Positions 1 to 63,500 of a DNA stretch of 63,500 bases are shown in pieces. The stretch is taken from contig VEPI01000063.1 in NCBI GenBank assembly GCA_012026935.1, forward strand, positions 23,327-86,826, written 5' to 3'. This DNA comes from Melioribacter sp. (GTDB taxonomy: Bacteria; Bacteroidota; Ignavibacteria; Ignavibacteriales; Melioribacteraceae). Both the position numbers and the translations under genes were made by a program. The notes under the pieces are model-generated. The model was not told the origin of the DNA. It was given only the letters and a program-made list of their open reading frames with translations, and searched no databases. The first letter of the stretch is position 1, and each line of letters opens with the position of its first letter.

Positions 1-471
1 ACAAACAAAGATTTACAATCATTGGTTAAAGAAGGAATCTTTCGCGAAGATTTATTTTATAGATTAAATGTTTTTCCAATACGCATTCCGCCTTTGCGCG
101 AAAGAAAAACAGATATCCCGCTGCTCACAAGTCATTTTATTAAAAAGATGGACAAGAAAGATATGGCAATAGATTCAGCAGCGATTAAAAAATTAGAAAG
201 CTATTACTGGCCAGGGAACATTCGGCAGCTAATAAATGTAATTCAACGTGCACTAATTCTTTGTGATGGGAATAAATTACATGCGGAACATATTATACTT
301 GAAGATGCAGCTGTCACGGATAATTTTCAAGGCACTTTACAAGAATTTGAAATGTTGCTCTTGAAAAAACGCTTGGAAGAATTAAACGGAAACAGAACTC
401 TTACAGCTAAGTCGCTTGATGTTTCCGTAAGATGGATACAGCTCAAATTAAAAGAAATGGGAGAACAGTAG
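1..471 (+). CDS. sigma-54-dependent transcriptional activator, C-terminal part (cut by window edge)
   Basis: The reading frame is open from base 1, so the N-terminus lies outside the window. The first visible residues (TNKDL...REDLFYRLNVFPI, then PPLRERKTDIPLL) are the sensor-I/arginine-finger part of the AAA+ domain of NtrC-family enhancer-binding proteins. A WPGNIRQL segment follows. The last ~40 residues form a Fis-like helix-turn-helix (NGNRTLTAKSLDVSVRWIQ). Such proteins remodel sigma-54 RNA polymerase at -24/-12 promoters. Its sensor domain cannot be seen. It ends 1 base before the start of a Ser/Thr kinase gene, so the two are very probably co-transcribed. The TTG at 22 is an internal Leu codon, not a start. 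Confidence 0.93.
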   Translation, partial: TNKDLQSLVKEGIFREDLFYRLNVFPIRIPPLRERKTDIPLLTSHFIKKMDKKDMAIDSAAIKKLESYYWPGNIRQLINVIQRALILCDGNKLHAEHIILEDAAVTDNFQGTLQEFEMLLLKKRLEELNGNRTLTAKSLDVSVRWIQLKLKEMGEQ

Positions 472-472
472 A

Positions 473-2077
473 ATGTCCGCACTCTCTACGGAAATATTAT
501 TTGAGAAGTTTCAAATTATTGAGGTGTTAAAAAAAGATGAGCATGCCGCCGTATTTCTTGCTAATCATATCTATCTTAATAAAAAAATTATACTCAAAGT
601 CTTAAACACACAAAAAATTCACGATCCATCACTCGTGGATAGATTTAAACGTGAAGCCAAAATATTAGCAAAGCTTGATCACCCGAACATTATTAAAGTA
701 CTAGATTTTGGTTTGAGCAAGGAGTTTTTCTATATCTCGTTTGAATATATTGAAGGTGAATCACTTCGAAATGTTTTTAAAACGAAAACTCTTACTCAAG
801 AACAAAAAGAACATTTGATGATTCAACTTCTAAAAGGACTGGATTATGCACACGCTAATCAAATTATACACCGTGATATAAAACCAGAAAATATTTTTAT
901 TGATAAAAATCTAAATGTAAAATTGGGTGATTTTGGCCTTGCACTTTCGGCAGAAGATAATTATGTGACCAATCCATATTCAATTGTAGGCACTCCAAGT
1001 TATATGAGCCCGGAACAAATACGCGGCTCAAAACTTACAGCACAAAGCGATCTATTTTCTTTGGGGGTTGTTCTTACGGAATTGTTTACAGGTCAAAACC
1101 CATTTTTAAAAGAGAATATTAGTCTTACTCTCAATGAAATTAACAGTTATGATGAAACAGATCTTGAAGGAAAATTATTAAGTGTTCCGGAAAACATAAA
1201 AGAGATTCTTCTTGTTTTACTCAAGAAAAATATAAATCAGCGGTATGAATCAGCAGGAGAAATTTTAGAAGAGTTAAATATACAAGTAGATCAACCAACC
1301 ATAGTAATTAACAATATAGATGCAGAAGGAAGAAAATCAAAACTCGCATGGATATTTCTTGCTGTAATAGCGATTGTTGTAATTGTTATTGTTATTATTC
1401 CAATAATAGATGGACAGAAACAAAACTCTGCTCAAAATCCAATTGGTAAAGATTCAACTCAGTTCAAGAACGATTCAGCAAATCAAAGAAATAATTCAAG
1501 TCAACAAAATAATCTAACAAAAGATCAGGTTGATTTGAAAAATTTATCCCAACCCCTTGTAGATAACAGCAAAAAAGATTCATCACAAAATCAAAACGCT
1601 ACTCAGCAAAAAGAAACACCAAATCAAAATAAATCTCTAGGATACGGCGGATTATTTATTGATTGTTTTCCGTGGGCTGAAATTTATATTAATTCGGAAG
1701 ACTTTGGCAAAACGCCTTTTAATAGACCTCTTCAACTTAGGGAAGGAGAATATAATGTAAAGTTTGTACATCCGGATTATCCACCGTACACAAAAAATGT
1801 CTACATTAATGCAGACCAAGTAACAAAACTTCAAATAAATCTTGAATCAGTAACAATGGGATTTATCAATTGTGCTGTTTATCCGCCAATCGGAGATATT
1901 TACGTTAACGGGAATGCGAAAGCACAGGCGCCAATGAGAACAAACGATTTTATAAAAGTTACACCCGGTCCAATTCGATTAGTAATTAAGAATTCTAATT
2001 TCAAGGAGATAGACACGTTTTTTGTAGTTAAACAGAGCGATACGCTAAGACTTAAATTTAAATTTCAGAATAAGTAA
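473..2077 (+). CDS. membrane Ser/Thr protein kinase with C-terminal PEGA domains
   Basis: 534 residues. The kinase domain covers about 10-270: candidate ATP Lys K42, catalytic loop HRDIKPEN 133-140, DFG 153-155 and an SPE in the APE position at 179-181. A single membrane helix lies at ~291-311 and is followed by a Gln/Asn/Ser-rich linker (~315-385). Two PEGA-type beta repeats follow (~390-460 and 461-534), presumably in the periplasm. Hanks-type kinases phosphorylate Ser/Thr on partner proteins; the target is unknown. The Gly-rich loop is degenerate: the segment after EVL reads KKDEHAAV and lacks the GxGxxG glycines, so ATP affinity or activity may be altered. The ATG is 1 base after the stop of the upstream sigma-54 activator, and a Kelch/T9SS gene follows 8 bases downstream, suggesting one operon. 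Confidence 0.93.
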   Translation: MSALSTEILFEKFQIIEVLKKDEHAAVFLANHIYLNKKIILKVLNTQKIHDPSLVDRFKREAKILAKLDHPNIIKVLDFGLSKEFFYISFEYIEGESLRNVFKTKTLTQEQKEHLMIQLLKGLDYAHANQIIHRDIKPENIFIDKNLNVKLGDFGLALSAEDNYVTNPYSIVGTPSYMSPEQIRGSKLTAQSDLFSLGVVLTELFTGQNPFLKENISLTLNEINSYDETDLEGKLLSVPENIKEILLVLLKKNINQRYESAGEILEELNIQVDQPTIVINNIDAEGRKSKLAWIFLAVIAIVVIVIVIIPIIDGQKQNSAQNPIGKDSTQFKNDSANQRNNSSQQNNLTKDQVDLKNLSQPLVDNSKKDSSQNQNATQQKETPNQNKSLGYGGLFIDCFPWAEIYINSEDFGKTPFNRPLQLREGEYNVKFVHPDYPPYTKNVYINADQVTKLQINLESVTMGFINCAVYPPIGDIYVNGNAKAQAPMRTNDFIKVTPGPIRLVIKNSNFKEIDTFFVVKQSDTLRLKFKFQNK

Positions 2078-2085
2078 TTTATAAT

Positions 2086-3360
2086 ATGAAAAAACTTTTA
2101 GTAATATCATTATTGCTCTTTGTGTTTTCCCCAATTAATGCTCAATTAAGTTGGAAAATTGCTGGAACGATGCCGTTCCCGGTATACGGCGGTCAAGTAG
2201 TTTATGATTTAACATCTCTTAGTAACAAGATCTATATACTTGGTGGTTACTCTGAATCACTTCAGCGCGAGGTAGATTGGATTCAGGAATATGATGTATT
2301 TCAGAATTCATGGCACATTGTAGGCAACATGAAACAGATTAGAAAAGATTTTGTTGCTGATATTTGGAAAAACAATATTATGTATTACGGAGGTGTTGTA
2401 GAAGCATCAACCGATAAATATACAATCGAGTCATGGGATTTTAAACTTACAACATCACCTGCAATTAGCTTTGACCAAAAATCGAATTTTGGTAGATCAT
2501 TATCTACAGGTCATATTATTGGCGATAAATTTTATATTATTGGCGGAGATTCATTAAATGCAGGTGGTTCTTCGGAGTTTCCATACATAGTTGAATATAA
2601 TTTAGTTACAAAAAAAGATACAGGGATTGCAAAATTTAATTCTTCAAAAGATAAACCGCGGCAGCACATGTCATTTATAGTAGGCGATAACATTTATATC
2701 TTTGGTGGAGTTTTTAACGGAGTAAACAGAACAATAAGAAAATTTAATATACCAACAAAAACATTTTCAGATCCAACTCAGAAATTAATTGAAGCAAGAG
2801 CAGGTGGAGCAGCGGTTTATAATCCGATTAGCCAGAAAGGGTTTATAATAGGCGGATATAATGAAACTAATGTTGCCCTTAACTCCGTTGAAGAAGTTAC
2901 TATTTTACCTGACGGATCCTTAAACATAGTTTCTTCAACACCATTAAATTATTCGAGAACAAATTTAATGGCAGTAAATTATAAAGGAACTGTAGCTGTA
3001 TTTGGCGGAAAGGATGCAAGCGGTAAAGTTGTTCCTTATGTAGAAATTTCAGAGAGCACTACCGATGTTGCATCGAATTCATCCATGCCTAATGAATTCC
3101 AGCTTAATCAAAATTATCCGAATCCATTTAACCCCGAGACAATTATAAGTTATCAAATAGGAAAGGGAAGTTTTGTTACATTAAAGATTTATGATACAAT
3201 CGGCAGAGAAATTGAAACTCTTGTAAATGAATATAAAGAACCTGGAGTTTATAATTCTCAATTCTCGATTTTAAACTCACAATTACCCTCAGGAATTTAT
3301 TTTTACCGTTTAACGGCGGGTAGTTTTTCTTCAACTAAAAAAATGCTACTTCTTAAATGA
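2086..3360 (+). CDS. exported Kelch-repeat protein with T9SS sorting tail
   Basis: 424 residues. It has a signal peptide (residues 1-20, ending INAQ) and several Kelch-type blades with recurring 'IYILGGY', 'FYIIGG' and 'IYIFGG' strands between ~45 and 330, consistent with a beta-propeller. Residues ~336-424 are a Por-secretion C-terminal sorting domain (NEFQLNQNYPNPFNP..., ending in KKMLLLK). This type of tail directs export through type IX secretion and is the best taxonomic marker in the window. The ligand is unknown. It overlaps the next gene by ATGA and follows the PEGA kinase, so it may be an output or sensor partner of that kinase. The tail carries an unusual SQFSILNSQL stretch before PSGIYFYRL. 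Confidence 0.9.
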   Translation: MKKLLVISLLLFVFSPINAQLSWKIAGTMPFPVYGGQVVYDLTSLSNKIYILGGYSESLQREVDWIQEYDVFQNSWHIVGNMKQIRKDFVADIWKNNIMYYGGVVEASTDKYTIESWDFKLTTSPAISFDQKSNFGRSLSTGHIIGDKFYIIGGDSLNAGGSSEFPYIVEYNLVTKKDTGIAKFNSSKDKPRQHMSFIVGDNIYIFGGVFNGVNRTIRKFNIPTKTFSDPTQKLIEARAGGAAVYNPISQKGFIIGGYNETNVALNSVEEVTILPDGSLNIVSSTPLNYSRTNLMAVNYKGTVAVFGGKDASGKVVPYVEISESTTDVASNSSMPNEFQLNQNYPNPFNPETIISYQIGKGSFVTLKIYDTIGREIETLVNEYKEPGVYNSQFSILNSQLPSGIYFYRLTAGSFSSTKKMLLLK

Positions 3361-4178
3361 TGAAAAGAAAATTACTTATTATAATTCTATTAGTTGTGAC
3401 ATCATATACTTTCGCACAGGAAGTATCATATCAAAAAGTTAAACAGTTATATAAAAAATTCGACAACGAAAATGTTATCAAAGTTTCCGATCAATTATTA
3501 CAACAAGGAGGATTGTCCGACTCTTTAACGATTGATGTTCATCTTATGCGGGCAAACATATTTTATCAAAATGGCGATGAGTTATCAATTAAGAAAAGTT
3601 TTGAAAATATTTTAATCATTAAAAAAAATTACACACCTGATCCATCGAACATTTCACCTAAATTAATAACGATCTTTAACGAGGTTAAGACTGAATATTT
3701 GCGTAATCATCCTGATGAAAAACAGACACAAGATTCAACGCAAATAAAGCAGGAAATTAAAAGTATAGATCCGTATGTAATGAAGAGCGCCGTGGCACAA
3801 AATATTTTATTTCCCGGACTTGGACAATTTTATATTGGGAACAATACCAAAGGATGGTTCACAACATCTGTTTCAACTTTAAGTTTAGGAGTTATGATTT
3901 ATTCAATTTTAAATACGAATACGAAAGAAGATGCCTATTTGAAAGAAACGGATAAGATATTAATTCAACAGAAATACGATGATTATAACAAATCTTATAA
4001 ACTTAGAAATGTAATGATCATTTCCTATGCTGTTGTTTGGCTTTACAGCCAGATTGATTTACTATTTTTCTCTAATGGGGAGAAGGATTCCAAAGACAAA
4101 CTTTCCAACACAAATTATTTTAATATCATATCTACACAGTTAAGCGAATTACGAATAAACTTTAGAGTTCACCTATAG
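3357..4178 (+). CDS. exported DUF5683-like membrane protein
   Basis: 273 residues. The start overlaps the Kelch stop (ATGA), indicating translational coupling. It has a signal peptide (ends YTFAQ) and an N-terminal helical part (~22-105) resembling a TPR-like repeat pair. The C-terminal part contains NILFPGLGQFYIGNNTKG (~145) and two hydrophobic helices (~160-180 and ~215-235). The 'PGLGQFYxGxxxKG' motif is typical of the DUF5683/TM2-like family of Bacteroidota, whose biochemical role is not established. Last gene of the apparent activator-kinase-Kelch operon; a hairpin follows 12 bases after the stop. Confidence 0.8.
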   Translation: MMKRKLLIIILLVVTSYTFAQEVSYQKVKQLYKKFDNENVIKVSDQLLQQGGLSDSLTIDVHLMRANIFYQNGDELSIKKSFENILIIKKNYTPDPSNISPKLITIFNEVKTEYLRNHPDEKQTQDSTQIKQEIKSIDPYVMKSAVAQNILFPGLGQFYIGNNTKGWFTTSVSTLSLGVMIYSILNTNTKEDAYLKETDKILIQQKYDDYNKSYKLRNVMIISYAVVWLYSQIDLLFFSNGEKDSKDKLSNTNYFNIISTQLSELRINFRVHL

Positions 4179-4190
4179 CGATTTTATAAG

Positions 4191-4221
4191 GCATAATTTT
4201 CGCCTACAGCGAATATTATGC
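4191..4221. repeat. 13-base inverted repeat (hairpin) after DUF5683 gene
   Basis: The arms GCATAATTTTCGC (4191-4203) and GCGAATATTATGC (4209-4221) pair at 12 of 13 positions around a 5-base loop. There is no T run directly after, so this could be an mRNA 3' stabilising hairpin or a weak terminator. It lies 12 bases after the stop codon at 4178. Confidence 0.5.
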
Positions 4222-4423
4222 GCACCCCATATTTTTTTAGCTTATTCTATAGCGAACATCTATCATAAAACTGTAAAAAAAACTCAAAAACAGCAAAATT
4301 TAGTTGTTCGATTAACAGATAACTCAAAATCATCCAGTATTATCTTGGCATTCAACTTGAGTCTATTTAGGCACACACACAATAAGGCTCCGTCCTTAAG
4401 ATTGGCGAAGGGTAAAAGTTTTA

Positions 4424-4450
4424 AAAGGCGTCCTTCGCCTTTCCTTTTTT
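4424..4450 (+). terminator. rho-independent terminator candidate
   Basis: The stem AAAGGCG (4424-4430) / CGCCTTT (4436-4442) has a 5-base loop and is followed by CC and a six-T run (4445-4450). An alternative, longer-looped pairing GGCGAAGG (4404-4411) / CCTTCGCC (4432-4439) overlaps it. It is placed to end transcription from the upstream activator-kinase operon before the STAS gene. Confidence 0.6.
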
Positions 4451-4712
4451 AAATCACATAAATTATTCTAAAGAGCAGGCATGTTAATTCTAATTACTCA
4501 AATCATTTTTGGAAAACTAATTTCCAGAAAATCATTGGGATTATTTTATCATTTGCTTAAGCCGTTATTTTTCTAATACCCAATGGTTAAAAAGAGAGAT
4601 TTAGAAATTTGACTAAGAATCTAATATTATCTGTACTGTAAATTAGTTTTCTATTAAAGTTAGAATTCATATATTGACTACCCAAAATGAGTTTTAATAA
4701 TATAAAAAGTCT

Positions 4713-5078
4713 ATGGATTTTAAATCTGATAAGATTGGCGAAATTGCAGTAGTACATGTTTATTTGAACAGGGCTACTCTAGCTAAAGCTGTAAAGTTTA
4801 AAGAATTTGTTAGTGAAATGATTACTGAGGGCGCTACTAAAATTATTGTTGACTTAAGCGTATGCGAGTATGTTGACTCAACCTTTTTGGGCGCTATGGT
4901 TGCTTTACTCAAGAAAGTTAATTCTATTAATGGTGATTTACGTCTAGTATATAATAAGGAAATGCCTTCGTTAGTTTTTGTTTTAACACGAATGGATAAA
5001 GTATTCAAAGTTTTTCCGATGCTGGACGAGGCAATAGATAGTTTTGAAGGTGGGAAACCAAAATTAACCTGGAAATAA
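4713..5078 (+). CDS. STAS-domain anti-sigma-factor antagonist
   Basis: 121 residues, a single STAS domain. The hallmark phospho-acceptor region DSTFLG is present (Ser-56 region: KIIVDLSVCEYVDSTFLGAM), as in SpoIIAA/RsbV. Such proteins bind an anti-sigma kinase when dephosphorylated and release the sigma factor. It is a clear paralogue of the STAS protein at 10571-10912 (shared NRATL/DRATL start, DSTFLG, LKKV and GDL segments). It has its own intergenic region and faces the U32 gene tail to tail with a 2-base gap. The ATG at 4713 has no obvious Shine-Dalgarno sequence. Confidence 0.9.
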   Translation: MDFKSDKIGEIAVVHVYLNRATLAKAVKFKEFVSEMITEGATKIIVDLSVCEYVDSTFLGAMVALLKKVNSINGDLRLVYNKEMPSLVFVLTRMDKVFKVFPMLDEAIDSFEGGKPKLTWK

Positions 5079-5080
5079 TT

Positions 5081-6304
5081 TTATAAATCAACTGAAACTA
5101 TTTTATAAACTCGATCATTTGCACGAACCAATTCCCCACATTCAAAAGTTAAATCACTTCCCGTATTAACGGAATTTAACTCAATCTCATCCCGAATAAT
5201 TTTGTTAATTGTTAATTCTACAAGCCCGGTAGTACTTCCCATTATATAGACCGAATCCCCAATTGAAAGCGAATCAGCTTCTAACCTTACAAAAGCGATC
5301 TTACTTTTTTTATAATAGTTTAATACTCTGCCTACATATATTTTTTTTGTTGTAGCAGTACTTCCAAAAGTTTTAGTATAGCTTTCGGAACCAGGTGGAC
5401 CAAAATAAAAGCCGGGAGAAAACCCACGATTGTAAACTTTTTTTAATTCTTCCAGATATTCCCGTTTAATTTCTTGAGTAAGTGTCCCCTCAAAATAGCG
5501 ATCAATAGCTTTGCGGTATGTTGCAACCGATTTGGCGATATACTCTGGCGCTCTTTTTCTCCCCTCAATCTTAAATGCATCAATACCGGCCTCTATGAGT
5601 TTGTCAATAAAATCAATTGTGCATAAATCTTTTGGTGATAACACATAATCTTCTCCGAGAGTTAAAGAAAATTTTTCATCTATATCTTTAATTTCATATT
5701 CCCTTCTGCAAGGCTGAAGGCATTCGCCCCGGTTAGCGCTTTTACCAAAAACCTCATGACTCATAAAACATCTTCCGCTTACAGCAATACACATTGCACC
5801 GTGGACAAAGGCTTCGATTTCAATATTCGTTTTACTTTTGATTTCCTTGATTTTATCAAGTGTGCATTCGCGGGCCAGAACGATCCGTTTTGCACCAAGC
5901 CGCTCATAAAATGCTACTGTAGACGAATTGGAAACCGAGGCTTGTGTACTTATGCAGAAAGGTATTTCATAATCAATACATTTTTGAATTATAGACGCAT
6001 CCCAGCAGATAATCATTTCTACCCCAGCCTTTTTAGCCGCCGGAATAATTTTTTCAAGTTCTTCCAGCTCATTCTCAAAAACTATTGTGTTGAGAGTAAG
6101 ATGTGCTTTTACATTTTTCTCGTTGCAAAACTCAACAATCTTTGGAAGTTCAGAAACATCAAAATTATTAGCGGAGGCCCTCATGCTTAGATTTTTCAAT
6201 CCAAAATAAATTGAATCAGCACCGCTGCTGATCGCAACATTTAGCATACCCCAATCACCAACAGGGGCAAGGAGTTCGGGCTTTTTGATTTTTTCTTTTT
6301 CCAT
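5081..6304 (-). CDS. U32-family peptidase/tRNA hydroxylation (TrhP-like) protein
   Basis: 407 residues from the ATG at 6304. A TTG three codons upstream (6313) is possible but less likely. The opening KPELLAPVGDWGMLNVAISS and the U32 signature EAFVHGAMCIAVSGRC (~164-179) are diagnostic. Cys at ~172, 179, 195 and 199 fit the 4Fe-4S ligands of the prephenate-dependent tRNA/rRNA hydroxylases of this family. E. coli members YegQ/TrhP and RlhA make 5-hydroxyuridine or hydroxycytidine in RNA; 'protease' is the older name. A C-terminal beta domain (~330-407) is present. I assign the family firmly but not the exact RNA substrate. Confidence 0.9.
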   Translation of the reverse strand: MEKEKIKKPELLAPVGDWGMLNVAISSGADSIYFGLKNLSMRASANNFDVSELPKIVEFCNEKNVKAHLTLNTIVFENELEELEKIIPAAKKAGVEMIICWDASIIQKCIDYEIPFCISTQASVSNSSTVAFYERLGAKRIVLARECTLDKIKEIKSKTNIEIEAFVHGAMCIAVSGRCFMSHEVFGKSANRGECLQPCRREYEIKDIDEKFSLTLGEDYVLSPKDLCTIDFIDKLIEAGIDAFKIEGRKRAPEYIAKSVATYRKAIDRYFEGTLTQEIKREYLEELKKVYNRGFSPGFYFGPPGSESYTKTFGSTATTKKIYVGRVLNYYKKSKIAFVRLEADSLSIGDSVYIMGSTTGLVELTINKIIRDEIELNSVNTGSDLTFECGELVRANDRVYKIVSVDL

Positions 6305-6378
6305 ACAGCACAATAATAATAAAAGTTGTGTAATTAATTTTAGGCGAGTTATTTTATGATGGTGCTTTCTGGAAAAAT

Positions 6379-7506
6379 ATGCGAAGAAATTTTATACTAG
6401 CCTTGATTGGCATTGGAATTGGCGGAATTGGATTCGGTTTAGTTACTCCGGTTACAATTATCCTGCTTGAGCAAAATCATGCCCCAAGCATAATAATTGG
6501 CTCAACTGCAATGGTCGGATATATAAGTATTGTAATTTTTTCTAAATATACCGGAAGACTAATAGACGCATTTGGTGTTAAGACAATTTTAGCTGTCGGA
6601 CTTTTTATTTGGATGTTAAGTGCGTTTGGGCATATGTTCTGGTACATCTATCCACTTCTTTATTTTATAAAAATAATTATGGGAGTTGGGGGCACTTTCA
6701 TTTTTGTTTCAACTGAAGTGATGATTAATGCTTACAGTGACGAAACAAACCGGGGGAAAAATATAGGTCTTTATGTAGTTATTCTTTCCGTTGGAATTGC
6801 AATAGGTACACTTTTAATCTGGACAATCAAACTTGGTAATTGGGTTCCGTTTGTGATCGGTTCATCCATTGTTCTTTTTGTATTTGCTCTTCAAATGATT
6901 TTGATGATAGACGTTAACCTTAACGCGGAGAATAAGAAAATTGAAAAAATGCCGCTTACTAAAATGCCGGTGCTAAGTTTGTTTTCGGCGTTTATTTATG
7001 GAGTATTCGAATCATCCATCATGGTTGCTCTGCCACTATACGGATTGCGTAATAATTTTTCTGAAATTGAGGTTTCATATTTTCTTACATCATTTGTGCT
7101 GGGAGGAATTATTCTTCTTTATTTCATCGGGCATCTTGCCGATAAAATTATGAAGTATAAACTGTTATTGTTAATTTCATTTCTTCTTGGATTGCTTTTT
7201 ATCTTGCCAATTACAACGATTGATTTTTTATATCTTGTAATCATATTCTTTTTTATAGGCGGAATAGTCCCGTCATTTTATACGGTTGGTCTAAATTATA
7301 CAGTTGAAGAAGTAGAAAAGAAATTCATGGCTCAAGCAAACGGTTACTTTACCATGATGTATGGGACGGGAACAATAGCCGGTCCTATATTAGGCACAAT
7401 ATTAATTGATTTGAACAAAGAAAACGGGTACTGGATATTTGCTGCAGGTCTTTGTTTCTGCTTTTTCTTTTTGTTCAAATACTATAAAAAGAAGATATCC
7501 CATTAG
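6379..7506 (+). CDS. MFS transporter
   Basis: 375 residues with about 12 hydrophobic helices. The first half contains the loop KYTGRLIDAFGVK, matching the MFS signature after helix 2 (G-x-L-x-D-x-x-G-x-[RK]), and the second half has a related GHLADKIMK. It is similar in layout to drug/sugar efflux carriers. The substrate cannot be told from sequence. The ATG at 6379 is preceded by a CTGGAAAA stretch. It is divergent from the U32 gene and sits 65 bases before the histidine kinase on the same strand. Confidence 0.85.
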   Translation: MRRNFILALIGIGIGGIGFGLVTPVTIILLEQNHAPSIIIGSTAMVGYISIVIFSKYTGRLIDAFGVKTILAVGLFIWMLSAFGHMFWYIYPLLYFIKIIMGVGGTFIFVSTEVMINAYSDETNRGKNIGLYVVILSVGIAIGTLLIWTIKLGNWVPFVIGSSIVLFVFALQMILMIDVNLNAENKKIEKMPLTKMPVLSLFSAFIYGVFESSIMVALPLYGLRNNFSEIEVSYFLTSFVLGGIILLYFIGHLADKIMKYKLLLLISFLLGLLFILPITTIDFLYLVIIFFFIGGIVPSFYTVGLNYTVEEVEKKFMAQANGYFTMMYGTGTIAGPILGTILIDLNKENGYWIFAAGLCFCFFFLFKYYKKKISH

Positions 7507-7571
7507 AGCATTCTCTATATTTCCTCACGCGAATTTATTATCTTACAACAAAATTTATTAAGAATAGTTTA

Positions 7572-9152
7572 ATGAAACGAGGAAGCGGTACGACAAAATT
7601 ATCCGAAAAAGAAAAAATTTTAAAAGATAAAACCGAACAGCTTTTTAATGAAACGGTTAGATCTATTAATATAGTCCTGTATTCAACTAATGCCGAAGGC
7701 ACGGAATATAATTTTATTACAGATGCCGCCAGGACCTTATTTGGATTTTCTCCTGAGGAAATTTATAAGAACAAAACACAAATTTTGCGGTCGATATATC
7801 CCGCACACTTTGGTCACTTTAAAAATTTTATTAATAATCTTAATAATGGAATTGAATCAACCATTGAATACCGGATGAAAGATAGATTTGGTAAAGAACA
7901 TTGGGTCAGGCACTCAGGAATTCCGATTATTAAAAACAATAAAACAATTCGTGTGGTTGGTGCGATTCAAGATATTACAGAGGAAAAACAAATACTGCTG
8001 AAACTGGAGGGCTCTGAAGAAAGATTTAGACTATTGATTGACACCGCCGATGATTTGATTTTTATTCTTAACGGGTTTGGCTATTTCAGCATGGTTAATA
8101 AAAACGGTGCGACAGCTCTTGGTTATACTCCGGATGAAATGATAGGCAGGCATTTTCTTGAATTCATTGATAAAGAAGACGAACCGAAAATTGCCGCAGC
8201 ATTTACAGAGATATTAAACTCAAACGGTATTACAACTTTCGAAGCTATGTTCCTGGATAGATTTGATAAAGGAATTACTTTTGAAGTAAGTGCCAAGCCA
8301 ATGATGAGCGACGGTGAAGTCTCCGGTATGTTAAGCATCGGGCGTAATATTACGAATCGTAAACTCGATGAGCAAAAAATAAGAGATCTCAATGCAAAAT
8401 TAGTTGAAGCTAATCGGATAATTTCCATTGAACGGGAAAGAGCCAGGCATAAAATTACCGTTCTTGAAGAGGTGAATAAATTAAAGAGTGAATTTATTTC
8501 GAATGTGTCGCATGAACTTCGGACGCCCCTTGCTTCTATAGTTGGTTTTGCAGAAACAATTTTATCAGATCCGGATCTTCCTAAAGAAACTGTTCGCGAA
8601 TTCAGTAATATTATTTTAATGGAAGGGAAACGTTTAGGTAAACTAATTAATGATGTACTCGATTTTTCAAAATTGGAAAGCGGCGAAGAAGAATTACAAA
8701 AATCTTCAACAAGTATTGTAAATATTATGGAAGAATCCCTCTTGAATTTTGAGGACCAGATTAAAGAAAAAAATATTACACTTTCAAAAGAGTATCCTAA
8801 AAGCGATTTACAAATAAATGTTGATAAAGACCGACTGAAAAAAGTTTTTATAAATTTGATTTCTAATGCAGTTAAATTCACAAATGCCGGGGGGAGAATT
8901 ACAATAATATTGCAGGATTACGTTAAAGAAATTGAAATAGTAATTAGCGATACTGGTGTTGGAATTGCGGAAAAAGATTTACCTAATCTCTTTCAAAAGT
9001 TTAGTAAAATTCAACAATTTGGAACGCCGCTGGGAGGAGCCGGATTTGGTCTTGTAAGCGTAAAACAAATTATTGATTTGCACAAAGGTTTTATTAAAGT
9101 TAGAAGTCAAGTTGATAAAGGAACAACATTTATTATTCGTTTACCAAAGTAG
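7572..9152 (+). CDS. cytoplasmic PAS-PAS sensor histidine kinase
   Basis: 526 residues, no membrane helix. Two PAS/PAC units lie at ~30-137 and ~150-264, and a short coiled coil (~265-305) follows. The HisKA domain has its phospho-acceptor at H314 in NVSHELRTPL. The HATPase domain shows the N box SNAVKF (~431), DTGVGI (460-465) and a GGAGFGL G2 box (488-494). It is expected to sense a soluble signal. The partner is probably the NtrC-type regulator that starts 20 bases downstream. Confidence 0.94.
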   Translation: MKRGSGTTKLSEKEKILKDKTEQLFNETVRSINIVLYSTNAEGTEYNFITDAARTLFGFSPEEIYKNKTQILRSIYPAHFGHFKNFINNLNNGIESTIEYRMKDRFGKEHWVRHSGIPIIKNNKTIRVVGAIQDITEEKQILLKLEGSEERFRLLIDTADDLIFILNGFGYFSMVNKNGATALGYTPDEMIGRHFLEFIDKEDEPKIAAAFTEILNSNGITTFEAMFLDRFDKGITFEVSAKPMMSDGEVSGMLSIGRNITNRKLDEQKIRDLNAKLVEANRIISIERERARHKITVLEEVNKLKSEFISNVSHELRTPLASIVGFAETILSDPDLPKETVREFSNIILMEGKRLGKLINDVLDFSKLESGEEELQKSSTSIVNIMEESLLNFEDQIKEKNITLSKEYPKSDLQINVDKDRLKKVFINLISNAVKFTNAGGRITIILQDYVKEIEIVISDTGVGIAEKDLPNLFQKFSKIQQFGTPLGGAGFGLVSVKQIIDLHKGFIKVRSQVDKGTTFIIRLPK

Positions 9153-9172
9153 AATTACAGCCGAGGAAAAAA

Positions 9173-10555
9173 TTGGAAAAATTAATTTTTATTATTGACG
9201 ATGAAGACTCAATTGTGAAAATGCTTACACACTGGGTTAAAAATCAATGGAATTATAGAATAAAAACTTTTACAACCGGAACAGATGCACTAAATTCTTT
9301 TTCCGACAACCCCGATTTAGTCCTTCTAGATATTATGCTTCCTGATATAAACGGAAATGAAGTACTTAACAGGATGAAGCAAAAAAATCCGCATATGCCT
9401 ATAATAATGTTGTCTGCCCAGGGAAGCGTAGAAGTCGCGCTTGAATCAATTCGTCTCGGTGCGTTCGATTATTTTCCTAAACCCATTGATAAGAATCGTC
9501 TTGAGCCGGCAATTAGAAATGCAATTAAAAATTATGATCTTGAACGTGAACTTGAAAAATTGAAAGAGAATATTGAAAAAGAATTCAGTTTTGATAACAT
9601 CATCTCTGCAGATAAAAAAATGCAGGAAGCTTTCAAGATGGTATCAAAAGTACTTGATAATGAAATCACCGTATTAATTACAGGTGAAAGCGGAACAGGT
9701 AAAGAGCTGGTTGCACGCGCAATACATTATAACGGAAAAAGAAAAACCGCACCATTTGTTGTTGTTAATTGTGCTTCAATACCAAGGGAACTTTTGGAAA
9801 GCGAATTATTCGGTCATGAAAAAGGCGCTTTTACAGGAGCTCACGTAAGAAAAATTGGAAAGTTTGAACTTGCTAAAGGAGGATCAATATTTCTTGATGA
9901 AATTGGTGAAATGGAAATGTCGCTTCAAGCAAAAATTCTAAGGGTAATTCAGCAAAAAGAATTTGAGCGTGTTGGCGGAAACGAAGTTATTAAAACAGAT
10001 GTAAGAATTATATCCGCAACTAATCGTGATCTTAAATTAGCTGTAGATAATAAACAGTTTAGAGAAGATTTATATTATAGACTTAGTTCATTCCCAATAC
10101 ACATCCTACCTTTAAGAGAACGAAAAGGTGATATTGTAATTTTAATTAATCATTTTATAAAAATATTTAATAAAAAGATCGGCAAAGAAATAAAAAATGT
10201 AAGCAAAGCTGCTCTCAAAATTATGTACGACTATGATTGGCCGGGTAATGTTAGAGAACTTGAGAACACGATAGAGAGATGTATGATTTTAAGTGACGGA
10301 GATTTTATTGAAGCAGATGTTTTGCCTGTAAATATTACTGGAGCTTTGGGAACGCTGAGTTCAAACACCAACGGAGTTCTCTTTGGAGAAGATAGTCCAA
10401 TAGTTCCTTTTGAAAAATTAAAGGAAGAAGCTATTAGACATTCATTAAAAGCAACAGAGGGTAACATTGTTGAAGCGGCCCGTAAACTTAAAATAGGCCG
10501 AGCTACACTTTACCGTCTGATGGATAAATATAAAATCGAATCACCAAAGAATTGA
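9173..10555 (+). CDS. NtrC-family sigma-54-dependent response regulator
   Basis: 460 residues. It starts at TTG (9173), with a CGAGGAAAA Shine-Dalgarno candidate upstream. Receiver domain with D53 (LVLLDIMLPD). AAA+ domain with Walker A GESGTGKE (171-178), the sigma-54-contacting loop GAFTGA (218-223), Walker B SIFLDEIGE and arginine-finger region FREDLYYRL. The C-terminal Fis-type helix-turn-helix ends in GRATLYRLMDKY. It activates sigma-54 promoters when phosphorylated, presumably by the upstream PAS kinase. It is followed 15 bases later by a STAS gene. Confidence 0.96.
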   Translation: MEKLIFIIDDEDSIVKMLTHWVKNQWNYRIKTFTTGTDALNSFSDNPDLVLLDIMLPDINGNEVLNRMKQKNPHMPIIMLSAQGSVEVALESIRLGAFDYFPKPIDKNRLEPAIRNAIKNYDLERELEKLKENIEKEFSFDNIISADKKMQEAFKMVSKVLDNEITVLITGESGTGKELVARAIHYNGKRKTAPFVVVNCASIPRELLESELFGHEKGAFTGAHVRKIGKFELAKGGSIFLDEIGEMEMSLQAKILRVIQQKEFERVGGNEVIKTDVRIISATNRDLKLAVDNKQFREDLYYRLSSFPIHILPLRERKGDIVILINHFIKIFNKKIGKEIKNVSKAALKIMYDYDWPGNVRELENTIERCMILSDGDFIEADVLPVNITGALGTLSSNTNGVLFGEDSPIVPFEKLKEEAIRHSLKATEGNIVEAARKLKIGRATLYRLMDKYKIESPKN

Positions 10556-10570
10556 AATTAAAGGTGTACC

Positions 10571-10912
10571 ATGAGTATAATAGAAGAAACAATTGATGAT
10601 ATTATAGTTGAAATAGTAAATCTTGATAGAGCCACACTTTTAGAAGCCGAAAGACTAAAAAGACAAGTCAACGATAAGATTGACAGTGGTTACAGAAAAG
10701 TAATAATTGATCTTACCGCAGTAGAATTTCTAGATTCAACATTTCTCGGGATAATTGTCAACACATTAAAAAAAGTTGCCAAACTTGGCGGAGACCTAAA
10801 ATTAGTTGGCTTCAAACCCAATGTTCGCTCTATGTTTGAACTGACAAGATTGTTCAGAGTATTTGAATCGTACAGTGAATTGCAAGACGCAATAAAAAGT
10901 TTTAATAAGTGA
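10571..10912 (+). CDS. STAS-domain anti-sigma-factor antagonist (second copy)
   Basis: 113 residues, one STAS domain with the acceptor motif DSTFLG (VEFLDSTFLGIIV). It is paralogous to 4713-5078 through most of its length. It lies between an NtrC-type regulator and a receiver-PP2C phosphatase, the classic genetic setting of partner-switching (RsbV with RsbU/SpoIIE-type phosphatases). The phosphatase next door probably dephosphorylates this Ser. The matching anti-sigma kinase is not in the window. Confidence 0.92.
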   Translation: MSIIEETIDDIIVEIVNLDRATLLEAERLKRQVNDKIDSGYRKVIIDLTAVEFLDSTFLGIIVNTLKKVAKLGGDLKLVGFKPNVRSMFELTRLFRVFESYSELQDAIKSFNK

Positions 10913-10924
10913 CAGCATGCTGTC
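10911..10924. repeat. perfect 14-base palindrome overlapping STAS stop
   Basis: GACAGCATGCTGTC is perfectly self-complementary and begins inside the TGA stop of the STAS gene. It is GC-richer than its surroundings and lies 75 bases before the GTG of the phosphatase gene. It could be an operator or a small hairpin; there is no T run, so it is not a standard terminator. Confidence 0.45.
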
Positions 10925-10998
10925 GTTCTGATTTCACTTTAACGGAAGATGAATCATTAATAGTCTAATAATCGTAAATAATTATTTTTGGAAAATCA

Positions 10999-12141
10999 GT
11001 GACACAGGAAAACAATAAATCTACTAGCACCATCTTGTTGGTTGAAGACGAATTTAACATTGCAAAACTTTTTACTTTTAATCTAACAAAGGCGGGATTT
11101 CGTTGTGAGGTTGCCGGCAATGGAAGAGAAGGCATGGACCTGGCAGAAAAAATAAAACCGGATCTGATAATAAGCGACGTAATGATGCCGGAGGTAGATG
11201 GATATGAGTTTCGCAAGCGTCTCTTGGCAAATCCCGAACTCAAACAAATTCCGTTTGTCTTTCTTACCGCCAAAGGAGAGGAGGAAGATATTCTTCAAGG
11301 TTTTGATCTTGAAATTGAGGACTACATTATTAAAACATCTAGTCCTAAAGTTGTAATTGCAAAAGTATCCGCAATTTTAAAAAGTCTTGAGAAAGAACGT
11401 GTAAAAGTTGTTGATGAAGTACAAAAAGCTGCCGACTCAATGGGCGCTAAAGTTGTTCCGGAAGAATTTCCTCTGTTTGACGGATTTCAAATTAAGCATT
11501 GGCATTTACCCTTTAAAAATGTTCCAGGCGGAGATTTTATTGATTACTTTAAAATGGACGATGATCATATAGCAATAATTTTAGGTGATGTAATGGGTAA
11601 ACGATGGGGCGCATGGTATTTTGCAGTCGCTTATGCCGGTTATGTGCGTAGTGCAGCTCGGTTTGTGCTTGAATCATCAAAAGATTATCAACCAAGTCAC
11701 ATACTTCACAAAGTAAATGAATCTGTCTTTAAGGATGAAAGAATTTCCGAAGTGTTCATCACTCTTTCTGTTATTATTCTTGATAAAAAAAATAAGATTG
11801 CACGCTACTCGGGCGCAGGCGATCTTCCGCTGATCTATAAATCAAAAAAAGTTGAGAGAATAATTTCTAAGGGCGTTCTCCTTGGATTTAGTAAGTCGGG
11901 AGAATATGAAGATATCGAATTAAAACTAGATAGCGGAGATGAACTATTTTTAGTTACCGATGGAATTACCGAATCACGAAACAAAGCTGGGGAACTTTAT
12001 TCGGAAGATAATCTGATGAAGTTTTTAGAAGAATTAAACCCTAACGAAGACTCATTAGCCCAGTTGCAAAAAGAGATTTTCGATTATACGAGTGGTGAAA
12101 TGGATGATGATATAAGCGTAATAGCAGTTAAGGTACTATAA
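10999..12141 (+). CDS. response regulator with SpoIIE/RsbU-type PP2C phosphatase
   Basis: 380 residues from GTG at 10999. Receiver domain ~11-130 with acceptor D60 (LIISDVMMPEVDG). The PP2C domain starts ~160 and carries metal-binding Asp in PGGDF (D179), GDVMG (D197) and the final DDDIS (~369-371). These proteins dephosphorylate STAS proteins when their receiver is phosphorylated. Neighbouring STAS proteins at 10571 and 4713 are the likely substrates. This links a two-component input (PAS kinase at 7572) to a partner-switching output. The receiver's conserved Lys region (DYIIKTSSP) is slightly atypical. Confidence 0.93.
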   Translation: MTQENNKSTSTILLVEDEFNIAKLFTFNLTKAGFRCEVAGNGREGMDLAEKIKPDLIISDVMMPEVDGYEFRKRLLANPELKQIPFVFLTAKGEEEDILQGFDLEIEDYIIKTSSPKVVIAKVSAILKSLEKERVKVVDEVQKAADSMGAKVVPEEFPLFDGFQIKHWHLPFKNVPGGDFIDYFKMDDDHIAIILGDVMGKRWGAWYFAVAYAGYVRSAARFVLESSKDYQPSHILHKVNESVFKDERISEVFITLSVIILDKKNKIARYSGAGDLPLIYKSKKVERIISKGVLLGFSKSGEYEDIELKLDSGDELFLVTDGITESRNKAGELYSEDNLMKFLEELNPNEDSLAQLQKEIFDYTSGEMDDDISVIAVKVL

Positions 12142-12177
12142 TATTTTCTTATTCTTTCGTATTAATTGTTTCAATAC

Positions 12178-13173
12178 CTAAATAAATATCTCACCGATTT
12201 TTTTTCTTAAATATTCGAAATATTCTTTTGTAATAGTTACTTGTTTATAAATATCAATTACATCATCCTTAGTAATTTTTATGAAATCTTCTTCACGCGG
12301 AGTGATAATCAAACCGCCCATATCAATCGTAGCCGGGCTAATTAACAATTTGTTATCATCTTCAGCAAAAAACTGTTTTGGCCTGTGTATGCTGCGGGGA
12401 AAGAAAATCAAGCGCCAAATATTTTCTTGATAACTTGTCAGCATGTTTATTAGAGGTTCTTCATGCGGGGGAGATATTTTTTTAAGTGCATTGATTAAGG
12501 TTTTGAAGATATAAAGTAATTCACCCTTATCCCCGGATTCAAATGAAATAAAGTAGCGCAAATGTTCTTCAAAAAAGCGGACTTCAATTTTTCCATTTCG
12601 TAGAACTTCTTTAGAAAATTTATTTATCATTTTATCGAATTCATTTTCTACGGGGATTGTGTTTTTTGTTATTGCCTGAAAATGCATGTGGTCCGGTGCG
12701 GAAGAACCACATTTTGGCCCGTTATAAAAAACGGAATAGTACTTGCTTAGATCACGGGAAAGGGTGAGCATCTCTGCAAAATTACCGATCAGGACTTGCG
12801 GCGAATGGGTTTTTTTTGAAATGGTAAAATGTTCAGGGAAGATGGGGTATGGATTTGCAAGTATTACAAAATGTTTATTGTAAACTAAAGCAGCCTGCTC
12901 TTGCGGTAAATTATCAAGACATAAAAAACATTTTCGTGATTTAATTGCAGAATCACTTACATCCGCAGAAGATGATTTTATTCTTGCCGGGTTAAACTGA
13001 ATCTTAACTTCAAAACCGTCAAATTCAAATATTCGGATTTTTGCGGCAGAAAGATTTTGATAATTCTCTTTTAATAATTGCCAAGATTGTTTTTGATCTA
13101 TTAGTAGTTTTTTAGATTGCTCTGCCCACCAATCAATACCGGAATTTCTATCTGGTTTGTCGTTTATGATCAT
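12178..13173 (-). CDS. DUF4922 / HIT-superfamily nucleotidyl-transferase-like protein
   Basis: 331 residues. A zinc-site-like CFLC motif (SRKCFLCLDNLPQEQ) and the histidine motif APDHMHFQAI resemble the HxHxQ active site of GalT/ATP-adenylyltransferase-type HIT proteins. The segment NPYPIFPEHFTI is also typical. In Bacteroidota this is annotated as DUF4922. Plant GDP-L-galactose phosphorylases belong to the same broad fold. The substrate is not known; a nucleotide-sugar or dinucleotide phosphorylase is plausible. It is convergent with the phosphatase gene and has its own upstream region. Confidence 0.75.
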   Translation of the reverse strand: MIINDKPDRNSGIDWWAEQSKKLLIDQKQSWQLLKENYQNLSAAKIRIFEFDGFEVKIQFNPARIKSSSADVSDSAIKSRKCFLCLDNLPQEQAALVYNKHFVILANPYPIFPEHFTISKKTHSPQVLIGNFAEMLTLSRDLSKYYSVFYNGPKCGSSAPDHMHFQAITKNTIPVENEFDKMINKFSKEVLRNGKIEVRFFEEHLRYFISFESGDKGELLYIFKTLINALKKISPPHEEPLINMLTSYQENIWRLIFFPRSIHRPKQFFAEDDNKLLISPATIDMGGLIITPREEDFIKITKDDVIDIYKQVTITKEYFEYLRKKIGEIFI

Positions 13174-13591
13174 TTAGATGTATTCATATATTGTCCTTAG
13201 AATTTAAGTTTATTAAAAGTAAATTATGAAAAATGAGTATGACAGTAAATTGAAACAAGATGTTATCAAGAAATAAAGCTATTGAATAATTTGCCGACCC
13301 AAGATTTACTGATTGCTCTTATTTAGGACATTTCATTCTAACTGTTTAAATTTTTCATTAAAGAATAAATTCTCTGCTTCACCGCAAGAGTCTTTCGAAA
13401 ATTGTAAAAAGACAGTTACAAAGATTTCATAATTCAATAAAAGGTCTATCAATGATAAAAATAGCGTAAAAACGAAGATTTCTATCAAAAATTTTTTTTG
13501 AATTGTGACTACAGTCGCATCAGAAGGTTGGCTCGTATTTCGAAATTGATTAAATTTAGGTGTAAGTTTTAGATAATTAATTGAAATTATA
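13174..13591. other. 418-base region with no supported gene
   Basis: This lies between the DUF4922 start (minus strand) and a small exported protein (plus strand), so it must carry two divergent promoters. A 117-codon minus-strand frame (13333-13686) crosses it but lacks a good start or recognisable family and overlaps the plus-strand gene. I do not support it. Confidence 0.4.
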
Positions 13592-13930
13592 GTGAAACAT
13601 ATCAATCTGACATATTTTACAATCTTGTTTATAGCGATATCGTTCGTTTCGGTCGGTGCTAGAGCTATATCAATTAATGAAGACATTACGTTAAAAGAGC
13701 ACGTGTCTTCTTTGGATCTGCATCAGGATTTGAATAACGCAGATATAATTAAATCCATAGCACTTGATAGATCTGAAATGTCGTATCATAGTAATAATAC
13801 CGTTAATCATCAAAGTCTACAAACTAACTTTCAATATCCTAAACAGGACTTATTGATAAAACAAAGTCTTGTCATCCGGGAAAATCTAAGAAGAACTAGT
13901 CTTAGGCTTCTTACTTATCTAAAAAATTAA
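13592..13930 (+). CDS. small exported protein of unknown function
   Basis: 112 residues from a GTG start (13592). The N-terminus is a convincing signal peptide (about residues 1-25, ending VGARA). The mature part is polar, with no Cys and no recognisable domain. No clear Shine-Dalgarno sequence is visible. It sits 76 bases upstream of the RlpA-like gene on the same strand. I do not recognise a family. The signal peptide is the main argument that it is real. Confidence 0.5.
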   Translation: MKHINLTYFTILFIAISFVSVGARAISINEDITLKEHVSSLDLHQDLNNADIIKSIALDRSEMSYHSNNTVNHQSLQTNFQYPKQDLLIKQSLVIRENLRRTSLRLLTYLKN

Positions 13931-14006
13931 CTCCACCTGTATTTTCACCTAAAGGTTTCCTTTACTCCAACTTAAAAGGTATGTTCAACAAAAAAAGAGG
14001 TAGAAT

Positions 14007-14486
14007 TTGCGTACGTTAAAAATAGTTTTCATCATCAGTCTGGTTGCCGTAAGTGTTGGGTTCAATCTTAGCGATACTTCTGCAGGCGAGATAAATGGTG
14101 TAGCTAAAATAACTGTAAGCAAAGATGCAGAATCCAACATGACATCTGTTAACTTTAACGATATGGGTGTAATGACCGCATCTTGGTACGGTCCGCGCTT
14201 TCACGGAAAGTTAACGGCCAACGGCGAACAGTACGATCAAATGGCACTTACAGCAGCACATAAGTCATTACCATTTGGTACTGTCCTTCAAGTAACAAAT
14301 TTAAAAAATGGCAAGTCAGTTATTGTAAGAATAAATGATAGGGGTCCATTCATTGAAGGACGTGATTTAGATTTATCTAAAGGAACTGCACTTAATCTCG
14401 GTATGATCGGCCGGGGTGTAATAAAAGTGAAAGTTTCCGAAGTAAAACTAAATTCAGATACTAATCCAATTAATACACTTAATTGA
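14007..14486 (+). CDS. rlpA: RlpA-like septal/peptidoglycan lytic protein
   Basis: 159 residues from TTG at 14007, with AAAGAGG six bases upstream. N-terminal signal peptide (~1-27). A double-psi beta-barrel covers ~50-145, with the family motifs ASWYGPRFHGKLTANGE, TAAHKSLPFGT and NDRGPFIEGRDLDLS, the last holding the catalytic Asp region. RlpA proteins cleave denuded glycan strands of peptidoglycan at the septum. This one has no SPOR domain, as is common for short versions. No lipobox is seen, so it is likely periplasmic and soluble. Confidence 0.9.
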   Translation: MRTLKIVFIISLVAVSVGFNLSDTSAGEINGVAKITVSKDAESNMTSVNFNDMGVMTASWYGPRFHGKLTANGEQYDQMALTAAHKSLPFGTVLQVTNLKNGKSVIVRINDRGPFIEGRDLDLSKGTALNLGMIGRGVIKVKVSEVKLNSDTNPINTLN

Positions 14487-14494
14487 TAAATAAA

Positions 14495-14526
14495 AAAGCC
14501 GTCACAAAAAAAATTGCGGCGGCTTT
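14495..14526. terminator. bidirectional terminator between convergent genes
   Basis: The stem AAAGCCG (14495-14501) / CGGCTTT (14520-14526), extended by G-T and C-G pairs inward, is flanked by an A run on the left and T-rich sequence on the right. It separates rlpA (plus) from the beta-barrel gene (minus) and can serve both. Confidence 0.7.
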
Positions 14527-14549
14527 ATATTTTTAACCTTTCTATTATT

Positions 14550-15212
14550 TTATAGACCGAACATCACTCCGGCAACAATTTGAAATCCCGTTGACTTTAC
14601 GGAATTAAACCCTACACTTTGCTTGCCTTTATCATTAAGAGCATTTGTTAGGCCGAGAGAATAACGTACATCAAGCACTATAACAGTTAAAGGAGCTACA
14701 GCAAAGCCGGCACCTGCACCAAAATCAAGTGCAAAATTAGTTGATGTTACAAAATCTTTTAGATCAGTTTCACTTGTACCATTTGGCACTCCTGTTATTT
14801 CATCTACTTCTTTTGAGGAAGTTACGAAACCGATATTTGGACCTGCGAAAACATAAGGCATTACAGGTCCGGAAACAGGAACCTTGAATTTAAAAAGAAT
14901 TGGAAATTCGAAATAAGATAGTTTTAAAGTAGATTTACCGCCGGTTGCGCTAAGTTCGCTTCCTGCACCTGTAACAAACATAGGCTCAAATTGAATAGCA
15001 ATCATTGGTGTAAAACCTATTTCTGCCAATCCTCCAAATAAAAATCCAGTTCGAGATGTTTTTGTAACTCCAGATGGTAAGTCAGGATCGAAGGACAAAT
15101 TGGCAATATTCAAACCTGCTCTTGCACCAACTGCAAAATGTGGTTGAGCATTAATATTACTGAATGTAAGTATCAGTAATAAAGATAGAATTGGTAATAA
15201 AACTTTTTTCAT
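14550..15212 (-). CDS. outer-membrane beta-barrel protein (PorT/OMP_b-brl_2 type)
   Basis: 220 residues. Signal peptide ends at INAQ (~22). The mature protein has alternating amphipathic strands with 'VGARAGLNIANLS', 'FEFPILFKFKVP', 'PYVFAGPNIGF' and 'FGAGAGFAV' segments and ends in a hydrophobic residue, as expected for barrels inserted by BamA. The typical annotation is 'porin family protein'; the function is unknown. It lies 28 bases after another barrel gene, so the two are probably one transcript. Confidence 0.85.
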   Translation of the reverse strand: MKKVLLPILSLLLILTFSNINAQPHFAVGARAGLNIANLSFDPDLPSGVTKTSRTGFLFGGLAEIGFTPMIAIQFEPMFVTGAGSELSATGGKSTLKLSYFEFPILFKFKVPVSGPVMPYVFAGPNIGFVTSSKEVDEITGVPNGTSETDLKDFVTSTNFALDFGAGAGFAVAPLTVIVLDVRYSLGLTNALNDKGKQSVGFNSVKSTGFQIVAGVMFGL

Positions 15213-15240
15213 GATTAAACCCTTCTGTTAGTTGTTAGTT

Positions 15241-15798
15241 TTATGGTAATTCGTACCTGATGCCGGTTGTGATTGCAATATAAAAAACATTCCCTCCTGT
15301 AATAAAAACAGGGCCCAATTGTAAATCGGCGGGGATATAAAGATTGTTTGCAACTTTGAAATGGGCACCTCCACCAAAACGCAAGCCTACATATGGCCCG
15401 CCGGTTACAAACCACAAACCCATTCCGGCGTCTCCATATAATTTGATTGATGGATTTTGAGTATCAAAATAATATTTAAAGTACACTGCCCACTCAACAG
15501 GTGTTCCGGATTGAGTGTTAATATTTAATTCAGAACCTAAAGCTATGTTTCTATTAAAAAGAACTTCAGCCATTGGTCCAATTTGTAAGCCGGCAGACGA
15601 TCCACCTCCGCCACTGCCAATTGATAATCCGAATCTTCCTCCGACCAACCAATTAACACCAGAGCTTGCTGCAGGCGACTCAGATAAAGTAGAATTATTA
15701 GAATAACTCTGGGCTTGGGTTATAGAAGTAGACAAAAATAAAATTAAGACCACCGTCAAAAAAACGCTGCTTCGACAGACTGTTGATTGTAATTTCAT
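15241..15798 (-). CDS. outer-membrane beta-barrel protein
   Basis: 185 residues. Signal peptide ends ITQAQ (~30). A low-complexity linker (Ser/Asn/Gly-rich, ~31-68) precedes barrel strands such as WLVGGRFGLSIG, QIGPMAEVLF, GMGLWFVTGGPYVGLRFGGG and IAITTGIRYELP. It is first gene of a two-gene unit with 14550-15212. The promoter must lie in 15799-15984, where a TTTCTCCTTT complement gives a Shine-Dalgarno (AAAGGAGAAA) just before the start. Function is unknown beyond the outer-membrane location. Confidence 0.82.
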   Translation of the reverse strand: MKLQSTVCRSSVFLTVVLILFLSTSITQAQSYSNNSTLSESPAASSGVNWLVGGRFGLSIGSGGGGSSAGLQIGPMAEVLFNRNIALGSELNINTQSGTPVEWAVYFKYYFDTQNPSIKLYGDAGMGLWFVTGGPYVGLRFGGGAHFKVANNLYIPADLQLGPVFITGGNVFYIAITTGIRYELP

Positions 15799-15984
15799 TT
15801 TTTCTCCTTTATTTATTTTGTGAAAATTATTAAGTGTTAATTAAACTAATTTGATTTTGTAATTTTTTTATTCTTATAGAAAATACTATTTACATTTTCG
15901 ATTGTCAATTTATCATGTAACAACTCCCTCAGAAATGACATAGATCATATAACCTTTGATATTGCTGTCCGATATAGATTCAAG

Positions 15985-17421
15985 TTAAATTATTTTTTGA
16001 TTCTTGTGAAGAAAAATTGAAATTGTTGTTATGTCATTAGGGGTGGATTTTACCTCAACGTTACCGCCATGAAGAGTTATAATAGATTTAACTACAGACA
16101 GGCCCAAACCAACACCTCCGGTTCTTCTGGTTCTAGAGACATCTACACGATAAAATCTATTGAAGATTTTATCAAGCGATTCATTTGGAATTCCCGGACC
16201 CGTATTTGTAACACTAATTTTTATAGTATTATTCATTTCTTCGGCATGTATTAGAATCGTTGTATTCTCATCGCCGAACTTAAATGCATTATCAATAATA
16301 TTGGATAACGCTTGTTTTATTAAATCTTGATCAAGTTCAATAATGATTTTAGAATTTGAATCAAGAACGATATCCATATTTTTTTCTTGTCCAAGCAGTC
16401 TCATATTTTGAATTATGGAATTTAAAAATGAGGTTAACTCAACATCCTGTTTATTTATAGCTATAAGAGCATTATCGCTTTTGGAAATAAAGAATAAGTT
16501 ATCTACAATTTTGATTAGACGAATGGTCTCTTCATAATTACTTTTTAATACTTCGATATAACGTTCAGGGGTTTTTTCCGATTTCAGTGTAATCTCAATC
16601 TCACCACGCAGAATGGTAAGAGGAGTCTTTAATTCATGTGCGGCAGAAACTGAAAACTGGTTCATAAAATCTATTGAGGTTTTTATTCTCGAAATCATTT
16701 CATTCATTTTATTTACTAATCTTCCGTATTCGTCAAAATATTCGCCGCCGGGAATTTTTTCTGATAAATTCTGTGCAGTAATTTCTTCTGTCTTTTTAAT
16801 TAATGCATCTATACGCGATAACGACTTTGCTGAAATAAGTGCTCCGCCAATTATTGAGATTATTAGAAAAAGCGGCGCCATCATTATATAAATATCCGTT
16901 AGATTATTTAATGTTTGAGCAATATTTTCAATAGGATAAGCAACAATTACGTTAAACCGTTTCGCTTTCATCTGACAAACCCTAATAACATCTTTCGATA
17001 ATAATTCGTTGTTATAGTTAAAGATTAACTCAGAGTTTTTTTTATCGGGAAACGCCAGATGATATTGCCCCAGATTTGCAGATTTGTAAATTAATTTTTG
17101 CCCTGTTGAAATTTCAATAAAAGTATTTCTTCTGTTGAATACAACTGCATCATATATAATATCCCAAATTAATTCATCCTCGGTTTTATATTCAGAGCTT
17201 GGTTCAAACGTATCAAGATCAAGATGCTTTTCTTCAACGACTCGTAGTATAGCGCCTGCCTGTGCTCTTAAATTTTGATCTAGGTTAACATGAGAAATGT
17301 GGTAAAGATAAATATAGACACTTACACCGAGTAATACTTCAAGCAGGAGAAAAAGAGAGGAATACCAAATTGTAATTTTGAAGCGGGTTGAGGTGAAAAA
17401 CAATTTAATATTTTTGAACAT
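15985..17421 (-). CDS. membrane sensor histidine kinase (HAMP, OmpR-type partner)
   Basis: 478 residues. Helix 1 at ~17-40, a periplasmic sensor at ~41-175 and helix 2 at ~176-198, then HAMP. The HisKA domain has H262 in SAAHELKTPLTIL. The HATPase domain has NIIDNAFKFG, TNTGPGIP and TGGVGLGLSVVK. It resembles the CusS/heavy-metal sensor group in layout, but the ligand is not evident. The start is 9 bases after the stop of the response-regulator gene, so it is co-transcribed with it. Confidence 0.93.
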   Translation of the reverse strand: MFKNIKLFFTSTRFKITIWYSSLFLLLEVLLGVSVYIYLYHISHVNLDQNLRAQAGAILRVVEEKHLDLDTFEPSSEYKTEDELIWDIIYDAVVFNRRNTFIEISTGQKLIYKSANLGQYHLAFPDKKNSELIFNYNNELLSKDVIRVCQMKAKRFNVIVAYPIENIAQTLNNLTDIYIMMAPLFLIISIIGGALISAKSLSRIDALIKKTEEITAQNLSEKIPGGEYFDEYGRLVNKMNEMISRIKTSIDFMNQFSVSAAHELKTPLTILRGEIEITLKSEKTPERYIEVLKSNYEETIRLIKIVDNLFFISKSDNALIAINKQDVELTSFLNSIIQNMRLLGQEKNMDIVLDSNSKIIIELDQDLIKQALSNIIDNAFKFGDENTTILIHAEEMNNTIKISVTNTGPGIPNESLDKIFNRFYRVDVSRTRRTGGVGLGLSVVKSIITLHGGNVEVKSTPNDITTISIFLHKNQKII

Positions 17422-17430
17422 AAAATTACT

Positions 17431-18099
17431 TTATTCTTTTATTATGTACCCAACTCCGCGAACCGTATGAATTAACTGTTTCTTATTGGGTAGGTCTATC
17501 TTCGAGCGGAGTTTGTTAATATAAACGTCAATCACATTCGTGCCGCTGTCAAAATGAAAATCGTAAACATGCTCAATCAGCTTCGTACGGGAAACAATTT
17601 TATTTTTGTTTCTCAGCAGATATTCTAAAATTGCATATTCTCTAGGAGTCAAAATAATTTCTTCATCGGATCTTGTGACTTTATGTGCAACAAGATCCAT
17701 TTTTAAATCTAAAACTATAAGTAGATTATCCTTTTGAGTTTCTTTTCTTCTTAATAGAGCTCTTACTCTCGCCGTAAGTTCTTCAAAAGAAAATGGTTTG
17801 GTTAAGTAATCATCGGCACCGCAATCTAATCCCTCAACTTTATCTTTAGTACTGTCCTTAACGGTAAGAAATAGTATAGGCGTACTGATTTCATTTTTTC
17901 TTATTTCTTTTACAAATTGAATTCCATTCATCACGGGCATCATTACATCGGAAATGATTATATCATATTCATTACTAATAACCATTTCCAAACCCTCCTT
18001 GCCGTTAGAAGCAAGATCTACTTGATAAAATTCCTCTTCAAGACCTTTCTTTATAAAAGAGGCAACTTTCTTTTCGTCCTCAACAACTAATATTCTCAT
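17431..18099 (-). CDS. OmpR/PhoB-family response regulator
   Basis: 222 residues. Receiver with D51 (IIISDVMMPVMNG) and K~100 in YLTKPFSFEEL. A winged-helix DNA-binding domain covers ~125-222 (LTPREYAILEYLL, then HTVRGVGYIIKE). It is paired with the downstream histidine kinase. A strong hairpin (18115-18146) lies only 15 bases upstream of the ATG, so transcription must either read through it or start very close to the codon. No Shine-Dalgarno is visible. The nearby barrel genes are possible targets (inference only). Confidence 0.94.
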   Translation of the reverse strand: MRILVVEDEKKVASFIKKGLEEEFYQVDLASNGKEGLEMVISNEYDIIISDVMMPVMNGIQFVKEIRKNEISTPILFLTVKDSTKDKVEGLDCGADDYLTKPFSFEELTARVRALLRRKETQKDNLLIVLDLKMDLVAHKVTRSDEEIILTPREYAILEYLLRNKNKIVSRTKLIEHVYDFHFDSGTNVIDVYINKLRSKIDLPNKKQLIHTVRGVGYIIKE

Positions 18100-18114
18100 A
18101 AAAGTAAGATAAAC

Positions 18115-18146
18115 AAAAAAGGAGAGTTGTTAAACTCTCCTTTTTT
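18115..18146. terminator. strong hairpin between Lys-rich protein gene and response regulator
   Basis: The 8-base stem GGAGAGTT (18121-18128) / AACTCTCC (18133-18140) is extended by A6/T6 and has a 4-base GTTA loop. On the minus strand it ends the Lys-rich protein transcript, about 50 bases after its stop. It also forms the immediate leader of the response-regulator gene, so it may act as an attenuator. Confidence 0.75.
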
Positions 18147-18196
18147 AGTCTTCAGCAATTTCAAGAATAATTTTAATGAAAAAATATTCCTTAAAA

Positions 18197-18457
18197 TTAC
18201 TTCTTAACTTCTTTTTTTACTTCTTTCTTCGCAGTTTTTGGTTCAGCAACTTTCTTTACTGCTTTTGGAGCCGCAACTTTCTTTACTGCTTTTTTTGCAA
18301 CTTTTGGTTCAGCGGCTTTTGGTTCAACTTTCTTTTCTGCTGTTTTAACTGTTTCTGTTTTTGCTTTTGGAGCTACAGCTTTCTTTTGTGGCTGAGCTTG
18401 AGCATAAATACTTGCTGAAAAAGCAACCACTACTAATAATGCTACTAACTTCTTCAT
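18197..18457 (-). CDS. exported Lys/Ala/Val/Pro-rich repeat protein
   Basis: 86 residues. Signal peptide MKKLVALLVVVAFSASIYAQ, then a mature part made almost only of Lys, Ala, Val, Pro and Glu in degenerate KKAVKKVAAPKAVKK-like repeats. The start has a good Shine-Dalgarno (AAGGAG) 6 bases upstream. The composition resembles histone-H1-like or AlgP-type tails, but a signal peptide argues for a periplasmic or surface role, such as binding polyanions or the cell wall. The function is unknown. A strong terminator follows. Confidence 0.75.
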   Translation of the reverse strand: MKKLVALLVVVAFSASIYAQAQPQKKAVAPKAKTETVKTAEKKVEPKAAEPKVAKKAVKKVAAPKAVKKVAEPKTAKKEVKKEVKK

Positions 18458-18605
18458 TTTGGACTCCTTGTTATAATATGATAGTTTATTATTATTGATT
18501 AATTTGTACGCATAAAAGTTAGAGTTCTCGAATTAAGATTGAGTTAAAGAATTATTAAAAAATTTTAATTATCATTTAAAAAGTGTAATTAAACGGTTTT
18601 AACTT

Positions 18606-19034
18606 ATGACAGTATTTTTTTCGAAAGCTTGTGAGCTGGGCATTCAAGCGGTTCTTTTTTTATCAACAAAAGAAAAAAGAATTTATAACGCCGAAGAAGT
18701 TTCTAAAGAATTAAAAGTACCGAAGGAATTTGTTTCGAAAGTTATGCAGATATTAACCTCAAGCGGAATCGTTTCCTCTAAGAAAGGAAAAAACGGCGGG
18801 TTTTATCTTGGCAGAAATCCGGACAGCATTAAACTAATTGATATAGTTGAAGCTATTGACGGGTTGGATGTTTTTAAATCTTGCATTTTAGGATTTCCGG
18901 GCTGTTCAATAGAAACTCCATGCCCGGTTCATCATCAATGGGGGAAACTGCGTGATGAGGCTTTCAAAATGTTAAGTGAAGAAACTTTAGAAAATTTGAA
19001 AGAGAAAACTGCAAATAAAATCGCATCTTTATAA
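18606..19034 (+). CDS. Rrf2-family regulator with three Cys (NsrR/IscR-like)
   Basis: 142 residues. N-terminal winged helix (SKACELGIQAVLFL..., VPKEFVSKVMQIL, KKGKNGGFYLGR). Three Cys at 93, 100 and 106 (KSCILGFPGCSIETPC) match the 2Fe-2S/4Fe-4S ligand pattern of NsrR, IscR and RirA. It probably senses NO or Fe-S status. The adjacent genes for NirK, RIC and SCO make NO the most likely signal (inference). Cotranscribed with the PH-domain gene 12 bases downstream. Candidate target: the ATCCGA repeats upstream of nirK. Confidence 0.9.
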   Translation: MTVFFSKACELGIQAVLFLSTKEKRIYNAEEVSKELKVPKEFVSKVMQILTSSGIVSSKKGKNGGFYLGRNPDSIKLIDIVEAIDGLDVFKSCILGFPGCSIETPCPVHHQWGKLRDEAFKMLSEETLENLKEKTANKIASL

Positions 19035-19046
19035 TCTGGAGAAACA

Positions 19047-19646
19047 ATGAGAACGCCACTTAGAAAAGATGAACAAATACTTTTTGAAACTCATAAACAT
19101 TGGTATGTTCTTATTATCCCCTTTTTGTTGTCAATAGTTTTAATTTCATTATCGCTCTACTTTTATACAAAACTTGACCTATTACATTGGTGGCATTTCG
19201 CTTTTCCGGTTATTGTAGTTATCTACTTTGTCTTCAAATATTATTCTTGGAAATTTGATATTTGGGTGGTCACAAACTATCGTGTCATTGATGAGTTTGG
19301 TGTCTTTTCCATTAACTCCAAAGAAAGTCCGATTGATAAAATAAATAATGTTTCCTACCAACAATCGTTGCTGGGAAGAATTATGGGTTTTGGAGATGTG
19401 CAGATTCAAACAGCTGCGGAGATGGGCGAAACCAGCTACACTAATATTTCCCGCCCTCAACAGTTAAAGGAAGCTCTTTCAAATGCGCAAGAATTATATA
19501 AAGATTACCAGATGAACAAACAAGCATTTAAACTTGCCGATGCTGTTGACGGGGAAATCGGCGAAGAAATGAAAGAGTGTCCTTATTGTGCAGAAAAAAT
19601 AAAAGCTAAAGCGAAAGTATGCCGATATTGTAAAAGAGAATTATAA
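19047..19646 (+). CDS. membrane PH (bPH2) domain protein with C-terminal zinc ribbon
   Basis: 199 residues. Two membrane helices (~19-40 and ~46-67). A bacterial PH domain follows (~70-150: WVVTNYRVIDEFGVFS, SPIDKINNVSYQQSLLGRIMGFG), as in YdbS/YdbT-like proteins. A zinc ribbon with C178, C181, C192 and C195 (CPYC...CRYC) ends the protein. Start ATG with TGGAGAAAC upstream. It follows the Rrf2 gene closely, and its last 6 bases overlap the end of the opposite methyltransferase gene. The role is unknown. Confidence 0.85.
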   Translation: MRTPLRKDEQILFETHKHWYVLIIPFLLSIVLISLSLYFYTKLDLLHWWHFAFPVIVVIYFVFKYYSWKFDIWVVTNYRVIDEFGVFSINSKESPIDKINNVSYQQSLLGRIMGFGDVQIQTAAEMGETSYTNISRPQQLKEALSNAQELYKDYQMNKQAFKLADAVDGEIGEEMKECPYCAEKIKAKAKVCRYCKREL

Positions 19647-20408
19647 TTTCTTTTCAGCTTCAACGAACATATCTTTTGAATTACCCGCGTTAAAATTTTC
19701 ACCGGCAAAATTCTTGGTGAACTTTATTTTAGTAAAACCAGCTGCTTTGAGATAAGCTCCTATTTTATTCTTAGTGTGAGGATAATGTTTTGTAGTAACC
19801 AGCTTAAATTCCTTCGGTGAGTTTTGGGGAAACGAAAGAATGTTGAAATCAAGATTATTCTTCCGGAAATCATAAAAGCGGATAATTATTTTTCCCTCGC
19901 GATTTGCAATGTTGTTAATTCTTTTATTTTCATTTCTGATCAGCCGGTAATTTAGGATATGAAGAAATATTTTACCGCCGGGCTTAAGCAAACCATACAT
20001 TTTTTTAATTGCGGTATTCAACTGTTTTGAATTAACGTGAGCAATTGTATTCCCAATCGAAATTACAGAATTAAATTTATTATTGAATTTCTTTGGTATT
20101 GTCTCATATGAGTAGGCATAGGTTTCGATATAAACTTTATATTTTATCGCATTCTTTTTTGTTTCAGCTATCATCTTTGGAGAAATATCGAATGCGGTTA
20201 CTCTATGCCCGTTTAAAGCAAGAGCGATTGAATCTAGCCCAATGCCGGATCCAATATCTGCGGCTTTTCCTTTAGCAGTAAACATCTTCTTGTATGCATC
20301 CTCACGAAGAATAAGATTTTTCTTGAAATCAATCATCTGTTCGTAGATGTCTGAAACTTCGTCATAGAAGTTGTTAACGCTAATAATTTTTGAAAATTGC
20401 TGTTTCAT
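19641..20408 (-). CDS. class I SAM-dependent methyltransferase
   Basis: 255 residues from the ATG at 20408. A TTG at 20471 would add 21 residues but would overlap the preceding gene. Motif I is DIGSGIGLDSIALA (~51-64), with VTAFDISPKMI and SVISIGNTIAHV typical of the Rossmann fold of SAM methyltransferases. The substrate is not identifiable. It is the last gene of the nirK operon, 22 bases after the heme-copper-oxidase-like gene, and tail-to-tail with the PH-domain gene. Its role in nitrite metabolism is unclear and may be accidental. Confidence 0.85.
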   Translation of the reverse strand: MKQQFSKIISVNNFYDEVSDIYEQMIDFKKNLILREDAYKKMFTAKGKAADIGSGIGLDSIALALNGHRVTAFDISPKMIAETKKNAIKYKVYIETYAYSYETIPKKFNNKFNSVISIGNTIAHVNSKQLNTAIKKMYGLLKPGGKIFLHILNYRLIRNENKRINNIANREGKIIIRFYDFRKNNLDFNILSFPQNSPKEFKLVTTKHYPHTKNKIGAYLKAAGFTKIKFTKNFAGENFNAGNSKDMFVEAEKKL

Positions 20409-20430
20409 TTTTTTTATAACAAACGGCTCG

Positions 20431-20892
20431 CTAGAATTTTTCTCCCTTTGCTTCACGAATATGACTGCCAACGGATCTAATCCTTCCCCACATTGAAATA
20501 AAGAAGATTATCAAAGCAGCAATCTGACCAAGAGAAGAAACCATTAAGATAAATTTTAATATTTCATTTGGCTCAATAACTGATAATATTACCTGTAATA
20601 TGAATCGGATTGCTGTTGAGATTGTCATTAGATAATAACTGAATAAGATTAATTCCGGTTTATACAAAGGATCTTCTTTTTCAGGCCGAGGAAAGAACCA
20701 GAGAGCTACCCCCATTATCATCATCATTACAGATCCGGAAAGTATAATATGAGTGTGTGCCGAGACTAATTCCGGATGAGGCCAAATATTTAAATAGCTT
20801 TTGACAAAAAGCATATAGAATCCGGATAATAATCCTATTAAAAGAAAAATAATGCTTGTCTTAATAAAATATCTAACCGTCGAAAACATCAT
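20431..20892 (-). CDS. short four-helix heme-copper oxidase subunit-I-like protein
   Basis: 153 residues, about four membrane helices. The segment HPELVSAHTHIILSGSVMMMIMGVALWFFPRP resembles the helix-II heme-ligand region of CcoN/NorB subunit I (HxH...G...MGVALWxFPRP), but the protein is about a third of normal length and has no second histidine cluster for CuB. It therefore cannot be a complete oxidase or NO reductase by itself. It lies between RIC and the methyltransferase in the nirK operon. A heme-binding or NO-related membrane accessory is plausible. Confidence 0.7.
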   Translation of the reverse strand: MMFSTVRYFIKTSIIFLLIGLLSGFYMLFVKSYLNIWPHPELVSAHTHIILSGSVMMMIMGVALWFFPRPEKEDPLYKPELILFSYYLMTISTAIRFILQVILSVIEPNEILKFILMVSSLGQIAALIIFFISMWGRIRSVGSHIREAKGEKF

Positions 20893-20912
20893 TAACTCGC
20901 TTTCTTTTCACT

Positions 20913-21665
20913 TTAATTTTTCAAAAGCAATTCTTCAAGCTCAATTGCACGAGGAAAGAGAATGTTGTTTTCCAAATGTACGTGTTTATGCAAATCTTTT
21001 TCAAACTCATCAAGCTCTTTGTAAGTTATCTTAAAAGTTGTACAAGCATCATTAGGTAAAGTATAGTTGTTAGTGAGGGTTCTAATTGTTTCCATCGCGC
21101 TGCCCGCAGAAACATGCTCTGCTTCCATTTGTAGAATCGGATTTTTTATAGTTCCAAACCCGCCGGTTTTTGGTTTCTCGTTAAACTTTTGTGTCTCCGC
21201 TAAATATTTTATTAAAGGGAAAAGAATTCGCTCCTCTTTCATCATGTGGCTCGTCATTTCATCTGTAACTTGACTAAATATATTCTGAACATCGGCCAAA
21301 TATGAATATTTACTGCTGTGTGCAGTCTGTAATTTTTGTAGAAGTTTAGTAATATGTGGTAAAGAGGTTCGTACATAACTATGATGATTATTTATGATAT
21401 ACTGTGTGAGAAAAATTAAATCCCACTCATTATATCTGGGTGTTTCGGTTGATTGGTTAACTTTATTTAGTTCAACTGCAAATCTATCGTTGGATATTTT
21501 ATTCTTTTCAAGCGCCTCTTTTAGTATTTGATTACCGTTACAGCAATAATCTATTCCGAAATTTTCGAAAAGTGAGGCCGTACGAAAGTTCTCATTAACA
21601 ATATCTTTTACTTTCATTACAAAGTAATCTTTTTTGTTTTCCATATATAATGTTTCTGTTTTCAT
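20913..21665 (-). CDS. ric: iron-sulfur cluster repair di-iron protein (RIC/YtfE/ScdA)
   Basis: 250 residues from the ATG at 21665, preceded by AGGAGT. An N-terminal ScdA_N domain carries the FGIDYCCNG motif (C41-C42). A hemerythrin-like four-helix domain follows with His/Glu ligands in NNHHSYV, SHMMKEER, EAEHVSAG and HKHVHLENNILFP. RIC proteins repair Fe-S clusters damaged by NO or oxidative stress using a di-iron centre. The location inside the nirK operon fits protection from NO made by NirK. It is 9 bases downstream of the SCO gene. Confidence 0.95.
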   Translation of the reverse strand: MKTETLYMENKKDYFVMKVKDIVNENFRTASLFENFGIDYCCNGNQILKEALEKNKISNDRFAVELNKVNQSTETPRYNEWDLIFLTQYIINNHHSYVRTSLPHITKLLQKLQTAHSSKYSYLADVQNIFSQVTDEMTSHMMKEERILFPLIKYLAETQKFNEKPKTGGFGTIKNPILQMEAEHVSAGSAMETIRTLTNNYTLPNDACTTFKITYKELDEFEKDLHKHVHLENNILFPRAIELEELLLKN

Positions 21666-21674
21666 TTTTTACTC

Positions 21675-22319
21675 CTATAATTTTTTCAATTCATCTAAGA
21701 CATCTTTAGTATCTTGATTTAATCCGAAATGTTGATAAGCAATTTCTCCGGATTCATTTAATACATTGATTATATTTGAATGCGAAAAACTTCCATCCGG
21801 TTCTTTCTTATATTTAAATCCGAGGACAGCAGCCAACTCGCTTATGCTGTTTTCATCGCCGGTTAATAAACGCCATCTTTTCATATCAAGTTTATTGTTC
21901 TTGGCATATTGCATTAAAGCTTCCGGCGTATCTCTCTTGGGATCAATTGAGATCAGAAGAAAATTTACATCATCGTTTTTTATTTGTGATTCTATTTTTT
22001 TCATATCATTTACGATCAATGGGCAAGCATAAGTACAGCTTGTGAAAACCATTGCCATAATTTGTTTTTTACCTTTTAGCTCATTAAGCATCATTTTTTT
22101 ACCGGTTTCATTCTTCCATACTGATTCGAGTTGATAAATAGAATTCTCACTTACCGCATCGGTTCCTGTTTCGGAACAGCATGATTTTTCTCCACTAGTG
22201 TTTTGTTTTGCCTGTATAATGTTTGTCTTTCCCGATCCCCTCACCGTAAGCAATAAATAAAACACTGTAGTTAATAATAGTGTACTAAATGTAATAGAGA
22301 TGATTAATGCCTTTTTCAT
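21675..22319 (-). CDS. SCO1/SenC-type copper chaperone
   Basis: 214 residues from the ATG at 22319. A longer frame from 22364 would overlap the upstream gene; AAAGGA lies before the chosen ATG, which begins 1 base after the upstream stop. Membrane anchor at ~5-25, then a thioredoxin fold with CxxxC (C95, C99 in TSCTYACP) and the conserved His (~180, SFSHSN). SCO proteins deliver or reduce copper for CuA sites and also for NirK-type enzymes. An extra CC pair (~47-48) lies in the linker. Its position suggests copper loading of NirK. Confidence 0.92.
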   Translation of the reverse strand: MKKALIISITFSTLLLTTVFYLLLTVRGSGKTNIIQAKQNTSGEKSCCSETGTDAVSENSIYQLESVWKNETGKKMMLNELKGKKQIMAMVFTSCTYACPLIVNDMKKIESQIKNDDVNFLLISIDPKRDTPEALMQYAKNNKLDMKRWRLLTGDENSISELAAVLGFKYKKEPDGSFSHSNIINVLNESGEIAYQHFGLNQDTKDVLDELKKL

Positions 22320-22320
22320 T

Positions 22321-23130
22321 TTAGTTTCCTTTCTTATTAAAATCTTTCGCACAACGAAAACCAAGATTGTTTGTAGTATAATTTGCTTTTAAGCTGCTGC
22401 GGAATGCAAAACGCATGAATGCAGGATAATTTTTGAAATCGGAAGCATTAACAGATCCGCTTCCGCAAAAAAGATTTCGCTCTAATCCGCTGTCTCCGCG
22501 CGATTCTCCAGTTACAAGTGAACTAAAAAAATCTGAAGTCCACTCCCATACAAGACCGTGCGTATCTGAAACACCCCAGTAATTTTTCCCATGTAAACCG
22601 ACAGAAGGAATTTTTTGATCTACTGGCTTTGAATACCATTCAAGAATTTGTTTAATAAAATTCTGATCTTTTGAACCGTCGGGATTGTTTGCGCTTGCTT
22701 TGGCAACTAATTCCCACTCAGCAACAGTGGGTAATCTTTTTCCGTAATACTCACAATATGCTTTTGCAGCGAACCAAGAAATATTGGTTACAGGGCTATT
22801 AGGTAAAACATTATTACCTAACGCTAAATCGTTCTCCCAATGACTCAAATAATTTTTATCGGCAAAAAGTTTTTTTACTTTTGATTTTCGCCATCTCGGA
22901 TTTTCTTTTACGAATTCCAAAAACTGTGCGTTAGTTACGGGATATTTGTCAATATGGAATGGTGCAACTTTAATTTTTACGTTATTATTCTTTTCACCGT
23001 ACAATGGTGTATAAACACCACCGCTAATCAGCGCCATTTTATTTGTTGTATTGATTTTATTGTTTTGTGCAAGCAAAACATCAATACTAAGTATTAAAAA
23101 GAATAGAATATTTTTTGTTGTTTTTCTCAT
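22321..23130 (-). CDS. formylglycine-generating-enzyme-like (SUMF1/FGE) exported protein
   Basis: 269 residues from the ATG at 23130. The longer open frame to 23226 overlaps nirK and is rejected. Signal peptide ends VLLAQ. The FGE-sulfatase fold is recognised from VAPFHIDKYPVTNAQFLEFV, SPVTNISWFAAKAYCEYYGKRLPT, EWELVAKA, VWEWTSDFF and the final NNLGFRCA. Proteins of this fold near nirK in Bacteroidota lack an assigned reaction; they may assist metalloprotein maturation. True FGE activity needs two specific Cys, which I do not see in the usual positions. Confidence 0.88.
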   Translation of the reverse strand: MRKTTKNILFFLILSIDVLLAQNNKINTTNKMALISGGVYTPLYGEKNNNVKIKVAPFHIDKYPVTNAQFLEFVKENPRWRKSKVKKLFADKNYLSHWENDLALGNNVLPNSPVTNISWFAAKAYCEYYGKRLPTVAEWELVAKASANNPDGSKDQNFIKQILEWYSKPVDQKIPSVGLHGKNYWGVSDTHGLVWEWTSDFFSSLVTGESRGDSGLERNLFCGSGSVNASDFKNYPAFMRFAFRSSLKANYTTNNLGFRCAKDFNKKGN

Positions 23131-23146
23131 TACTAATTGCTCAATA

Positions 23147-24673
23147 CTATTTATTTCCTGCTCTGACTTTTTTAACATCATCCGGCAAAACAGAAATATC
23201 TTTTCCGGCGAATTTTTTGTATACATAAGTTAGAACCGCTGCGGCTTGTGTGTCGTCAATATTTTGCGGCGGCATAATTCCATTATAAGTTTTGTTGTTT
23301 ACAGTTAACTCGCCAGTCCTACCGGCTATAACGTTTTTAATTGCTTCCTCTTTACCATGCTTTACAAGCCAATCCGAATTTGCTAATGGCGGAAAAACAT
23401 TTGCAATTCCTTTTCCATCTGCTTGATGACAGGCAACACAACTCATATTATAAACTGTTTGACCAAGATTAAATAGATTTCCGCCGGAAGAAGATTTATC
23501 AGAGCCAGCCATTGCTGTTTTTAAAAGATTTTCATCAACTTTACTTTCACCAGATGAATATTTAGAAACATATTCTGAATTTCCGTTATCTTTATTTAAT
23601 TCTCCGGTAAAAGAATTTACACTACTTGAAACAGAATTATTGCCGGAATAAAGTTCATCTTTCTCTTTGCCGGAATAAATAGTTTTATCTTCAGCCCCGT
23701 TAACTGTAATCATTCCAAGTGCGCCTTTGTTGAAAGCGCGGAAAATGGAGTGATCAACCATTATAAAATTTCCAGGCACGTTAACTTTGAATTCAACAAT
23801 AGATGAACCTCCTGCTGGTATTAGAGTGGTCTGAACATTTTTTTGTAGAGCATTGCTTCCTCCTTCGTTATAGACTAAATCAAAAATTTCCCCAATAACA
23901 TGGAATGAAGAAATCAAATTTGGCCCGCCGTTACCCACGTACAACCGCACACTTTCGCCAACATTTGCTTTCAATGAATTATCTCCGACCATTGATCCCA
24001 CCGAGCCATTGAAAACGACATAATCCGGTGTCTCTGTTAAAGCTTTCTGCATACTAAATGGTTGAAGTCCGGAGTCGCCGTAATTTCCTTCAGTATAAAA
24101 CTCGCCTTGCATCACATAATATTCCCGATCAACCGGCGGTAAGCCTTCTTTTGGTTCGACTAAAATCAATCCGTACATTCCGTTTGCGATATGCATTCCA
24201 ACCGGCGCCGTTGCACAGTGATAAACATATAAACCGGGATTTTTAACTGTGAAAGAAAAAATCGATGTATGACCTGGTGCTGTAAATGAAGAGGTAGCAC
24301 CGCCACCCGGACCAGTCACTGCATGAAGATCTATATTATGCGGAAGTTTGTTAAGCGGATGATTGTGAAGATGGAATTCAACAAAATCTCCTTCACGCAC
24401 ACGTATAAAACTTCCAGGTACATCGCCGCCAAATGTCCAAAACACATATTCGACTCCATCGGCAAGTTGTTTTACAACTTCACGAACTTCCAGATCAACT
24501 ATTACTTTTGTCGGATGTGTTCTTGTGATTGGCAGTGGTACATAAGGTGCTTGTGTTAATTGGGCATGCTCTTCGCCGCTTATTTGATCCGAAGCATCGC
24601 CCCCGCAAGCAACAGCTATCAATAAAATAATTAATACTAACAACAGATTTCTTAATTCATTTAACTTATTCAT
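23147..24673 (-). CDS. nirK: copper nitrite reductase fused to cytochrome c, lipoprotein
   Basis: 508 residues from the ATG at 24673 (AAGGAAGG upstream; a GTG at 24703 is rejected). Lipobox with C23 (IAVAC). NirK core: type-1 Cu ligands H112, C153, H161, M166; type-2 Cu ligands H117, H152, H308; catalytic D115 and H258. A Ser/Gly/Asn-rich linker (~335-400) leads to a C-terminal class-I cytochrome c with CVACH (412-416) and axial M467. It reduces nitrite to NO in the periplasm; the tethered heme probably supplies the electron. First gene of a six-gene operon. Confidence 0.97.
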   Translation of the reverse strand: MNKLNELRNLLLVLIILLIAVACGGDASDQISGEEHAQLTQAPYVPLPITRTHPTKVIVDLEVREVVKQLADGVEYVFWTFGGDVPGSFIRVREGDFVEFHLHNHPLNKLPHNIDLHAVTGPGGGATSSFTAPGHTSIFSFTVKNPGLYVYHCATAPVGMHIANGMYGLILVEPKEGLPPVDREYYVMQGEFYTEGNYGDSGLQPFSMQKALTETPDYVVFNGSVGSMVGDNSLKANVGESVRLYVGNGGPNLISSFHVIGEIFDLVYNEGGSNALQKNVQTTLIPAGGSSIVEFKVNVPGNFIMVDHSIFRAFNKGALGMITVNGAEDKTIYSGKEKDELYSGNNSVSSSVNSFTGELNKDNGNSEYVSKYSSGESKVDENLLKTAMAGSDKSSSGGNLFNLGQTVYNMSCVACHQADGKGIANVFPPLANSDWLVKHGKEEAIKNVIAGRTGELTVNNKTYNGIMPPQNIDDTQAAAVLTYVYKKFAGKDISVLPDDVKKVRAGNK

Positions 24674-24766
24674 TTCAAGTTCCTTCCTTAAAGAGAACTG
24701 CACGTCTTATTTTGTGATATTATTTTTTTTGAGAAATAACGTAAACACATATAAAAAGAATATTAA

Positions 24767-24839
24767 ATCCGATTACAAAATAACGATTGTCGGATATCGT
24801 GTCAAGTTAAATTTTTTGAGGGTCATCTTTATCCGATTA
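24767..24839. promoter_or_regulatory. repeated ATCCGA motif, candidate operator
   Basis: ATCCGATTA occurs at 24767-24775 and 24831-24839, and the inverted TCGGAT at 24790-24795, all in the nirK/polyferredoxin divergent region. The first and inverted copies straddle the candidate nirK -10 box. An Rrf2 or CRP/FNR-type regulator is a plausible binder; no experimental basis here. Confidence 0.45.
24777..24805 (-). promoter_or_regulatory. candidate nirK promoter (-35 TTGACA, -10 TATTTT)
   Basis: On the minus strand TTGACA (24805-24800), a 17-base spacer and TATTTT (24782-24777) form a sigma-70-like promoter about 100 bases upstream of the nirK start. The ATCCGA inverted pair overlaps the spacer and the expected start site, which would suit a repressor. 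Confidence 0.5.
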
Positions 24840-24956
24840 AGGCCTAAAATAGAGGAAAAAATGAGATTAAAGACATATATATAACACAAATTTGATAAAC
24901 AGAATTTTATTTCCGATATTAATCGAGCAATTTATAATTCTTTTGAAAGATTAAAT

Positions 24957-26060
24957 ATGGGTACAAAGTATATTAAGAATAATGATAAACCAGTTCAGAA
25001 GATTAGATTTGGAGTGCAAGTTGCATTTGCACTTCTTTGTATTTGGATTGGGATAGAATTTTCTCAATTTATTTCCTTTTTAGAATCGAATGGAACGAAC
25101 GCATTCCCAGGAAGACCTCCGGGTGTTGAAGGATTTCTTCCTATTAGTGCATTAATGAGTGTTGTTTATTTTTTTCAAACAGGGCAAATACACGATGTTC
25201 ATCCTGCTGGTTTTTTTATTTTCTTAGCAATTGTTGGTGTCTCATTTGTTTTTGGAAAATCATTTTGCAGCTGGCTATGTCCAATAGGATTCATTTCGGA
25301 AATGGTTGGAGATTTTGGTGAAAAAATTTGGAAGAAACTTTTTAAGCGTAGAATTAAACTGCATAGATTTTTGGATTATCCTTTACGTGCGGTGAAATAT
25401 TTATTGCTGGCATTCTTTGCTTTTGCAATTTATTCGATGACCGAGACAACTCTTGCAATTTTTTTAAGCGACAATTATAATATATCAGCCGATATAAAGA
25501 TGTATTACTTTTTTACGGACATTTCTCGTTTCAGTTTGATCGTAATAGGGGTATTATTTTTTCTTTCCGTTTTTATCAGAAACTTCTGGTGCCGCTATCT
25601 TTGTCCTTATGGTGCTTTACTGGGTTTGATAGGACTGGTTAGTCCAAACAAAATTAAAAGAAATACTATAAGCTGTATTGATTGCGGATTATGTGCTAAA
25701 GCGTGTCCGTCATTTATAAAAGTTGATAAAGTAAAAACTGTTATTTCAGATGAATGCACCACTTGTTTGAATTGTGTTGATGTGTGCCCGGTCGCAGATA
25801 CTCTTGATGTTAAAAATATTTTTGAGGAGAAAAGGGTTTCTAAAAAAATAATTGCACTTGGTGTTGCACTTCTATTTGTTTCGATAACGGGACTAGGAAT
25901 GATAACCGGCCATTGGCACAATAAAATTTCTAAAGAGGAGTATCAAATAATTTACAAACAATTAGATGCTATAGGCCACCCCACGAACACTGCAGAAATT
26001 AACCGGTTAAACAAAGCCCTGGAGAAAGAGAGATCGAATAAATCCAGAAATATTAATTAA
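24957..26060 (+). CDS. 4Fe-4S polyferredoxin membrane protein (NapH/NosR/CcoG-like)
   Basis: 367 residues, about five to six membrane helices. It has CxxxCP motifs in SFCSWLCPIG and WCRYLCPYG, and two ferredoxin-type clusters, CIDCGLCAKACP and CTTCLNCVDVCP. This layout is shared by NapH, the C-terminal part of NosR, and CcoG/RdxA, which move electrons from quinol or NADH pools to periplasmic reductases or assist Cu/heme assembly. It is divergent from nirK with a shared 283-base promoter region, so it may feed electrons to NirK (inference). No NosZ is present in the window. Confidence 0.9.
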   Translation: MGTKYIKNNDKPVQKIRFGVQVAFALLCIWIGIEFSQFISFLESNGTNAFPGRPPGVEGFLPISALMSVVYFFQTGQIHDVHPAGFFIFLAIVGVSFVFGKSFCSWLCPIGFISEMVGDFGEKIWKKLFKRRIKLHRFLDYPLRAVKYLLLAFFAFAIYSMTETTLAIFLSDNYNISADIKMYYFFTDISRFSLIVIGVLFFLSVFIRNFWCRYLCPYGALLGLIGLVSPNKIKRNTISCIDCGLCAKACPSFIKVDKVKTVISDECTTCLNCVDVCPVADTLDVKNIFEEKRVSKKIIALGVALLFVSITGLGMITGHWHNKISKEEYQIIYKQLDAIGHPTNTAEINRLNKALEKERSNKSRNIN

Positions 26061-26123
26061 CAACTATCAAATCAAGAATACCGCAATTCACTTTTATTAA
26101 TCAAACGGAAAGAAACAACAGTT

Positions 26124-26143
26124 ATCAAAAAAGATTTTTTGAT
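26124..26143. repeat. AT-only palindromic hairpin
   Basis: ATCAAAAAA (26124-26132) and TTTTTTGAT (26135-26143) are perfectly complementary around a two-base GA centre, between the polyferredoxin and the repeat-protein genes. It could be a weak terminator for the polyferredoxin gene. The rest of 26061-26208 shows no feature. Confidence 0.4.
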
Positions 26144-26208
26144 TGGCTGAGAAAAATTAATTAATGATATTTAATAAGTTAATTCATAAAAAGATGTTAT
26201 AAACAAAT

Positions 26209-26937
26209 ATGACAGTTCAAAAATTTAGTCTGAAAATTTATTTAATTGGAATTCTATCGCTTTTATTAACCGCGAATATTACAGCTCAATTTAAGGAAGG
26301 CGAACTGGTTAAAGGCAGTAGAGATGCTGTATATCTAATATCGAAAGGTAAAGCATGCTGGATTTCAAACGAAAGTGTGTTTAATCTTCTTAACCTAAAT
26401 TGGAAAAAGGTAAAGAAAGTTTCCGATAAAGACCTGGCCAAAGTTTCTAAAGGATGGATTATTGTTAAAGGAAGGAATGAACCGCTCTATATAATAGTCA
26501 GTGGATCAGCATGCAAAATAACTAATGTTGCAATGCTTAAGGCGTTAGGACTGGATAATAATTCCATTTGGAACGTAACTGATGAAAAGTTGAGTAAACT
26601 TCCACAGAGACCACTGCTGGTTAAAGGAAGCGATGCATCAGTTTATTTAATATATAATTCCAAAGCATGCTGGATTCCAAGCGAATCTATTTTTAAAGCG
26701 CTTGGTTTTGAAATAAAAATGGTTATTCAAATTTCAGATAAAGAAATGATTCAGATGCCAAAATCACAACTTCTTCTAAGAGGCAGCGGAGACAAAATCT
26801 ATAGAATAGAAAACGATAAACGAAGATGGATAAACAATGCGGTTCTTTTTTCCCGACTAGGTTACGATTGGAATTCCGTTTTAACCGTCAGCGAGGCACA
26901 ATTAAAAAACATTCCCGAAGGTGAGCCCATTAAATAA
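26209..26937 (+). CDS. exported protein with four ~50-residue repeats
   Basis: 242 residues with a signal peptide (ending NITAQ). The mature part is four tandem repeats, each beginning with (L/I)VKGS-like residues, then VYLI-x-x-x-KACWI, a mid-repeat (F/L)xxLG and ending with VSDKxLxxxP. They begin at about residues 32, 83, 136 and 189. Similar unnamed repeats occur in bacterial surface or wall-binding proteins (from memory; not checked). The first and third repeats keep the Cys in KACWI; the fourth reads RRWI. The role is unknown. It sits 14 bases before the cupin gene, so they are probably co-transcribed. Confidence 0.75.
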   Translation: MTVQKFSLKIYLIGILSLLLTANITAQFKEGELVKGSRDAVYLISKGKACWISNESVFNLLNLNWKKVKKVSDKDLAKVSKGWIIVKGRNEPLYIIVSGSACKITNVAMLKALGLDNNSIWNVTDEKLSKLPQRPLLVKGSDASVYLIYNSKACWIPSESIFKALGFEIKMVIQISDKEMIQMPKSQLLLRGSGDKIYRIENDKRRWINNAVLFSRLGYDWNSVLTVSEAQLKNIPEGEPIK

Positions 26938-26951
26938 CCATAGATACTGAT

Positions 26952-27281
26952 ATGAAAATTCAAGACGTAAATTTTTGCGTAACCGATTGGAGTAAATTAA
27001 CACCCCAAGAATATTCCGGAGAAAGCGGAAAAGCATTCTGGAGAACTTTGGAAAAAGGAAACATTCGAGTTAGAATTGTTGAATATTCACCCGGATATCT
27101 TGCTGATCATTGGTGCAGCCGCGGACATGTAATTTATGTTTTAGAAGGCGAACTTATTACTGAATTAAAAGACGGAAGTATTCACGTGCTTAAACCGGGA
27201 ATGAGTTATCAAGTTGCTGATGATGCTGTACCTCACCGCTCACGAACGGAACTCGGCGCAAAATTATTTGTGGTTGATTGA
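26952..27281 (+). CDS. DHCW-motif cupin-fold protein
   Basis: 109 residues, a single small cupin. The conserved core ADHWCSRGHVIYVLEGELITEL holds His/Cys/His residues likely to bind a metal, followed by the second cupin motif (LKPGMSYQVADDAVPHRS). It matches the small family annotated as 'DHCW motif cupin'. The reaction is unknown. It is 14 bases downstream of the repeat protein and convergent with the DUF6599 gene. Confidence 0.85.
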   Translation: MKIQDVNFCVTDWSKLTPQEYSGESGKAFWRTLEKGNIRVRIVEYSPGYLADHWCSRGHVIYVLEGELITELKDGSIHVLKPGMSYQVADDAVPHRSRTELGAKLFVVD

Positions 27282-27290
27282 CCCACAAAA

Positions 27291-28109
27291 TTATTTTTGA
27301 TTCTCTTCTTTTATATTAGTTTCAATAAATATTATTTCATTTCTTGAAGTCAGAGGAATTGTTTTCGTAATTTTTTTTGTGCTTTGCTCTTCAGTTATTT
27401 TCTTAAATCGTTGAAGATCAGTCACAGATTCAAATTTAATTTGTGAGATATAAGAATACCCCTTCTCGTTCTCGATAGGCAGAACATAGATCTCAAAATT
27501 CTGGAATTGGTCAAATAGATCGCTCCACGCAGGGAACCCGTTTTGTAATCCTAATTTTCCTTTAATGAATTTAAGGTCGTTTATAAACGGTTTAAGAGAA
27601 TCTTTTTTAAAGTAATCCGGAATATCGAAAAAGATCTTGGTTGTTCTTGATAAAATATTATTAAAAAGTTGAAGCGAGAGATTTACCGCAACATCGTTGC
27701 CTTTGTCATTTGCGAGAGAGATGTAAATTTTTCCGAGAGCAGATTGAACTTGGTAAGCTGTAATGCAAATAAATTTTGTTAGCGTATCGTTCTTATTGCA
27801 TTTGTATTGAGAGACGGAATAAATTCCGAAAGCCGATTTAACGTCGTTCATTTTGTAGAACTCAATTCTAAATTTAATTCCACACCACTCAATTTCCTGA
27901 AGAAGAAGTTTATCGAATCCGTATTCCAAATATAGATCAGCACCACCGTCTATTAATCCCCATAAAGCATCACCGTTATAATAACTTGTGCGCGTTATTT
28001 TACCTCCGGGAATATCACCTTCAACAATGGACGGGAAAAGTTTCTCCGCCTGAGCGAAAAGATGAGATGCAAATAGACCGACAAATATTATTGTTCGGAT
28101 AATTTTCAT
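27291..28109 (-). CDS. exported DUF6599-like protein
   Basis: 272 residues. Signal peptide ends HLFAQ (~19). The key segment LWGLIDGGADLYLEYGFDKLL, followed by IKFRIEFYKMNDVKSAFGIYSV, is characteristic of DUF6599 in Bacteroidota; the function is not established. It begins 6 bases after the stop of the DUF362 gene, so the two form an operon and may share a task. Confidence 0.78.
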   Translation of the reverse strand: MKIIRTIIFVGLFASHLFAQAEKLFPSIVEGDIPGGKITRTSYYNGDALWGLIDGGADLYLEYGFDKLLLQEIEWCGIKFRIEFYKMNDVKSAFGIYSVSQYKCNKNDTLTKFICITAYQVQSALGKIYISLANDKGNDVAVNLSLQLFNNILSRTTKIFFDIPDYFKKDSLKPFINDLKFIKGKLGLQNGFPAWSDLFDQFQNFEIYVLPIENEKGYSYISQIKFESVTDLQRFKKITEEQSTKKITKTIPLTSRNEIIFIETNIKEENQK

Positions 28110-28115
28110 AGTAGT

Positions 28116-29279
28116 TTAATTCATCTCAATTTTATGTAATTGGATCTTATCAAGATCGGCAACCCCGAGTTTTATGTCCCGCGCAAGTTCCATAAAAATT
28201 CTTCCGCGCGGATTTTCTTCTTTCTGAATTTTTTCATCAATTCTTTTCTTTGTGATTATTTCATAGCCAATTCTGTCAACAGCTACGGGGTCAGTTCCTA
28301 TCAACACTGTTTTGAAGTCGGCAAAGAATTGGGGATTTGCACCCGGTCCGCCGTTAAAACATCCTTTTAATCCGTCAACAATATTCAGTACAACTTTATC
28401 GCGGAGAGGCGGGAAGGCACACACTTCGGCACATGTTTCCGCCCAAAGTTGTTTATGTAATCTTCCGGTGTTTGTGATCGAACCAAATGCAAGATTTTTC
28501 AAACAAAGAGTAACCGTAGAGCCGGCATTTTTTAGAATCGGGACGTTAATGATCTTATCAACCATTTGCGTAACAATTTTTGTAAAGTAAGAATATTTTC
28601 CCTCGTTGACCATATAAGGAATTGTCTCTGCATCGTATTTCTCTTCACAATCTGCTAGGTAGAACCAATCTTTATCAATCATTCGTTCGCCGTAAAGTTT
28701 TCCGTTCTCATCATACATGGTTCCGTTTTCACCTTTCCGTTCGGTGCCGATTATTTTTATTCCGGGAAAAGTCTGATTAGTAAATCCGGCTTCGACTAAT
28801 TGTTCTTCCCTTCTATCCCAAATCAAAATATTTTTTCTGGGAATTCCCGCCTCTTCCAATTGTTTTACTATCGCTTGTGTTACCTCAACACTTGTTGAAA
28901 GCGTGGGCCCCGCAACCGGATTAACTTTCAATCCTATTCTATCGGTTTCGTTTACAAACATTTTCCACGCATCTTTTAGTGTTGCGGCACCGGTTAATTC
29001 AAGCATTCCTTTAGCAATCATCTCATATGCAGCGTTGTAAACAATTTTGTTTTCAACAACGGAATTACCGTGATTAATTTGCACTACTTTACCGGGAAAT
29101 TTTCCGGGCATCGAAGTTTCTGTGCGCGGATGTTTGAGCGTTTCGTTAATGTTAGTTGCCGGTTTTGCTGCTGTGGTTTGAGCAGATAAATTTTCAAAGT
29201 TTAAGAAGCCGATAATCAAAGCAAGCACATATAATCCAAACATTGAAAAGCCATTAAGCAGACGATTTGTCGTTTTCAT
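28116..29279 (-). CDS. DUF362 domain protein, exported
   Basis: 387 residues. A signal peptide or N-terminal anchor is present (~1-33). The DUF362 fold is indicated by DRIGLKVNPVAGPTLSTSVEV, AIVKQLEEAGIPRKNILIWDR, IINVPILKNAGSTVTLCLKNLAFG, and TVLIGTDPVAVDRIGYEI. DUF362 proteins often carry extra 4Fe-4S domains; this one does not. The fold resembles LarA-like proteins in part but function is open. Cotranscribed with the DUF6599 gene. Confidence 0.88.
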   Translation of the reverse strand: MKTTNRLLNGFSMFGLYVLALIIGFLNFENLSAQTTAAKPATNINETLKHPRTETSMPGKFPGKVVQINHGNSVVENKIVYNAAYEMIAKGMLELTGAATLKDAWKMFVNETDRIGLKVNPVAGPTLSTSVEVTQAIVKQLEEAGIPRKNILIWDRREEQLVEAGFTNQTFPGIKIIGTERKGENGTMYDENGKLYGERMIDKDWFYLADCEEKYDAETIPYMVNEGKYSYFTKIVTQMVDKIINVPILKNAGSTVTLCLKNLAFGSITNTGRLHKQLWAETCAEVCAFPPLRDKVVLNIVDGLKGCFNGGPGANPQFFADFKTVLIGTDPVAVDRIGYEIITKKRIDEKIQKEENPRGRIFMELARDIKLGVADLDKIQLHKIEMN

Positions 29280-29444
29280 GTTGTAGTCCTATTCAAAATT
29301 GTGATGATTAACTTAAAAATTACCCGGATGATTTGCCGTCTAATTTTTAAAACATTAATTATCAAAAGTATTTTTGTCATCAACTAAAAAATTATATTTA
29401 GTTTGTAATTAGAAAATACTTATACAGTTGTTGAAAGGAACACA

Positions 29445-29942
29445 ATGAAAAAAACCTTGTTAATTTTATTCGTGTTGGTTTTCGGGGCAGGGGTATCGCT
29501 GGCACAATTTTCATTAAACAAATTTTGGGACATAAAACTTGGTGGCTCAATCCTCTCGGTGAAGAAATTATTTCCAAACGAAAAATGGGATAAAGTTGAA
29601 GCGGGAAACGACAATCTTTATTCTTTCACAAGTAACCTTGAACGAAGCTCGATTAAAATTAGTTTTCTTGTAACAAAAGAAGATAGATTAAGAATGAAAT
29701 CTATAAGCAATGGCAAGGTTGATGAAAATTCCGCAAGAAAACTCTTTGAAAATCTAAAAGAAATATTATTAAAAAAGTTCGGGAATAAATACGAGAAGAA
29801 AGATACTATGGGAAAAAATATTTTAGTATGGCAAATAAGTGATGATGGAAAAATTTCGCTTTCTTGTAACGGCGATAAAACGCTCATGGTTTTTTTTGAA
29901 TCCGTTGGAATTCCTTTTAACGGAGGGCAAATTGGAAAATAA
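29445..29942 (+). CDS. exported protein of unknown function
   Basis: 165 residues. Signal peptide ends VSLAQ (~21). The mature part is about 145 residues, mixed alpha/beta, with SARKLFENLKEILLKKFGNKY predicted helical. No family recognised. The last 11 bases overlap the start of the zinc-ribbon/DUF2007 gene, pointing to translational coupling. Confidence 0.75.
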   Translation: MKKTLLILFVLVFGAGVSLAQFSLNKFWDIKLGGSILSVKKLFPNEKWDKVEAGNDNLYSFTSNLERSSIKISFLVTKEDRLRMKSISNGKVDENSARKLFENLKEILLKKFGNKYEKKDTMGKNILVWQISDDGKISLSCNGDKTLMVFFESVGIPFNGGQIGK

Positions 29943-30435
29943 CGAAGAAAAAAAATTAGTATGTTCACATTGCGGCAGCACAATAAAAGGGGACGATGAT
30001 TTTTGTCCGGATTGCGGAACACTGTTCGCAGAATTTGTAAAATGTATTGAACATAAAGACAAAGAAGCAGAAGGAGTTTGTGTTATTTGCTGCAACCCGT
30101 TCTGTTCATGGTGCGGAATTTATGTAAACGAAATTTTTCTTTGCAATGAACATAGCGAATATGAAATCTACGAAGGAATGGCCCGCGTTTACGGCTCGAG
30201 TGACCCCACACAAATAGAATATGCAAAATCGTGTTTGGAACAAAATGAACTGCACCCTTTTATCTATTCAAGAAAACGGACTACGCTTCATATGGGTGGA
30301 ACAGACTATTCTATGTTTAATGCTTCAGGCGAGTTCGACGGACATTTGGTTAACGAAATTAAATTAATGATTCCTTTTCAAGAGCTTATACGCGCAGAAG
30401 AGATTTTAGATGAATTAAATATTCTGGAAGAATAA
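29932..30435 (+). CDS. zinc-ribbon / B-box-like / DUF2007 protein
   Basis: 167 residues from TTG at 29932, chosen because GGAGGG lies 5 bases upstream. A longer frame from 29839 is inside the previous gene. An N-terminal zinc ribbon (C11, C14, C25, C28), then a second Cys/His-rich finger (C38 to ~H74: CIEH...GVCVICCNPFCSWC...CNEH) similar to B-box type. Residues ~84-160 resemble the DUF2007 'signal-transducing' fold (YGSSDPTQIEYAKSCLEQNELHPFIYS). Probably cytoplasmic and possibly regulatory; partners are unknown. Confidence 0.82.
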   Translation: MENNEEKKLVCSHCGSTIKGDDDFCPDCGTLFAEFVKCIEHKDKEAEGVCVICCNPFCSWCGIYVNEIFLCNEHSEYEIYEGMARVYGSSDPTQIEYAKSCLEQNELHPFIYSRKRTTLHMGGTDYSMFNASGEFDGHLVNEIKLMIPFQELIRAEEILDELNILEE

Positions 30436-30483
30436 TATTTAGAAGATGATCTGAAATATTTTTAAAGTATTTGGGAAAACAAC

Positions 30484-31734
30484 ATGAATGCGAACACAAA
30501 ATTCGGTTTTATTCCTGTTTCAAGCTCAATTACTCAAACCTCAGTAGAAGAAATAACCGGCAATCTTCTTTCCACATTTCATGATTATGGCGGCGAACGA
30601 TTTACAGATGAAATGATTAATCAAGACATTCCGATTTTTTATTTTATTGTTACAGGAGGAACAGAACAGAAAGTTTTAAAACTTTGGTATGAACGGAAAA
30701 AATTTTATGCAAATGAACCGGTGATTTTAATTGCTCATGCAGGGAATAATTCCCTTGCAGCATCTATGGAAATTTTGGCAAAGCTTCAACAAGATGGCGA
30801 AAAAGGAAAAATCATATATATAGATAACAATACAAACAAAGATTGGTGCGACGATTTAGAAAGAAACGTAAAGCATCATCAAGTATTTCATCAATTAAAA
30901 AACACAAAGATCGGTTTGATCGGAAATCCATCCGATTGGCTGGTTGCAAGCATGCCGGATTCTTCTGTAATAAAAAAAGTGTGGGGTCCGCAAATTGTAA
31001 ATGTTGATCTTGAAGAACTCAAAACAAAAATAGCAGAAGTAAAAGACGAGCAAATTGAAGACGATCATTATTATCTAACATCAAAAGCTGCTGCAATTAA
31101 AGAGCCGACAAAGAAGGAAATAAAGAATGTTGTTAAAGTTTATACGGCTCTAAAAGAATTAATCCGCTCACAAGAATTAAATTCGGTTTCAGTCCGTTGT
31201 TTTGATTTAGTAACCGATCTTAAAACCACCGGGTGCTATGCATTATCCAAACTTAATGATGAAGGAATAACTGCAGGGTGTGAAGGCGATCTTGTGTCAA
31301 CACTTGGAATGTTGTGGGCAAATTATTTAACAAATCAAATTGTTTGGATGGCTAATCCGGCGCAGATAGATGAACAGGGTAATTCAATGTGGCTTGCCCA
31401 CTGTACTGTTCCAATGAGCATGACGGAGAATTATAAATTACGTTCGCACTTTGAATCGGGACTTGGAGTTGGAATAGAAGGGGAATTGGCAAAAGGAAAA
31501 ATTACAATATTAAGAATCGGAGGAAAGAACCTGGAAAAAATTTGGGTATCGAACGGAGAAATCCTGGAAACAGGTTCGTCTGAAAATCTTTGCAGAACAC
31601 AGGTGAAAGTTAAACTTCACGGCTCGGCCAAAGTAACTGATTTGCTTACCGAACCGCTTGGCAATCATTTGCTTTTAATGCGCGGAAGTTATGCTAAGGA
31701 AATGATCGAGTGGTGGGAAATGTTCGTTAGTTAA
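30484..31734 (+). CDS. L-fucose/L-arabinose isomerase-like protein
   Basis: 416 residues. The pattern resembles the fucose isomerase-like superfamily: IAHAGNNSLAAS, RCFDLVTDLKTTGCYALSKLNDEGITAGCEGDLVST and HCTVPMSM. True L-fucose isomerases are about 590 residues; this is the shorter form, so the sugar substrate is uncertain. The conserved Glu/Asp/His metal ligands appear to be retained (E and D in CEGDL, H in HCTV). The gene overlaps the PfkB gene tail to tail by 8 bases. It fits fucose release by the GH29 enzymes elsewhere in the window. Confidence 0.8.
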   Translation: MNANTKFGFIPVSSSITQTSVEEITGNLLSTFHDYGGERFTDEMINQDIPIFYFIVTGGTEQKVLKLWYERKKFYANEPVILIAHAGNNSLAASMEILAKLQQDGEKGKIIYIDNNTNKDWCDDLERNVKHHQVFHQLKNTKIGLIGNPSDWLVASMPDSSVIKKVWGPQIVNVDLEELKTKIAEVKDEQIEDDHYYLTSKAAAIKEPTKKEIKNVVKVYTALKELIRSQELNSVSVRCFDLVTDLKTTGCYALSKLNDEGITAGCEGDLVSTLGMLWANYLTNQIVWMANPAQIDEQGNSMWLAHCTVPMSMTENYKLRSHFESGLGVGIEGELAKGKITILRIGGKNLEKIWVSNGEILETGSSENLCRTQVKVKLHGSAKVTDLLTEPLGNHLLLMRGSYAKEMIEWWEMFVS

Positions 31735-32620
31735 AAATGGTTTTATACTTTTCATAAATAGTGTCAACATCAGGTAAAGCTCCATTCACCATACAAATTT
31801 TTGAGGCAAACTCATTTGCTAGTTTGTTGATCTCAACAATCGGCAGTTTATATAAGTAACCGAGACAAAGTATAGCAGCAAAAGCATCGCCGGCACCGAG
31901 AGTATCAACCGCATTAATGATTTCCGTTTTGTAATAGTTTGTTCCGTTCTTGGTATAAAGCTCAGCTCCGTTCTCGCCGAGTGTTAATCCAACCAAGTCA
32001 ATATTAAATTTTGTAATCAGTTGTTCTATTGCCCGGTTGTTATTTTGCTGCAGATCGAAAAACTGCTTAAGCTTGTCTAATTCGTCTTGATTTATTTTAA
32101 GAATAGTAGTTGTAAGCAAAGTTTTTTCGATCAGCGCTTTCGTATAAAAATTATGCCTGAGATTGAGATCGCAGAAATATTTTAGATGTGGTTTATTAAA
32201 GAGCGACATAATTGTATTGCGAGAAGTTTCACTGCGGGTTGAAAGCGTACCGAAGTACAACAGATCTGATTCATTTTCAATCAGCGATTTTGTTGAATCT
32301 TTCAATATGATATAATCGTAACTGCACTCGGGAGAAATTGTAAACTGCGGGATTTTATTTTCTTTGAGTTTTACTTGAACAGTTCCGGTTGGATATTTCT
32401 TATCTATGTATATATGATTTGTGTCGAAGCCGATTGAATTGAGATATGACAGCATTTCCCGTCCGTTCTCATCATTCCCAACGCTTGAAACGAAATTTGC
32501 TTTACCTAAAATCTTCCAGATGTGATAGATAAAATTAAATGGTGCGCCGCCTAATCTTTTTTTATTAGGATAAACATCGTAAAGGATTTCACCTATTGCC
32601 GTAACACTAAATTTTTTCAT
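31727..32620 (-). CDS. PfkB-family carbohydrate kinase
   Basis: 297 residues. N-terminal GGAPFN (~20) and C-terminal DTLGAGDAFAAILCL (~245), with the catalytic Asp, are the PfkB signatures. It is nearest in style to fructokinases (FSVTAIGEILYDVYP). It phosphorylates a sugar with ATP; the exact substrate cannot be named. Transcribed with the upstream YncE/phosphoesterase gene, 7 bases apart. Its 3' end overlaps the isomerase gene on the opposite strand. Confidence 0.9.
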   Translation of the reverse strand: MKKFSVTAIGEILYDVYPNKKRLGGAPFNFIYHIWKILGKANFVSSVGNDENGREMLSYLNSIGFDTNHIYIDKKYPTGTVQVKLKENKIPQFTISPECSYDYIILKDSTKSLIENESDLLYFGTLSTRSETSRNTIMSLFNKPHLKYFCDLNLRHNFYTKALIEKTLLTTTILKINQDELDKLKQFFDLQQNNNRAIEQLITKFNIDLVGLTLGENGAELYTKNGTNYYKTEIINAVDTLGAGDAFAAILCLGYLYKLPIVEINKLANEFASKICMVNGALPDVDTIYEKYKTIFN

Positions 32621-32627
32621 TTACATT

Positions 32628-35426
32628 CTATTTTTTCCACTCTCTGTTTTCTTTACGGTCCTTCTCCTGTTCTTTAGCTTCGCGCATCATGTCATTCACG
32701 TTATCAATCTCAGGTGATTCGCTAAGGGATTTCCAGTCAAATTTTTCATCGAGCGGGGTTAATGCTTTCTGCGGATCAAAAATTCTTCTATCAATATCTA
32801 AAGCGTTGTAAGAAGTGAAATCGGGTTTATCGGTAAAGAAATCCGAAAGATCGTTTGCGCCGGCATCAAATTGATTTAAATACGGAATGCCGAGAACATT
32901 CCAGAAAGTTTTGAAGATACTGCCGAAACTGTAATGAACATGACTGACATAATTTTTCTTCGCATAAGGAGAAATAACCATTAACACACTTCTATGTGCG
33001 TCAACATGATCAACACCATTCTGTGCATCATCTTCGGTAATTACGATCATCATGTTTTTCCAGTATGGGGTATGAGAGAGAAATTCTACAATTCTCCCGA
33101 CAGCAAGATCATTGTCTGCCATATAACTTTCGCGAAACGGATATCCAGCCTCGGGACGGTCACCCGCTCCGTGATCATTCGGTACAATAACAGTAAGAAC
33201 GGACGGCATTAATTTTCCTTTTCCCATCCACTTTTCGTTAAATTCTTTTTTGAACATATCAATTCTAAATTGATCAGGAATGGAAGTGTTGTATGTCGGA
33301 TAGATTCGTGAAGTTTTGTTGAACATCGGGCGGGGAACAGGATAATTTACGTAATGCCGAACACCGCCGTATTTATAACTTGCATCGTAAGATGCCGGTT
33401 CGAACATCATTCCGAAACCGAAATTGAAAAAATCTATTTTGTTTCTTTCAAGATGGTCCCACATTGATCCTGCTTCGTTGTAATCTTCGGGATAGATAGC
33501 GCCTGCAGTTGGGTTGATTCCAAGAGCACCCTTAGCTTTCGAATTTTCCTTTGCATCTCTATTGTTTCCGTAATCTGCGGGAACTATCGTTTCCACCCAT
33601 TCATTTGGATAAGTATTAACAAGCCAGCGGTGCCCGTCAGATGAAACATCGGAATCAACATAAAAATTATCTGAGATTGAAAATCGCTTTGCCAGTTCAA
33701 GATGATTTTTCATTACAGTTGCATCTTTTACTTCTGAAGTTTTTTTTCTGTTTGTGAATGAAACATTTTTACCATATCTGGCGAGAGTTGAATCACCATT
33801 TCCGTTTTTAACGTTCCCGAATATTTCATCATAAGTTCTGTTTTCTTTTGAAATGAAAACGATGTATTTAATAGGGCTAACCTTCTCTTTCGGATAAAGA
33901 GGAATGGGATTGTTTTTTATTTCGGAAAATTTCTGTGAAGACGATTCCTCAATTAAAAAATTATTATCAATTACTTTCTGAGTAAGCATGGGAAGTTCAT
34001 CGTCTTTTGGAATAACAATTACCGAGATAGATCCTTTCATCAGGTTGCCGATGTAGCTTCCTTCGGGCCCGCGTTTAAAATTTTCTCCTCCGTTCGGCCC
34101 GCTGCCGTATCCTTTTGCATTTGCAACGAACAATTTTTCCCCGTCTTTACTTACTTTTAATTTTGCAGGGAACCAACCTGTTGGTATGTGTCCGAGAATT
34201 TTCATTTTATCAATATCAATTACTGCGATGGCATTAATTCCGGATTCTGCAACGTATAATCTTTTTTGATCTGGCGAAAGGGCAAGTCCGTATGGAATTA
34301 TGCCGCGTAAGTTTTTTAAGCGGTCATCGAGCACAAGTTTTATTGTTTTAACAATTTTTTTCTTTTGGATATCAATAACCGAAAGATTATCGTTGGTTCC
34401 ATTACTGACAAACAAATATTTGTTTGTTGCAGCAAGTGAGTTTGGACTTGAACCTCCAACAGCCGGAATTCCTTCGATCAATTCTCCAATTTTAACACCG
34501 GTCTTTATTTTTTTTGTAACTCTTGGATGATTCAAATCTTTGTTATCTATAATAAAGACAGAGAAAGCATCCGAAGAATACGGATCGCCTAAACCTGGGA
34601 CCTTTATATCACCTACCTTAACGCCGTTCCGCGATTCTTTCGACATATAACCGAAAGGTGGGAAAGCTAATCCTTTCTCTTTAACATTTTTGTTTGTTAT
34701 ACCTGGGATACGTTTGTATTCGTACATTCCTACATTTGCAACAAAAATATTTTTTTCATCAGGCGAGAGTGTGATTCCGAAAGGATATCTTCCAACCGGT
34801 ACACTTTGTAATAAGGATTTTGTTCTGGTGTCCGCAACAATCATTCTAAAATTGATTTGATCAACAGCATAAATTTTTTCTCCATTACTTGATAAAACCA
34901 AATCACCAATGTATCCGTGAGTGTAATCGAGTTGATTATCTATGTATGCGCAATTAATTGAATCAATTTTATTTCCGGTTGAAATTTCGAACAGATAAAT
35001 TTTATTTGTTTGCCCTCCGGCTACATAAACAATTTTATTATCGGGAGAGACCGCAAGTCCCATAAAAACAGATGCAAGAACACCTTTATCGGTATTTGCG
35101 CCCGGAGGAACTTGCTGAACAACGGGATTTTCACTCAAAATATTTTTGATCAACGTAATGCAAAGAGGATCTGTTCCGGAATTCGCAGTAACAAGTACAT
35201 TGCCATCCTGACTTAAAGCTAATCCGTAAGGGTGCGGCGCGGTAATAATTGTTTTACCCAACGGAGTTATAAATCTGCCGTTGGGAATAACTGTCTTTCC
35301 GTTCAAATCAATTTTTGTAAACTCTTTTTGAGCCGGTGCGGAGATAATCCACAAATCTTTTTTCGATTGTGATTGTACATTTAAGTAAAAAGTAAAAAAT
35401 AGAAATAAGCAGATAAAATTTTTCAT
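32628..35426 (-). CDS. bifunctional YncE-type beta-propeller / phosphoesterase
   Basis: 932 residues. Signal peptide ends NVQSQ (~20). The first half (~40-480) carries YVTN/YncE repeats (PYGLALSQDGNVLVTANSG, LAVSPDNKIVYVAGG, GITLSPDEKNIFVANVG). The second half (~510-890) is an alkaline-phosphatase-superfamily phosphoesterase with ISKENRTYDEIFG, DGHRWLV, NDHGAGDRPE and ITEDDAQNGVDHVDAHRSV. Such fusions are known in Bacteroidota; the substrate (phosphate ester or phospholipid) is not proven. Periplasmic or surface location is expected. Cotranscribed with the PfkB gene. Confidence 0.9.
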   Translation of the reverse strand: MKNFICLFLFFTFYLNVQSQSKKDLWIISAPAQKEFTKIDLNGKTVIPNGRFITPLGKTIITAPHPYGLALSQDGNVLVTANSGTDPLCITLIKNILSENPVVQQVPPGANTDKGVLASVFMGLAVSPDNKIVYVAGGQTNKIYLFEISTGNKIDSINCAYIDNQLDYTHGYIGDLVLSSNGEKIYAVDQINFRMIVADTRTKSLLQSVPVGRYPFGITLSPDEKNIFVANVGMYEYKRIPGITNKNVKEKGLAFPPFGYMSKESRNGVKVGDIKVPGLGDPYSSDAFSVFIIDNKDLNHPRVTKKIKTGVKIGELIEGIPAVGGSSPNSLAATNKYLFVSNGTNDNLSVIDIQKKKIVKTIKLVLDDRLKNLRGIIPYGLALSPDQKRLYVAESGINAIAVIDIDKMKILGHIPTGWFPAKLKVSKDGEKLFVANAKGYGSGPNGGENFKRGPEGSYIGNLMKGSISVIVIPKDDELPMLTQKVIDNNFLIEESSSQKFSEIKNNPIPLYPKEKVSPIKYIVFISKENRTYDEIFGNVKNGNGDSTLARYGKNVSFTNRKKTSEVKDATVMKNHLELAKRFSISDNFYVDSDVSSDGHRWLVNTYPNEWVETIVPADYGNNRDAKENSKAKGALGINPTAGAIYPEDYNEAGSMWDHLERNKIDFFNFGFGMMFEPASYDASYKYGGVRHYVNYPVPRPMFNKTSRIYPTYNTSIPDQFRIDMFKKEFNEKWMGKGKLMPSVLTVIVPNDHGAGDRPEAGYPFRESYMADNDLAVGRIVEFLSHTPYWKNMMIVITEDDAQNGVDHVDAHRSVLMVISPYAKKNYVSHVHYSFGSIFKTFWNVLGIPYLNQFDAGANDLSDFFTDKPDFTSYNALDIDRRIFDPQKALTPLDEKFDWKSLSESPEIDNVNDMMREAKEQEKDRKENREWKK

Positions 35427-35473
35427 TTGGCAGTTATGATTTTGTTATTGTTGGTTTGATTCAATACTTAAAA

Positions 35474-36367
35474 TTAGTTTCTTCTTTTGATTTGAACAAC
35501 AATGGCTCCTGCAGCTGCTATAAACATTCCGATTCCTTCTTCCCAAGTTACAGGCTCACCAATAAAAATCCATGCGAGAAAAGCAATTTGGATTAACATT
35601 GTTCCGTTTATAATGCTGGACTCCATAGCGGTGAGAGTTCTCAAAGACAAATTCCACAAAGTAAAAGCTAAAGCGGTATTTACAACCGAGAGCCAAAGTA
35701 AAAATAAAATATTGGTTAAGCTAAGAGGAGGCAAACCCTGTGCAGCAAGACCAATGATCAACATAACAATGGATCCAATGCTCATGCTTACAACTGTAAC
35801 TGTTAAAGGGTGAAATTTGCGACTCCGATTTATTCCTCGTCCCAGTACTGAAGAAAATGCATTTGAGAAAACTCCGATTACCATCACAACAATTCCTAAA
35901 ATCTTACCTTCGGATAAATCAACCGGATAAAAGTACGTGAGAATTCCTGCTATAAATAAACCCGCACCCAGCCACTGAAGAATGGAAGGTTTTTCTGACA
36001 AAAGAAATATTCCCATAACGGCAACAATGATTGGAGTAAAATTGAGAATAAGACTTACAGTCACGGCGGGCAGAAGCGACAATCCGATGAATTGTGTTCC
36101 TTGAGTTAATGTATAAAAAAGAAGCCCGAGAACTGTTAAACGAAACCAATCTTTACGATCAATATTTTTTATCTCGGAAATTTTTTCTTTTGTTAACATA
36201 AAAGGAAACAGGCAAATAAAAGCCAAGAAGTAACGCAAGCCTGCAAAAGTTAGCGGTGGAATATCCCGCAATCCCCACTTTATTATTATGAATGATGTTG
36301 ACCAAAAGAAAGTAACAAGTAATGCAATTAAAATAGATGCGGTTCTTGAAAGTGGTTTAGAAAAAAT
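35474..36367 (-). CDS. EamA/DMT-family transporter, apparent AUU start
   Basis: 297 residues, about ten helices in two EamA repeats; the closing segment is IFIGEPVTWEEGIGMFIAAAGAIVV. A search for ATG, GTG or TTG finds only a TTG at 36271, inside the conserved first helix (FWSTSFIIIKWGLRDIPP). The homologous frame continues upstream to ATT at 36367-36365, with AAGAGG 5 bases before it, and an in-frame TAA at 36379-36377. No other start codon is available, so an AUU start is the best reading. A sequencing error or a mutated ATG is the alternative. Substrate: a small metabolite, unknown. Confidence 0.85.
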   Translation of the reverse strand: MFSKPLSRTASILIALLVTFFWSTSFIIIKWGLRDIPPLTFAGLRYFLAFICLFPFMLTKEKISEIKNIDRKDWFRLTVLGLLFYTLTQGTQFIGLSLLPAVTVSLILNFTPIIVAVMGIFLLSEKPSILQWLGAGLFIAGILTYFYPVDLSEGKILGIVVMVIGVFSNAFSSVLGRGINRSRKFHPLTVTVVSMSIGSIVMLIIGLAAQGLPPLSLTNILFLLWLSVVNTALAFTLWNLSLRTLTAMESSIINGTMLIQIAFLAWIFIGEPVTWEEGIGMFIAAAGAIVVQIKRRN

Positions 36368-36372
36368 ATTTG

Positions 36373-36378
36373 CCTCTT
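36373..36378 (-). promoter_or_regulatory. ribosome binding site supporting the AUU start
   Basis: AAGAGG on the minus strand at 36378-36373, spaced 5 bases from ATT at 36367-36365. Its position decides the start of the EamA gene. Confidence 0.55.
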
Positions 36379-36415
36379 ACTAACCTGTTAAAAAATAATC
36401 AGCTATTAATAGTTT

Positions 36416-36778
36416 TTATTTACCTATTAATAATTTTATAGCATAGAGAATAAGAAATACAGCGAAGACTTTTTTCAAAACTCCTTCAGGAAGAGTAATG
36501 GCGTATAAAGATGATAAATAACTTCCTATCACAAATGTAACTGCCATAATGCCGACGGCTCTTAAATTTATATGCCCGGCTTTATAATAGTTCATTACAG
36601 CAAGGATTCCGATAGGAAGAAGAAGAAGACCGAGTGAAGTTCCCTGTGCATCTTTTTGAGTGTATCCTAAAAATCCCACAAGCATAGGGATTATAATTAT
36701 TCCGCCTCCAATGCCAAGCACACCGCTTACTAAACCGGCGGCAAGACCAATGATTAAAAGAATTAGTATTTCATTCAT
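36416..36778 (-). CDS. half-size TauE/SafE-family (DUF81) membrane protein
   Basis: 120 residues with four hydrophobic helices. The Gly-rich motif GLAAGLVSGVLGIGGGIIIIPML is the first-repeat signature of TauE/SafE permeases, which normally have about 250 residues and two repeats. This version has one repeat and would need to dimerise. Family members are thought to export sulfite or organosulfonates; the substrate here is unknown. It lies 48 bases upstream of the EamA gene, same strand. Confidence 0.8.
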   Translation of the reverse strand: MNEILILLIIGLAAGLVSGVLGIGGGIIIIPMLVGFLGYTQKDAQGTSLGLLLLPIGILAVMNYYKAGHINLRAVGIMAVTFVIGSYLSSLYAITLPEGVLKKVFAVFLILYAIKLLIGK

Positions 36779-36881
36779 ATAAGGTTTTATTTAATTGAAT
36801 CGTGCGAAATATAATGAAACGAAAAATATCATGCTTAATTGAAAAATAGATTCTTCGCTTTAGATGCAATTGATTATTAAA

Positions 36882-38516
36882 TTATTGTTTAACCGACTTC
36901 AATACCCAATCCTTAGGATCAACCGTAAAATCAGAACCTTCCGGTAAATCAATCACATCTTTTCCGTTTTTCATTTCTGCGCGAACAGTTTTTCCTGCGA
37001 TGCTTACATCAACCGGCATAGGGAATGGAAGATTATTTTCGGTTTCCCAACTAAGTTCTACCTTGTTGCCGTCTTTTTTCACATTTAAAATTGGGAGAGA
37101 AGAATGACGAAGATAAACTTCAAAGAACCAATCCAATTTTTTACCTGAGATTTTTTCGGCTATATCCAATAACTCATCCGTAGTTGTAAACCTACATTGT
37201 CTTCCGTCTTTTATTTTTTCCATTTCTTCGGTTGGATATGCCCATCTTCGTAAAACCCTAAAGAATGTTTCGTCTCCAAGATAATAACGAAGTGTATGAA
37301 CAATCCAAGCACCTTTATAATAGATATCGTTTCCATAAACTTCGCCGGATGATTTTTCTCCTCTAGGTGCAACGGGTTGTTTATTTGCAAAACGTTTAAT
37401 TGATCTCATATATCTGAAATATTCATCTTTACCAAAAACCACTTCGAGGTAAAGCGGCTGCATATATGTGCCGAGTCCTTCTGCAATCCAGAATTCGCTC
37501 CAATCCTTACATGCAACTAAATTCGCCCACCACTCATGAGAGAATTCATGATGATGAAGCCAATCGAAAGCAAACTGCGGATGATTTTTCCATCCGTATC
37601 CATATCCAATTGCTGTTTGATGTTCCATACCAAGATGGGGAGCTTCAACAACGGAATATTTATCGGCACGGAACGGATAAGGACCAATTAGTTGTTCTTG
37701 AACTTTCATATGTAATAAAAATTGAGGTGCGTGCTCTTTTGCTTTTTCAAAACTGTCCGGAAGAACCCAGATGGTGAAGGGAAATTTTTCACCGGTAATT
37801 GAAGTGTAGTCGTAATCAATTGCTTTATACGGACCGAGATAAAACATGACACAATAATTATTGATGGGAGTTGAAACATACCAGTTCCAAGTTTTCGTAC
37901 CGTTATTATTATTCACAGTTGATTTTAATTTTCCACTGCCGATACAAATTAAATCGGAAGGAACATTAAAATGAAGCGATACGGAATCCGCTCTATCTGA
38001 AGGATGATCTTTGCAAGGCCACCACACATCAGCGCCTCCTCCTTGACATGTTACTGTTACCCAATCTTTTCCATCTTTTGTTTTTGACCAAACCATTCCT
38101 TCATCCCACGGCGGACGTTTTGGAATTCTAGGAATTCCCGCATAATCAATTTTTGTTGAAAATATTTCTCCGCGTTTTATTGTGTTGGAAAAATCAATCC
38201 AAATTTTTCCGCCTTCATGAGTAAACTTTAGATCAATTCCTTTTTTGTCTTTTGTTAACATCTGCACTGATTCGATTTGGAATGTAGTATCCAGATCAAC
38301 TAAAATTTTATTGAAGTCTTTAACCGCTTCAGCTCTCATTATTACAGAACCGGCAATTGCTTTTTCTGCCGGATCAATTCTGATGCTAATATCATAGAAT
38401 TTTACATCGTAACATGCTTGATAAGGAGATAGCTTGCCGCCCGAATCCAATTTACCGAGTTGAGCAAAAGTTTGCGCTGATAAAACAATGAACCATAGAA
38501 CAAATATTTTCTTCAT
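36882..38516 (-). CDS. M1-family metallopeptidase
   Basis: 544 residues from the ATG at 38516. The longer frame to 38558 is rejected: the chosen start has an AAGAGAA site and opens a signal peptide ending TFAQ. The gluzincin site is HEFSH (323-327) with the downstream ligand E346 in WIAEGLGTY. The GAMEN-like exopeptidase motif reads GMEHQ (296-300). Secreted aminopeptidase of the M1 family. A C-terminal beta domain ends the protein. It is transcribed alone. Confidence 0.93.
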   Translation of the reverse strand: MKKIFVLWFIVLSAQTFAQLGKLDSGGKLSPYQACYDVKFYDISIRIDPAEKAIAGSVIMRAEAVKDFNKILVDLDTTFQIESVQMLTKDKKGIDLKFTHEGGKIWIDFSNTIKRGEIFSTKIDYAGIPRIPKRPPWDEGMVWSKTKDGKDWVTVTCQGGGADVWWPCKDHPSDRADSVSLHFNVPSDLICIGSGKLKSTVNNNNGTKTWNWYVSTPINNYCVMFYLGPYKAIDYDYTSITGEKFPFTIWVLPDSFEKAKEHAPQFLLHMKVQEQLIGPYPFRADKYSVVEAPHLGMEHQTAIGYGYGWKNHPQFAFDWLHHHEFSHEWWANLVACKDWSEFWIAEGLGTYMQPLYLEVVFGKDEYFRYMRSIKRFANKQPVAPRGEKSSGEVYGNDIYYKGAWIVHTLRYYLGDETFFRVLRRWAYPTEEMEKIKDGRQCRFTTTDELLDIAEKISGKKLDWFFEVYLRHSSLPILNVKKDGNKVELSWETENNLPFPMPVDVSIAGKTVRAEMKNGKDVIDLPEGSDFTVDPKDWVLKSVKQ

Positions 38517-38685
38517 ATTGAATTCTCTTTTATAATCAATCAGTTCTAAAATAATCAATGAGAGAATAACTCCGGCAAATTTTTTAATACTCCCTTACAG
38601 GGTAAATCCAAATTACAAAAAAGGTGTTTATTTAAGCAATTCAATAACCTATTTTAAATGGAGCGATAAAAGAGGTTTTGCTTAA

Positions 38686-40536
38686 ATGCTTAAGCTTTAC
38701 ACCACAAGTCTGCGCAGTAAAATTTTACTTGGCTTTACCGTAATACTGCTTATCATGTTCTTTGCAACATTATGGAGTATTTATAATTTCTACCGTCTTA
38801 ATGAGCAGATCAAAATTACGATGCAGCAGAATTATACAAGCATTATAGCGGCCGATAATATGGGCCGAGCACTTGATGAACAATTGCAGTCAATTGTGAT
38901 AATGTTAAATCAAAATTTTGAAGTTGGAGAGAAGCTGTTTGAAAAAACGAAACAAGATTTTTATTACTGGTACGATCGTGCGCGCGAATCGGTTCCAGCA
39001 TCGGAGGAAGAAAATATTAGAAACATCCTGGATGAATTAAACGCGGAATATCAAAGATTCGTTAAAGACATCTCCGATAATATTGATTATAACATTTATA
39101 TCTCGAACAAACGACAGACATTACGCAGTGATTTTGTAAGGTTTGTTGATGAAATCCAATCCATAAAAAAGAGAAACAACAGCATTCTCGAAATCAATCA
39201 CTCCGCATTAGACGGTGCTGTATCGGGTGTTAAAGATATTACACAAAGCGCAACCATTACAATTCTTATAATTCTTTTTGGAGCAATTGCAATCAGTCTT
39301 GCCTTTGGATCTCAATTCTCGGATTACATAGTTAAACCGATTTCAAATTTAAAACAATCGGTCACACACATTGCCGAAGGAAACTTTAATGAACGAATTG
39401 AGATTGATGAAAATGGCGACGAGATAAGTTCTTTGGCGGAAGAATTTAATAAGATGAGTGAAAAACTTCAGGTTTACGAGCGGTTTAATCTAAATAAGAT
39501 TTTGTATGAAAAGAAGAAATCAGAACTAATAATAGAAAGCATGAACGAACCGGTGTTAATGGTTGACGAAAATTTTGAAGTTATGCTATCCAATAAAACA
39601 TATAATGAAGTGTTTGGAGAAAATCTGCTTACTCAGCATAACATAAAAAAAATACTTGCACCGCAAACCGGCGATTCAAAAAAAGATACTACACAAGTAA
39701 GTAAAGATCTTTATCAAAAAGAGGATATAATAAATATAAAATACGGAAGCGGAGAACAAAAATATTTCAAAGTTATTGCGGCCTCTCTCGATATTCCAGA
39801 AAGTAATATGAAGGGAACCGTAATTGTTTTTAATGATATTACAAAGTATCAAGAACTTGACCGGATGAAGTCGGAGTTTATTGCTAAAGTATCTCATGAA
39901 CTTAAAACTCCGCTAACATCAATAGGAATGGCGTTAGGAATATTGGAAGACGGCGTTGTGGGTAATCTAACACAGGATCAAAATGAACTTATTCTATCAA
40001 TGAAAGAAGATTTTGAAAGACTCAACAGACTTGTTTATGAAATATTGGAGCTGACAAAACTTGAATCTAATATTGGTAAAAGTAAATTCGAAAAATTTGA
40101 AGCTCAAAAACTTGCTGAACATATTTCAAAGAAATTTTTAATTCAGGCTAAAGAAAAAAAGATTAATCTACAGGTTATTGATGAAAGCAATAAGTTGAAG
40201 ATCAACGGCAGTTATGATAATATGATCAGCGCTCTGGAGAACTTAATATCAAATTCGATTAGATTTACTCCCGCCGGAGGAGAAATTAATGTTAAACTAT
40301 CCCGTTGTGATGGAAATTTGCTGATCGAAATTTCAGACACAGGAATTGGCATCAGTCCGGATAACTTGAAAAAAATATTTGATAAATTTATTCAGATAGA
40401 TGATACAGCACCCGGCAGTTTGGGTCTTGGTCTTTCTATCGCAAAAGAAGTTATTGAATTGCATAATGGAGAAATAAAAGCATTTAGTGATTTAGGTAAA
40501 GGAAGTACATTTCAAATAAAATTGCCGGAAGCATAA
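38686..40536 (+). CDS. membrane sensor histidine kinase (HAMP-PAS)
   Basis: 616 residues. Helix 1 ~13-33, a helical periplasmic sensor (~34-187) and helix 2 ~188-208, then HAMP ~209-262 and PAS ~280-390. HisKA with H404 in KVSHELKTPLTSIG; HATPase with ENLISNSIRFTPAG, DTGIGISPD and GLGLGLSIAKEV. It is similar in domain order to the KinB group. The stop overlaps the ATG of the NtrC-type regulator (TAATG), so the two are translationally coupled. Confidence 0.95.
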   Translation: MLKLYTTSLRSKILLGFTVILLIMFFATLWSIYNFYRLNEQIKITMQQNYTSIIAADNMGRALDEQLQSIVIMLNQNFEVGEKLFEKTKQDFYYWYDRARESVPASEEENIRNILDELNAEYQRFVKDISDNIDYNIYISNKRQTLRSDFVRFVDEIQSIKKRNNSILEINHSALDGAVSGVKDITQSATITILIILFGAIAISLAFGSQFSDYIVKPISNLKQSVTHIAEGNFNERIEIDENGDEISSLAEEFNKMSEKLQVYERFNLNKILYEKKKSELIIESMNEPVLMVDENFEVMLSNKTYNEVFGENLLTQHNIKKILAPQTGDSKKDTTQVSKDLYQKEDIINIKYGSGEQKYFKVIAASLDIPESNMKGTVIVFNDITKYQELDRMKSEFIAKVSHELKTPLTSIGMALGILEDGVVGNLTQDQNELILSMKEDFERLNRLVYEILELTKLESNIGKSKFEKFEAQKLAEHISKKFLIQAKEKKINLQVIDESNKLKINGSYDNMISALENLISNSIRFTPAGGEINVKLSRCDGNLLIEISDTGIGISPDNLKKIFDKFIQIDDTAPGSLGLGLSIAKEVIELHNGEIKAFSDLGKGSTFQIKLPEA

Positions 40537-41864
40537 TGCATAAAGGAAAAATTCTTGTAATTGACGACGAAATAAATATTTTGAAAACCATTGAACTTTC
40601 ACTCAGTTCATACGGCTATTCTCCGGAAGTTTTTGCAAACCCTATAGATGGGCTTGCAAGGGCAAAAACGGTTTTTTTTGATCTTGCTTTTATAGATTTT
40701 AAAATGCAGCCTATGAACGGTATCGAAGTTCTTAATGAATTAAAAAAATCTTCTCCTGATACAACAGTTGTATTAATGACGGCACATGGTTCAATTGAAT
40801 CTGCCGTTGAAGCGATCAAGAAAGGGGCATACGATTATATTACGAAACCATTTTCTCATAAAGAATTCATCCATATTATTGAACGTGTATATGAGCACCA
40901 TCGGCTAAGTAAAAAGTTGAAAGGATTTGCTTATCAAATTGACGAAAAATTTGAAGACGATAATTTTGTAAGTATAAATAATGAAGTTAAAGATATTTTA
41001 AAAACCGCAAAAGATGTTTCTGAAAGCAACATTCCTATTTTGATAGAAGGTGAAAGCGGAACCGGAAAGGAAGTTCTTGCGAGATTTATTCATAAAAATA
41101 GTTTAAGAAGCGGCAATCCGTTTATCATTATCAACTGCTCTGCAATTCCGGAAAATCTTTTTGAAAGCGAACTGTTCGGTCATGTTAAAGGCGCATTTAC
41201 AAATGCTATTAAAGATAGAATCGGAAGACTAGAGCTTGCAGATACAGGTACTGTTTTCTTAGATGAAGTTGCCGAAATTCCAAAATCCATGCAGGTGAAA
41301 TTGTTACGCTTTCTTCAAAGAATGGAATTTGAAAGAGTGGGCGAAAACCTTACCCGCAGTATTGAGATTAGAGTAATTAGTGCGACAAACAGAGATGTAG
41401 AACAAGATCTAAATTCCGGAATGCTGCGCGACGATTTTTATTTTAGAATTGCGGGAGTAAAATTAAAGCTACCGCCGCTTCGTGACAGAAAAGATGATAT
41501 GCCTGTTCTTATAGATTACTTCATAAAAAAATATTCAATCGGAAATAAAATTACAATTCCTGAGGACACACAAAAATTTCTTTCAGATTATGATTGGCCG
41601 GGAAATATCCGCGAGCTTGAAACCGTTATCAAACGACTTTTAGTTTTTGCAAAAGACAATATATTTAAGTCGGAATATTTACCTCAGGAAATTACAAACT
41701 TCAAAAGAAAACAGAGCCCACAGGCGCTGCAAAAAATTGAAGACATTGAAAAGTTACATATAATTGAAACTCTTAAAATTGCATCTAACTCCAAAGAAGC
41801 AGCAAAGATCTTGGGTATATCCGAAACAACACTATGGAGAAAGAGAAAGCTATATGGACTATAA
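40536..41864 (+). CDS. NtrC-family response regulator with variant GAFTNA loop
   Basis: 442 residues. Receiver with D54 (LAFIDFKMQPMNG). AAA+ domain with Walker A GESGTGKE (172-179), Walker B TVFLDEVAE (~239-247) and RDDFYFRIAGV. The sigma-54 contact loop reads GAFTNA (219-224) in place of GAFTGA. C-terminal Fis-like helix (NSKEAAKILGISETTLWRK). It is coupled to the upstream kinase. The downstream Ton operon, with a sigma-54-like element in its upstream region, is a natural candidate target (inference). Confidence 0.94.
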   Translation: MHKGKILVIDDEINILKTIELSLSSYGYSPEVFANPIDGLARAKTVFFDLAFIDFKMQPMNGIEVLNELKKSSPDTTVVLMTAHGSIESAVEAIKKGAYDYITKPFSHKEFIHIIERVYEHHRLSKKLKGFAYQIDEKFEDDNFVSINNEVKDILKTAKDVSESNIPILIEGESGTGKEVLARFIHKNSLRSGNPFIIINCSAIPENLFESELFGHVKGAFTNAIKDRIGRLELADTGTVFLDEVAEIPKSMQVKLLRFLQRMEFERVGENLTRSIEIRVISATNRDVEQDLNSGMLRDDFYFRIAGVKLKLPPLRDRKDDMPVLIDYFIKKYSIGNKITIPEDTQKFLSDYDWPGNIRELETVIKRLLVFAKDNIFKSEYLPQEITNFKRKQSPQALQKIEDIEKLHIIETLKIASNSKEAAKILGISETTLWRKRKLYGL

Positions 41865-41925
41865 CCCATTAATTGATAAGGCATATCTTAAGTTGAACGG
41901 AATTAATTTTCATTTGACGCCCATA

Positions 41926-41993
41926 ATTTCATTTTGAAATACCGTAAACCCTTTAATTACAACCATTATTTTCACTTGATTGCAAAATGAAAT
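41926..41993. repeat. 11-base inverted repeat upstream of Ton operon
   Basis: ATTTCATTTTG (41926-41936) has a perfect inverted copy CAAAATGAAAT (41983-41993). A near copy ATTTTCATTTG occurs around 41906. The spacing (~57 bases centre to centre) and position, about 110-190 bases before the candidate promoter, would suit enhancer sites for the adjacent NtrC-type regulator. AT-rich background lowers confidence. Confidence 0.35.
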
Positions 41994-42099
41994 CGCCTTA
42001 CTTTCACAATGTATTTTTTCGGCTTTCCGACGGATCGTAATCTAAGCATATCAATGGTTTTTACGATTTTATAAAGGAAATTATTGCCTTTTATATATA

Positions 42100-42114
42100 G
42101 GCACAAAAATTGGC
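42100..42114 (+). promoter_or_regulatory. sigma-54-like promoter candidate for the ExbB-TonB operon
   Basis: GGCACAAAAATTGGC resembles TGGCAC-N5-TTGCA at the -24 element (GGCAC) but the -12 GC is shifted by one base (TTGGC), so it is imperfect. It lies about 45 bases before the exbB-like ATG, which has a good AGGAGAG site. The surrounding 41865-42157 region holds no gene. Confidence 0.3.
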
Positions 42115-42157
42115 TGTACTTTAAGTAACATATTTATTTATTAACAGGAGAGTAACA

Positions 42158-42934
42158 ATGAAACAATCTGCTTTTATCGTAATCCTTTTCTTCATTGCCA
42201 TAGTTGCAGCTTTCGGCATTTATGAATTTATTCTTGGCAATCCGGCTAATTTTACAAACGCAACAAGAGAAGTTCCTGTAGGTGGTAACATTATGGGTAT
42301 GGTTTACGTTGGCGGCCCACTTGTTGCATTATTAATCTGTCTTTCAATTATGGTATTTGCAATTATTATTGAAAGAGCACTTTCGCTTAAAAAAGCTGCA
42401 GGCAAGCAAGCAATTCCAAAATTCTTTAAAAAAGTAATAGATCAAATCAGAGCTAATAAAATAAATGATGCTATTGCTTCTTGTGATGCACAAAGAGGAT
42501 CCGTAGCAAATGTATTAAAAGCAGCATTAACCAGATTTCAAGAAGTTACAGCCTCAGGTTCATCAGTAGATGCCGAAAAGAAACTTGTTGAAGTTCAAAG
42601 ATCAGTTGAAGAATCAATGATGTTAGAGACACCACTTTTAGAGAAAAACTTAATTGCACTTTCTACAATTGCATCAATCGCAACAATGGTTGGTCTATTA
42701 GGTACGGTTATCGGTATGATTCGTTCATTCAAAGCTCTTGCTCAGGCAGGTGCACCGGATGCAATTTCGTTAGCTACCGGAATTTCCGAAGCTTTGATTA
42801 ATACAGCCGGCGGATTGTTCGCTGCTATTCTTGGTATAGTTGCTTATAACTTTTTCGTTAACAAAGTAGATAATTTCACATTCCAAATAGATGAAGCAAA
42901 TTACAATGTAATGCAATTATTAAAAGAAAAGTGA
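42158..42934 (+). CDS. exbB: MotA/TolQ/ExbB proton-channel protein
   Basis: 258 residues, three membrane helices (~5-25, ~50-70 and ~180-240 region). The MotA/ExbB core IALSTIASIATMVGLLGTVIGMIRSF and GISEALINTAGGLFAAILGI is conserved. With ExbD it forms the proton-driven motor that energises TonB for outer-membrane transport. It is the first gene of a TonB operon and has a good Shine-Dalgarno (AGGAGAG). Confidence 0.95.
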   Translation: MKQSAFIVILFFIAIVAAFGIYEFILGNPANFTNATREVPVGGNIMGMVYVGGPLVALLICLSIMVFAIIIERALSLKKAAGKQAIPKFFKKVIDQIRANKINDAIASCDAQRGSVANVLKAALTRFQEVTASGSSVDAEKKLVEVQRSVEESMMLETPLLEKNLIALSTIASIATMVGLLGTVIGMIRSFKALAQAGAPDAISLATGISEALINTAGGLFAAILGIVAYNFFVNKVDNFTFQIDEANYNVMQLLKEK

Positions 42935-42942
42935 GGTAATTA

Positions 42943-43416
42943 ATGCCGCGCATTAAAAAGAAAAGAGTCTCGATTCGTATAGATATGACTCCGTTGGTGG
43001 ATGTGGCGTTTTTACTCCTCACCTTCTTTATGCTTACTACTCAATTTAAACCTGCGGAAGAAGTTGAAGTTGTTTTCCCGTATTCACATGCGGAAGTCAA
43101 ACTTCCGGAAACTAACACAATGATTCTATATATAAGCAAGGATTCAAAACTGTTTCTGGGTTTTGACTCCCAAATATTAATGGAAAAAATGTTTGGCCAG
43201 GCTAATAAGCTTCGCCAGGCGGTTGAAGTAAAACAAGAAAATCTTGGCGATCTTTTTATCAAAGCAAGAATTTCTAACCCGAAACTTATTACTATACTGA
43301 AATCTGATGCTGAAGTTGAATTCGGGGTTGTTCAGGATATGATGGAATTACTTCGTAAGGTTCAGATAACAAGATTTAATATGGTAACAAATTTTAAAGT
43401 TGATAAAAAAAGTTAA
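42943..43416 (+). CDS. exbD: ExbD/TolR-family protein (copy 1)
   Basis: 157 residues. Single N-terminal helix with the essential Asp in IDMTPLVDVAFLLL (D20), then a periplasmic domain. Works with ExbB to couple proton flow to TonB. It is 8 bases downstream of exbB and 14 bases before a second ExbD. The two ExbD proteins share the helix segment but differ in the periplasmic part, so a heteromeric complex is likely. Confidence 0.94.
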   Translation: MPRIKKKRVSIRIDMTPLVDVAFLLLTFFMLTTQFKPAEEVEVVFPYSHAEVKLPETNTMILYISKDSKLFLGFDSQILMEKMFGQANKLRQAVEVKQENLGDLFIKARISNPKLITILKSDAEVEFGVVQDMMELLRKVQITRFNMVTNFKVDKKS

Positions 43417-43430
43417 AATAGGAGAATAAT

Positions 43431-43934
43431 ATGGCTGGTGGTGACGTTGGCGGCGATAGCGGCGGACACAAAAAGAGAAAAGGTAAAAGGAAACCAAAGA
43501 AAAGACTCAATATTCGTATTGATATGACTCCTTTGGTGGATGTTGCTTTTTTACTGTTAACATTTTTTATGTTAACTACTGTCTTCCGTAAGCCACAAAC
43601 ACTTGAAATAAATCTTCCCCCGGATAAAGACGTAGAAGTTAAAATGGCTGAATCAAATTTATTGACTATTAGATGCGATGAACAACATAATCTTTATTGG
43701 AGTATTGGATTTGATCTACCTCATAAACTTACTTTTGAGCAATTGCCAAAATTCCTGAAAGAGAAAAAACAAGAGAACCCAAAATATGTTGTATTAATTA
43801 AGATAGATCGAAAAGCAAAATATCATGTTATGATTGACCTAGTTGACGAATGCGTTCAAGCCAATCTTAACAGTCGTGCTTTTGCACCAATTACTGATAT
43901 TGATAAAAAAGAAATGTCAAAAGCAACCATATAA
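43431..43934 (+). CDS. exbD: ExbD/TolR-family protein (copy 2)
   Basis: 167 residues. A Gly/Lys-rich cytoplasmic extension (~1-26) precedes the membrane helix with D37 in IDMTPLVDVAFLLLTFFML. Periplasmic part ~60-167. Paired ExbD copies are usual in Bacteroidota Ton operons. Start preceded by AGGAGAA. Confidence 0.94.
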   Translation: MAGGDVGGDSGGHKKRKGKRKPKKRLNIRIDMTPLVDVAFLLLTFFMLTTVFRKPQTLEINLPPDKDVEVKMAESNLLTIRCDEQHNLYWSIGFDLPHKLTFEQLPKFLKEKKQENPKYVVLIKIDRKAKYHVMIDLVDECVQANLNSRAFAPITDIDKKEMSKATI

Positions 43935-43948
43935 GCCGGAGGAAAATT

Positions 43949-44689
43949 ATGTCTGAAACAATAGCACTTAAAAAAAATGGCGGAGTATATGGAGCTTTCG
44001 AATTAAAAAAGCTCTACCCAAGAAATTATGCGATTGGAGTCGCGGTTGCTACCCTTCTTCATTTACTCTTAGTCGCGTCATATTATATATATCAGGAAAT
44101 TACTCGCGAGGATTTTGATAATGCACCGACAGTCGGCAGAGTATTGAAATATAGTGACCTTGGTCCGCCTCCTTCAATTGCAAATGAAGCACCCCCACAA
44201 ATATCTGTTGCGGGACCAGTAGCCCCACCAACAGTTGGTGTTCCGGTTCCGGTTCCCGATGAACAAGCTCCGCCCGAAGCTACAATTGCAACTCAACAAG
44301 AGATGAGTCAACAGGTTGCACCTGCTCTAGGAAATGATATTGGTGGGCAAGCGCAGATTACACAAGATATAAAAATTGAAAGTGATCAAGAACCGGGAAT
44401 AGATGCTTTCGTTGCTGTTGAGAAATATCCTGAGATGGTAGTTTCTGTAAAACCCGAATATCCTGAAATTGCAAAACGTGCCGGAATAACAGGCAGAGTA
44501 TTTGTGAAAGTTTTGGTTGATAAGGAAGGTAAACCGAAAAGAGCTGTTGTTATTAAAACAGATTCGGATTTATTTAATGATGCTGCAATTGCAGCAGCGA
44601 TGAAATCGGCTTTCACACCTGCATTACAAAATAATCACCCAATTGCAGTTTGGATAGTATTGCCATATAAATTCCAATTACAGGAATAA
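43949..44689 (+). CDS. tonB: TonB energy-transducer protein
   Basis: 246 residues. A single helix at ~28-48, then a Pro-rich spacer (~65-105) and a C-terminal TonB fold with the motif KPEYPEIAKRAGITGRVFVKVLVDKEG and ...SAFTPALQN, YKFQL. It spans the periplasm and pulls on the TonB box of outer-membrane receptors. Co-transcribed with exbB/exbD; the stop shares a base with the next ATG (TAATG). Confidence 0.95.
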   Translation: MSETIALKKNGGVYGAFELKKLYPRNYAIGVAVATLLHLLLVASYYIYQEITREDFDNAPTVGRVLKYSDLGPPPSIANEAPPQISVAGPVAPPTVGVPVPVPDEQAPPEATIATQQEMSQQVAPALGNDIGGQAQITQDIKIESDQEPGIDAFVAVEKYPEMVVSVKPEYPEIAKRAGITGRVFVKVLVDKEGKPKRAVVIKTDSDLFNDAAIAAAMKSAFTPALQNNHPIAVWIVLPYKFQLQE

Positions 44690-44901
44690 TGAAAAACTTG
44701 ATGACATATATTGCATACACTGCAGGAGTTATTTTTATTTTACTTGGGCTGGCAATTTTATTCACAAATTTATTTCCAGCCCAACTTCCTTCTCAATTAA
44801 AAGTAACCATGGGAATTGTTCTTTTTCTTTATGGCACATTCAGAATTTTATCTACCATGTTCAAGGTTAAAAGACGTATAAAAGATGAGGGCTCTAACTA
44901 A
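44689..44901 (+). CDS. small two-helix membrane protein
   Basis: 70 residues; two hydrophobic helices (~7-27 and ~38-58) and a basic tail (KVKRRIKDEG). Its ATG overlaps the tonB stop by one base, and its end overlaps the PstS-like gene by 17 bases, so translation is coupled. Similar small proteins sit in Ton operons of related bacteria; role unknown. Confidence 0.7.
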   Translation: MKNLMTYIAYTAGVIFILLGLAILFTNLFPAQLPSQLKVTMGIVLFLYGTFRILSTMFKVKRRIKDEGSN

Positions 44902-45742
44902 AATATCTTTTCTGTTTCTTTTTTTTGTTTTGACATTCTCAGCTTGTAAAGAGCGTCAAATATCACCAATCAAAGGTTCGCTTAAATGTTATGTTGATGA
45001 ATCTCTTTACAATGTAGTTAAAGCTGCAAGAGACACTTTTGTTGTGCTTTACCCCGGCAGCAGTATAGAATTAGTTTCAGTTAAAGCGCGCGAAGGAATT
45101 GCCGCTGTTCTTAATCAAGAGGCAAGGATTTTTATCAGCACCAGGGAATTAAATGCTGAAGAAAAAGTATTCTCTGAAAAAGCGAAATTAGACTTGCGTC
45201 ATTTTAATTTTTGTTATGATGCCATTGTCCCGATTGTAAACGAAAACGATTCAAAATTTCAAATTACTGTATCGGAAATAAGAAACTTAATTTTCGGACA
45301 AGCAAAAAACTATAAAGTTTTTGTTCCAGAACACAATTCCGGCATTTATGAATATTTGAAGGAAAACATACTTGATAAAAAGGAACTACAGAATATAACA
45401 GCAGTAAAAAGCGAAGAGGATGTAATAAGCAAAATAAAAACAACAAAAAAGAGTATTGGATTTGTTGGAGTAAACACGTTAAACGATGTTAAAGGAGTTA
45501 AAGTTTTAGAGTTAGGTTCAAAAATTAGGAGTGATGGAGAAGTGTTGTATTATAAACCGTATGCTGCTTATTTAATAACTCAGAATTATCCTTTTACACG
45601 GACTACAACTATTTATCTTAATGACATGGGTATCGGCCTGGCCTCCGGTTTTGCAACTTTCTTAACAAGTTTTGAAGGCCAGAAAATTGTAGCAAAAAAT
45701 AATTTGGGACCTGCAACTGTTCCTGTAAAAATGGTGAACTAA
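44885..45742 (+). CDS. PstS-like periplasmic substrate-binding lipoprotein
   Basis: 285 residues. Lipoprotein signal with Cys in FSAC (~20). The body resembles phosphate-binding PstS proteins: GSIELVS, ARIFISTRELNAEEK, AIVPIVNENDS, TKKSIGFVGVN and GFATFLTSFEGQKIV. In Bacteroidota such proteins occur in Ton operons; here it may bind a ligand other than phosphate because no Pst permease is near. Overlaps the small membrane protein gene. Confidence 0.85.
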   Translation: MRALTKISFLFLFFVLTFSACKERQISPIKGSLKCYVDESLYNVVKAARDTFVVLYPGSSIELVSVKAREGIAAVLNQEARIFISTRELNAEEKVFSEKAKLDLRHFNFCYDAIVPIVNENDSKFQITVSEIRNLIFGQAKNYKVFVPEHNSGIYEYLKENILDKKELQNITAVKSEEDVISKIKTTKKSIGFVGVNTLNDVKGVKVLELGSKIRSDGEVLYYKPYAAYLITQNYPFTRTTTIYLNDMGIGLASGFATFLTSFEGQKIVAKNNLGPATVPVKMVN

Positions 45743-45755
45743 AACGGCGGTAAAT

Positions 45756-47150
45756 ATGAAAAGAGCATCTATTATAATTGTCAGTTTAATCTTTTTAATG
45801 TCTTATAGACTGATCGCTCAAAATTATTATGAGGACGCGGAAAAAGCGATTAAGAAAAAAGACTACGCAACAGCTTTGAAGATTTCAAAAGAGTGTCTTG
45901 AAAAAGATTCTGCAAGCACAGCTCTTAAGATATTAATTCAACTTCGTGAAAAAGATTATAAAAACGACAAACAGCTTTTTGAATATCTTGGCGATGCTTA
46001 TGCAAAAATGAATGTAGCAGAACTTGCAATTACAAATTATGCAGAAGCTGAAAAATACGACTCATTGGATATTGCGCTTAAATTTAAGACCGCGGAGCTA
46101 CTATACAAATCTAAAAGATATAAAGAAGCAGGAAATACTTATTTAAAGATTATTCAACTCGATCCTAACAACGTAAAAGCTCTTAAAGAAACAGCGTCTC
46201 TTTTATTTTTAGCAAAATATTATAGCGAGGCAGCAGCTTATTACGAAAAATATTTAGCTCTTGAACAGACACAAGATGGTTATCAAAAAATTTCAAAAGC
46301 TTTTTTAGAATCAAAGAACTATGAAAAAGCGTATAAGTATGCCGTTGAAGGATTGTCTAAATATCCCGGCGACGCAGTCTTAACCAAGAGCGCGGCAATT
46401 GCATCTTTCGGCTCGCAAAAATTTGAAGATGCCGGTAAATATTATTCAGCCATTCCGGACTCATTGTTAACCATAAGCGATTTGAAAAATGCCGGCAAAG
46501 CATTTCAAATGATCAAAGCAGATTCCATTGCTATTAAATATTATGAAAAAGTAATTCAACGGGACAGTACACAATCGGGCTTATTTATGGATATGGCTAA
46601 CAATTACTTTAGAAGTAAAAACAACGAATTAGCAATTAAATATTATATGGCAAAAATAAAAATTGATCCTACTTACGAGCTGGCATACAGATATATGGGT
46701 TTTGCATATTACGATATGAAAGATTGGGGTGGTGCAAGACAATCATTCTTAAAAGCGAAAGAATTAATAGATACAACTTTTGTAACAAATTATTGGCTTG
46801 CTCAAACTTATAACCAAATGGATTCGACAGACCAGGCCGCAGAGCAATATGTTTATATTCTTCGACTTGCGGAAGGAAAAGAAAAACAATATAAGAATGA
46901 AATATTGGAAGCAAATGGTGCATTGGGTCAGAGAGCTTTTCAAAAGAAAAACTTTAACGGCGCTATTACTTATTTATTGAAAGCACTACAATTAAAACCA
47001 AGCGAGTGGAGATTTATGGAAATGCTTGGTGCTTGTTACCAATCATTACAGAATTATGATGAAGCAATAAGATGGTATAAGACAACTTTAAAATATAATC
47101 CCAAGAGTGAAGTAGCTAAAAAGGGCCTTAGAATGATGAGCGCCGATTAA
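45756..47150 (+). CDS. exported TPR-repeat protein
   Basis: 464 residues. Signal peptide ends RLIAQ (~22). Repeats of the TPR pattern run from ~25 to the end (for example AELLYKSKRYKEAGNTYLKI, MADMANNYFRSKNNELAIKYY-like, MLGACYQSLQNYDEAIRWY). A periplasmic scaffold linked to the Ton system is plausible. It sits 13 bases after the PstS-like gene, same operon. Confidence 0.9.
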   Translation: MKRASIIIVSLIFLMSYRLIAQNYYEDAEKAIKKKDYATALKISKECLEKDSASTALKILIQLREKDYKNDKQLFEYLGDAYAKMNVAELAITNYAEAEKYDSLDIALKFKTAELLYKSKRYKEAGNTYLKIIQLDPNNVKALKETASLLFLAKYYSEAAAYYEKYLALEQTQDGYQKISKAFLESKNYEKAYKYAVEGLSKYPGDAVLTKSAAIASFGSQKFEDAGKYYSAIPDSLLTISDLKNAGKAFQMIKADSIAIKYYEKVIQRDSTQSGLFMDMANNYFRSKNNELAIKYYMAKIKIDPTYELAYRYMGFAYYDMKDWGGARQSFLKAKELIDTTFVTNYWLAQTYNQMDSTDQAAEQYVYILRLAEGKEKQYKNEILEANGALGQRAFQKKNFNGAITYLLKALQLKPSEWRFMEMLGACYQSLQNYDEAIRWYKTTLKYNPKSEVAKKGLRMMSAD

Positions 47151-47175
47151 ACTTATACTGCGACAAGAATAAACT

Positions 47176-47739
47176 ATGACTCAAAATAAAGTTAGTAAGT
47201 ATTTCAATCCGTGGCACCATGTAAGTTATGGTGATAATATTCCGCAATTTGTAAATACAATTATCGAAATTCCTGAAGGCTCTAAAGCAAAATACGAACT
47301 TGATAAAAAAAGCGGTCTTCTTAAATTAGACCGAGTTTTATTCTCAGCTGTTCATTATCCTGCAAATTACGGCTTTATACCGCGCACGTTAAGTGATGAT
47401 GAAGACCCGCTTGATATTCTTGTTATATGTTCCGTAGAAGTTGATCCGCTTTGTTTAATCGAGGCAAAAGTTATCGGCGTTATGGAAATGGTTGATAATG
47501 AAGAGAAAGATGAAAAAATCATTGCAGTAGCAAAGAACGATATTTCCGTGAATTACATAGACGATCTTGAACATATGCCGCCTCATACAATGATACAACT
47601 GCAGAGATTTTTTGAGGACTATAAAAAATTAGAACACAAAAATGTAGTTGTGGAAAAAATTGTAGGTAAAGAGGAAGCATATAAAATTATTCTTGATGGA
47701 ATAAAACGATACGAAGATATTTATGGAAAGGAATTATAA
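47176..47739 (+). CDS. ppa: inorganic pyrophosphatase (family I)
   Basis: 187 residues. The type-I signature DDEDPLDIL and residues YPANYGFIPRTL match the active site that hydrolyses pyrophosphate with Mg2+. It lies 25 bases after the TPR gene and overlaps (TAATG) a 52-residue membrane protein gene, so it is probably the last full-size gene of the Ton operon. Confidence 0.95.
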   Translation: MTQNKVSKYFNPWHHVSYGDNIPQFVNTIIEIPEGSKAKYELDKKSGLLKLDRVLFSAVHYPANYGFIPRTLSDDEDPLDILVICSVEVDPLCLIEAKVIGVMEMVDNEEKDEKIIAVAKNDISVNYIDDLEHMPPHTMIQLQRFFEDYKKLEHKNVVVEKIVGKEEAYKIILDGIKRYEDIYGKEL

Positions 47740-47897
47740 TGGATAAAATTAATTTGTTAAGTAATTCGGAACAAAATGAAGCAACGGGGAATTACAAACT
47801 TTCTAATTCACTTTTATATTTATACTCGCTTCTGGGATTCATTTTCCTCATAATGATTCTCGGCATGGCATATTTTCTTTATTTCATTTTTAAATAG
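47739..47897 (+). CDS. 52-residue single-helix membrane protein
   Basis: ATG at 47739 overlaps the pyrophosphatase stop (TAATG), so translation is likely coupled. The first ~24 residues are polar and end in YKLSNS. Residues ~25-51 are a strongly hydrophobic helix (LLYLYSLLGFIFLIMILGMA). No family known. A terminator follows 25 bases after the stop, consistent with the end of a transcript. It resembles in layout the 40-residue protein at 50438-50560. Confidence 0.65.
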   Translation: MDKINLLSNSEQNEATGNYKLSNSLLYLYSLLGFIFLIMILGMAYFLYFIFK

Positions 47898-47921
47898 AAT
47901 TACCCCGGTATGTTTTAAATA

Positions 47922-47945
47922 AAAAGACGCGTTACCGCGTCTTTT
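47922..47945. terminator. bidirectional terminator
   Basis: Perfect 10-base stem AAAAGACGCG (47922-47931) / CGCGTCTTTT (47936-47945) with a TTAC loop between convergent genes. It serves both the Ton operon and the APC permease gene. Confidence 0.88.
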
Positions 47946-47948
47946 GTT

Positions 47949-49376
47949 TTAAAAATTATCTTTTATGTTATACTTCTTTTGTCTGTATTTCCAGAAGAAG
48001 TACATTGGTAAACCCGCCGCGATCAATATTAATCCCATCATTGCATTGGAGGTATCGGAAATAATAGTATTTGCAAGAAATAAAAACGAAAAGACAACGA
48101 ATATTATGGGAGTATATGGATAACCCCAAACTTTATACGGCCGCTCAGCATCAGGCATTTTTTTGCGTAGGACGAATACACCGTAAGCGCCGAGCATATA
48201 AAATAAATACGCACCGAAAATTACATAATCTGTAATTGTATCAAACGAACCCGACATTACTAATACACACGACCAAATTCCCTGTACAACAAGGGAAACA
48301 TGCGGGGTTCCGAACCGGGGATGAACTTTACCCAAACCTCTAAAAAATAAGTTTGATCTAGCCATTGCATATGGAACCCGCGCAGTCGCAAGTATGCTGC
48401 CGTTAAGGGCGCCAAATGTGGAAATTATAACCGCAATAGCAATTAATGATCCGCCTTTAGTTCCGAAAATTTTTTCTGCGGCTGTAGCTGCAACAAGCGG
48501 AGATTTTGCCATCACATCAATGGGTAATACGTAGAGATAAGCAACATTTATTAAAACATAAACACCGATTACAATCAATGTTCCCCATAATAGACTAAGA
48601 GGAATATTCCTTTTTGGATTTTTAACTTCACCCGAAACGTAGGTTACACTGTTCCATGCATCATATGCCCAAAATGCACCGGCAAAAGCAAGACCAATCA
48701 TTGCTATTAAATTATTGGAAGTAGATTGTGGAATTGAAAATCCGGTGTAAACATTTGAGAAACTTCCGTTCCCAAGTAGAAGTAGAAATACTGAAATTAA
48801 GATGATGGAAATAATTTTTACATAAGTTACTATTGTTTGAACAACTCCACCGAAGACAACACCGATATAATTAACACTCGTTAAGAAAAAAATACAGAGA
48901 ATTGCAACAGCTTTAGTTCCAAAATCTAAAAACGGGTGAATGTTTCCAACCAGAGGCATGTATAGTGCAAAATCCTGTATATGCTGCGGAAGCTGAGGAT
49001 ACTTAATAAAGTAGCCGAGGTATTCGGCAAAAACATAAGCTATTGCAGCCTGACTTCCGGTTTGAATTACCGAAAGAATAGACCAGCCGTAAAGATATGC
49101 AGTGAAGTCGCCGTACATTTTTCTAAAATAAACATACTGCCCGCCAGTCGCATCAATCATTCCTGCAATTTCAGCATTTATAAGCGCACCAATAAATGTA
49201 ATTATTCCGGCGGCTATCCAAATAATAATAAGTAGTTCGGGAGAGCCGAGTTGCTGAGCCATTGATGATGGTTTTCGAAATATTCCGGAGCCGATCATAG
49301 AGCCGGCTACAATCATTATTGTTGCAGTTAATGTTAATCCCCGAACGAGTTCAGTCTTTTTATTTTTCTCTTCCAT
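47949..49376 (-). CDS. APC-family amino-acid permease
   Basis: 475 residues from the ATG at 49376; the TTG at 49400 is less likely. About 12 helices. The first-helix motif MIVAGSMIGSGIFRKPS and DATGGQYVYFRKMYGDFTAYLYGW are typical of the APC/LAT-type permeases. The substrate amino acid is unknown. Minus strand, ending at the terminator at 47922-47945. Confidence 0.92.
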   Translation of the reverse strand: MEEKNKKTELVRGLTLTATIMIVAGSMIGSGIFRKPSSMAQQLGSPELLIIIWIAAGIITFIGALINAEIAGMIDATGGQYVYFRKMYGDFTAYLYGWSILSVIQTGSQAAIAYVFAEYLGYFIKYPQLPQHIQDFALYMPLVGNIHPFLDFGTKAVAILCIFFLTSVNYIGVVFGGVVQTIVTYVKIISIILISVFLLLLGNGSFSNVYTGFSIPQSTSNNLIAMIGLAFAGAFWAYDAWNSVTYVSGEVKNPKRNIPLSLLWGTLIVIGVYVLINVAYLYVLPIDVMAKSPLVAATAAEKIFGTKGGSLIAIAVIISTFGALNGSILATARVPYAMARSNLFFRGLGKVHPRFGTPHVSLVVQGIWSCVLVMSGSFDTITDYVIFGAYLFYMLGAYGVFVLRKKMPDAERPYKVWGYPYTPIIFVVFSFLFLANTIISDTSNAMMGLILIAAGLPMYFFWKYRQKKYNIKDNF

Positions 49377-49432
49377 TATCACCCGTAAAAGTTGGCACAA
49401 AATAGTTAAGTGTTAAGAAAAGTCCAATGAAA

Positions 49433-50305
49433 TTATAAATCTGTTTCAATTCTTTTTGATAGGTCTTGTAACGAAGTTTTACTTTCCAGCAATTCCGGTA
49501 TATATTCAACCGAGGTAACAAACGTCCATAAATAAGCCACGATCGAGTAAATACTTCCAAGCGAGAAATCGTCCAGATCAATTGCAATATAAAGAACAAA
49601 CAGAAAAATTATTAACAGGACAAATCTCATAATTCCGAAATTTGCCGCACCCCAGGTTGCAATTTTTTCCTGAAGTTTTGCCATCGTATTATAAATTGTA
49701 GTTACTTGTTCCGGTTTTCTCTTTGAAAATGTATCATAAATAGTTTCGTAAGTATCATGAAGTTCAGAATGCAGTTTTACAACATTTTTACTGTAAAGAC
49801 TGCTTAGAATTATTAACGGAAAAGAGATTAACAAACAGACCAGAGAAATTCTTAGATCGAAAAAAGTTAGAGCTATAACTGCACCAAGAATAGCAATAAT
49901 CTGTTCTGCAATTTCGGGAATTCTATACTGAACAAATGTTACATATTCTTGTGAGAGGTGGGCGCGCGCAACGGTTTTAGAGGTATCGAGCCCCCGTTTA
50001 TTGCCGGCCTCGGCAATCTTGGTAACAAGCTGAACATACATTTTTTGAAAAACTCTCGGTTCAAATCTTCTGCGGAAAGTGCCTGAAGCGGAATTGATTA
50101 AATATGCAGTTATCCAAAAAATTAATGGTACAATGTGAGCAAATTTATCTGAAGGAACACTTGGGTTGGATCTTTGAAGAAATGCATCAATTAAATTTCC
50201 AAACAACGTCGGCTCTAGAATCCACGCAATATTTTCAACTAAAATAAGAAAAGCAATTAGCGAAATACCCCTCTTATGTTCTTTGATTAATTTAAATAGA
50301 GCCAT
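49433..50305 (-). CDS. ABC-transporter six-helix membrane domain without ATPase
   Basis: 290 residues with about six helices: ILVENIAWILEPTLFGNLID, IVPLIFWITAYLINS, AIIAILGAVIAL-like and IFLFVLYIA segments. It matches the type-I exporter membrane domain but stops where the nucleotide-binding domain should begin; no Walker A or LSGGQ follows, and none lies in the neighbourhood. It may partner a distant ATPase or be an ATP-independent relative. Upstream of the APC permease gene, separated by 56 bases. Confidence 0.85.
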   Translation of the reverse strand: MALFKLIKEHKRGISLIAFLILVENIAWILEPTLFGNLIDAFLQRSNPSVPSDKFAHIVPLIFWITAYLINSASGTFRRRFEPRVFQKMYVQLVTKIAEAGNKRGLDTSKTVARAHLSQEYVTFVQYRIPEIAEQIIAILGAVIALTFFDLRISLVCLLISFPLIILSSLYSKNVVKLHSELHDTYETIYDTFSKRKPEQVTTIYNTMAKLQEKIATWGAANFGIMRFVLLIIFLFVLYIAIDLDDFSLGSIYSIVAYLWTFVTSVEYIPELLESKTSLQDLSKRIETDL

Positions 50306-50437
50306 TTATTTTTATCAACCTTAGAGAAGTTTTTCTAGTTATTAGTTATCTTGAAATTTTTATGAAAGAAAAATAATAACTATCTTGGCCATGTGCATTT
50401 TATGTTTTTACACTTTTTGAAAAATAATGAGGTTTAG

Positions 50438-50560
50438 ATGGAAAATGTTAGCGATAAGAGCAAATCAAGCGATATTCCTTTTTACTTTTTAATGGGAATT
50501 CTTGGATTCTCTATTGTATTTACGGTTGGTTATCTACTATACACTGTACTTTTCGGTTAA
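50438..50560 (+). CDS. 40-residue single-helix membrane protein
   Basis: ATG at 50438 with a GAGG motif 5-8 bases upstream. N-terminal polar part (MENVSDKSKSSD) and one helix (~14-38). It is divergent from the ABC membrane-domain gene. The short size means chance is possible, but the Shine-Dalgarno and layout (like 47739-47897) support it. The 50561-50758 stretch after it shows nothing else. Confidence 0.5.
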   Translation: MENVSDKSKSSDIPFYFLMGILGFSIVFTVGYLLYTVLFG

Positions 50561-50758
50561 TCGTTCATCTTAATAATATGCTTCTTCTAAATAAATGAAC
50601 TTCTAAGATTCTTTTTGGAAATTTCCGGTGAAAGATTTATTCGATGAAAATTGTATTCAGTGATATTATGTATTACAACAAGTCCAATCAATTTTTCGGT
50701 TTACCCATTAAAATTACTTTGTTAATTACGCGGATTACAATTAAATCCTATTTGTCGT

Positions 50759-52120
50759 TTAGTGCTTAATCTTTTTTAGCGGATGGGCTTCGGTATTAAA
50801 AACATATTTTTCCAAGGCTTTTGTTCCATCAGTTGAAAAGAGTAAATAAAAATATTTGAGTGTCTCTGCAAAGAAAAAACTCTCCATCGAATCGCTCTTC
50901 TCTTTTGTTGCAACACTTTTTAATGCCGAATAACCTTCATCTGCTTTGCAATATTTAACTAGACTGTCAAAAAAGGTTTTTCCCATTGCAATGTACTTCG
51001 GGTTTTGGGTATAGTAATAAAGATAAAATGCAGATTCTATAATCTCAGGGCGTAAAACATAATTAGCATATAAGATTTTATTTGTTTTGTAATCAAACTG
51101 TTCCGGTTCAATATCAAAGTGTGTCCACATATAATAACAAGATTCTTGAAGTTGGACAGCTTGTCTCAGGTCGCCGCCATAGGCAAGTACTGCCGGAAGA
51201 AAAGCATCGAGCGCACCGAAGGTTGAAGAAGTTTGTTTACCCGTGTTCATATCAACTTGGCCGTACCACAATCCTGTTTCTGTTTTTTCCGGTAAATATT
51301 TATTTACGGCAGCAATACTTTCATCGTACATATTCTTAAAATCTTTATCACCAAATAACAGCCACGACTTTAAAAGATATTCATAATATGAATCAATCAT
51401 TCCGCTAATGTGACTTTCAGTATTTTTCCATTCACCGGTTTCAACATCTATTGTTGTCCCTACAAGTCCGATCTTGGATCTGCGTTTGAATAACTCAACA
51501 ATTCCTTTCTTTGCCTTATCATAATAGATTTGGCTGCCCGTTAATTTGCTTAATGTTCCAAATTCTAACATTAACGTTCCAATCTCGGCTGGATTGTTTA
51601 CCTTTCCTTTTGTCTCTCCTGTTTTGAGATTAACATTTACGTACGGCATTCCTGTGGGAGAATTGAAAACGGGAAGCAATCTTTTTCCCAAATCTTCTGC
51701 CAGCATTAAAAATCTTTTGTCTCCATCAAGTTGATAAGCAGAAATTAATCCTCCCAGTAAACGGATTGTGATTTCAAAGTTTTGAATGGAAAGATTTTTA
51801 TCAAAAGATAATTTCTCAAAAATTAATTGTTTTGCTTCTTCGGCTTCTTTTGTTAAACCCATCAACAGCATTGTATCAAATGCATCAACCGGAGTCATCA
51901 GCAGAGATTCACCATACCAGTCACGGTATGTTTTGCTTAATGGTTTTAGCTGATCATGTCCCCAAGCGTATTTTTTATAAGCATTCCATGCATGAAGAAA
52001 TTCATGTTTAACTTTTTCTGCATAGATAGCATTATCATTTTTAGAATATTTTTCGGTTGCGATTGAATGACTGGAGAAAAAACTTGTTATAGCAATTAAT
52101 AAAATTAATCCTGTTTTCAT
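50759..52120 (-). CDS. GH47 alpha-1,2-mannosidase
   Basis: 453 residues. Signal peptide ends HSIAT (~21). GH47 signatures: PVDAFDTMLLMGL (77-89), RLLGGLISAYQLDGD, RPEIIESAFYLYYYT, DSMESFFFAETLKYFYLLF (~410-428) and VFNTEAHPL (the Ca-binding Thr region). GH47 trims alpha-1,2-mannose from high-mannose N-glycans. The family is mainly eukaryotic but occurs in some bacteria. It follows the GH125 gene by 20 bases, so the two are cotranscribed. Confidence 0.93.
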   Translation of the reverse strand: MKTGLILLIAITSFFSSHSIATEKYSKNDNAIYAEKVKHEFLHAWNAYKKYAWGHDQLKPLSKTYRDWYGESLLMTPVDAFDTMLLMGLTKEAEEAKQLIFEKLSFDKNLSIQNFEITIRLLGGLISAYQLDGDKRFLMLAEDLGKRLLPVFNSPTGMPYVNVNLKTGETKGKVNNPAEIGTLMLEFGTLSKLTGSQIYYDKAKKGIVELFKRRSKIGLVGTTIDVETGEWKNTESHISGMIDSYYEYLLKSWLLFGDKDFKNMYDESIAAVNKYLPEKTETGLWYGQVDMNTGKQTSSTFGALDAFLPAVLAYGGDLRQAVQLQESCYYMWTHFDIEPEQFDYKTNKILYANYVLRPEIIESAFYLYYYTQNPKYIAMGKTFFDSLVKYCKADEGYSALKSVATKEKSDSMESFFFAETLKYFYLLFSTDGTKALEKYVFNTEAHPLKKIKH

Positions 52121-52140
52121 TTTTAGCCTGTTGCATGTAA

Positions 52141-53598
52141 TTAAAAAATGGTTTTTAGTATTTGAGGGTGCTCGTCATTCACTTTGATTATAAACTCGCC
52201 GAATAATGTGTTCGCCCACGCAAACCACGAGCGGGAAAATTTTGATGAATCGTCTTTGTCAAATGATTCGTGCATAAAACCTGTTCCTGCATGAGTATTC
52301 TTCAAAGTTCTAATACATGATCTTATTTCATCCTCGTTATTACTGGTTAATCCACGCATAGTAATGCTCAAATTCCAGATTTTACCAAATCCAGCATGCG
52401 GGCCTCCGATTCCTTCTCCGGCTTTTCCTCTGAAGAAGTATGGATTATTTTCACCAAGTAAAAATTTTCTTGTATTAAGATAAACCTCATCATCTATTCT
52501 AACAGAACCTATATAAGGTAGTGAAAGCAAGCTCGGAACATTTGCATCATCCATAAAAAGTTTATTGCCGAATCCGTCAACTTCGTATGGATAGATTTTA
52601 CCGAAAGCAAGATGATCTGCGATGCAATATTTTTTTAATGCGGCTTCTACTTCGAGGGCAAAATTTTTGCAATCATCGGCGAAAAGTTTATCATTTATTA
52701 CAACATCAAAAATTTCTGCAAGATTATTAAGTGCAGTAACCGCAAAAAAGTTTGACGGCACTAAAAAAGGAAAAGTCGTTGCATCATCCGAAGGACGGAA
52801 CATTGAACAAATCAATCCAACGGGTTTAACCGGATTGCCGTAACCGCCTCCGGCAAGAGTATCCAGCTGCCAGGAAGTTTTTCTTCCGAATTTGTACGGT
52901 CCTAAATTTTCTTTTCTCTGCTGTTCTCTAAATGTTTTGTAAATCAATTTTGCAGCACTCTTCCAGTCTTCATCGAAAACAGAAACATCTTTAGTTGTTT
53001 TCCAATATCCGTGAGCAAGACGGATAGGATAGCATAGAGAATCAATTTCCCATTTGCGTTCATGAAGCTCCGGTTTCATTTCAGTTTCATCTTTTTCCCA
53101 ATAACTTCCCGTCGGTTCGTTATTAAAGGCGTTTGCATAAGGATCTATCAGAATACATTTTATTTGGCGATTAATTACGCCGGCAATTAAATCGCGCAAT
53201 TTTTTATCATCATTTATTAATGGCAAATAAGGCCAAACTTGCGCAGTAGAATCGCGAAGCCACATTGCATTTATATCACCGGTTATTACAAATGTATCAG
53301 GTCTTCCATTTATGATTTTAAGTGTAACGGTTGTGTCGAGTGTATTTGGATAACAATTTTCGAAAAGCCACGCAAGTTCTTCATCCGCAATATTTTTTTT
53401 CATCTCAACTATTTTGGATTCAACGGCATCACTAATAAACTTACGTTCACCTAATTTTGGGCGCTTGCTTATAAAATTATTTTTATTGAATACGGATCTT
53501 TTTAAATATCCCGATTCATTTGCTATTAAATCTTTGCCCAATGTAATGCCGGCAAGCGCAAGTCCGCCGCGTTTAATAAAATCTCTTCTAGAAGCCAT
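52141..53598 (-). CDS. GH125 exo-alpha-1,6-mannosidase, Tat-exported
   Basis: 485 residues from the ATG at 53598 (the frame to 53631 is rejected). Tat signal SRRDFIKRGG (~3-12). GH125 features: GDINAMWLRDSTAQVWPYLP, IGGPHAGFGKIWNLSITMRGL and GFMHESFDKDD. GH125 releases alpha-1,6-linked mannose from N-glycan cores. Operon with GH47. Confidence 0.93.
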   Translation of the reverse strand: MASRRDFIKRGGLALAGITLGKDLIANESGYLKRSVFNKNNFISKRPKLGERKFISDAVESKIVEMKKNIADEELAWLFENCYPNTLDTTVTLKIINGRPDTFVITGDINAMWLRDSTAQVWPYLPLINDDKKLRDLIAGVINRQIKCILIDPYANAFNNEPTGSYWEKDETEMKPELHERKWEIDSLCYPIRLAHGYWKTTKDVSVFDEDWKSAAKLIYKTFREQQRKENLGPYKFGRKTSWQLDTLAGGGYGNPVKPVGLICSMFRPSDDATTFPFLVPSNFFAVTALNNLAEIFDVVINDKLFADDCKNFALEVEAALKKYCIADHLAFGKIYPYEVDGFGNKLFMDDANVPSLLSLPYIGSVRIDDEVYLNTRKFLLGENNPYFFRGKAGEGIGGPHAGFGKIWNLSITMRGLTSNNEDEIRSCIRTLKNTHAGTGFMHESFDKDDSSKFSRSWFAWANTLFGEFIIKVNDEHPQILKTIF

Positions 53599-53813
53599 AC
53601 AGAATTCCAATTTTTTCCATATTAAAAACAATTATTTAATAATTAATTGTAAAATAAGTAATGGAAGGAAAAGTAAAAAAGATTTTTCTTGAGCCGTAAA
53701 TGTCTATTTGCTATGTTGTAACAACTCATCAAGCGGGTTCACTTTCTCATCAAAAAATAATAAACAACGGACAGATGATTTTTCTGTTCATAAAAATAAA
53801 AAAGGAGAATAAC

Positions 53814-54374
53814 ATGGTAGAATTAACCTCACTTTGGTTACCCATCCTTTTATCGGCAGTGGTTGTCTTTATCGTTAGTTCAATCATTCACATGGCAACA
53901 CCATGGCACAAAAAAGATTATGGAAAAATTCCTGATGAAGGTAAAGTTTTAGAGGCATTACGTCCATTCAATATTCCGACCGGCGATTATATGGCGCCTT
54001 TGGCATCTGGCATGGAAGATATGAAATCGCCTGCGTTTGCTGAAAAAATTAAAAAGGGTCCGGTTGTTATTTTAACCGTAAGACCAAATGAAATGTGGAA
54101 GATGGGACCAACCTTAGGTCTTTGGTTTCTCTACTCGGTTGTTGTTGGATTCTTTGCTGCATACATTGCAAGTCACGCACTGCAAGTTGGAGCAACATAT
54201 TTATCTGTTTTTCGTTTTGTTGGCGCCAGCGCTTTCATGGGATACACTTTTGCGCTTTGGCAATTTTCTATTTGGTACGGACGCAAGTGGAGTATAACAA
54301 TAAAAGCAACAATTGATGGACTGCTCTATGCTCTTTTGACAGCCGGAGTCTTCGGCTGGTTGTGGCCTAGATAA
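53814..54374 (+). CDS. conserved membrane protein, unknown function
   Basis: 186 residues from the ATG at 53814, with AAAGGAG 6 bases upstream; the frame from 53700 is too long. Helices at ~8-28, ~110-130 and ~160-183 are visible, plus a polar central part ([16 protein letters not shown]). I do not recognise a characterised family. Isolated plus-strand gene inside the minus-strand glycosidase cluster, ending 14 bases before a hairpin. Confidence 0.75.
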
Positions 54375-54388
54375 GTTTGTTTTGTGGT

Positions 54389-54424
54389 AACCTTCGAGGT
54401 TACAAAGCAGTAACCTCGAAGGTT
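54389..54424. repeat. perfect 15-base inverted repeat, REP-like or terminator
   Basis: The arms AACCTTCGAGGTTAC (54389-54403) and GTAACCTCGAAGGTT (54410-54424) pair perfectly around a 6-base loop between convergent genes. No T run of the normal kind follows, so it may be a dispersed REP/MITE-like element as well as a terminator. Confidence 0.7.
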
Positions 54425-54435
54425 TGAAAAGAATT

Positions 54436-55119
54436 TTATTTTTCCGATGCTTCTTTTTCTATGATTGCTTTATAAATTACTTTTGCCATTAATGCTGCAC
54501 CCGCTTCGTTGGGATGGATCCCATCGGGAAGAAGAATCTCTTTTCCTTCAAATGGTTTGTATAGATCAATAATCTCAACATTTTTATCTTTACTTATCCT
54601 CTCAATTATGGGGATTATATCATTTACAATTATAGAATCGCGGATGTCAAAATTAATTCTGAATGCCGGAACGGGTTTGCAAACAAATATTTTCGGTTTA
54701 GATGTCAGATTCTTAAAAACATCAACAAAGTCTCTGTAATCTTTTTCGAATTCGTCCTTGTATTTCCAGTTATACGGTTTCGAATCGTTCGTGCCGAGCT
54801 TGATGATCACTATATTAGGATTGTATGCAATTGCATCTTGAAACATTTGTTCATTCCAGTAAGGATTATCTCCTTTTCTCAGCATGGTTCTTCCGCTAAA
54901 GCCGAAATTTTTTACTTCGTATTTTTCTCCCAATAGTCTTCCTAACACGGAAGGATAAGAATCTTTTTCTCTATTTTCGATACCGGCGCCAAACGTTATA
55001 CTATTTCCGATGCAAGCAACTTTTATTGGAGTGGCTGGTTTTACTTCTTGAGCAAAAGAGACAAACGTTATGGTAAAAAGAAAAAGTAACGTCAATAATT
55101 GTTTTGAAAAAGATTTCAT
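54436..55119 (-). CDS. SGNH/GDSL-family hydrolase
   Basis: 227 residues. Signal peptide ends SFAQ (~24). SGNH blocks: block I GNSITFGAG (nucleophile Ser), block II NFGFSGRTML, block III KLGTND and block V DGIHPNEAG with the catalytic Asp/His. Family esterases remove acetyl groups or other esters from sugars. Within the glycan cluster a carbohydrate esterase role is likely. Confidence 0.92.
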   Translation of the reverse strand: MKSFSKQLLTLLFLFTITFVSFAQEVKPATPIKVACIGNSITFGAGIENREKDSYPSVLGRLLGEKYEVKNFGFSGRTMLRKGDNPYWNEQMFQDAIAYNPNIVIIKLGTNDSKPYNWKYKDEFEKDYRDFVDVFKNLTSKPKIFVCKPVPAFRINFDIRDSIIVNDIIPIIERISKDKNVEIIDLYKPFEGKEILLPDGIHPNEAGAALMAKVIYKAIIEKEASEK

Positions 55120-55179
55120 AGCATTTTTCTGTATTTAAGTTATTAGATATTTCACTTCGCCCATTATGACAAATTAATT

Positions 55180-56967
55180 TTATTCGAGGGTTTTAACTCC
55201 TATCACGGTCTTTGCTTCGGTTTCAAGCAGATCAAAAATAACAATTTCATTCTTTCCCTTTTTTAACCAAGGAGCAGGACAGTATAATCTTTTCTGGGGA
55301 CCGATATCCCAGTAGCGGCCCAGATTTTTTCCGTTAACGTACACAATGCCTTTTTTGTAATTACTCATGTCAATGTAAGTATCAGCTGTCTCGGTTAAAT
55401 CAAATGTGCCTTTAAGGAAAAATCCTTTTCGGTCTTGAGAAATCGTTGATTGCTTAATGGATTGGATATATTTAGGATCAAAAGGCAAATTGTAGATTTC
55501 CCAGTTCATTAACGTCATACCGTTTAATGTAACACGGTCGGTGATGCCTTTTCTGTCAATCAGGTTTTGTCCGTAATTTATTCTTCCCATTGCCTCAACA
55601 AAAATTTCCAGAACCGGATCTTTAACATCACTTTTTGGCAGTTCAATTGTTTTTTCTCCTTCACGTCTGTCGAGCTTGCCGATATATTTACCGTTAAGAA
55701 AAACAATAGCATAATCGTGCAGATCGGTAATTGTTAACTTTCCGCTCTTATGTCCGATCAATTTTGTTTTGTACAAAATAAATCCTTCATATTGTTCGAA
55801 CATTTCCATCGGTTTCGGCTGTATAGATTGTTTTGGTTGGGGAAGATTATCCCACACGCTTGAGAACAATTGCATTTTGATTTCCGGAATTTCAATTGAC
55901 GGAACAGGTTTAGGTAAATCAGGAATGCTCTTAACATATTTTGAGATTAAATTTCTCAGCGCAAAATATTTAGTTGTCGGCAATCCTTGTTCGTTAATCG
56001 GCGCATCGTAATCGTAGCTTGTAATATCCGGTTCAAAAGGTTTGTTTCCGGAATTAGCGCCAGCAGTAAATCCGAAATTTGTTCCGCCGTGAATGACATA
56101 TAGATTAAACGATTTTTTGTTTTCCAATAAAAATTTTATTTCTTTGAAAAGATTTGATGTATCAGCGCGTCCCCAATTTCCTCCCCACGGAGTAAACCAG
56201 CCGGGATAAGTTTCACTGCTGAACGACGGAACATTCGGATTTCTTTTCTTAGCCTGTTCAAAATCTTTTTCGTTCGATCCGCTGTCTAAACCGACTGCCG
56301 CACCGTCAATGTTACCGGCTTCAAGCATGTATGATGTTGGCCCGTCTGCGGTATAGAACGGAACATCAATACCGTTCTTCAACCAAATCTTTCTAAGTTC
56401 TTCAAGATAATTTTTGTCATTGCCGTAACTTCCGTATTCGTTTTCAATCTGCACCATCAAAATTGGTCCGCCGTTGGTAACAAGAAACGGTTTAATAATT
56501 TTTGATAAATGAGTTATATACTTTTCAACCGCTTTCATGTAGCGCGGATCCATACAACGAACTTTTATATCGGGGATTTTTAAAAGATAAGGAGGAATTC
56601 CGCCGAAATCCCACTCGGCACAGACATAAGGACCGGGACGGAACAACACCCACATATTTTCTTCTTGTGCAATTTTTATGAATTGTGCCAGATCTCTATT
56701 CTCTGATTTAAAATCGTATTTGCCGGGCGATGATTCATGATAATTCCAGAAAATATATGCTGCAATTGTATTGCAACCCATTGCCTTCGCCATTTGGATT
56801 CGGTGCCGCCAATATTCTTTTGGAATACGTGCCGGATGCATTTCTCCGCTTATTATCTGAAACGGATTTCCATCGAGTAGAAAATTATCCGCAGAAAATA
56901 TGAATGAGTGTTTTTGTGCAGAACAAACACTAACAACAACAAATAAAAGCAAAACGATTTTTTTCAT
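55180..56967 (-). CDS. GH35 beta-galactosidase
   Basis: 595 residues. Signal peptide ends VCSAQ (~18). TIM-barrel with GEMHPARIPKEYWRHRI, the acid/base in QIENEYG, and the nucleophile region SSETYPGWFTPWGG. C-terminal jelly-roll domains with GRYWDIGPQKRLY. It removes terminal beta-galactose from glycans. It is 60 bases upstream of the SGNH gene and 21 bases after the GH29 gene. Confidence 0.95.
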   Translation of the reverse strand: MKKIVLLLFVVVSVCSAQKHSFIFSADNFLLDGNPFQIISGEMHPARIPKEYWRHRIQMAKAMGCNTIAAYIFWNYHESSPGKYDFKSENRDLAQFIKIAQEENMWVLFRPGPYVCAEWDFGGIPPYLLKIPDIKVRCMDPRYMKAVEKYITHLSKIIKPFLVTNGGPILMVQIENEYGSYGNDKNYLEELRKIWLKNGIDVPFYTADGPTSYMLEAGNIDGAAVGLDSGSNEKDFEQAKKRNPNVPSFSSETYPGWFTPWGGNWGRADTSNLFKEIKFLLENKKSFNLYVIHGGTNFGFTAGANSGNKPFEPDITSYDYDAPINEQGLPTTKYFALRNLISKYVKSIPDLPKPVPSIEIPEIKMQLFSSVWDNLPQPKQSIQPKPMEMFEQYEGFILYKTKLIGHKSGKLTITDLHDYAIVFLNGKYIGKLDRREGEKTIELPKSDVKDPVLEIFVEAMGRINYGQNLIDRKGITDRVTLNGMTLMNWEIYNLPFDPKYIQSIKQSTISQDRKGFFLKGTFDLTETADTYIDMSNYKKGIVYVNGKNLGRYWDIGPQKRLYCPAPWLKKGKNEIVIFDLLETEAKTVIGVKTLE

Positions 56968-56988
56968 AACATTCTCTGAACAACAGGA

Positions 56989-58422
56989 TTATTTAATTTT
57001 AAATACCCATGCATTTTCACATGGCGGATTATTTTGTAATGCTTGCGGAATATAAACTATAAAATTTGATCCAACCTTTTCCAAATTCAATTTTACTTTT
57101 GAACCAAGCAAAACAACAGTTGATTTATTTCCAACAACAGAAGGCGGTAATTTTATTTCTGCAGGAATTGTTTTTTCATTCTCGTCGGTAAGATAAATTG
57201 CATAAACTGTTCCATCCTTTAATTGAGTAAAGCAAACTTTTCCTTCTCCGTAAGGTGTAATCGGACGAGTATTATAAATTGCTTCGTTATTGATTTTCAT
57301 CCATATACCAAGCTCTTTTAATCGTGCGTAGGCTTCGTCATCCCAAGTTCCTTCAGGAGATGGTGCAATATTCAATAAAAGGTTTCCGCCTTTAGAAACA
57401 ATATTAACAAGAATATTTATCAGCTCGTGCGTGCTTTTGTATTTTGCATTAAATGCATAACTCCAACCCCCACCCATAATGATGCAAGATTCCCATGGGT
57501 AGGGAAGCAGCTTTCTCGGAATTTGATTTTCGGGAGTAAGATAGTTCTGATAAGGTCCTTCAACAGCACGGTCAACAACAATTAATCCCGGTTGCTTCTC
57601 GCGCGCTTTTCTTACAAGCTCCGGCATATTAATATCCTGGCTTTGGGGACGCGTTGCATATTTTGCAGAGAGCATTTGTTCTTTCACTTCTTCATCAGTT
57701 TTAATGCGAACCCATCCGCCGTCGAGCCAAAGGATATCCATTCTTCCGTAATCAGTCATCAATTCCATAATTTGATTATGTGTAAACTCAACAAATTTTT
57801 TCCAGCGGTCCGGATAAGTTGCAATATTATAATTTACATTCCGGTCGGGAGTTGCAAAATTCGGCCACCAATAATTTTCATTATGCCAATCCGGTTTGGA
57901 AAAATATGCGCCTGTCATAAATCCTTCTTTGCGGAACGCGCTAAATATTTCTTTTGCAATATTTGCTTTAGGATTTGTACTGAATGCGCAGTTTGGATCG
58001 GTAATTTTATAATCGGTTTGTTTTGTATCGAACATCGAAAAACCATCGTGATGTTTTGTGGTGAAGATAACGTATTTCATTCCGGCATCTTTAGCCGCTT
58101 TAGCCCACTTGCCGGGATCAAATTTTGTGGGATTAAAAGTTTTTTTTAGATCCTCGTACTTTTTTTTGTATTCAATATAGTTATCGTTATTTCTTCTTTC
58201 CCATCCCTCATCCTCAGAACAGATAGACCATGATTCAACAACTCCCCATTGAGAATACGGGCCCCAATGCATAAGCAAACCGAATTTTATGTCCTGCCAT
58301 TTTTCTAATTGCTTAAGTACAAGCGGATCAGTTTCCGGATAATATTTTTGAAGATACTCTTGAGCCCGAGAAGATGAAGACAAGAGTAAGATTAAGAGAA
58401 AGAGCAAGAAAATTTTTTTCAT
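56989..58422 (-). CDS. GH29 alpha-L-fucosidase (copy 1)
   Basis: 477 residues. Signal peptide ends SSRAQ (~21). GH29 motifs: KFGLLMHWGPYS, TTKHHDGFSMFDT and the nucleophile Asp in ILWLDGGWV. It hydrolyses alpha-L-fucose. The neighbouring second GH29 differs in sequence and has an extra C-terminal module, suggesting different linkage specificity. Confidence 0.95.
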   Translation of the reverse strand: MKKIFLLFLLILLLSSSSRAQEYLQKYYPETDPLVLKQLEKWQDIKFGLLMHWGPYSQWGVVESWSICSEDEGWERRNNDNYIEYKKKYEDLKKTFNPTKFDPGKWAKAAKDAGMKYVIFTTKHHDGFSMFDTKQTDYKITDPNCAFSTNPKANIAKEIFSAFRKEGFMTGAYFSKPDWHNENYWWPNFATPDRNVNYNIATYPDRWKKFVEFTHNQIMELMTDYGRMDILWLDGGWVRIKTDEEVKEQMLSAKYATRPQSQDINMPELVRKAREKQPGLIVVDRAVEGPYQNYLTPENQIPRKLLPYPWESCIIMGGGWSYAFNAKYKSTHELINILVNIVSKGGNLLLNIAPSPEGTWDDEAYARLKELGIWMKINNEAIYNTRPITPYGEGKVCFTQLKDGTVYAIYLTDENEKTIPAEIKLPPSVVGNKSTVVLLGSKVKLNLEKVGSNFIVYIPQALQNNPPCENAWVFKIK

Positions 58423-58439
58423 GGTAATTTCCTTTATTG

Positions 58440-59969
58440 TCAGTTCTGCATTTTAAACAATCCGAAGTTCGCAAGAGTTGGGTTTAACCGAGACTGCTCG
58501 ATTACTAACTTAACGCGTTTTGATTTTACCGTGTTGAAGCGAAGTAACCGCTTATATCCTACGGTAGTTCCGTCAACAAACTTAATCCATTTCTTTCCAT
58601 CCCAATATTCAAGACGAAATTTTTCAATACGCTGCCCAACTCTGATTTCTTCTTGAAGCATAACAACATCAAAAGTTTTAGTACCGGTTAGAGTAAATTC
58701 CAATTCGGCAGACGTCTCTGTTGAATTGGTTGTCCAATAAGTATTTTTGTCCAATAAATTTTTCTGAAAAACTTTTTTCATTCCCGATGATTTTATTTTT
58801 GCGTCGTTGGCAAGATTTATCTTAAACGTTTTATCCAGAATCTTTTTCATCCCGTTCAAACTTTTAATATCATAGTCTGTTATCAATCCGTGTTTATCGG
58901 GAGGAACATTTAGAAGCAGAACACTATTGCGTCCAACAGAACTAAAATATATATCAACAAGTTTCTCCGGTGATTTAACCATTGTGTCTTCAGAAGAACG
59001 GTAAAACCATCCGGGCCTTATTGAAACATCCGTCTCTGCCGGATACCAGAACAATCCATTAGCAGATTTAATTTTTTCTCTGCTTCCAAGATCATCTCCC
59101 ATTAAATCTTTTGGCTGATAAATTTCATCGAGCGGATTTTTCAAAGAAGCGGCTGCCGTTCCATTTAATTTAGAAAGATCAATCGGAATTACATTCCATT
59201 CTGTTTCTCTAGAGTAACCGGATTCTGTTCCAACCCACCGTATATCCGGAGCCATGCCGAATATAACAGCATTCGGCTGAAGTTCGCGTATAACTTTATA
59301 ATAAGATTGCCAATCATAAACCTGCTTTTTTCCGTTTGGTCCTTCACCGTTAGCGCCGTCAAACCAGACTTCAGTTATCTCTCCGTAATTTGTTAAAAGC
59401 TCACGTAATTGATTGCAAAAATATTTATTGTATTTCGGTGAGTCGCCGTAATCCGGATTATTTCTATCCCAGGGGGAAAGATAGAGCCCGACTTTCAATC
59501 CGTATTCTCTGCATGCATCTACAAATTCTTTAACGACATCGCCCTTGCCGTTTTTCCAAGGAGAATTTTTTACGCTGTGCTCGGTGTATTTGCTCGGCCA
59601 AAGACAAAATCCGTCATGATGTTTTACGGTTAGTATTGCCAAATTCATTCCGGCATTTTTATAAACTCGTGCCCATTGTCTTGCATCAAAATTTGTTGGA
59701 TTAAAAAGTTTCTCATCTTCTTTTCCGGCACCCCATTCGTTATTGGTAAATGTGTTCATTCCGAAATGTGCGAACGCAATAAATTCCAACTTCTGCCAAT
59801 CGTACTGTTGCTTTGTTGGAACAACATTAGCTGCTTTTATAATTATTTGTTCTGATGTGTCCGCTGGTTTTAAAAACGTAAAGTTTTTTTGTCTGTTGTC
59901 GGTTGTTTGCTGTGAGTGGATTGTTGCAACAAAAGCGAGCAAGGGAATAAAAGCAATAATTTTTGTCAT
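58440..59969 (-). CDS. GH29 alpha-L-fucosidase with F5/8-type C-terminal module (copy 2)
   Basis: 509 residues. Signal peptide ends TIHSQ (~20). Motifs LTVKHHDGFCLWPSKYTEHS and the nucleophile region EVWFDGANGEG. A C-terminal ~110-residue part with LEYWDGKKWIKF resembles a discoidin-type carbohydrate-binding module. It has 17 bases to copy 1. Confidence 0.94.
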   Translation of the reverse strand: MTKIIAFIPLLAFVATIHSQQTTDNRQKNFTFLKPADTSEQIIIKAANVVPTKQQYDWQKLEFIAFAHFGMNTFTNNEWGAGKEDEKLFNPTNFDARQWARVYKNAGMNLAILTVKHHDGFCLWPSKYTEHSVKNSPWKNGKGDVVKEFVDACREYGLKVGLYLSPWDRNNPDYGDSPKYNKYFCNQLRELLTNYGEITEVWFDGANGEGPNGKKQVYDWQSYYKVIRELQPNAVIFGMAPDIRWVGTESGYSRETEWNVIPIDLSKLNGTAAASLKNPLDEIYQPKDLMGDDLGSREKIKSANGLFWYPAETDVSIRPGWFYRSSEDTMVKSPEKLVDIYFSSVGRNSVLLLNVPPDKHGLITDYDIKSLNGMKKILDKTFKINLANDAKIKSSGMKKVFQKNLLDKNTYWTTNSTETSAELEFTLTGTKTFDVVMLQEEIRVGQRIEKFRLEYWDGKKWIKFVDGTTVGYKRLLRFNTVKSKRVKLVIEQSRLNPTLANFGLFKMQN

Positions 59970-60000
59970 TAGTATTTCCGATAAAGTCTTTTGTGGTTAA

Positions 60001-61104
60001 TTACACTCTCAAAAAAGTTTTTTTCTTGTACAGGAAATAAAGAAGCGCCCACTCAATTGCGATGACACAGCAGGCAAATATTGCAGGCTGTAATCCTTTA
60101 TCAAACCAGCCGAGAGCGAATCCAAAAAGTTTTTTAACTGTGCGCGTGTAATCGATCCATGATGATGCAAGATAAACTGTAATTGAGTTCATACCGATTA
60201 CAACAAAAAAGAATGCCCACTTTTTAAAATCAAGCACATCTATCACAAAATAGAATATTGTTAAGAGAAGAATTGACCAGCCCGCAGTATATAAGGCAAA
60301 TGAACTTGTCCAAAGATTTTTATTTATCGGGTAAGCAAAATTTATGAATAAAGATAAAAGTAGAAGCGAGCCGGCTGCAATCAGCAAATAGCCAATTTTA
60401 GTAAAACCGTTTATCTTTTCATTTTTAATATACGATCCTGTAAGCGCACCCATCAAGGCTGTAGCAGTTGCAGAAATTTTTACAAGCCATCCTTCGGGGT
60501 CGTGAATACCGAGATAAAGTTTTCCCGGCATAAGCATTCTGTCAATAAAACCGTTTATGCTTCCTTCTTTTGTCAGCACCCCGGCACCGTAACCCGGAAC
60601 GGGAATAAAATTCTGAATTGCCCAGTAACCAAGTAAAATTCCAACAACCCAATAAATTTGTAGTTTCCAATTTGTGTTCAGGAAAATAATTGCTGCAAGA
60701 AAATATGCAATACCAATTTGTCCAAGCACACTTGCGTATCTAATGTGTTGAAGATTCCAATCGCTTTGATAATTATAAAACACACCGAATAAAACCAATA
60801 ATGCGGCTCTACGTAAAACCTTAAGATAGATTTTATTTTTTGGAACTCCTTTTTCCAATTGTCGTGATAGAGAGAACGGCATTGCAACACCGGAGAGAAA
60901 AAGAAACAAAGGAAAGATGAGATCGTAAAAACTAAATCCGTTCCATTCGGAATGTTCAAGCTGTGCCGACATCCAAACGAAAATAGGAAAGCCGGTGTAT
61001 TTTTTTAGCACATGAAATATTTCTTCGCCGCCGATAATCCAGAACATATCAAATCCTCTTAATGCATCCAGAGAGAGTAAACGGTTAGATTTTATTTCTT
61101 CCAT
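60001..61104 (-). CDS. DUF5009 / HGSNAT-like acyltransferase membrane protein
   Basis: 367 residues, about ten helices. The start LLSLDALRGFDMFWIIGGEEI and LIFPLFLFLSGVAMPFSLSRQ are typical of DUF5009, related to heparan-alpha-glucosaminide N-acetyltransferase. In Bacteroidota it is common in glycan-utilisation loci. It may acetylate or de-acetylate a sugar across the membrane; the reaction is inference. Confidence 0.88.
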   Translation of the reverse strand: MEEIKSNRLLSLDALRGFDMFWIIGGEEIFHVLKKYTGFPIFVWMSAQLEHSEWNGFSFYDLIFPLFLFLSGVAMPFSLSRQLEKGVPKNKIYLKVLRRAALLVLFGVFYNYQSDWNLQHIRYASVLGQIGIAYFLAAIIFLNTNWKLQIYWVVGILLGYWAIQNFIPVPGYGAGVLTKEGSINGFIDRMLMPGKLYLGIHDPEGWLVKISATATALMGALTGSYIKNEKINGFTKIGYLLIAAGSLLLLSLFINFAYPINKNLWTSSFALYTAGWSILLLTIFYFVIDVLDFKKWAFFFVVIGMNSITVYLASSWIDYTRTVKKLFGFALGWFDKGLQPAIFACCVIAIEWALLYFLYKKKTFLRV

Positions 61105-61163
61105 CTTAATCCTCTAATATTAATTCTGAAAAAATAGATTCTTCCGACAACTGTTTTTTAATT

Positions 61164-62513
61164 TTACATTACCATCAATTCTCTTTTCTTTTTCCACATG
61201 CCGCGGGTAAAATCCGGAAATTTTTGCGGCGCACTTTTCTGTTTGATTGATCTTTCACTCAGTTCGCAAACCGCACTTATAACGGCGGCATCATAAACAT
61301 CCATATCCGGCTCAACACCTTTAAGAAGCGAGTTAATCAATCTGTAATCTTCAATAAAATCCATTCCGCCGTGCCCAGCGCCTTTGCTCTGTTCTTCAAG
61401 ATCAACCCAAATTGGGTGCTCGTATTTTTTCATATATTCATCAATCTTCTCCCATGCATCCGGTTTACCTTCCTGCTCAATATAAATTTTTTGTTCGGGA
61501 TATTTTCTTACAAGTCCTTTGGTTCCCTGAACATAAATATTTCTGCTGTAAGGACGAGGAGAACTTGTATCATGCGTTAAAACAACTGTTTCGCCGTTTA
61601 TAGTTTTAAGAACAGTTGTAACCACATCGCTTAAAACAAATTTCTCTCTTGCTTGAGGACTATCAGCACCGAATTTTTTTTCTGCATATAAATGAAGCCC
61701 GCGGGTTTTTGTTCCGAACGAAACTAAATAGTCGAAATAATTTCCGCGGTTGATATCAAGACATTGTGCAACAGGACCAAGTCCGTGTGTAGGATACAGG
61801 TCACCATTCCGTTTCATCGAGTGTGTCCTGCGCCAGAGACCCTCACCTTCCATATCATGTTTTACTCCGCGCAGATCATGTAAATAACCGCATTCAGCAT
61901 GAAGCAATTCGCCGAACAATCCTTTCTTAACCATATTTAGAATCATCATTTCGGTTTTATCATAGTTACAGTTTTCCATCATAATGCAATACTTGCCGGT
62001 TTTTTCGGAAACTTCGACGAGTTGCCAACAATCTTCAATTGTATAAGCTGCGGGCACTTCTGTTGCCGCATGTTTTCCGTTCTTCAATGCTTCTATGCAA
62101 ACCGGTACATGCCATTCCCATGGAGTTGCGGTGTAAACAAGATCAACATCATCACGCTGACACAAGCGTTTAAAATCAGTTTCGCTTTTTGTATATGCTT
62201 CCGGTTTTTTGAAACCGGCTTTCACAATCATATCTTGAGCTCTTGCTGCATGTGCTTCGACAATATCACACACTGCAACTATCTCGGCACCTTTTATTTT
62301 TATTAAGTTGGAAACATGATCTGTTCCCATTCCGCCAACACCAACATAACCTATACGCACTTTCTCCATGGGCTTTGCAGTAGGTGCAACTTTTGCCGGA
62401 CTTTTTAATTTCTGCTGTAGCTCTTCTGCCAGCGCAACACTGCTTACGGCAATTCCCACTCCAGCCATTGCACTTTTTTTAATGAAATCTCTACGGTTTA
62501 ATTCTTCGCTCAT
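61164..62513 (-). CDS. Gfo/Idh/MocA-type GH109-like N-acetylgalactosaminidase, Tat-exported
   Basis: 449 residues. Tat signal RRDFIKKSAMAGVG (~7-20). Rossmann NAD motif RIGYVGVGGMGTDHV (~50), then ATPWEWHVPVCIEALKNGKHAATEVP and HGGMDFIEDYRLINSLL, the typical GH109 motif. GH109 enzymes cleave alpha-GalNAc with NAD+ as cofactor. Close Gfo/Idh/MocA oxidoreductases look alike, so the call is moderate. Confidence 0.82.
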   Translation of the reverse strand: MSEELNRRDFIKKSAMAGVGIAVSSVALAEELQQKLKSPAKVAPTAKPMEKVRIGYVGVGGMGTDHVSNLIKIKGAEIVAVCDIVEAHAARAQDMIVKAGFKKPEAYTKSETDFKRLCQRDDVDLVYTATPWEWHVPVCIEALKNGKHAATEVPAAYTIEDCWQLVEVSEKTGKYCIMMENCNYDKTEMMILNMVKKGLFGELLHAECGYLHDLRGVKHDMEGEGLWRRTHSMKRNGDLYPTHGLGPVAQCLDINRGNYFDYLVSFGTKTRGLHLYAEKKFGADSPQAREKFVLSDVVTTVLKTINGETVVLTHDTSSPRPYSRNIYVQGTKGLVRKYPEQKIYIEQEGKPDAWEKIDEYMKKYEHPIWVDLEEQSKGAGHGGMDFIEDYRLINSLLKGVEPDMDVYDAAVISAVCELSERSIKQKSAPQKFPDFTRGMWKKKRELMVM

Positions 62514-62533
62514 TGCTGTATCCTTAATCTTAT

Positions 62534-63421
62534 TTAGAAAATTTTTAATCTTCTTGTAATTTCTCTTCCTTTTCCTGCAACAAAAATACTATCTGAAGTT
62601 AATGTAACTTTTGCAAAAGAAACACTATCCGGAGTATCAACCATTCCCTTAAAATTTATGAAATGCACCCCGTCTTTTAATGCATAACCGCCGGGGTGAT
62701 TGTGTCCGCAGAAATAAGCTTTAACACATTTATAATTTGTTAACATTGCCGTAAGCTCTTCATCATTGAATAGACTATGACAAGCGACGGGATAAATTGG
62801 AAAGTGACACATCACAATTATTTTTTTATTTTCTTTTACAGCAACATTAAGCTGATTTTCCAGCCATGAAAATTGTTTAGAGCTTAATCCGCCGTTAGCT
62901 TTGCCGGTGTTGCATCTGCCCGTTCTTAATAGTTTTGCATATAGAGTATCCCGCTCTGCTTTTTGTATTGAGTCTTGAGGCACTCTGAAACTTAAATCAT
63001 TTCCGTTTAGAAATATAAATATCCAATCGACTTTGGAAATGGAATAGTAGCCCTCTTTTAAATTCATTTTAGATAATACATGTGTTTTAAATTCCTCTTG
63101 CACATTAAACTCATGGTTGCCTAGAACAAAATAAACCGGTGCATTCGATTTTCTGAAATGAGGTAATATCACATCAAAGCTGTTGAAGTCACGGTCAATT
63201 GCATCTCCAAGATGGGCTACAAAATCAAGTTTCTGAGAATTAAAATAATTAATACAGCTGTCAAGTTTTACCGTCGAATTATTATAGTAACGAACATCAT
63301 TTGGTTCGCACTCACAATACTGAACGTCTGTAACAATTCCGATTGTTAGATTGGAATTTTCTTTTGGTTGAAAGTAGCAGCTGCCGAGAAAAAGCAGGAA
63401 GACTAGAAAAAGTTTTTTCAT
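62534..63421 (-). CDS. metallophosphoesterase lipoprotein
   Basis: 295 residues. A lipoprotein-like signal (FLLFLGSCYF). Metallophosphoesterase motifs: GIVTDVQYC, LGDAIDRDF, LGNHEF, MCHFPIYP and CGHNHPGG. Hydrolyses a phosphomonoester or diester with two metal ions. It is the first gene in the window of the minus-strand glycan cluster; its promoter and upstream neighbour lie beyond 63421. Confidence 0.9.
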   Translation of the reverse strand: MKKLFLVFLLFLGSCYFQPKENSNLTIGIVTDVQYCECEPNDVRYYNNSTVKLDSCINYFNSQKLDFVAHLGDAIDRDFNSFDVILPHFRKSNAPVYFVLGNHEFNVQEEFKTHVLSKMNLKEGYYSISKVDWIFIFLNGNDLSFRVPQDSIQKAERDTLYAKLLRTGRCNTGKANGGLSSKQFSWLENQLNVAVKENKKIIVMCHFPIYPVACHSLFNDEELTAMLTNYKCVKAYFCGHNHPGGYALKDGVHFINFKGMVDTPDSVSFAKVTLTSDSIFVAGKGREITRRLKIF

Positions 63422-63500
63422 TATTATTTTCCTATAAATTTATTTTATATAGAACAGCATTTCATCAGCGATTAATTGCTTTTTCATACCGGTACTTTCT

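Follow-up and report, generated by a model that had tools for sequence, protein, structure and literature searches.

A conserved AUU codon as the apparent translation start of an EamA-family exporter gene in Melioribacter and related species

The gene for an EamA/DMT-family exporter of Melioribacter sp. appears to begin at an AUU codon. Because AUU, AUA or AUC is retained at the same place in 17 related species, this unusual start appears to be maintained, and we consider it probable that AUU acts as a conserved weak start that limits translation of the exporter or gates it through initiation factor IF3. The gene lies in the window, by which we mean the whole stretch of 63,500 nucleotides that was analysed, and all positions below are those of the window:

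35474..36367, minus strand: coding sequence of the EamA/DMT-family exporter as read from ATT, 297 codons plus stop, an open frame
36365..36367, minus strand: apparent ATT start codon; all 17 intact orthologs from genera g1, g12 and g42 have ATT, ATA or ATC (ATH) here
36373..36378, minus strand: Shine-Dalgarno site AAGAGG with GAGG core, ending 5 nt before ATT
36377..36382, minus strand: in-frame stops TAG TAA, which close the frame upstream (sequence)
36269..36271, minus strand: TTG, the first standard start of the exporter frame, codon 33 from ATT, rejected as a start
36272..36346, minus strand: predicted transmembrane helix 1, residues 8-32 (AlphaFold2 model)
36416..36778, minus strand: half-length TauE/SafE permease gene, 120 aa (Pfam TauE, 71.4 bits), with its stop 48 nt before ATT

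The exporter frame reads TAG TAA (36382-36377), GAG GCA AAT and ATT (36367-36365) on the minus strand and is open from ATT to the TAA at 35476-35474. ATG, GTG and TTG are all absent from the frame ahead of TTG 36271, and coding appears to begin at a codon other than AUG, GUG or UUG. The initial annotation had given the same coordinates, the AAGAGG site, the in-frame stop and a frame open to ATT 36367, all of which were found as written when the sequence was re-read. A 932-aa protein with a YVTN/lactonase-type beta-propeller and a phosphoesterase domain is encoded downstream (window 32628-35426).

The exporter matched the Pfam family EamA (PF00892) in two stretches or repeats with 152 bits (cut-off 28.2). 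The match begins 10 codons past ATT (residue 13 if the translation is started two codons earlier), so the domain lies partly upstream of TTG 36271. No NCBIfam equivalog passed its cut-off, the best being TIGR00950 with 99.1 bits vs. 230.2, and a search by sequence gave no PDB chain at E <= 0.01. The AlphaFold2 model has a 10-helix-type fold (mean pLDDT 89.3, pTM 0.86), and Foldseek matched it to structures of the DMT fold, among them the choline importer LicB (7paf_A; E 5.4e-8, TM 0.76-0.80) and 5i20 (TM 0.76-0.80), which we take to be YddG.

Protein searches located the gene in this genome (G000) and in relatives. Conservation of the start codon was evaluated in 79 genomes of the family, of which 48 gave matches with E values no higher than 4e-58; 54 start regions were read, one from each of these 48 genomes and six from other families of the order. 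The aligned start codon of the 17 intact ATH orthologs is ATT in 15, ATA in one and ATC in one, and these orthologs belong to three genera (11, 4, and 2 species). Genus g1 has an intact gene in 11 of 12 species, with ATT in 10 and ATA in one (G003), the twelfth species being G010; the four species of g12 have ATT (three) or ATC (one), and both species of g42 have ATT. The apparent start codon is conserved across species of three genera, whereas the 34 more distant orthologs differ and have ATG, GTG or TTG near the aligned place. The distance to the conserved motif AL.VT..W is 11-20 codons from their standard starts and 14 from the ATH codon, and the ortholog of G030, which has ATG, aligns with the ATT orthologs without gaps. 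The initial annotation had called the AUU start apparent, had offered a mutated start codon as the alternative and had proposed that relatives be checked for ATG. None of the 17 intact orthologs has ATG there and all keep ATT, ATA or ATC, which upholds the first of these readings, speaks against the second and makes a sequencing error or recent mutation very unlikely.

Pairwise comparison of the 17 intact orthologs revealed no non-synonymous difference at the start codon in 136 comparisons, and each of the eight codons preceding it was non-synonymous in 66-126 of the 136, the lowest (66) being the GAG of the Shine-Dalgarno site. Past the start, codons 6 and 14-19 had none and codons 1-5 and 9-13 had 31-96, so the N-terminus of the exporter is only loosely conserved. 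An in-frame stop is present six or fewer codons upstream of the ATH codon in 10 of the 17 orthologs, and 13 of the 17 have no standard start upstream in frame. In the other four (G004, G003, G065, and G066) a TTG lies in frame 15-27 nt ahead of the ATH codon, at positions not common to the others, and could serve as an alternative start in these species.

The 16S tail of this genome is canonical (CACCTCCTTTCT), and Shine-Dalgarno sites were scored by the strongest duplex that this tail forms within the 20 nt ahead of the start. The AAGAGG site has a duplex of -5.8 kcal/mol, which is ordinary, as 39% of the sampled sites are equally strong; shuffled upstream bases average -3.8 kcal/mol. The median was -7.2 kcal/mol in the 17 ATH orthologs vs. 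-2.7 for 29 of the 34 orthologs with standard starts (Mann-Whitney p 5e-7), and the ATH sites were also stronger than all 842 sampled sites of the congeners G007 and G001 (p 9e-4), both p values being too small because the rows are related. The sampled sites had medians of -4.2 (772 ATG), -7.2 (12 GTG), and -3.2 (58 TTG) kcal/mol. Judged by their median of -7.2, the 17 ATH orthologs appear to have strong sites as a group; that of G003, which has ATA, is weak (-2.7 kcal/mol).

The rarity of such starts was assessed with 1.0 Mb each of G007 and G001, which gave 537 non-overlapping, reciprocal-best ORF pairs. An aligned standard start was held in common within the first 25 columns by 452 pairs, and seven were flagged because conservation extended upstream of the first standard codon. 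Two of the seven were real by eye, namely the exporter, with neither copy having a standard start, and glyS, with one such copy (that of G001; the G007 copy has a GTG in frame four codons upstream). The other five comprised two genes whose ATG follows a conserved leader, two cases of split or partial ORFs, and one poly-A slip. As 78 pairs neither shared a start nor were flagged, the survey count is a lower bound. A general habit of AUH starts was rejected, since the 537 pairs gave only the exporter and glyS. Near 1190731-1191496 of G001:C3 (numbered on joined stretches), a run of nine A separates a gene from an ATG in another frame, whereas the ATG is in frame in G007; the difference reflects an indel, slippage during transcription or a slip in the assembly.

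The infC gene, which lies outside the sampled 1.0-Mb stretch, starts with ATC (eight) or ATT (four) in all 12 congeners (L118, L120, L121, and L124-L132, the own copy being L127), and these starts directly follow an in-frame stop and G/C-G-AGG sites. Among eight further genomes searched for infC, the start was resolved in three, all of which have ATC. The glyS gene, which encodes glycine-tRNA ligase (NF003211, 671.9 bits vs. 312), appears to be a second and more widely spread candidate for an AUC start:

L191:12963-14417, minus strand, and L203-L232: glyS loci, the own copy being L214 (G000:C159)

Of 30 loci of the order, 26 have ATC followed by GCN/GAN and AAR/CAR at the same position, in most of them just after GAGG(T), and 14 of the 30 have no standard start ahead of the conserved region. 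Among the 12 congeners, seven are without an upstream standard start (one of these, G006, on a contig that ends 10 codons upstream) and five have an upstream GTG or TTG. No publication on a glycyl-tRNA synthetase with an AUC start codon was among the matches listed.

A weak start of this kind would operate through a good Shine-Dalgarno site that brings the ribosome to AUU, where imperfect pairing with the initiator tRNA would make initiation weak and open to rejection by IF3. Output of the exporter would stay low and would rise and fall with IF3 activity, as for infC. This scheme supposes that ribosomes do initiate at AUU, that the product begins with formyl-methionine, that IF3 of this organism discriminates against AUU and that selection maintains a low or IF3-linked output. 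IF3 represses non-canonical starts such as those of infC and sigR, and infC starts with ATT in E. coli and ATC in Streptomyces (PMC5472188, in excerpt). In S. aureus, infC (AUA), cvfC1 (AUU), and ccpN (AUA) have conserved starts, extended Shine-Dalgarno sites and reduced output (PMC13009471, in excerpt). The translational control that the initial annotation had associated with an AUU start is plausible in that it agrees with the literature on such starts, and the exporter would fit the conserved, non-canonical starts discriminated against by IF3 in every feature visible in the sequence. A riboswitch or other known RNA was rejected, as Rfam gave no match in window 35300-37000, and RNA folding of four start regions was no better than that of shuffles (z 1.11, -0.32, 1.18, and -0.27). 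The lack of an Rfam match or RNA structure pointing to a regulator counts against control.

The main rival is translational coupling, in which ribosomes finishing the half-TauE gene re-initiate at the nearby AUU, so that no strong start codon would be required and AUU would be tolerated through its operon context rather than retained for control by IF3; we regard it as unlikely. Half-TauE immediately precedes the exporter in 16 of the 17 ATH orthologs, with gaps of 9-114 nt, as it does in G095. Among the 34 standard-start orthologs it was found in only one, G092, where the exporter ATG and the TauE stop overlap, so its presence nearly coincides with ATH starts (Fisher p 9e-11, computed with relatedness ignored and not taken as proof). 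In 12 of the 34 standard-start rows less than 500 nt of upstream sequence was present, so TauE is not surely absent from these rows, and G087 (85 nt) and G061 (182 nt) are the least certain of them. In E. coli, mutant initiator tRNAs also allow re-initiation at non-AUG codons (PMC2268962, in excerpt). Against coupling, G009 retains ATT although the 1200 nt upstream contain no TauE, five species, this one among them, have gaps of 48-114 nt, which is far for re-initiating ribosomes, and the ATH orthologs have strong Shine-Dalgarno sites of their own. An ORF of G009 that ends 68 nt upstream resembles, by eye, the end of an M1 peptidase, and an M1 peptidase precedes TauE in the window. Coupling to TauE may have helped the AUH start to arise, yet the retention of ATT in G009 suggests that it is not needed to keep it.

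Neutral drift, in which AUU works well enough in this lineage and is inherited without selection, is less probable still. A tree of 50 rows (G010, G095, G013, and G032 left out) required four changes of the ATH label vs. a mean of 14.4 for shuffled labels, and none of 500 shuffles was as low. All 17 ATH rows are in one 27-row branch (98/93) along with 10 standard-start rows; one gain with losses and several gains both appear to fit the tree. A single ATH clade was not rejected (p-AU 0.30), which would allow one origin of the trait, and ATT makes up 56% of isoleucine codons, so that ATT in 15 of 17 orthologs is only mildly skewed; both points favour drift. However, the third base of the start codon changes among T, A, and C and is G in none of the 17, though dS reaches 0.5-2.3. 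The standard start shared by 452 of the 537 sampled pairs, from which only two genes depart, also argues against drift, as does the reconstruction of ancestral starts, in which one AUG in 61,358 became AUU (PMC5622118, in excerpt).

Initiation at TTG 36271 or at another downstream codon is very unlikely. TTG 36271 is the first standard start in the frame, but it is the leucine codon 33 of a conserved KWGL stretch, is absent from that place in several orthologs (G004, G005, G001, G009, and G003), and as a start would remove residues 1-32 with helix 1. Other standard codons downstream are at differing places among the orthologs. The initial annotation had seen the conserved first helix begin upstream of this TTG, and the AlphaFold2 model has helix 1 at residues 8-32, just ahead of it. 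The exporter gene is intact and under strong purifying selection, with a dN/dS of 0.067-0.144 in eight ortholog pairs. Codons 1-33 are themselves constrained in most of these pairs, with dN far below dS in seven of the eight pairs; the exception is the close pair G007/G008 (dN 0.027 vs. dS 0.042).

A sequencing error, a recent mutation of the start codon or a dying gene has next to no probability, for although the exporter copies of three relatives are broken, the ATH codon class is found in 17 separately sequenced species and purifying selection on the gene is strong. The broken copies are those of G010 (L033/L270), with an internal deletion and the Ile-initial stretch still present, G095 (L256; genus g53), with an in-frame TGA, and G013 (L030; genus g3), with an in-frame TAG; the latter two have ATA/ATC-type codons at the start, yet a stop in frame.

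Unusual decoding was rejected as well. Readthrough or frameshifting from TauE finds no conserved overlapping ORF around ATT in the 17 orthologs, where stops occur in all three frames at varying places, and the frames of TauE and the exporter relative to each other differ by species (gaps of 48, 55, 114, 32, 30, 33, 15, 13, 16, 9, and 36 nt). Slippage on the T-run was rejected because relatives with ATTTTC are without the run.

Start-codon callers assume ATG, GTG or TTG, so annotation has probably overlooked the exporter and its relatives or truncated them by helix 1. In the literature surveyed, few genes other than infC have a conserved AUU start. That of the exporter can be traced over 17 species, and the standard-start orthologs provide natural controls that differ in Shine-Dalgarno strength and in the lost upstream gene. 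No publication on an EamA gene with an AUU start codon was found in the part of the literature searched, and none of the Melioribacter start-codon papers, judged by title, concerned an AUU start of an exporter. If control by IF3 were confirmed, it would extend to a transporter and, with glyS, would suggest a gene set tuned by initiation fidelity. A tentative extension, which we hold to be possible though doubtful, is an IF3 regulon of this lineage in which a small set of genes, at least infC, glyS, and the exporter, with their GAGG/GAGGT-type sites and AUH codons, link initiation fidelity to amino-acid supply; the level of IF3 would then set how much is made of IF3 itself, an aminoacyl-tRNA synthetase and an exporter of amino-acid type.

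The exporter appears to be a new instance of the conserved, non-canonical starts already known from infC, pcnB, and sigR. Like infC, it has an AUH codon after a good Shine-Dalgarno site that is conserved among relatives; unlike infC, it encodes a membrane protein and not a translation factor, which makes an autoregulatory loop impossible. Binns and Masters reportedly described in 2002 an AUU start of E. coli pcnB that is thought to limit output, and pcnB is likewise a gene outside translation, though of a different gene family and phylum. Streptomyces sigR also has a genus-conserved, non-canonical start (GTC in 32 of 34, GTT in two) and a conserved ribosome-binding site, but its start is GUC rather than AUH, and the effect of IF3 was measured for sigR and is inferred for the exporter (PMC5472188, in excerpt). 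The genes cvfC1 (AUU) and ccpN (AUA) of S. aureus likewise combine a conserved AUH codon with a strong Shine-Dalgarno site; their starts were mapped by Ribo-Ret and tested with reporters whereas that of the exporter is read from sequence, and they represent regulators and a small protein whereas the present gene encodes a transporter (PMC13009471, in excerpt).
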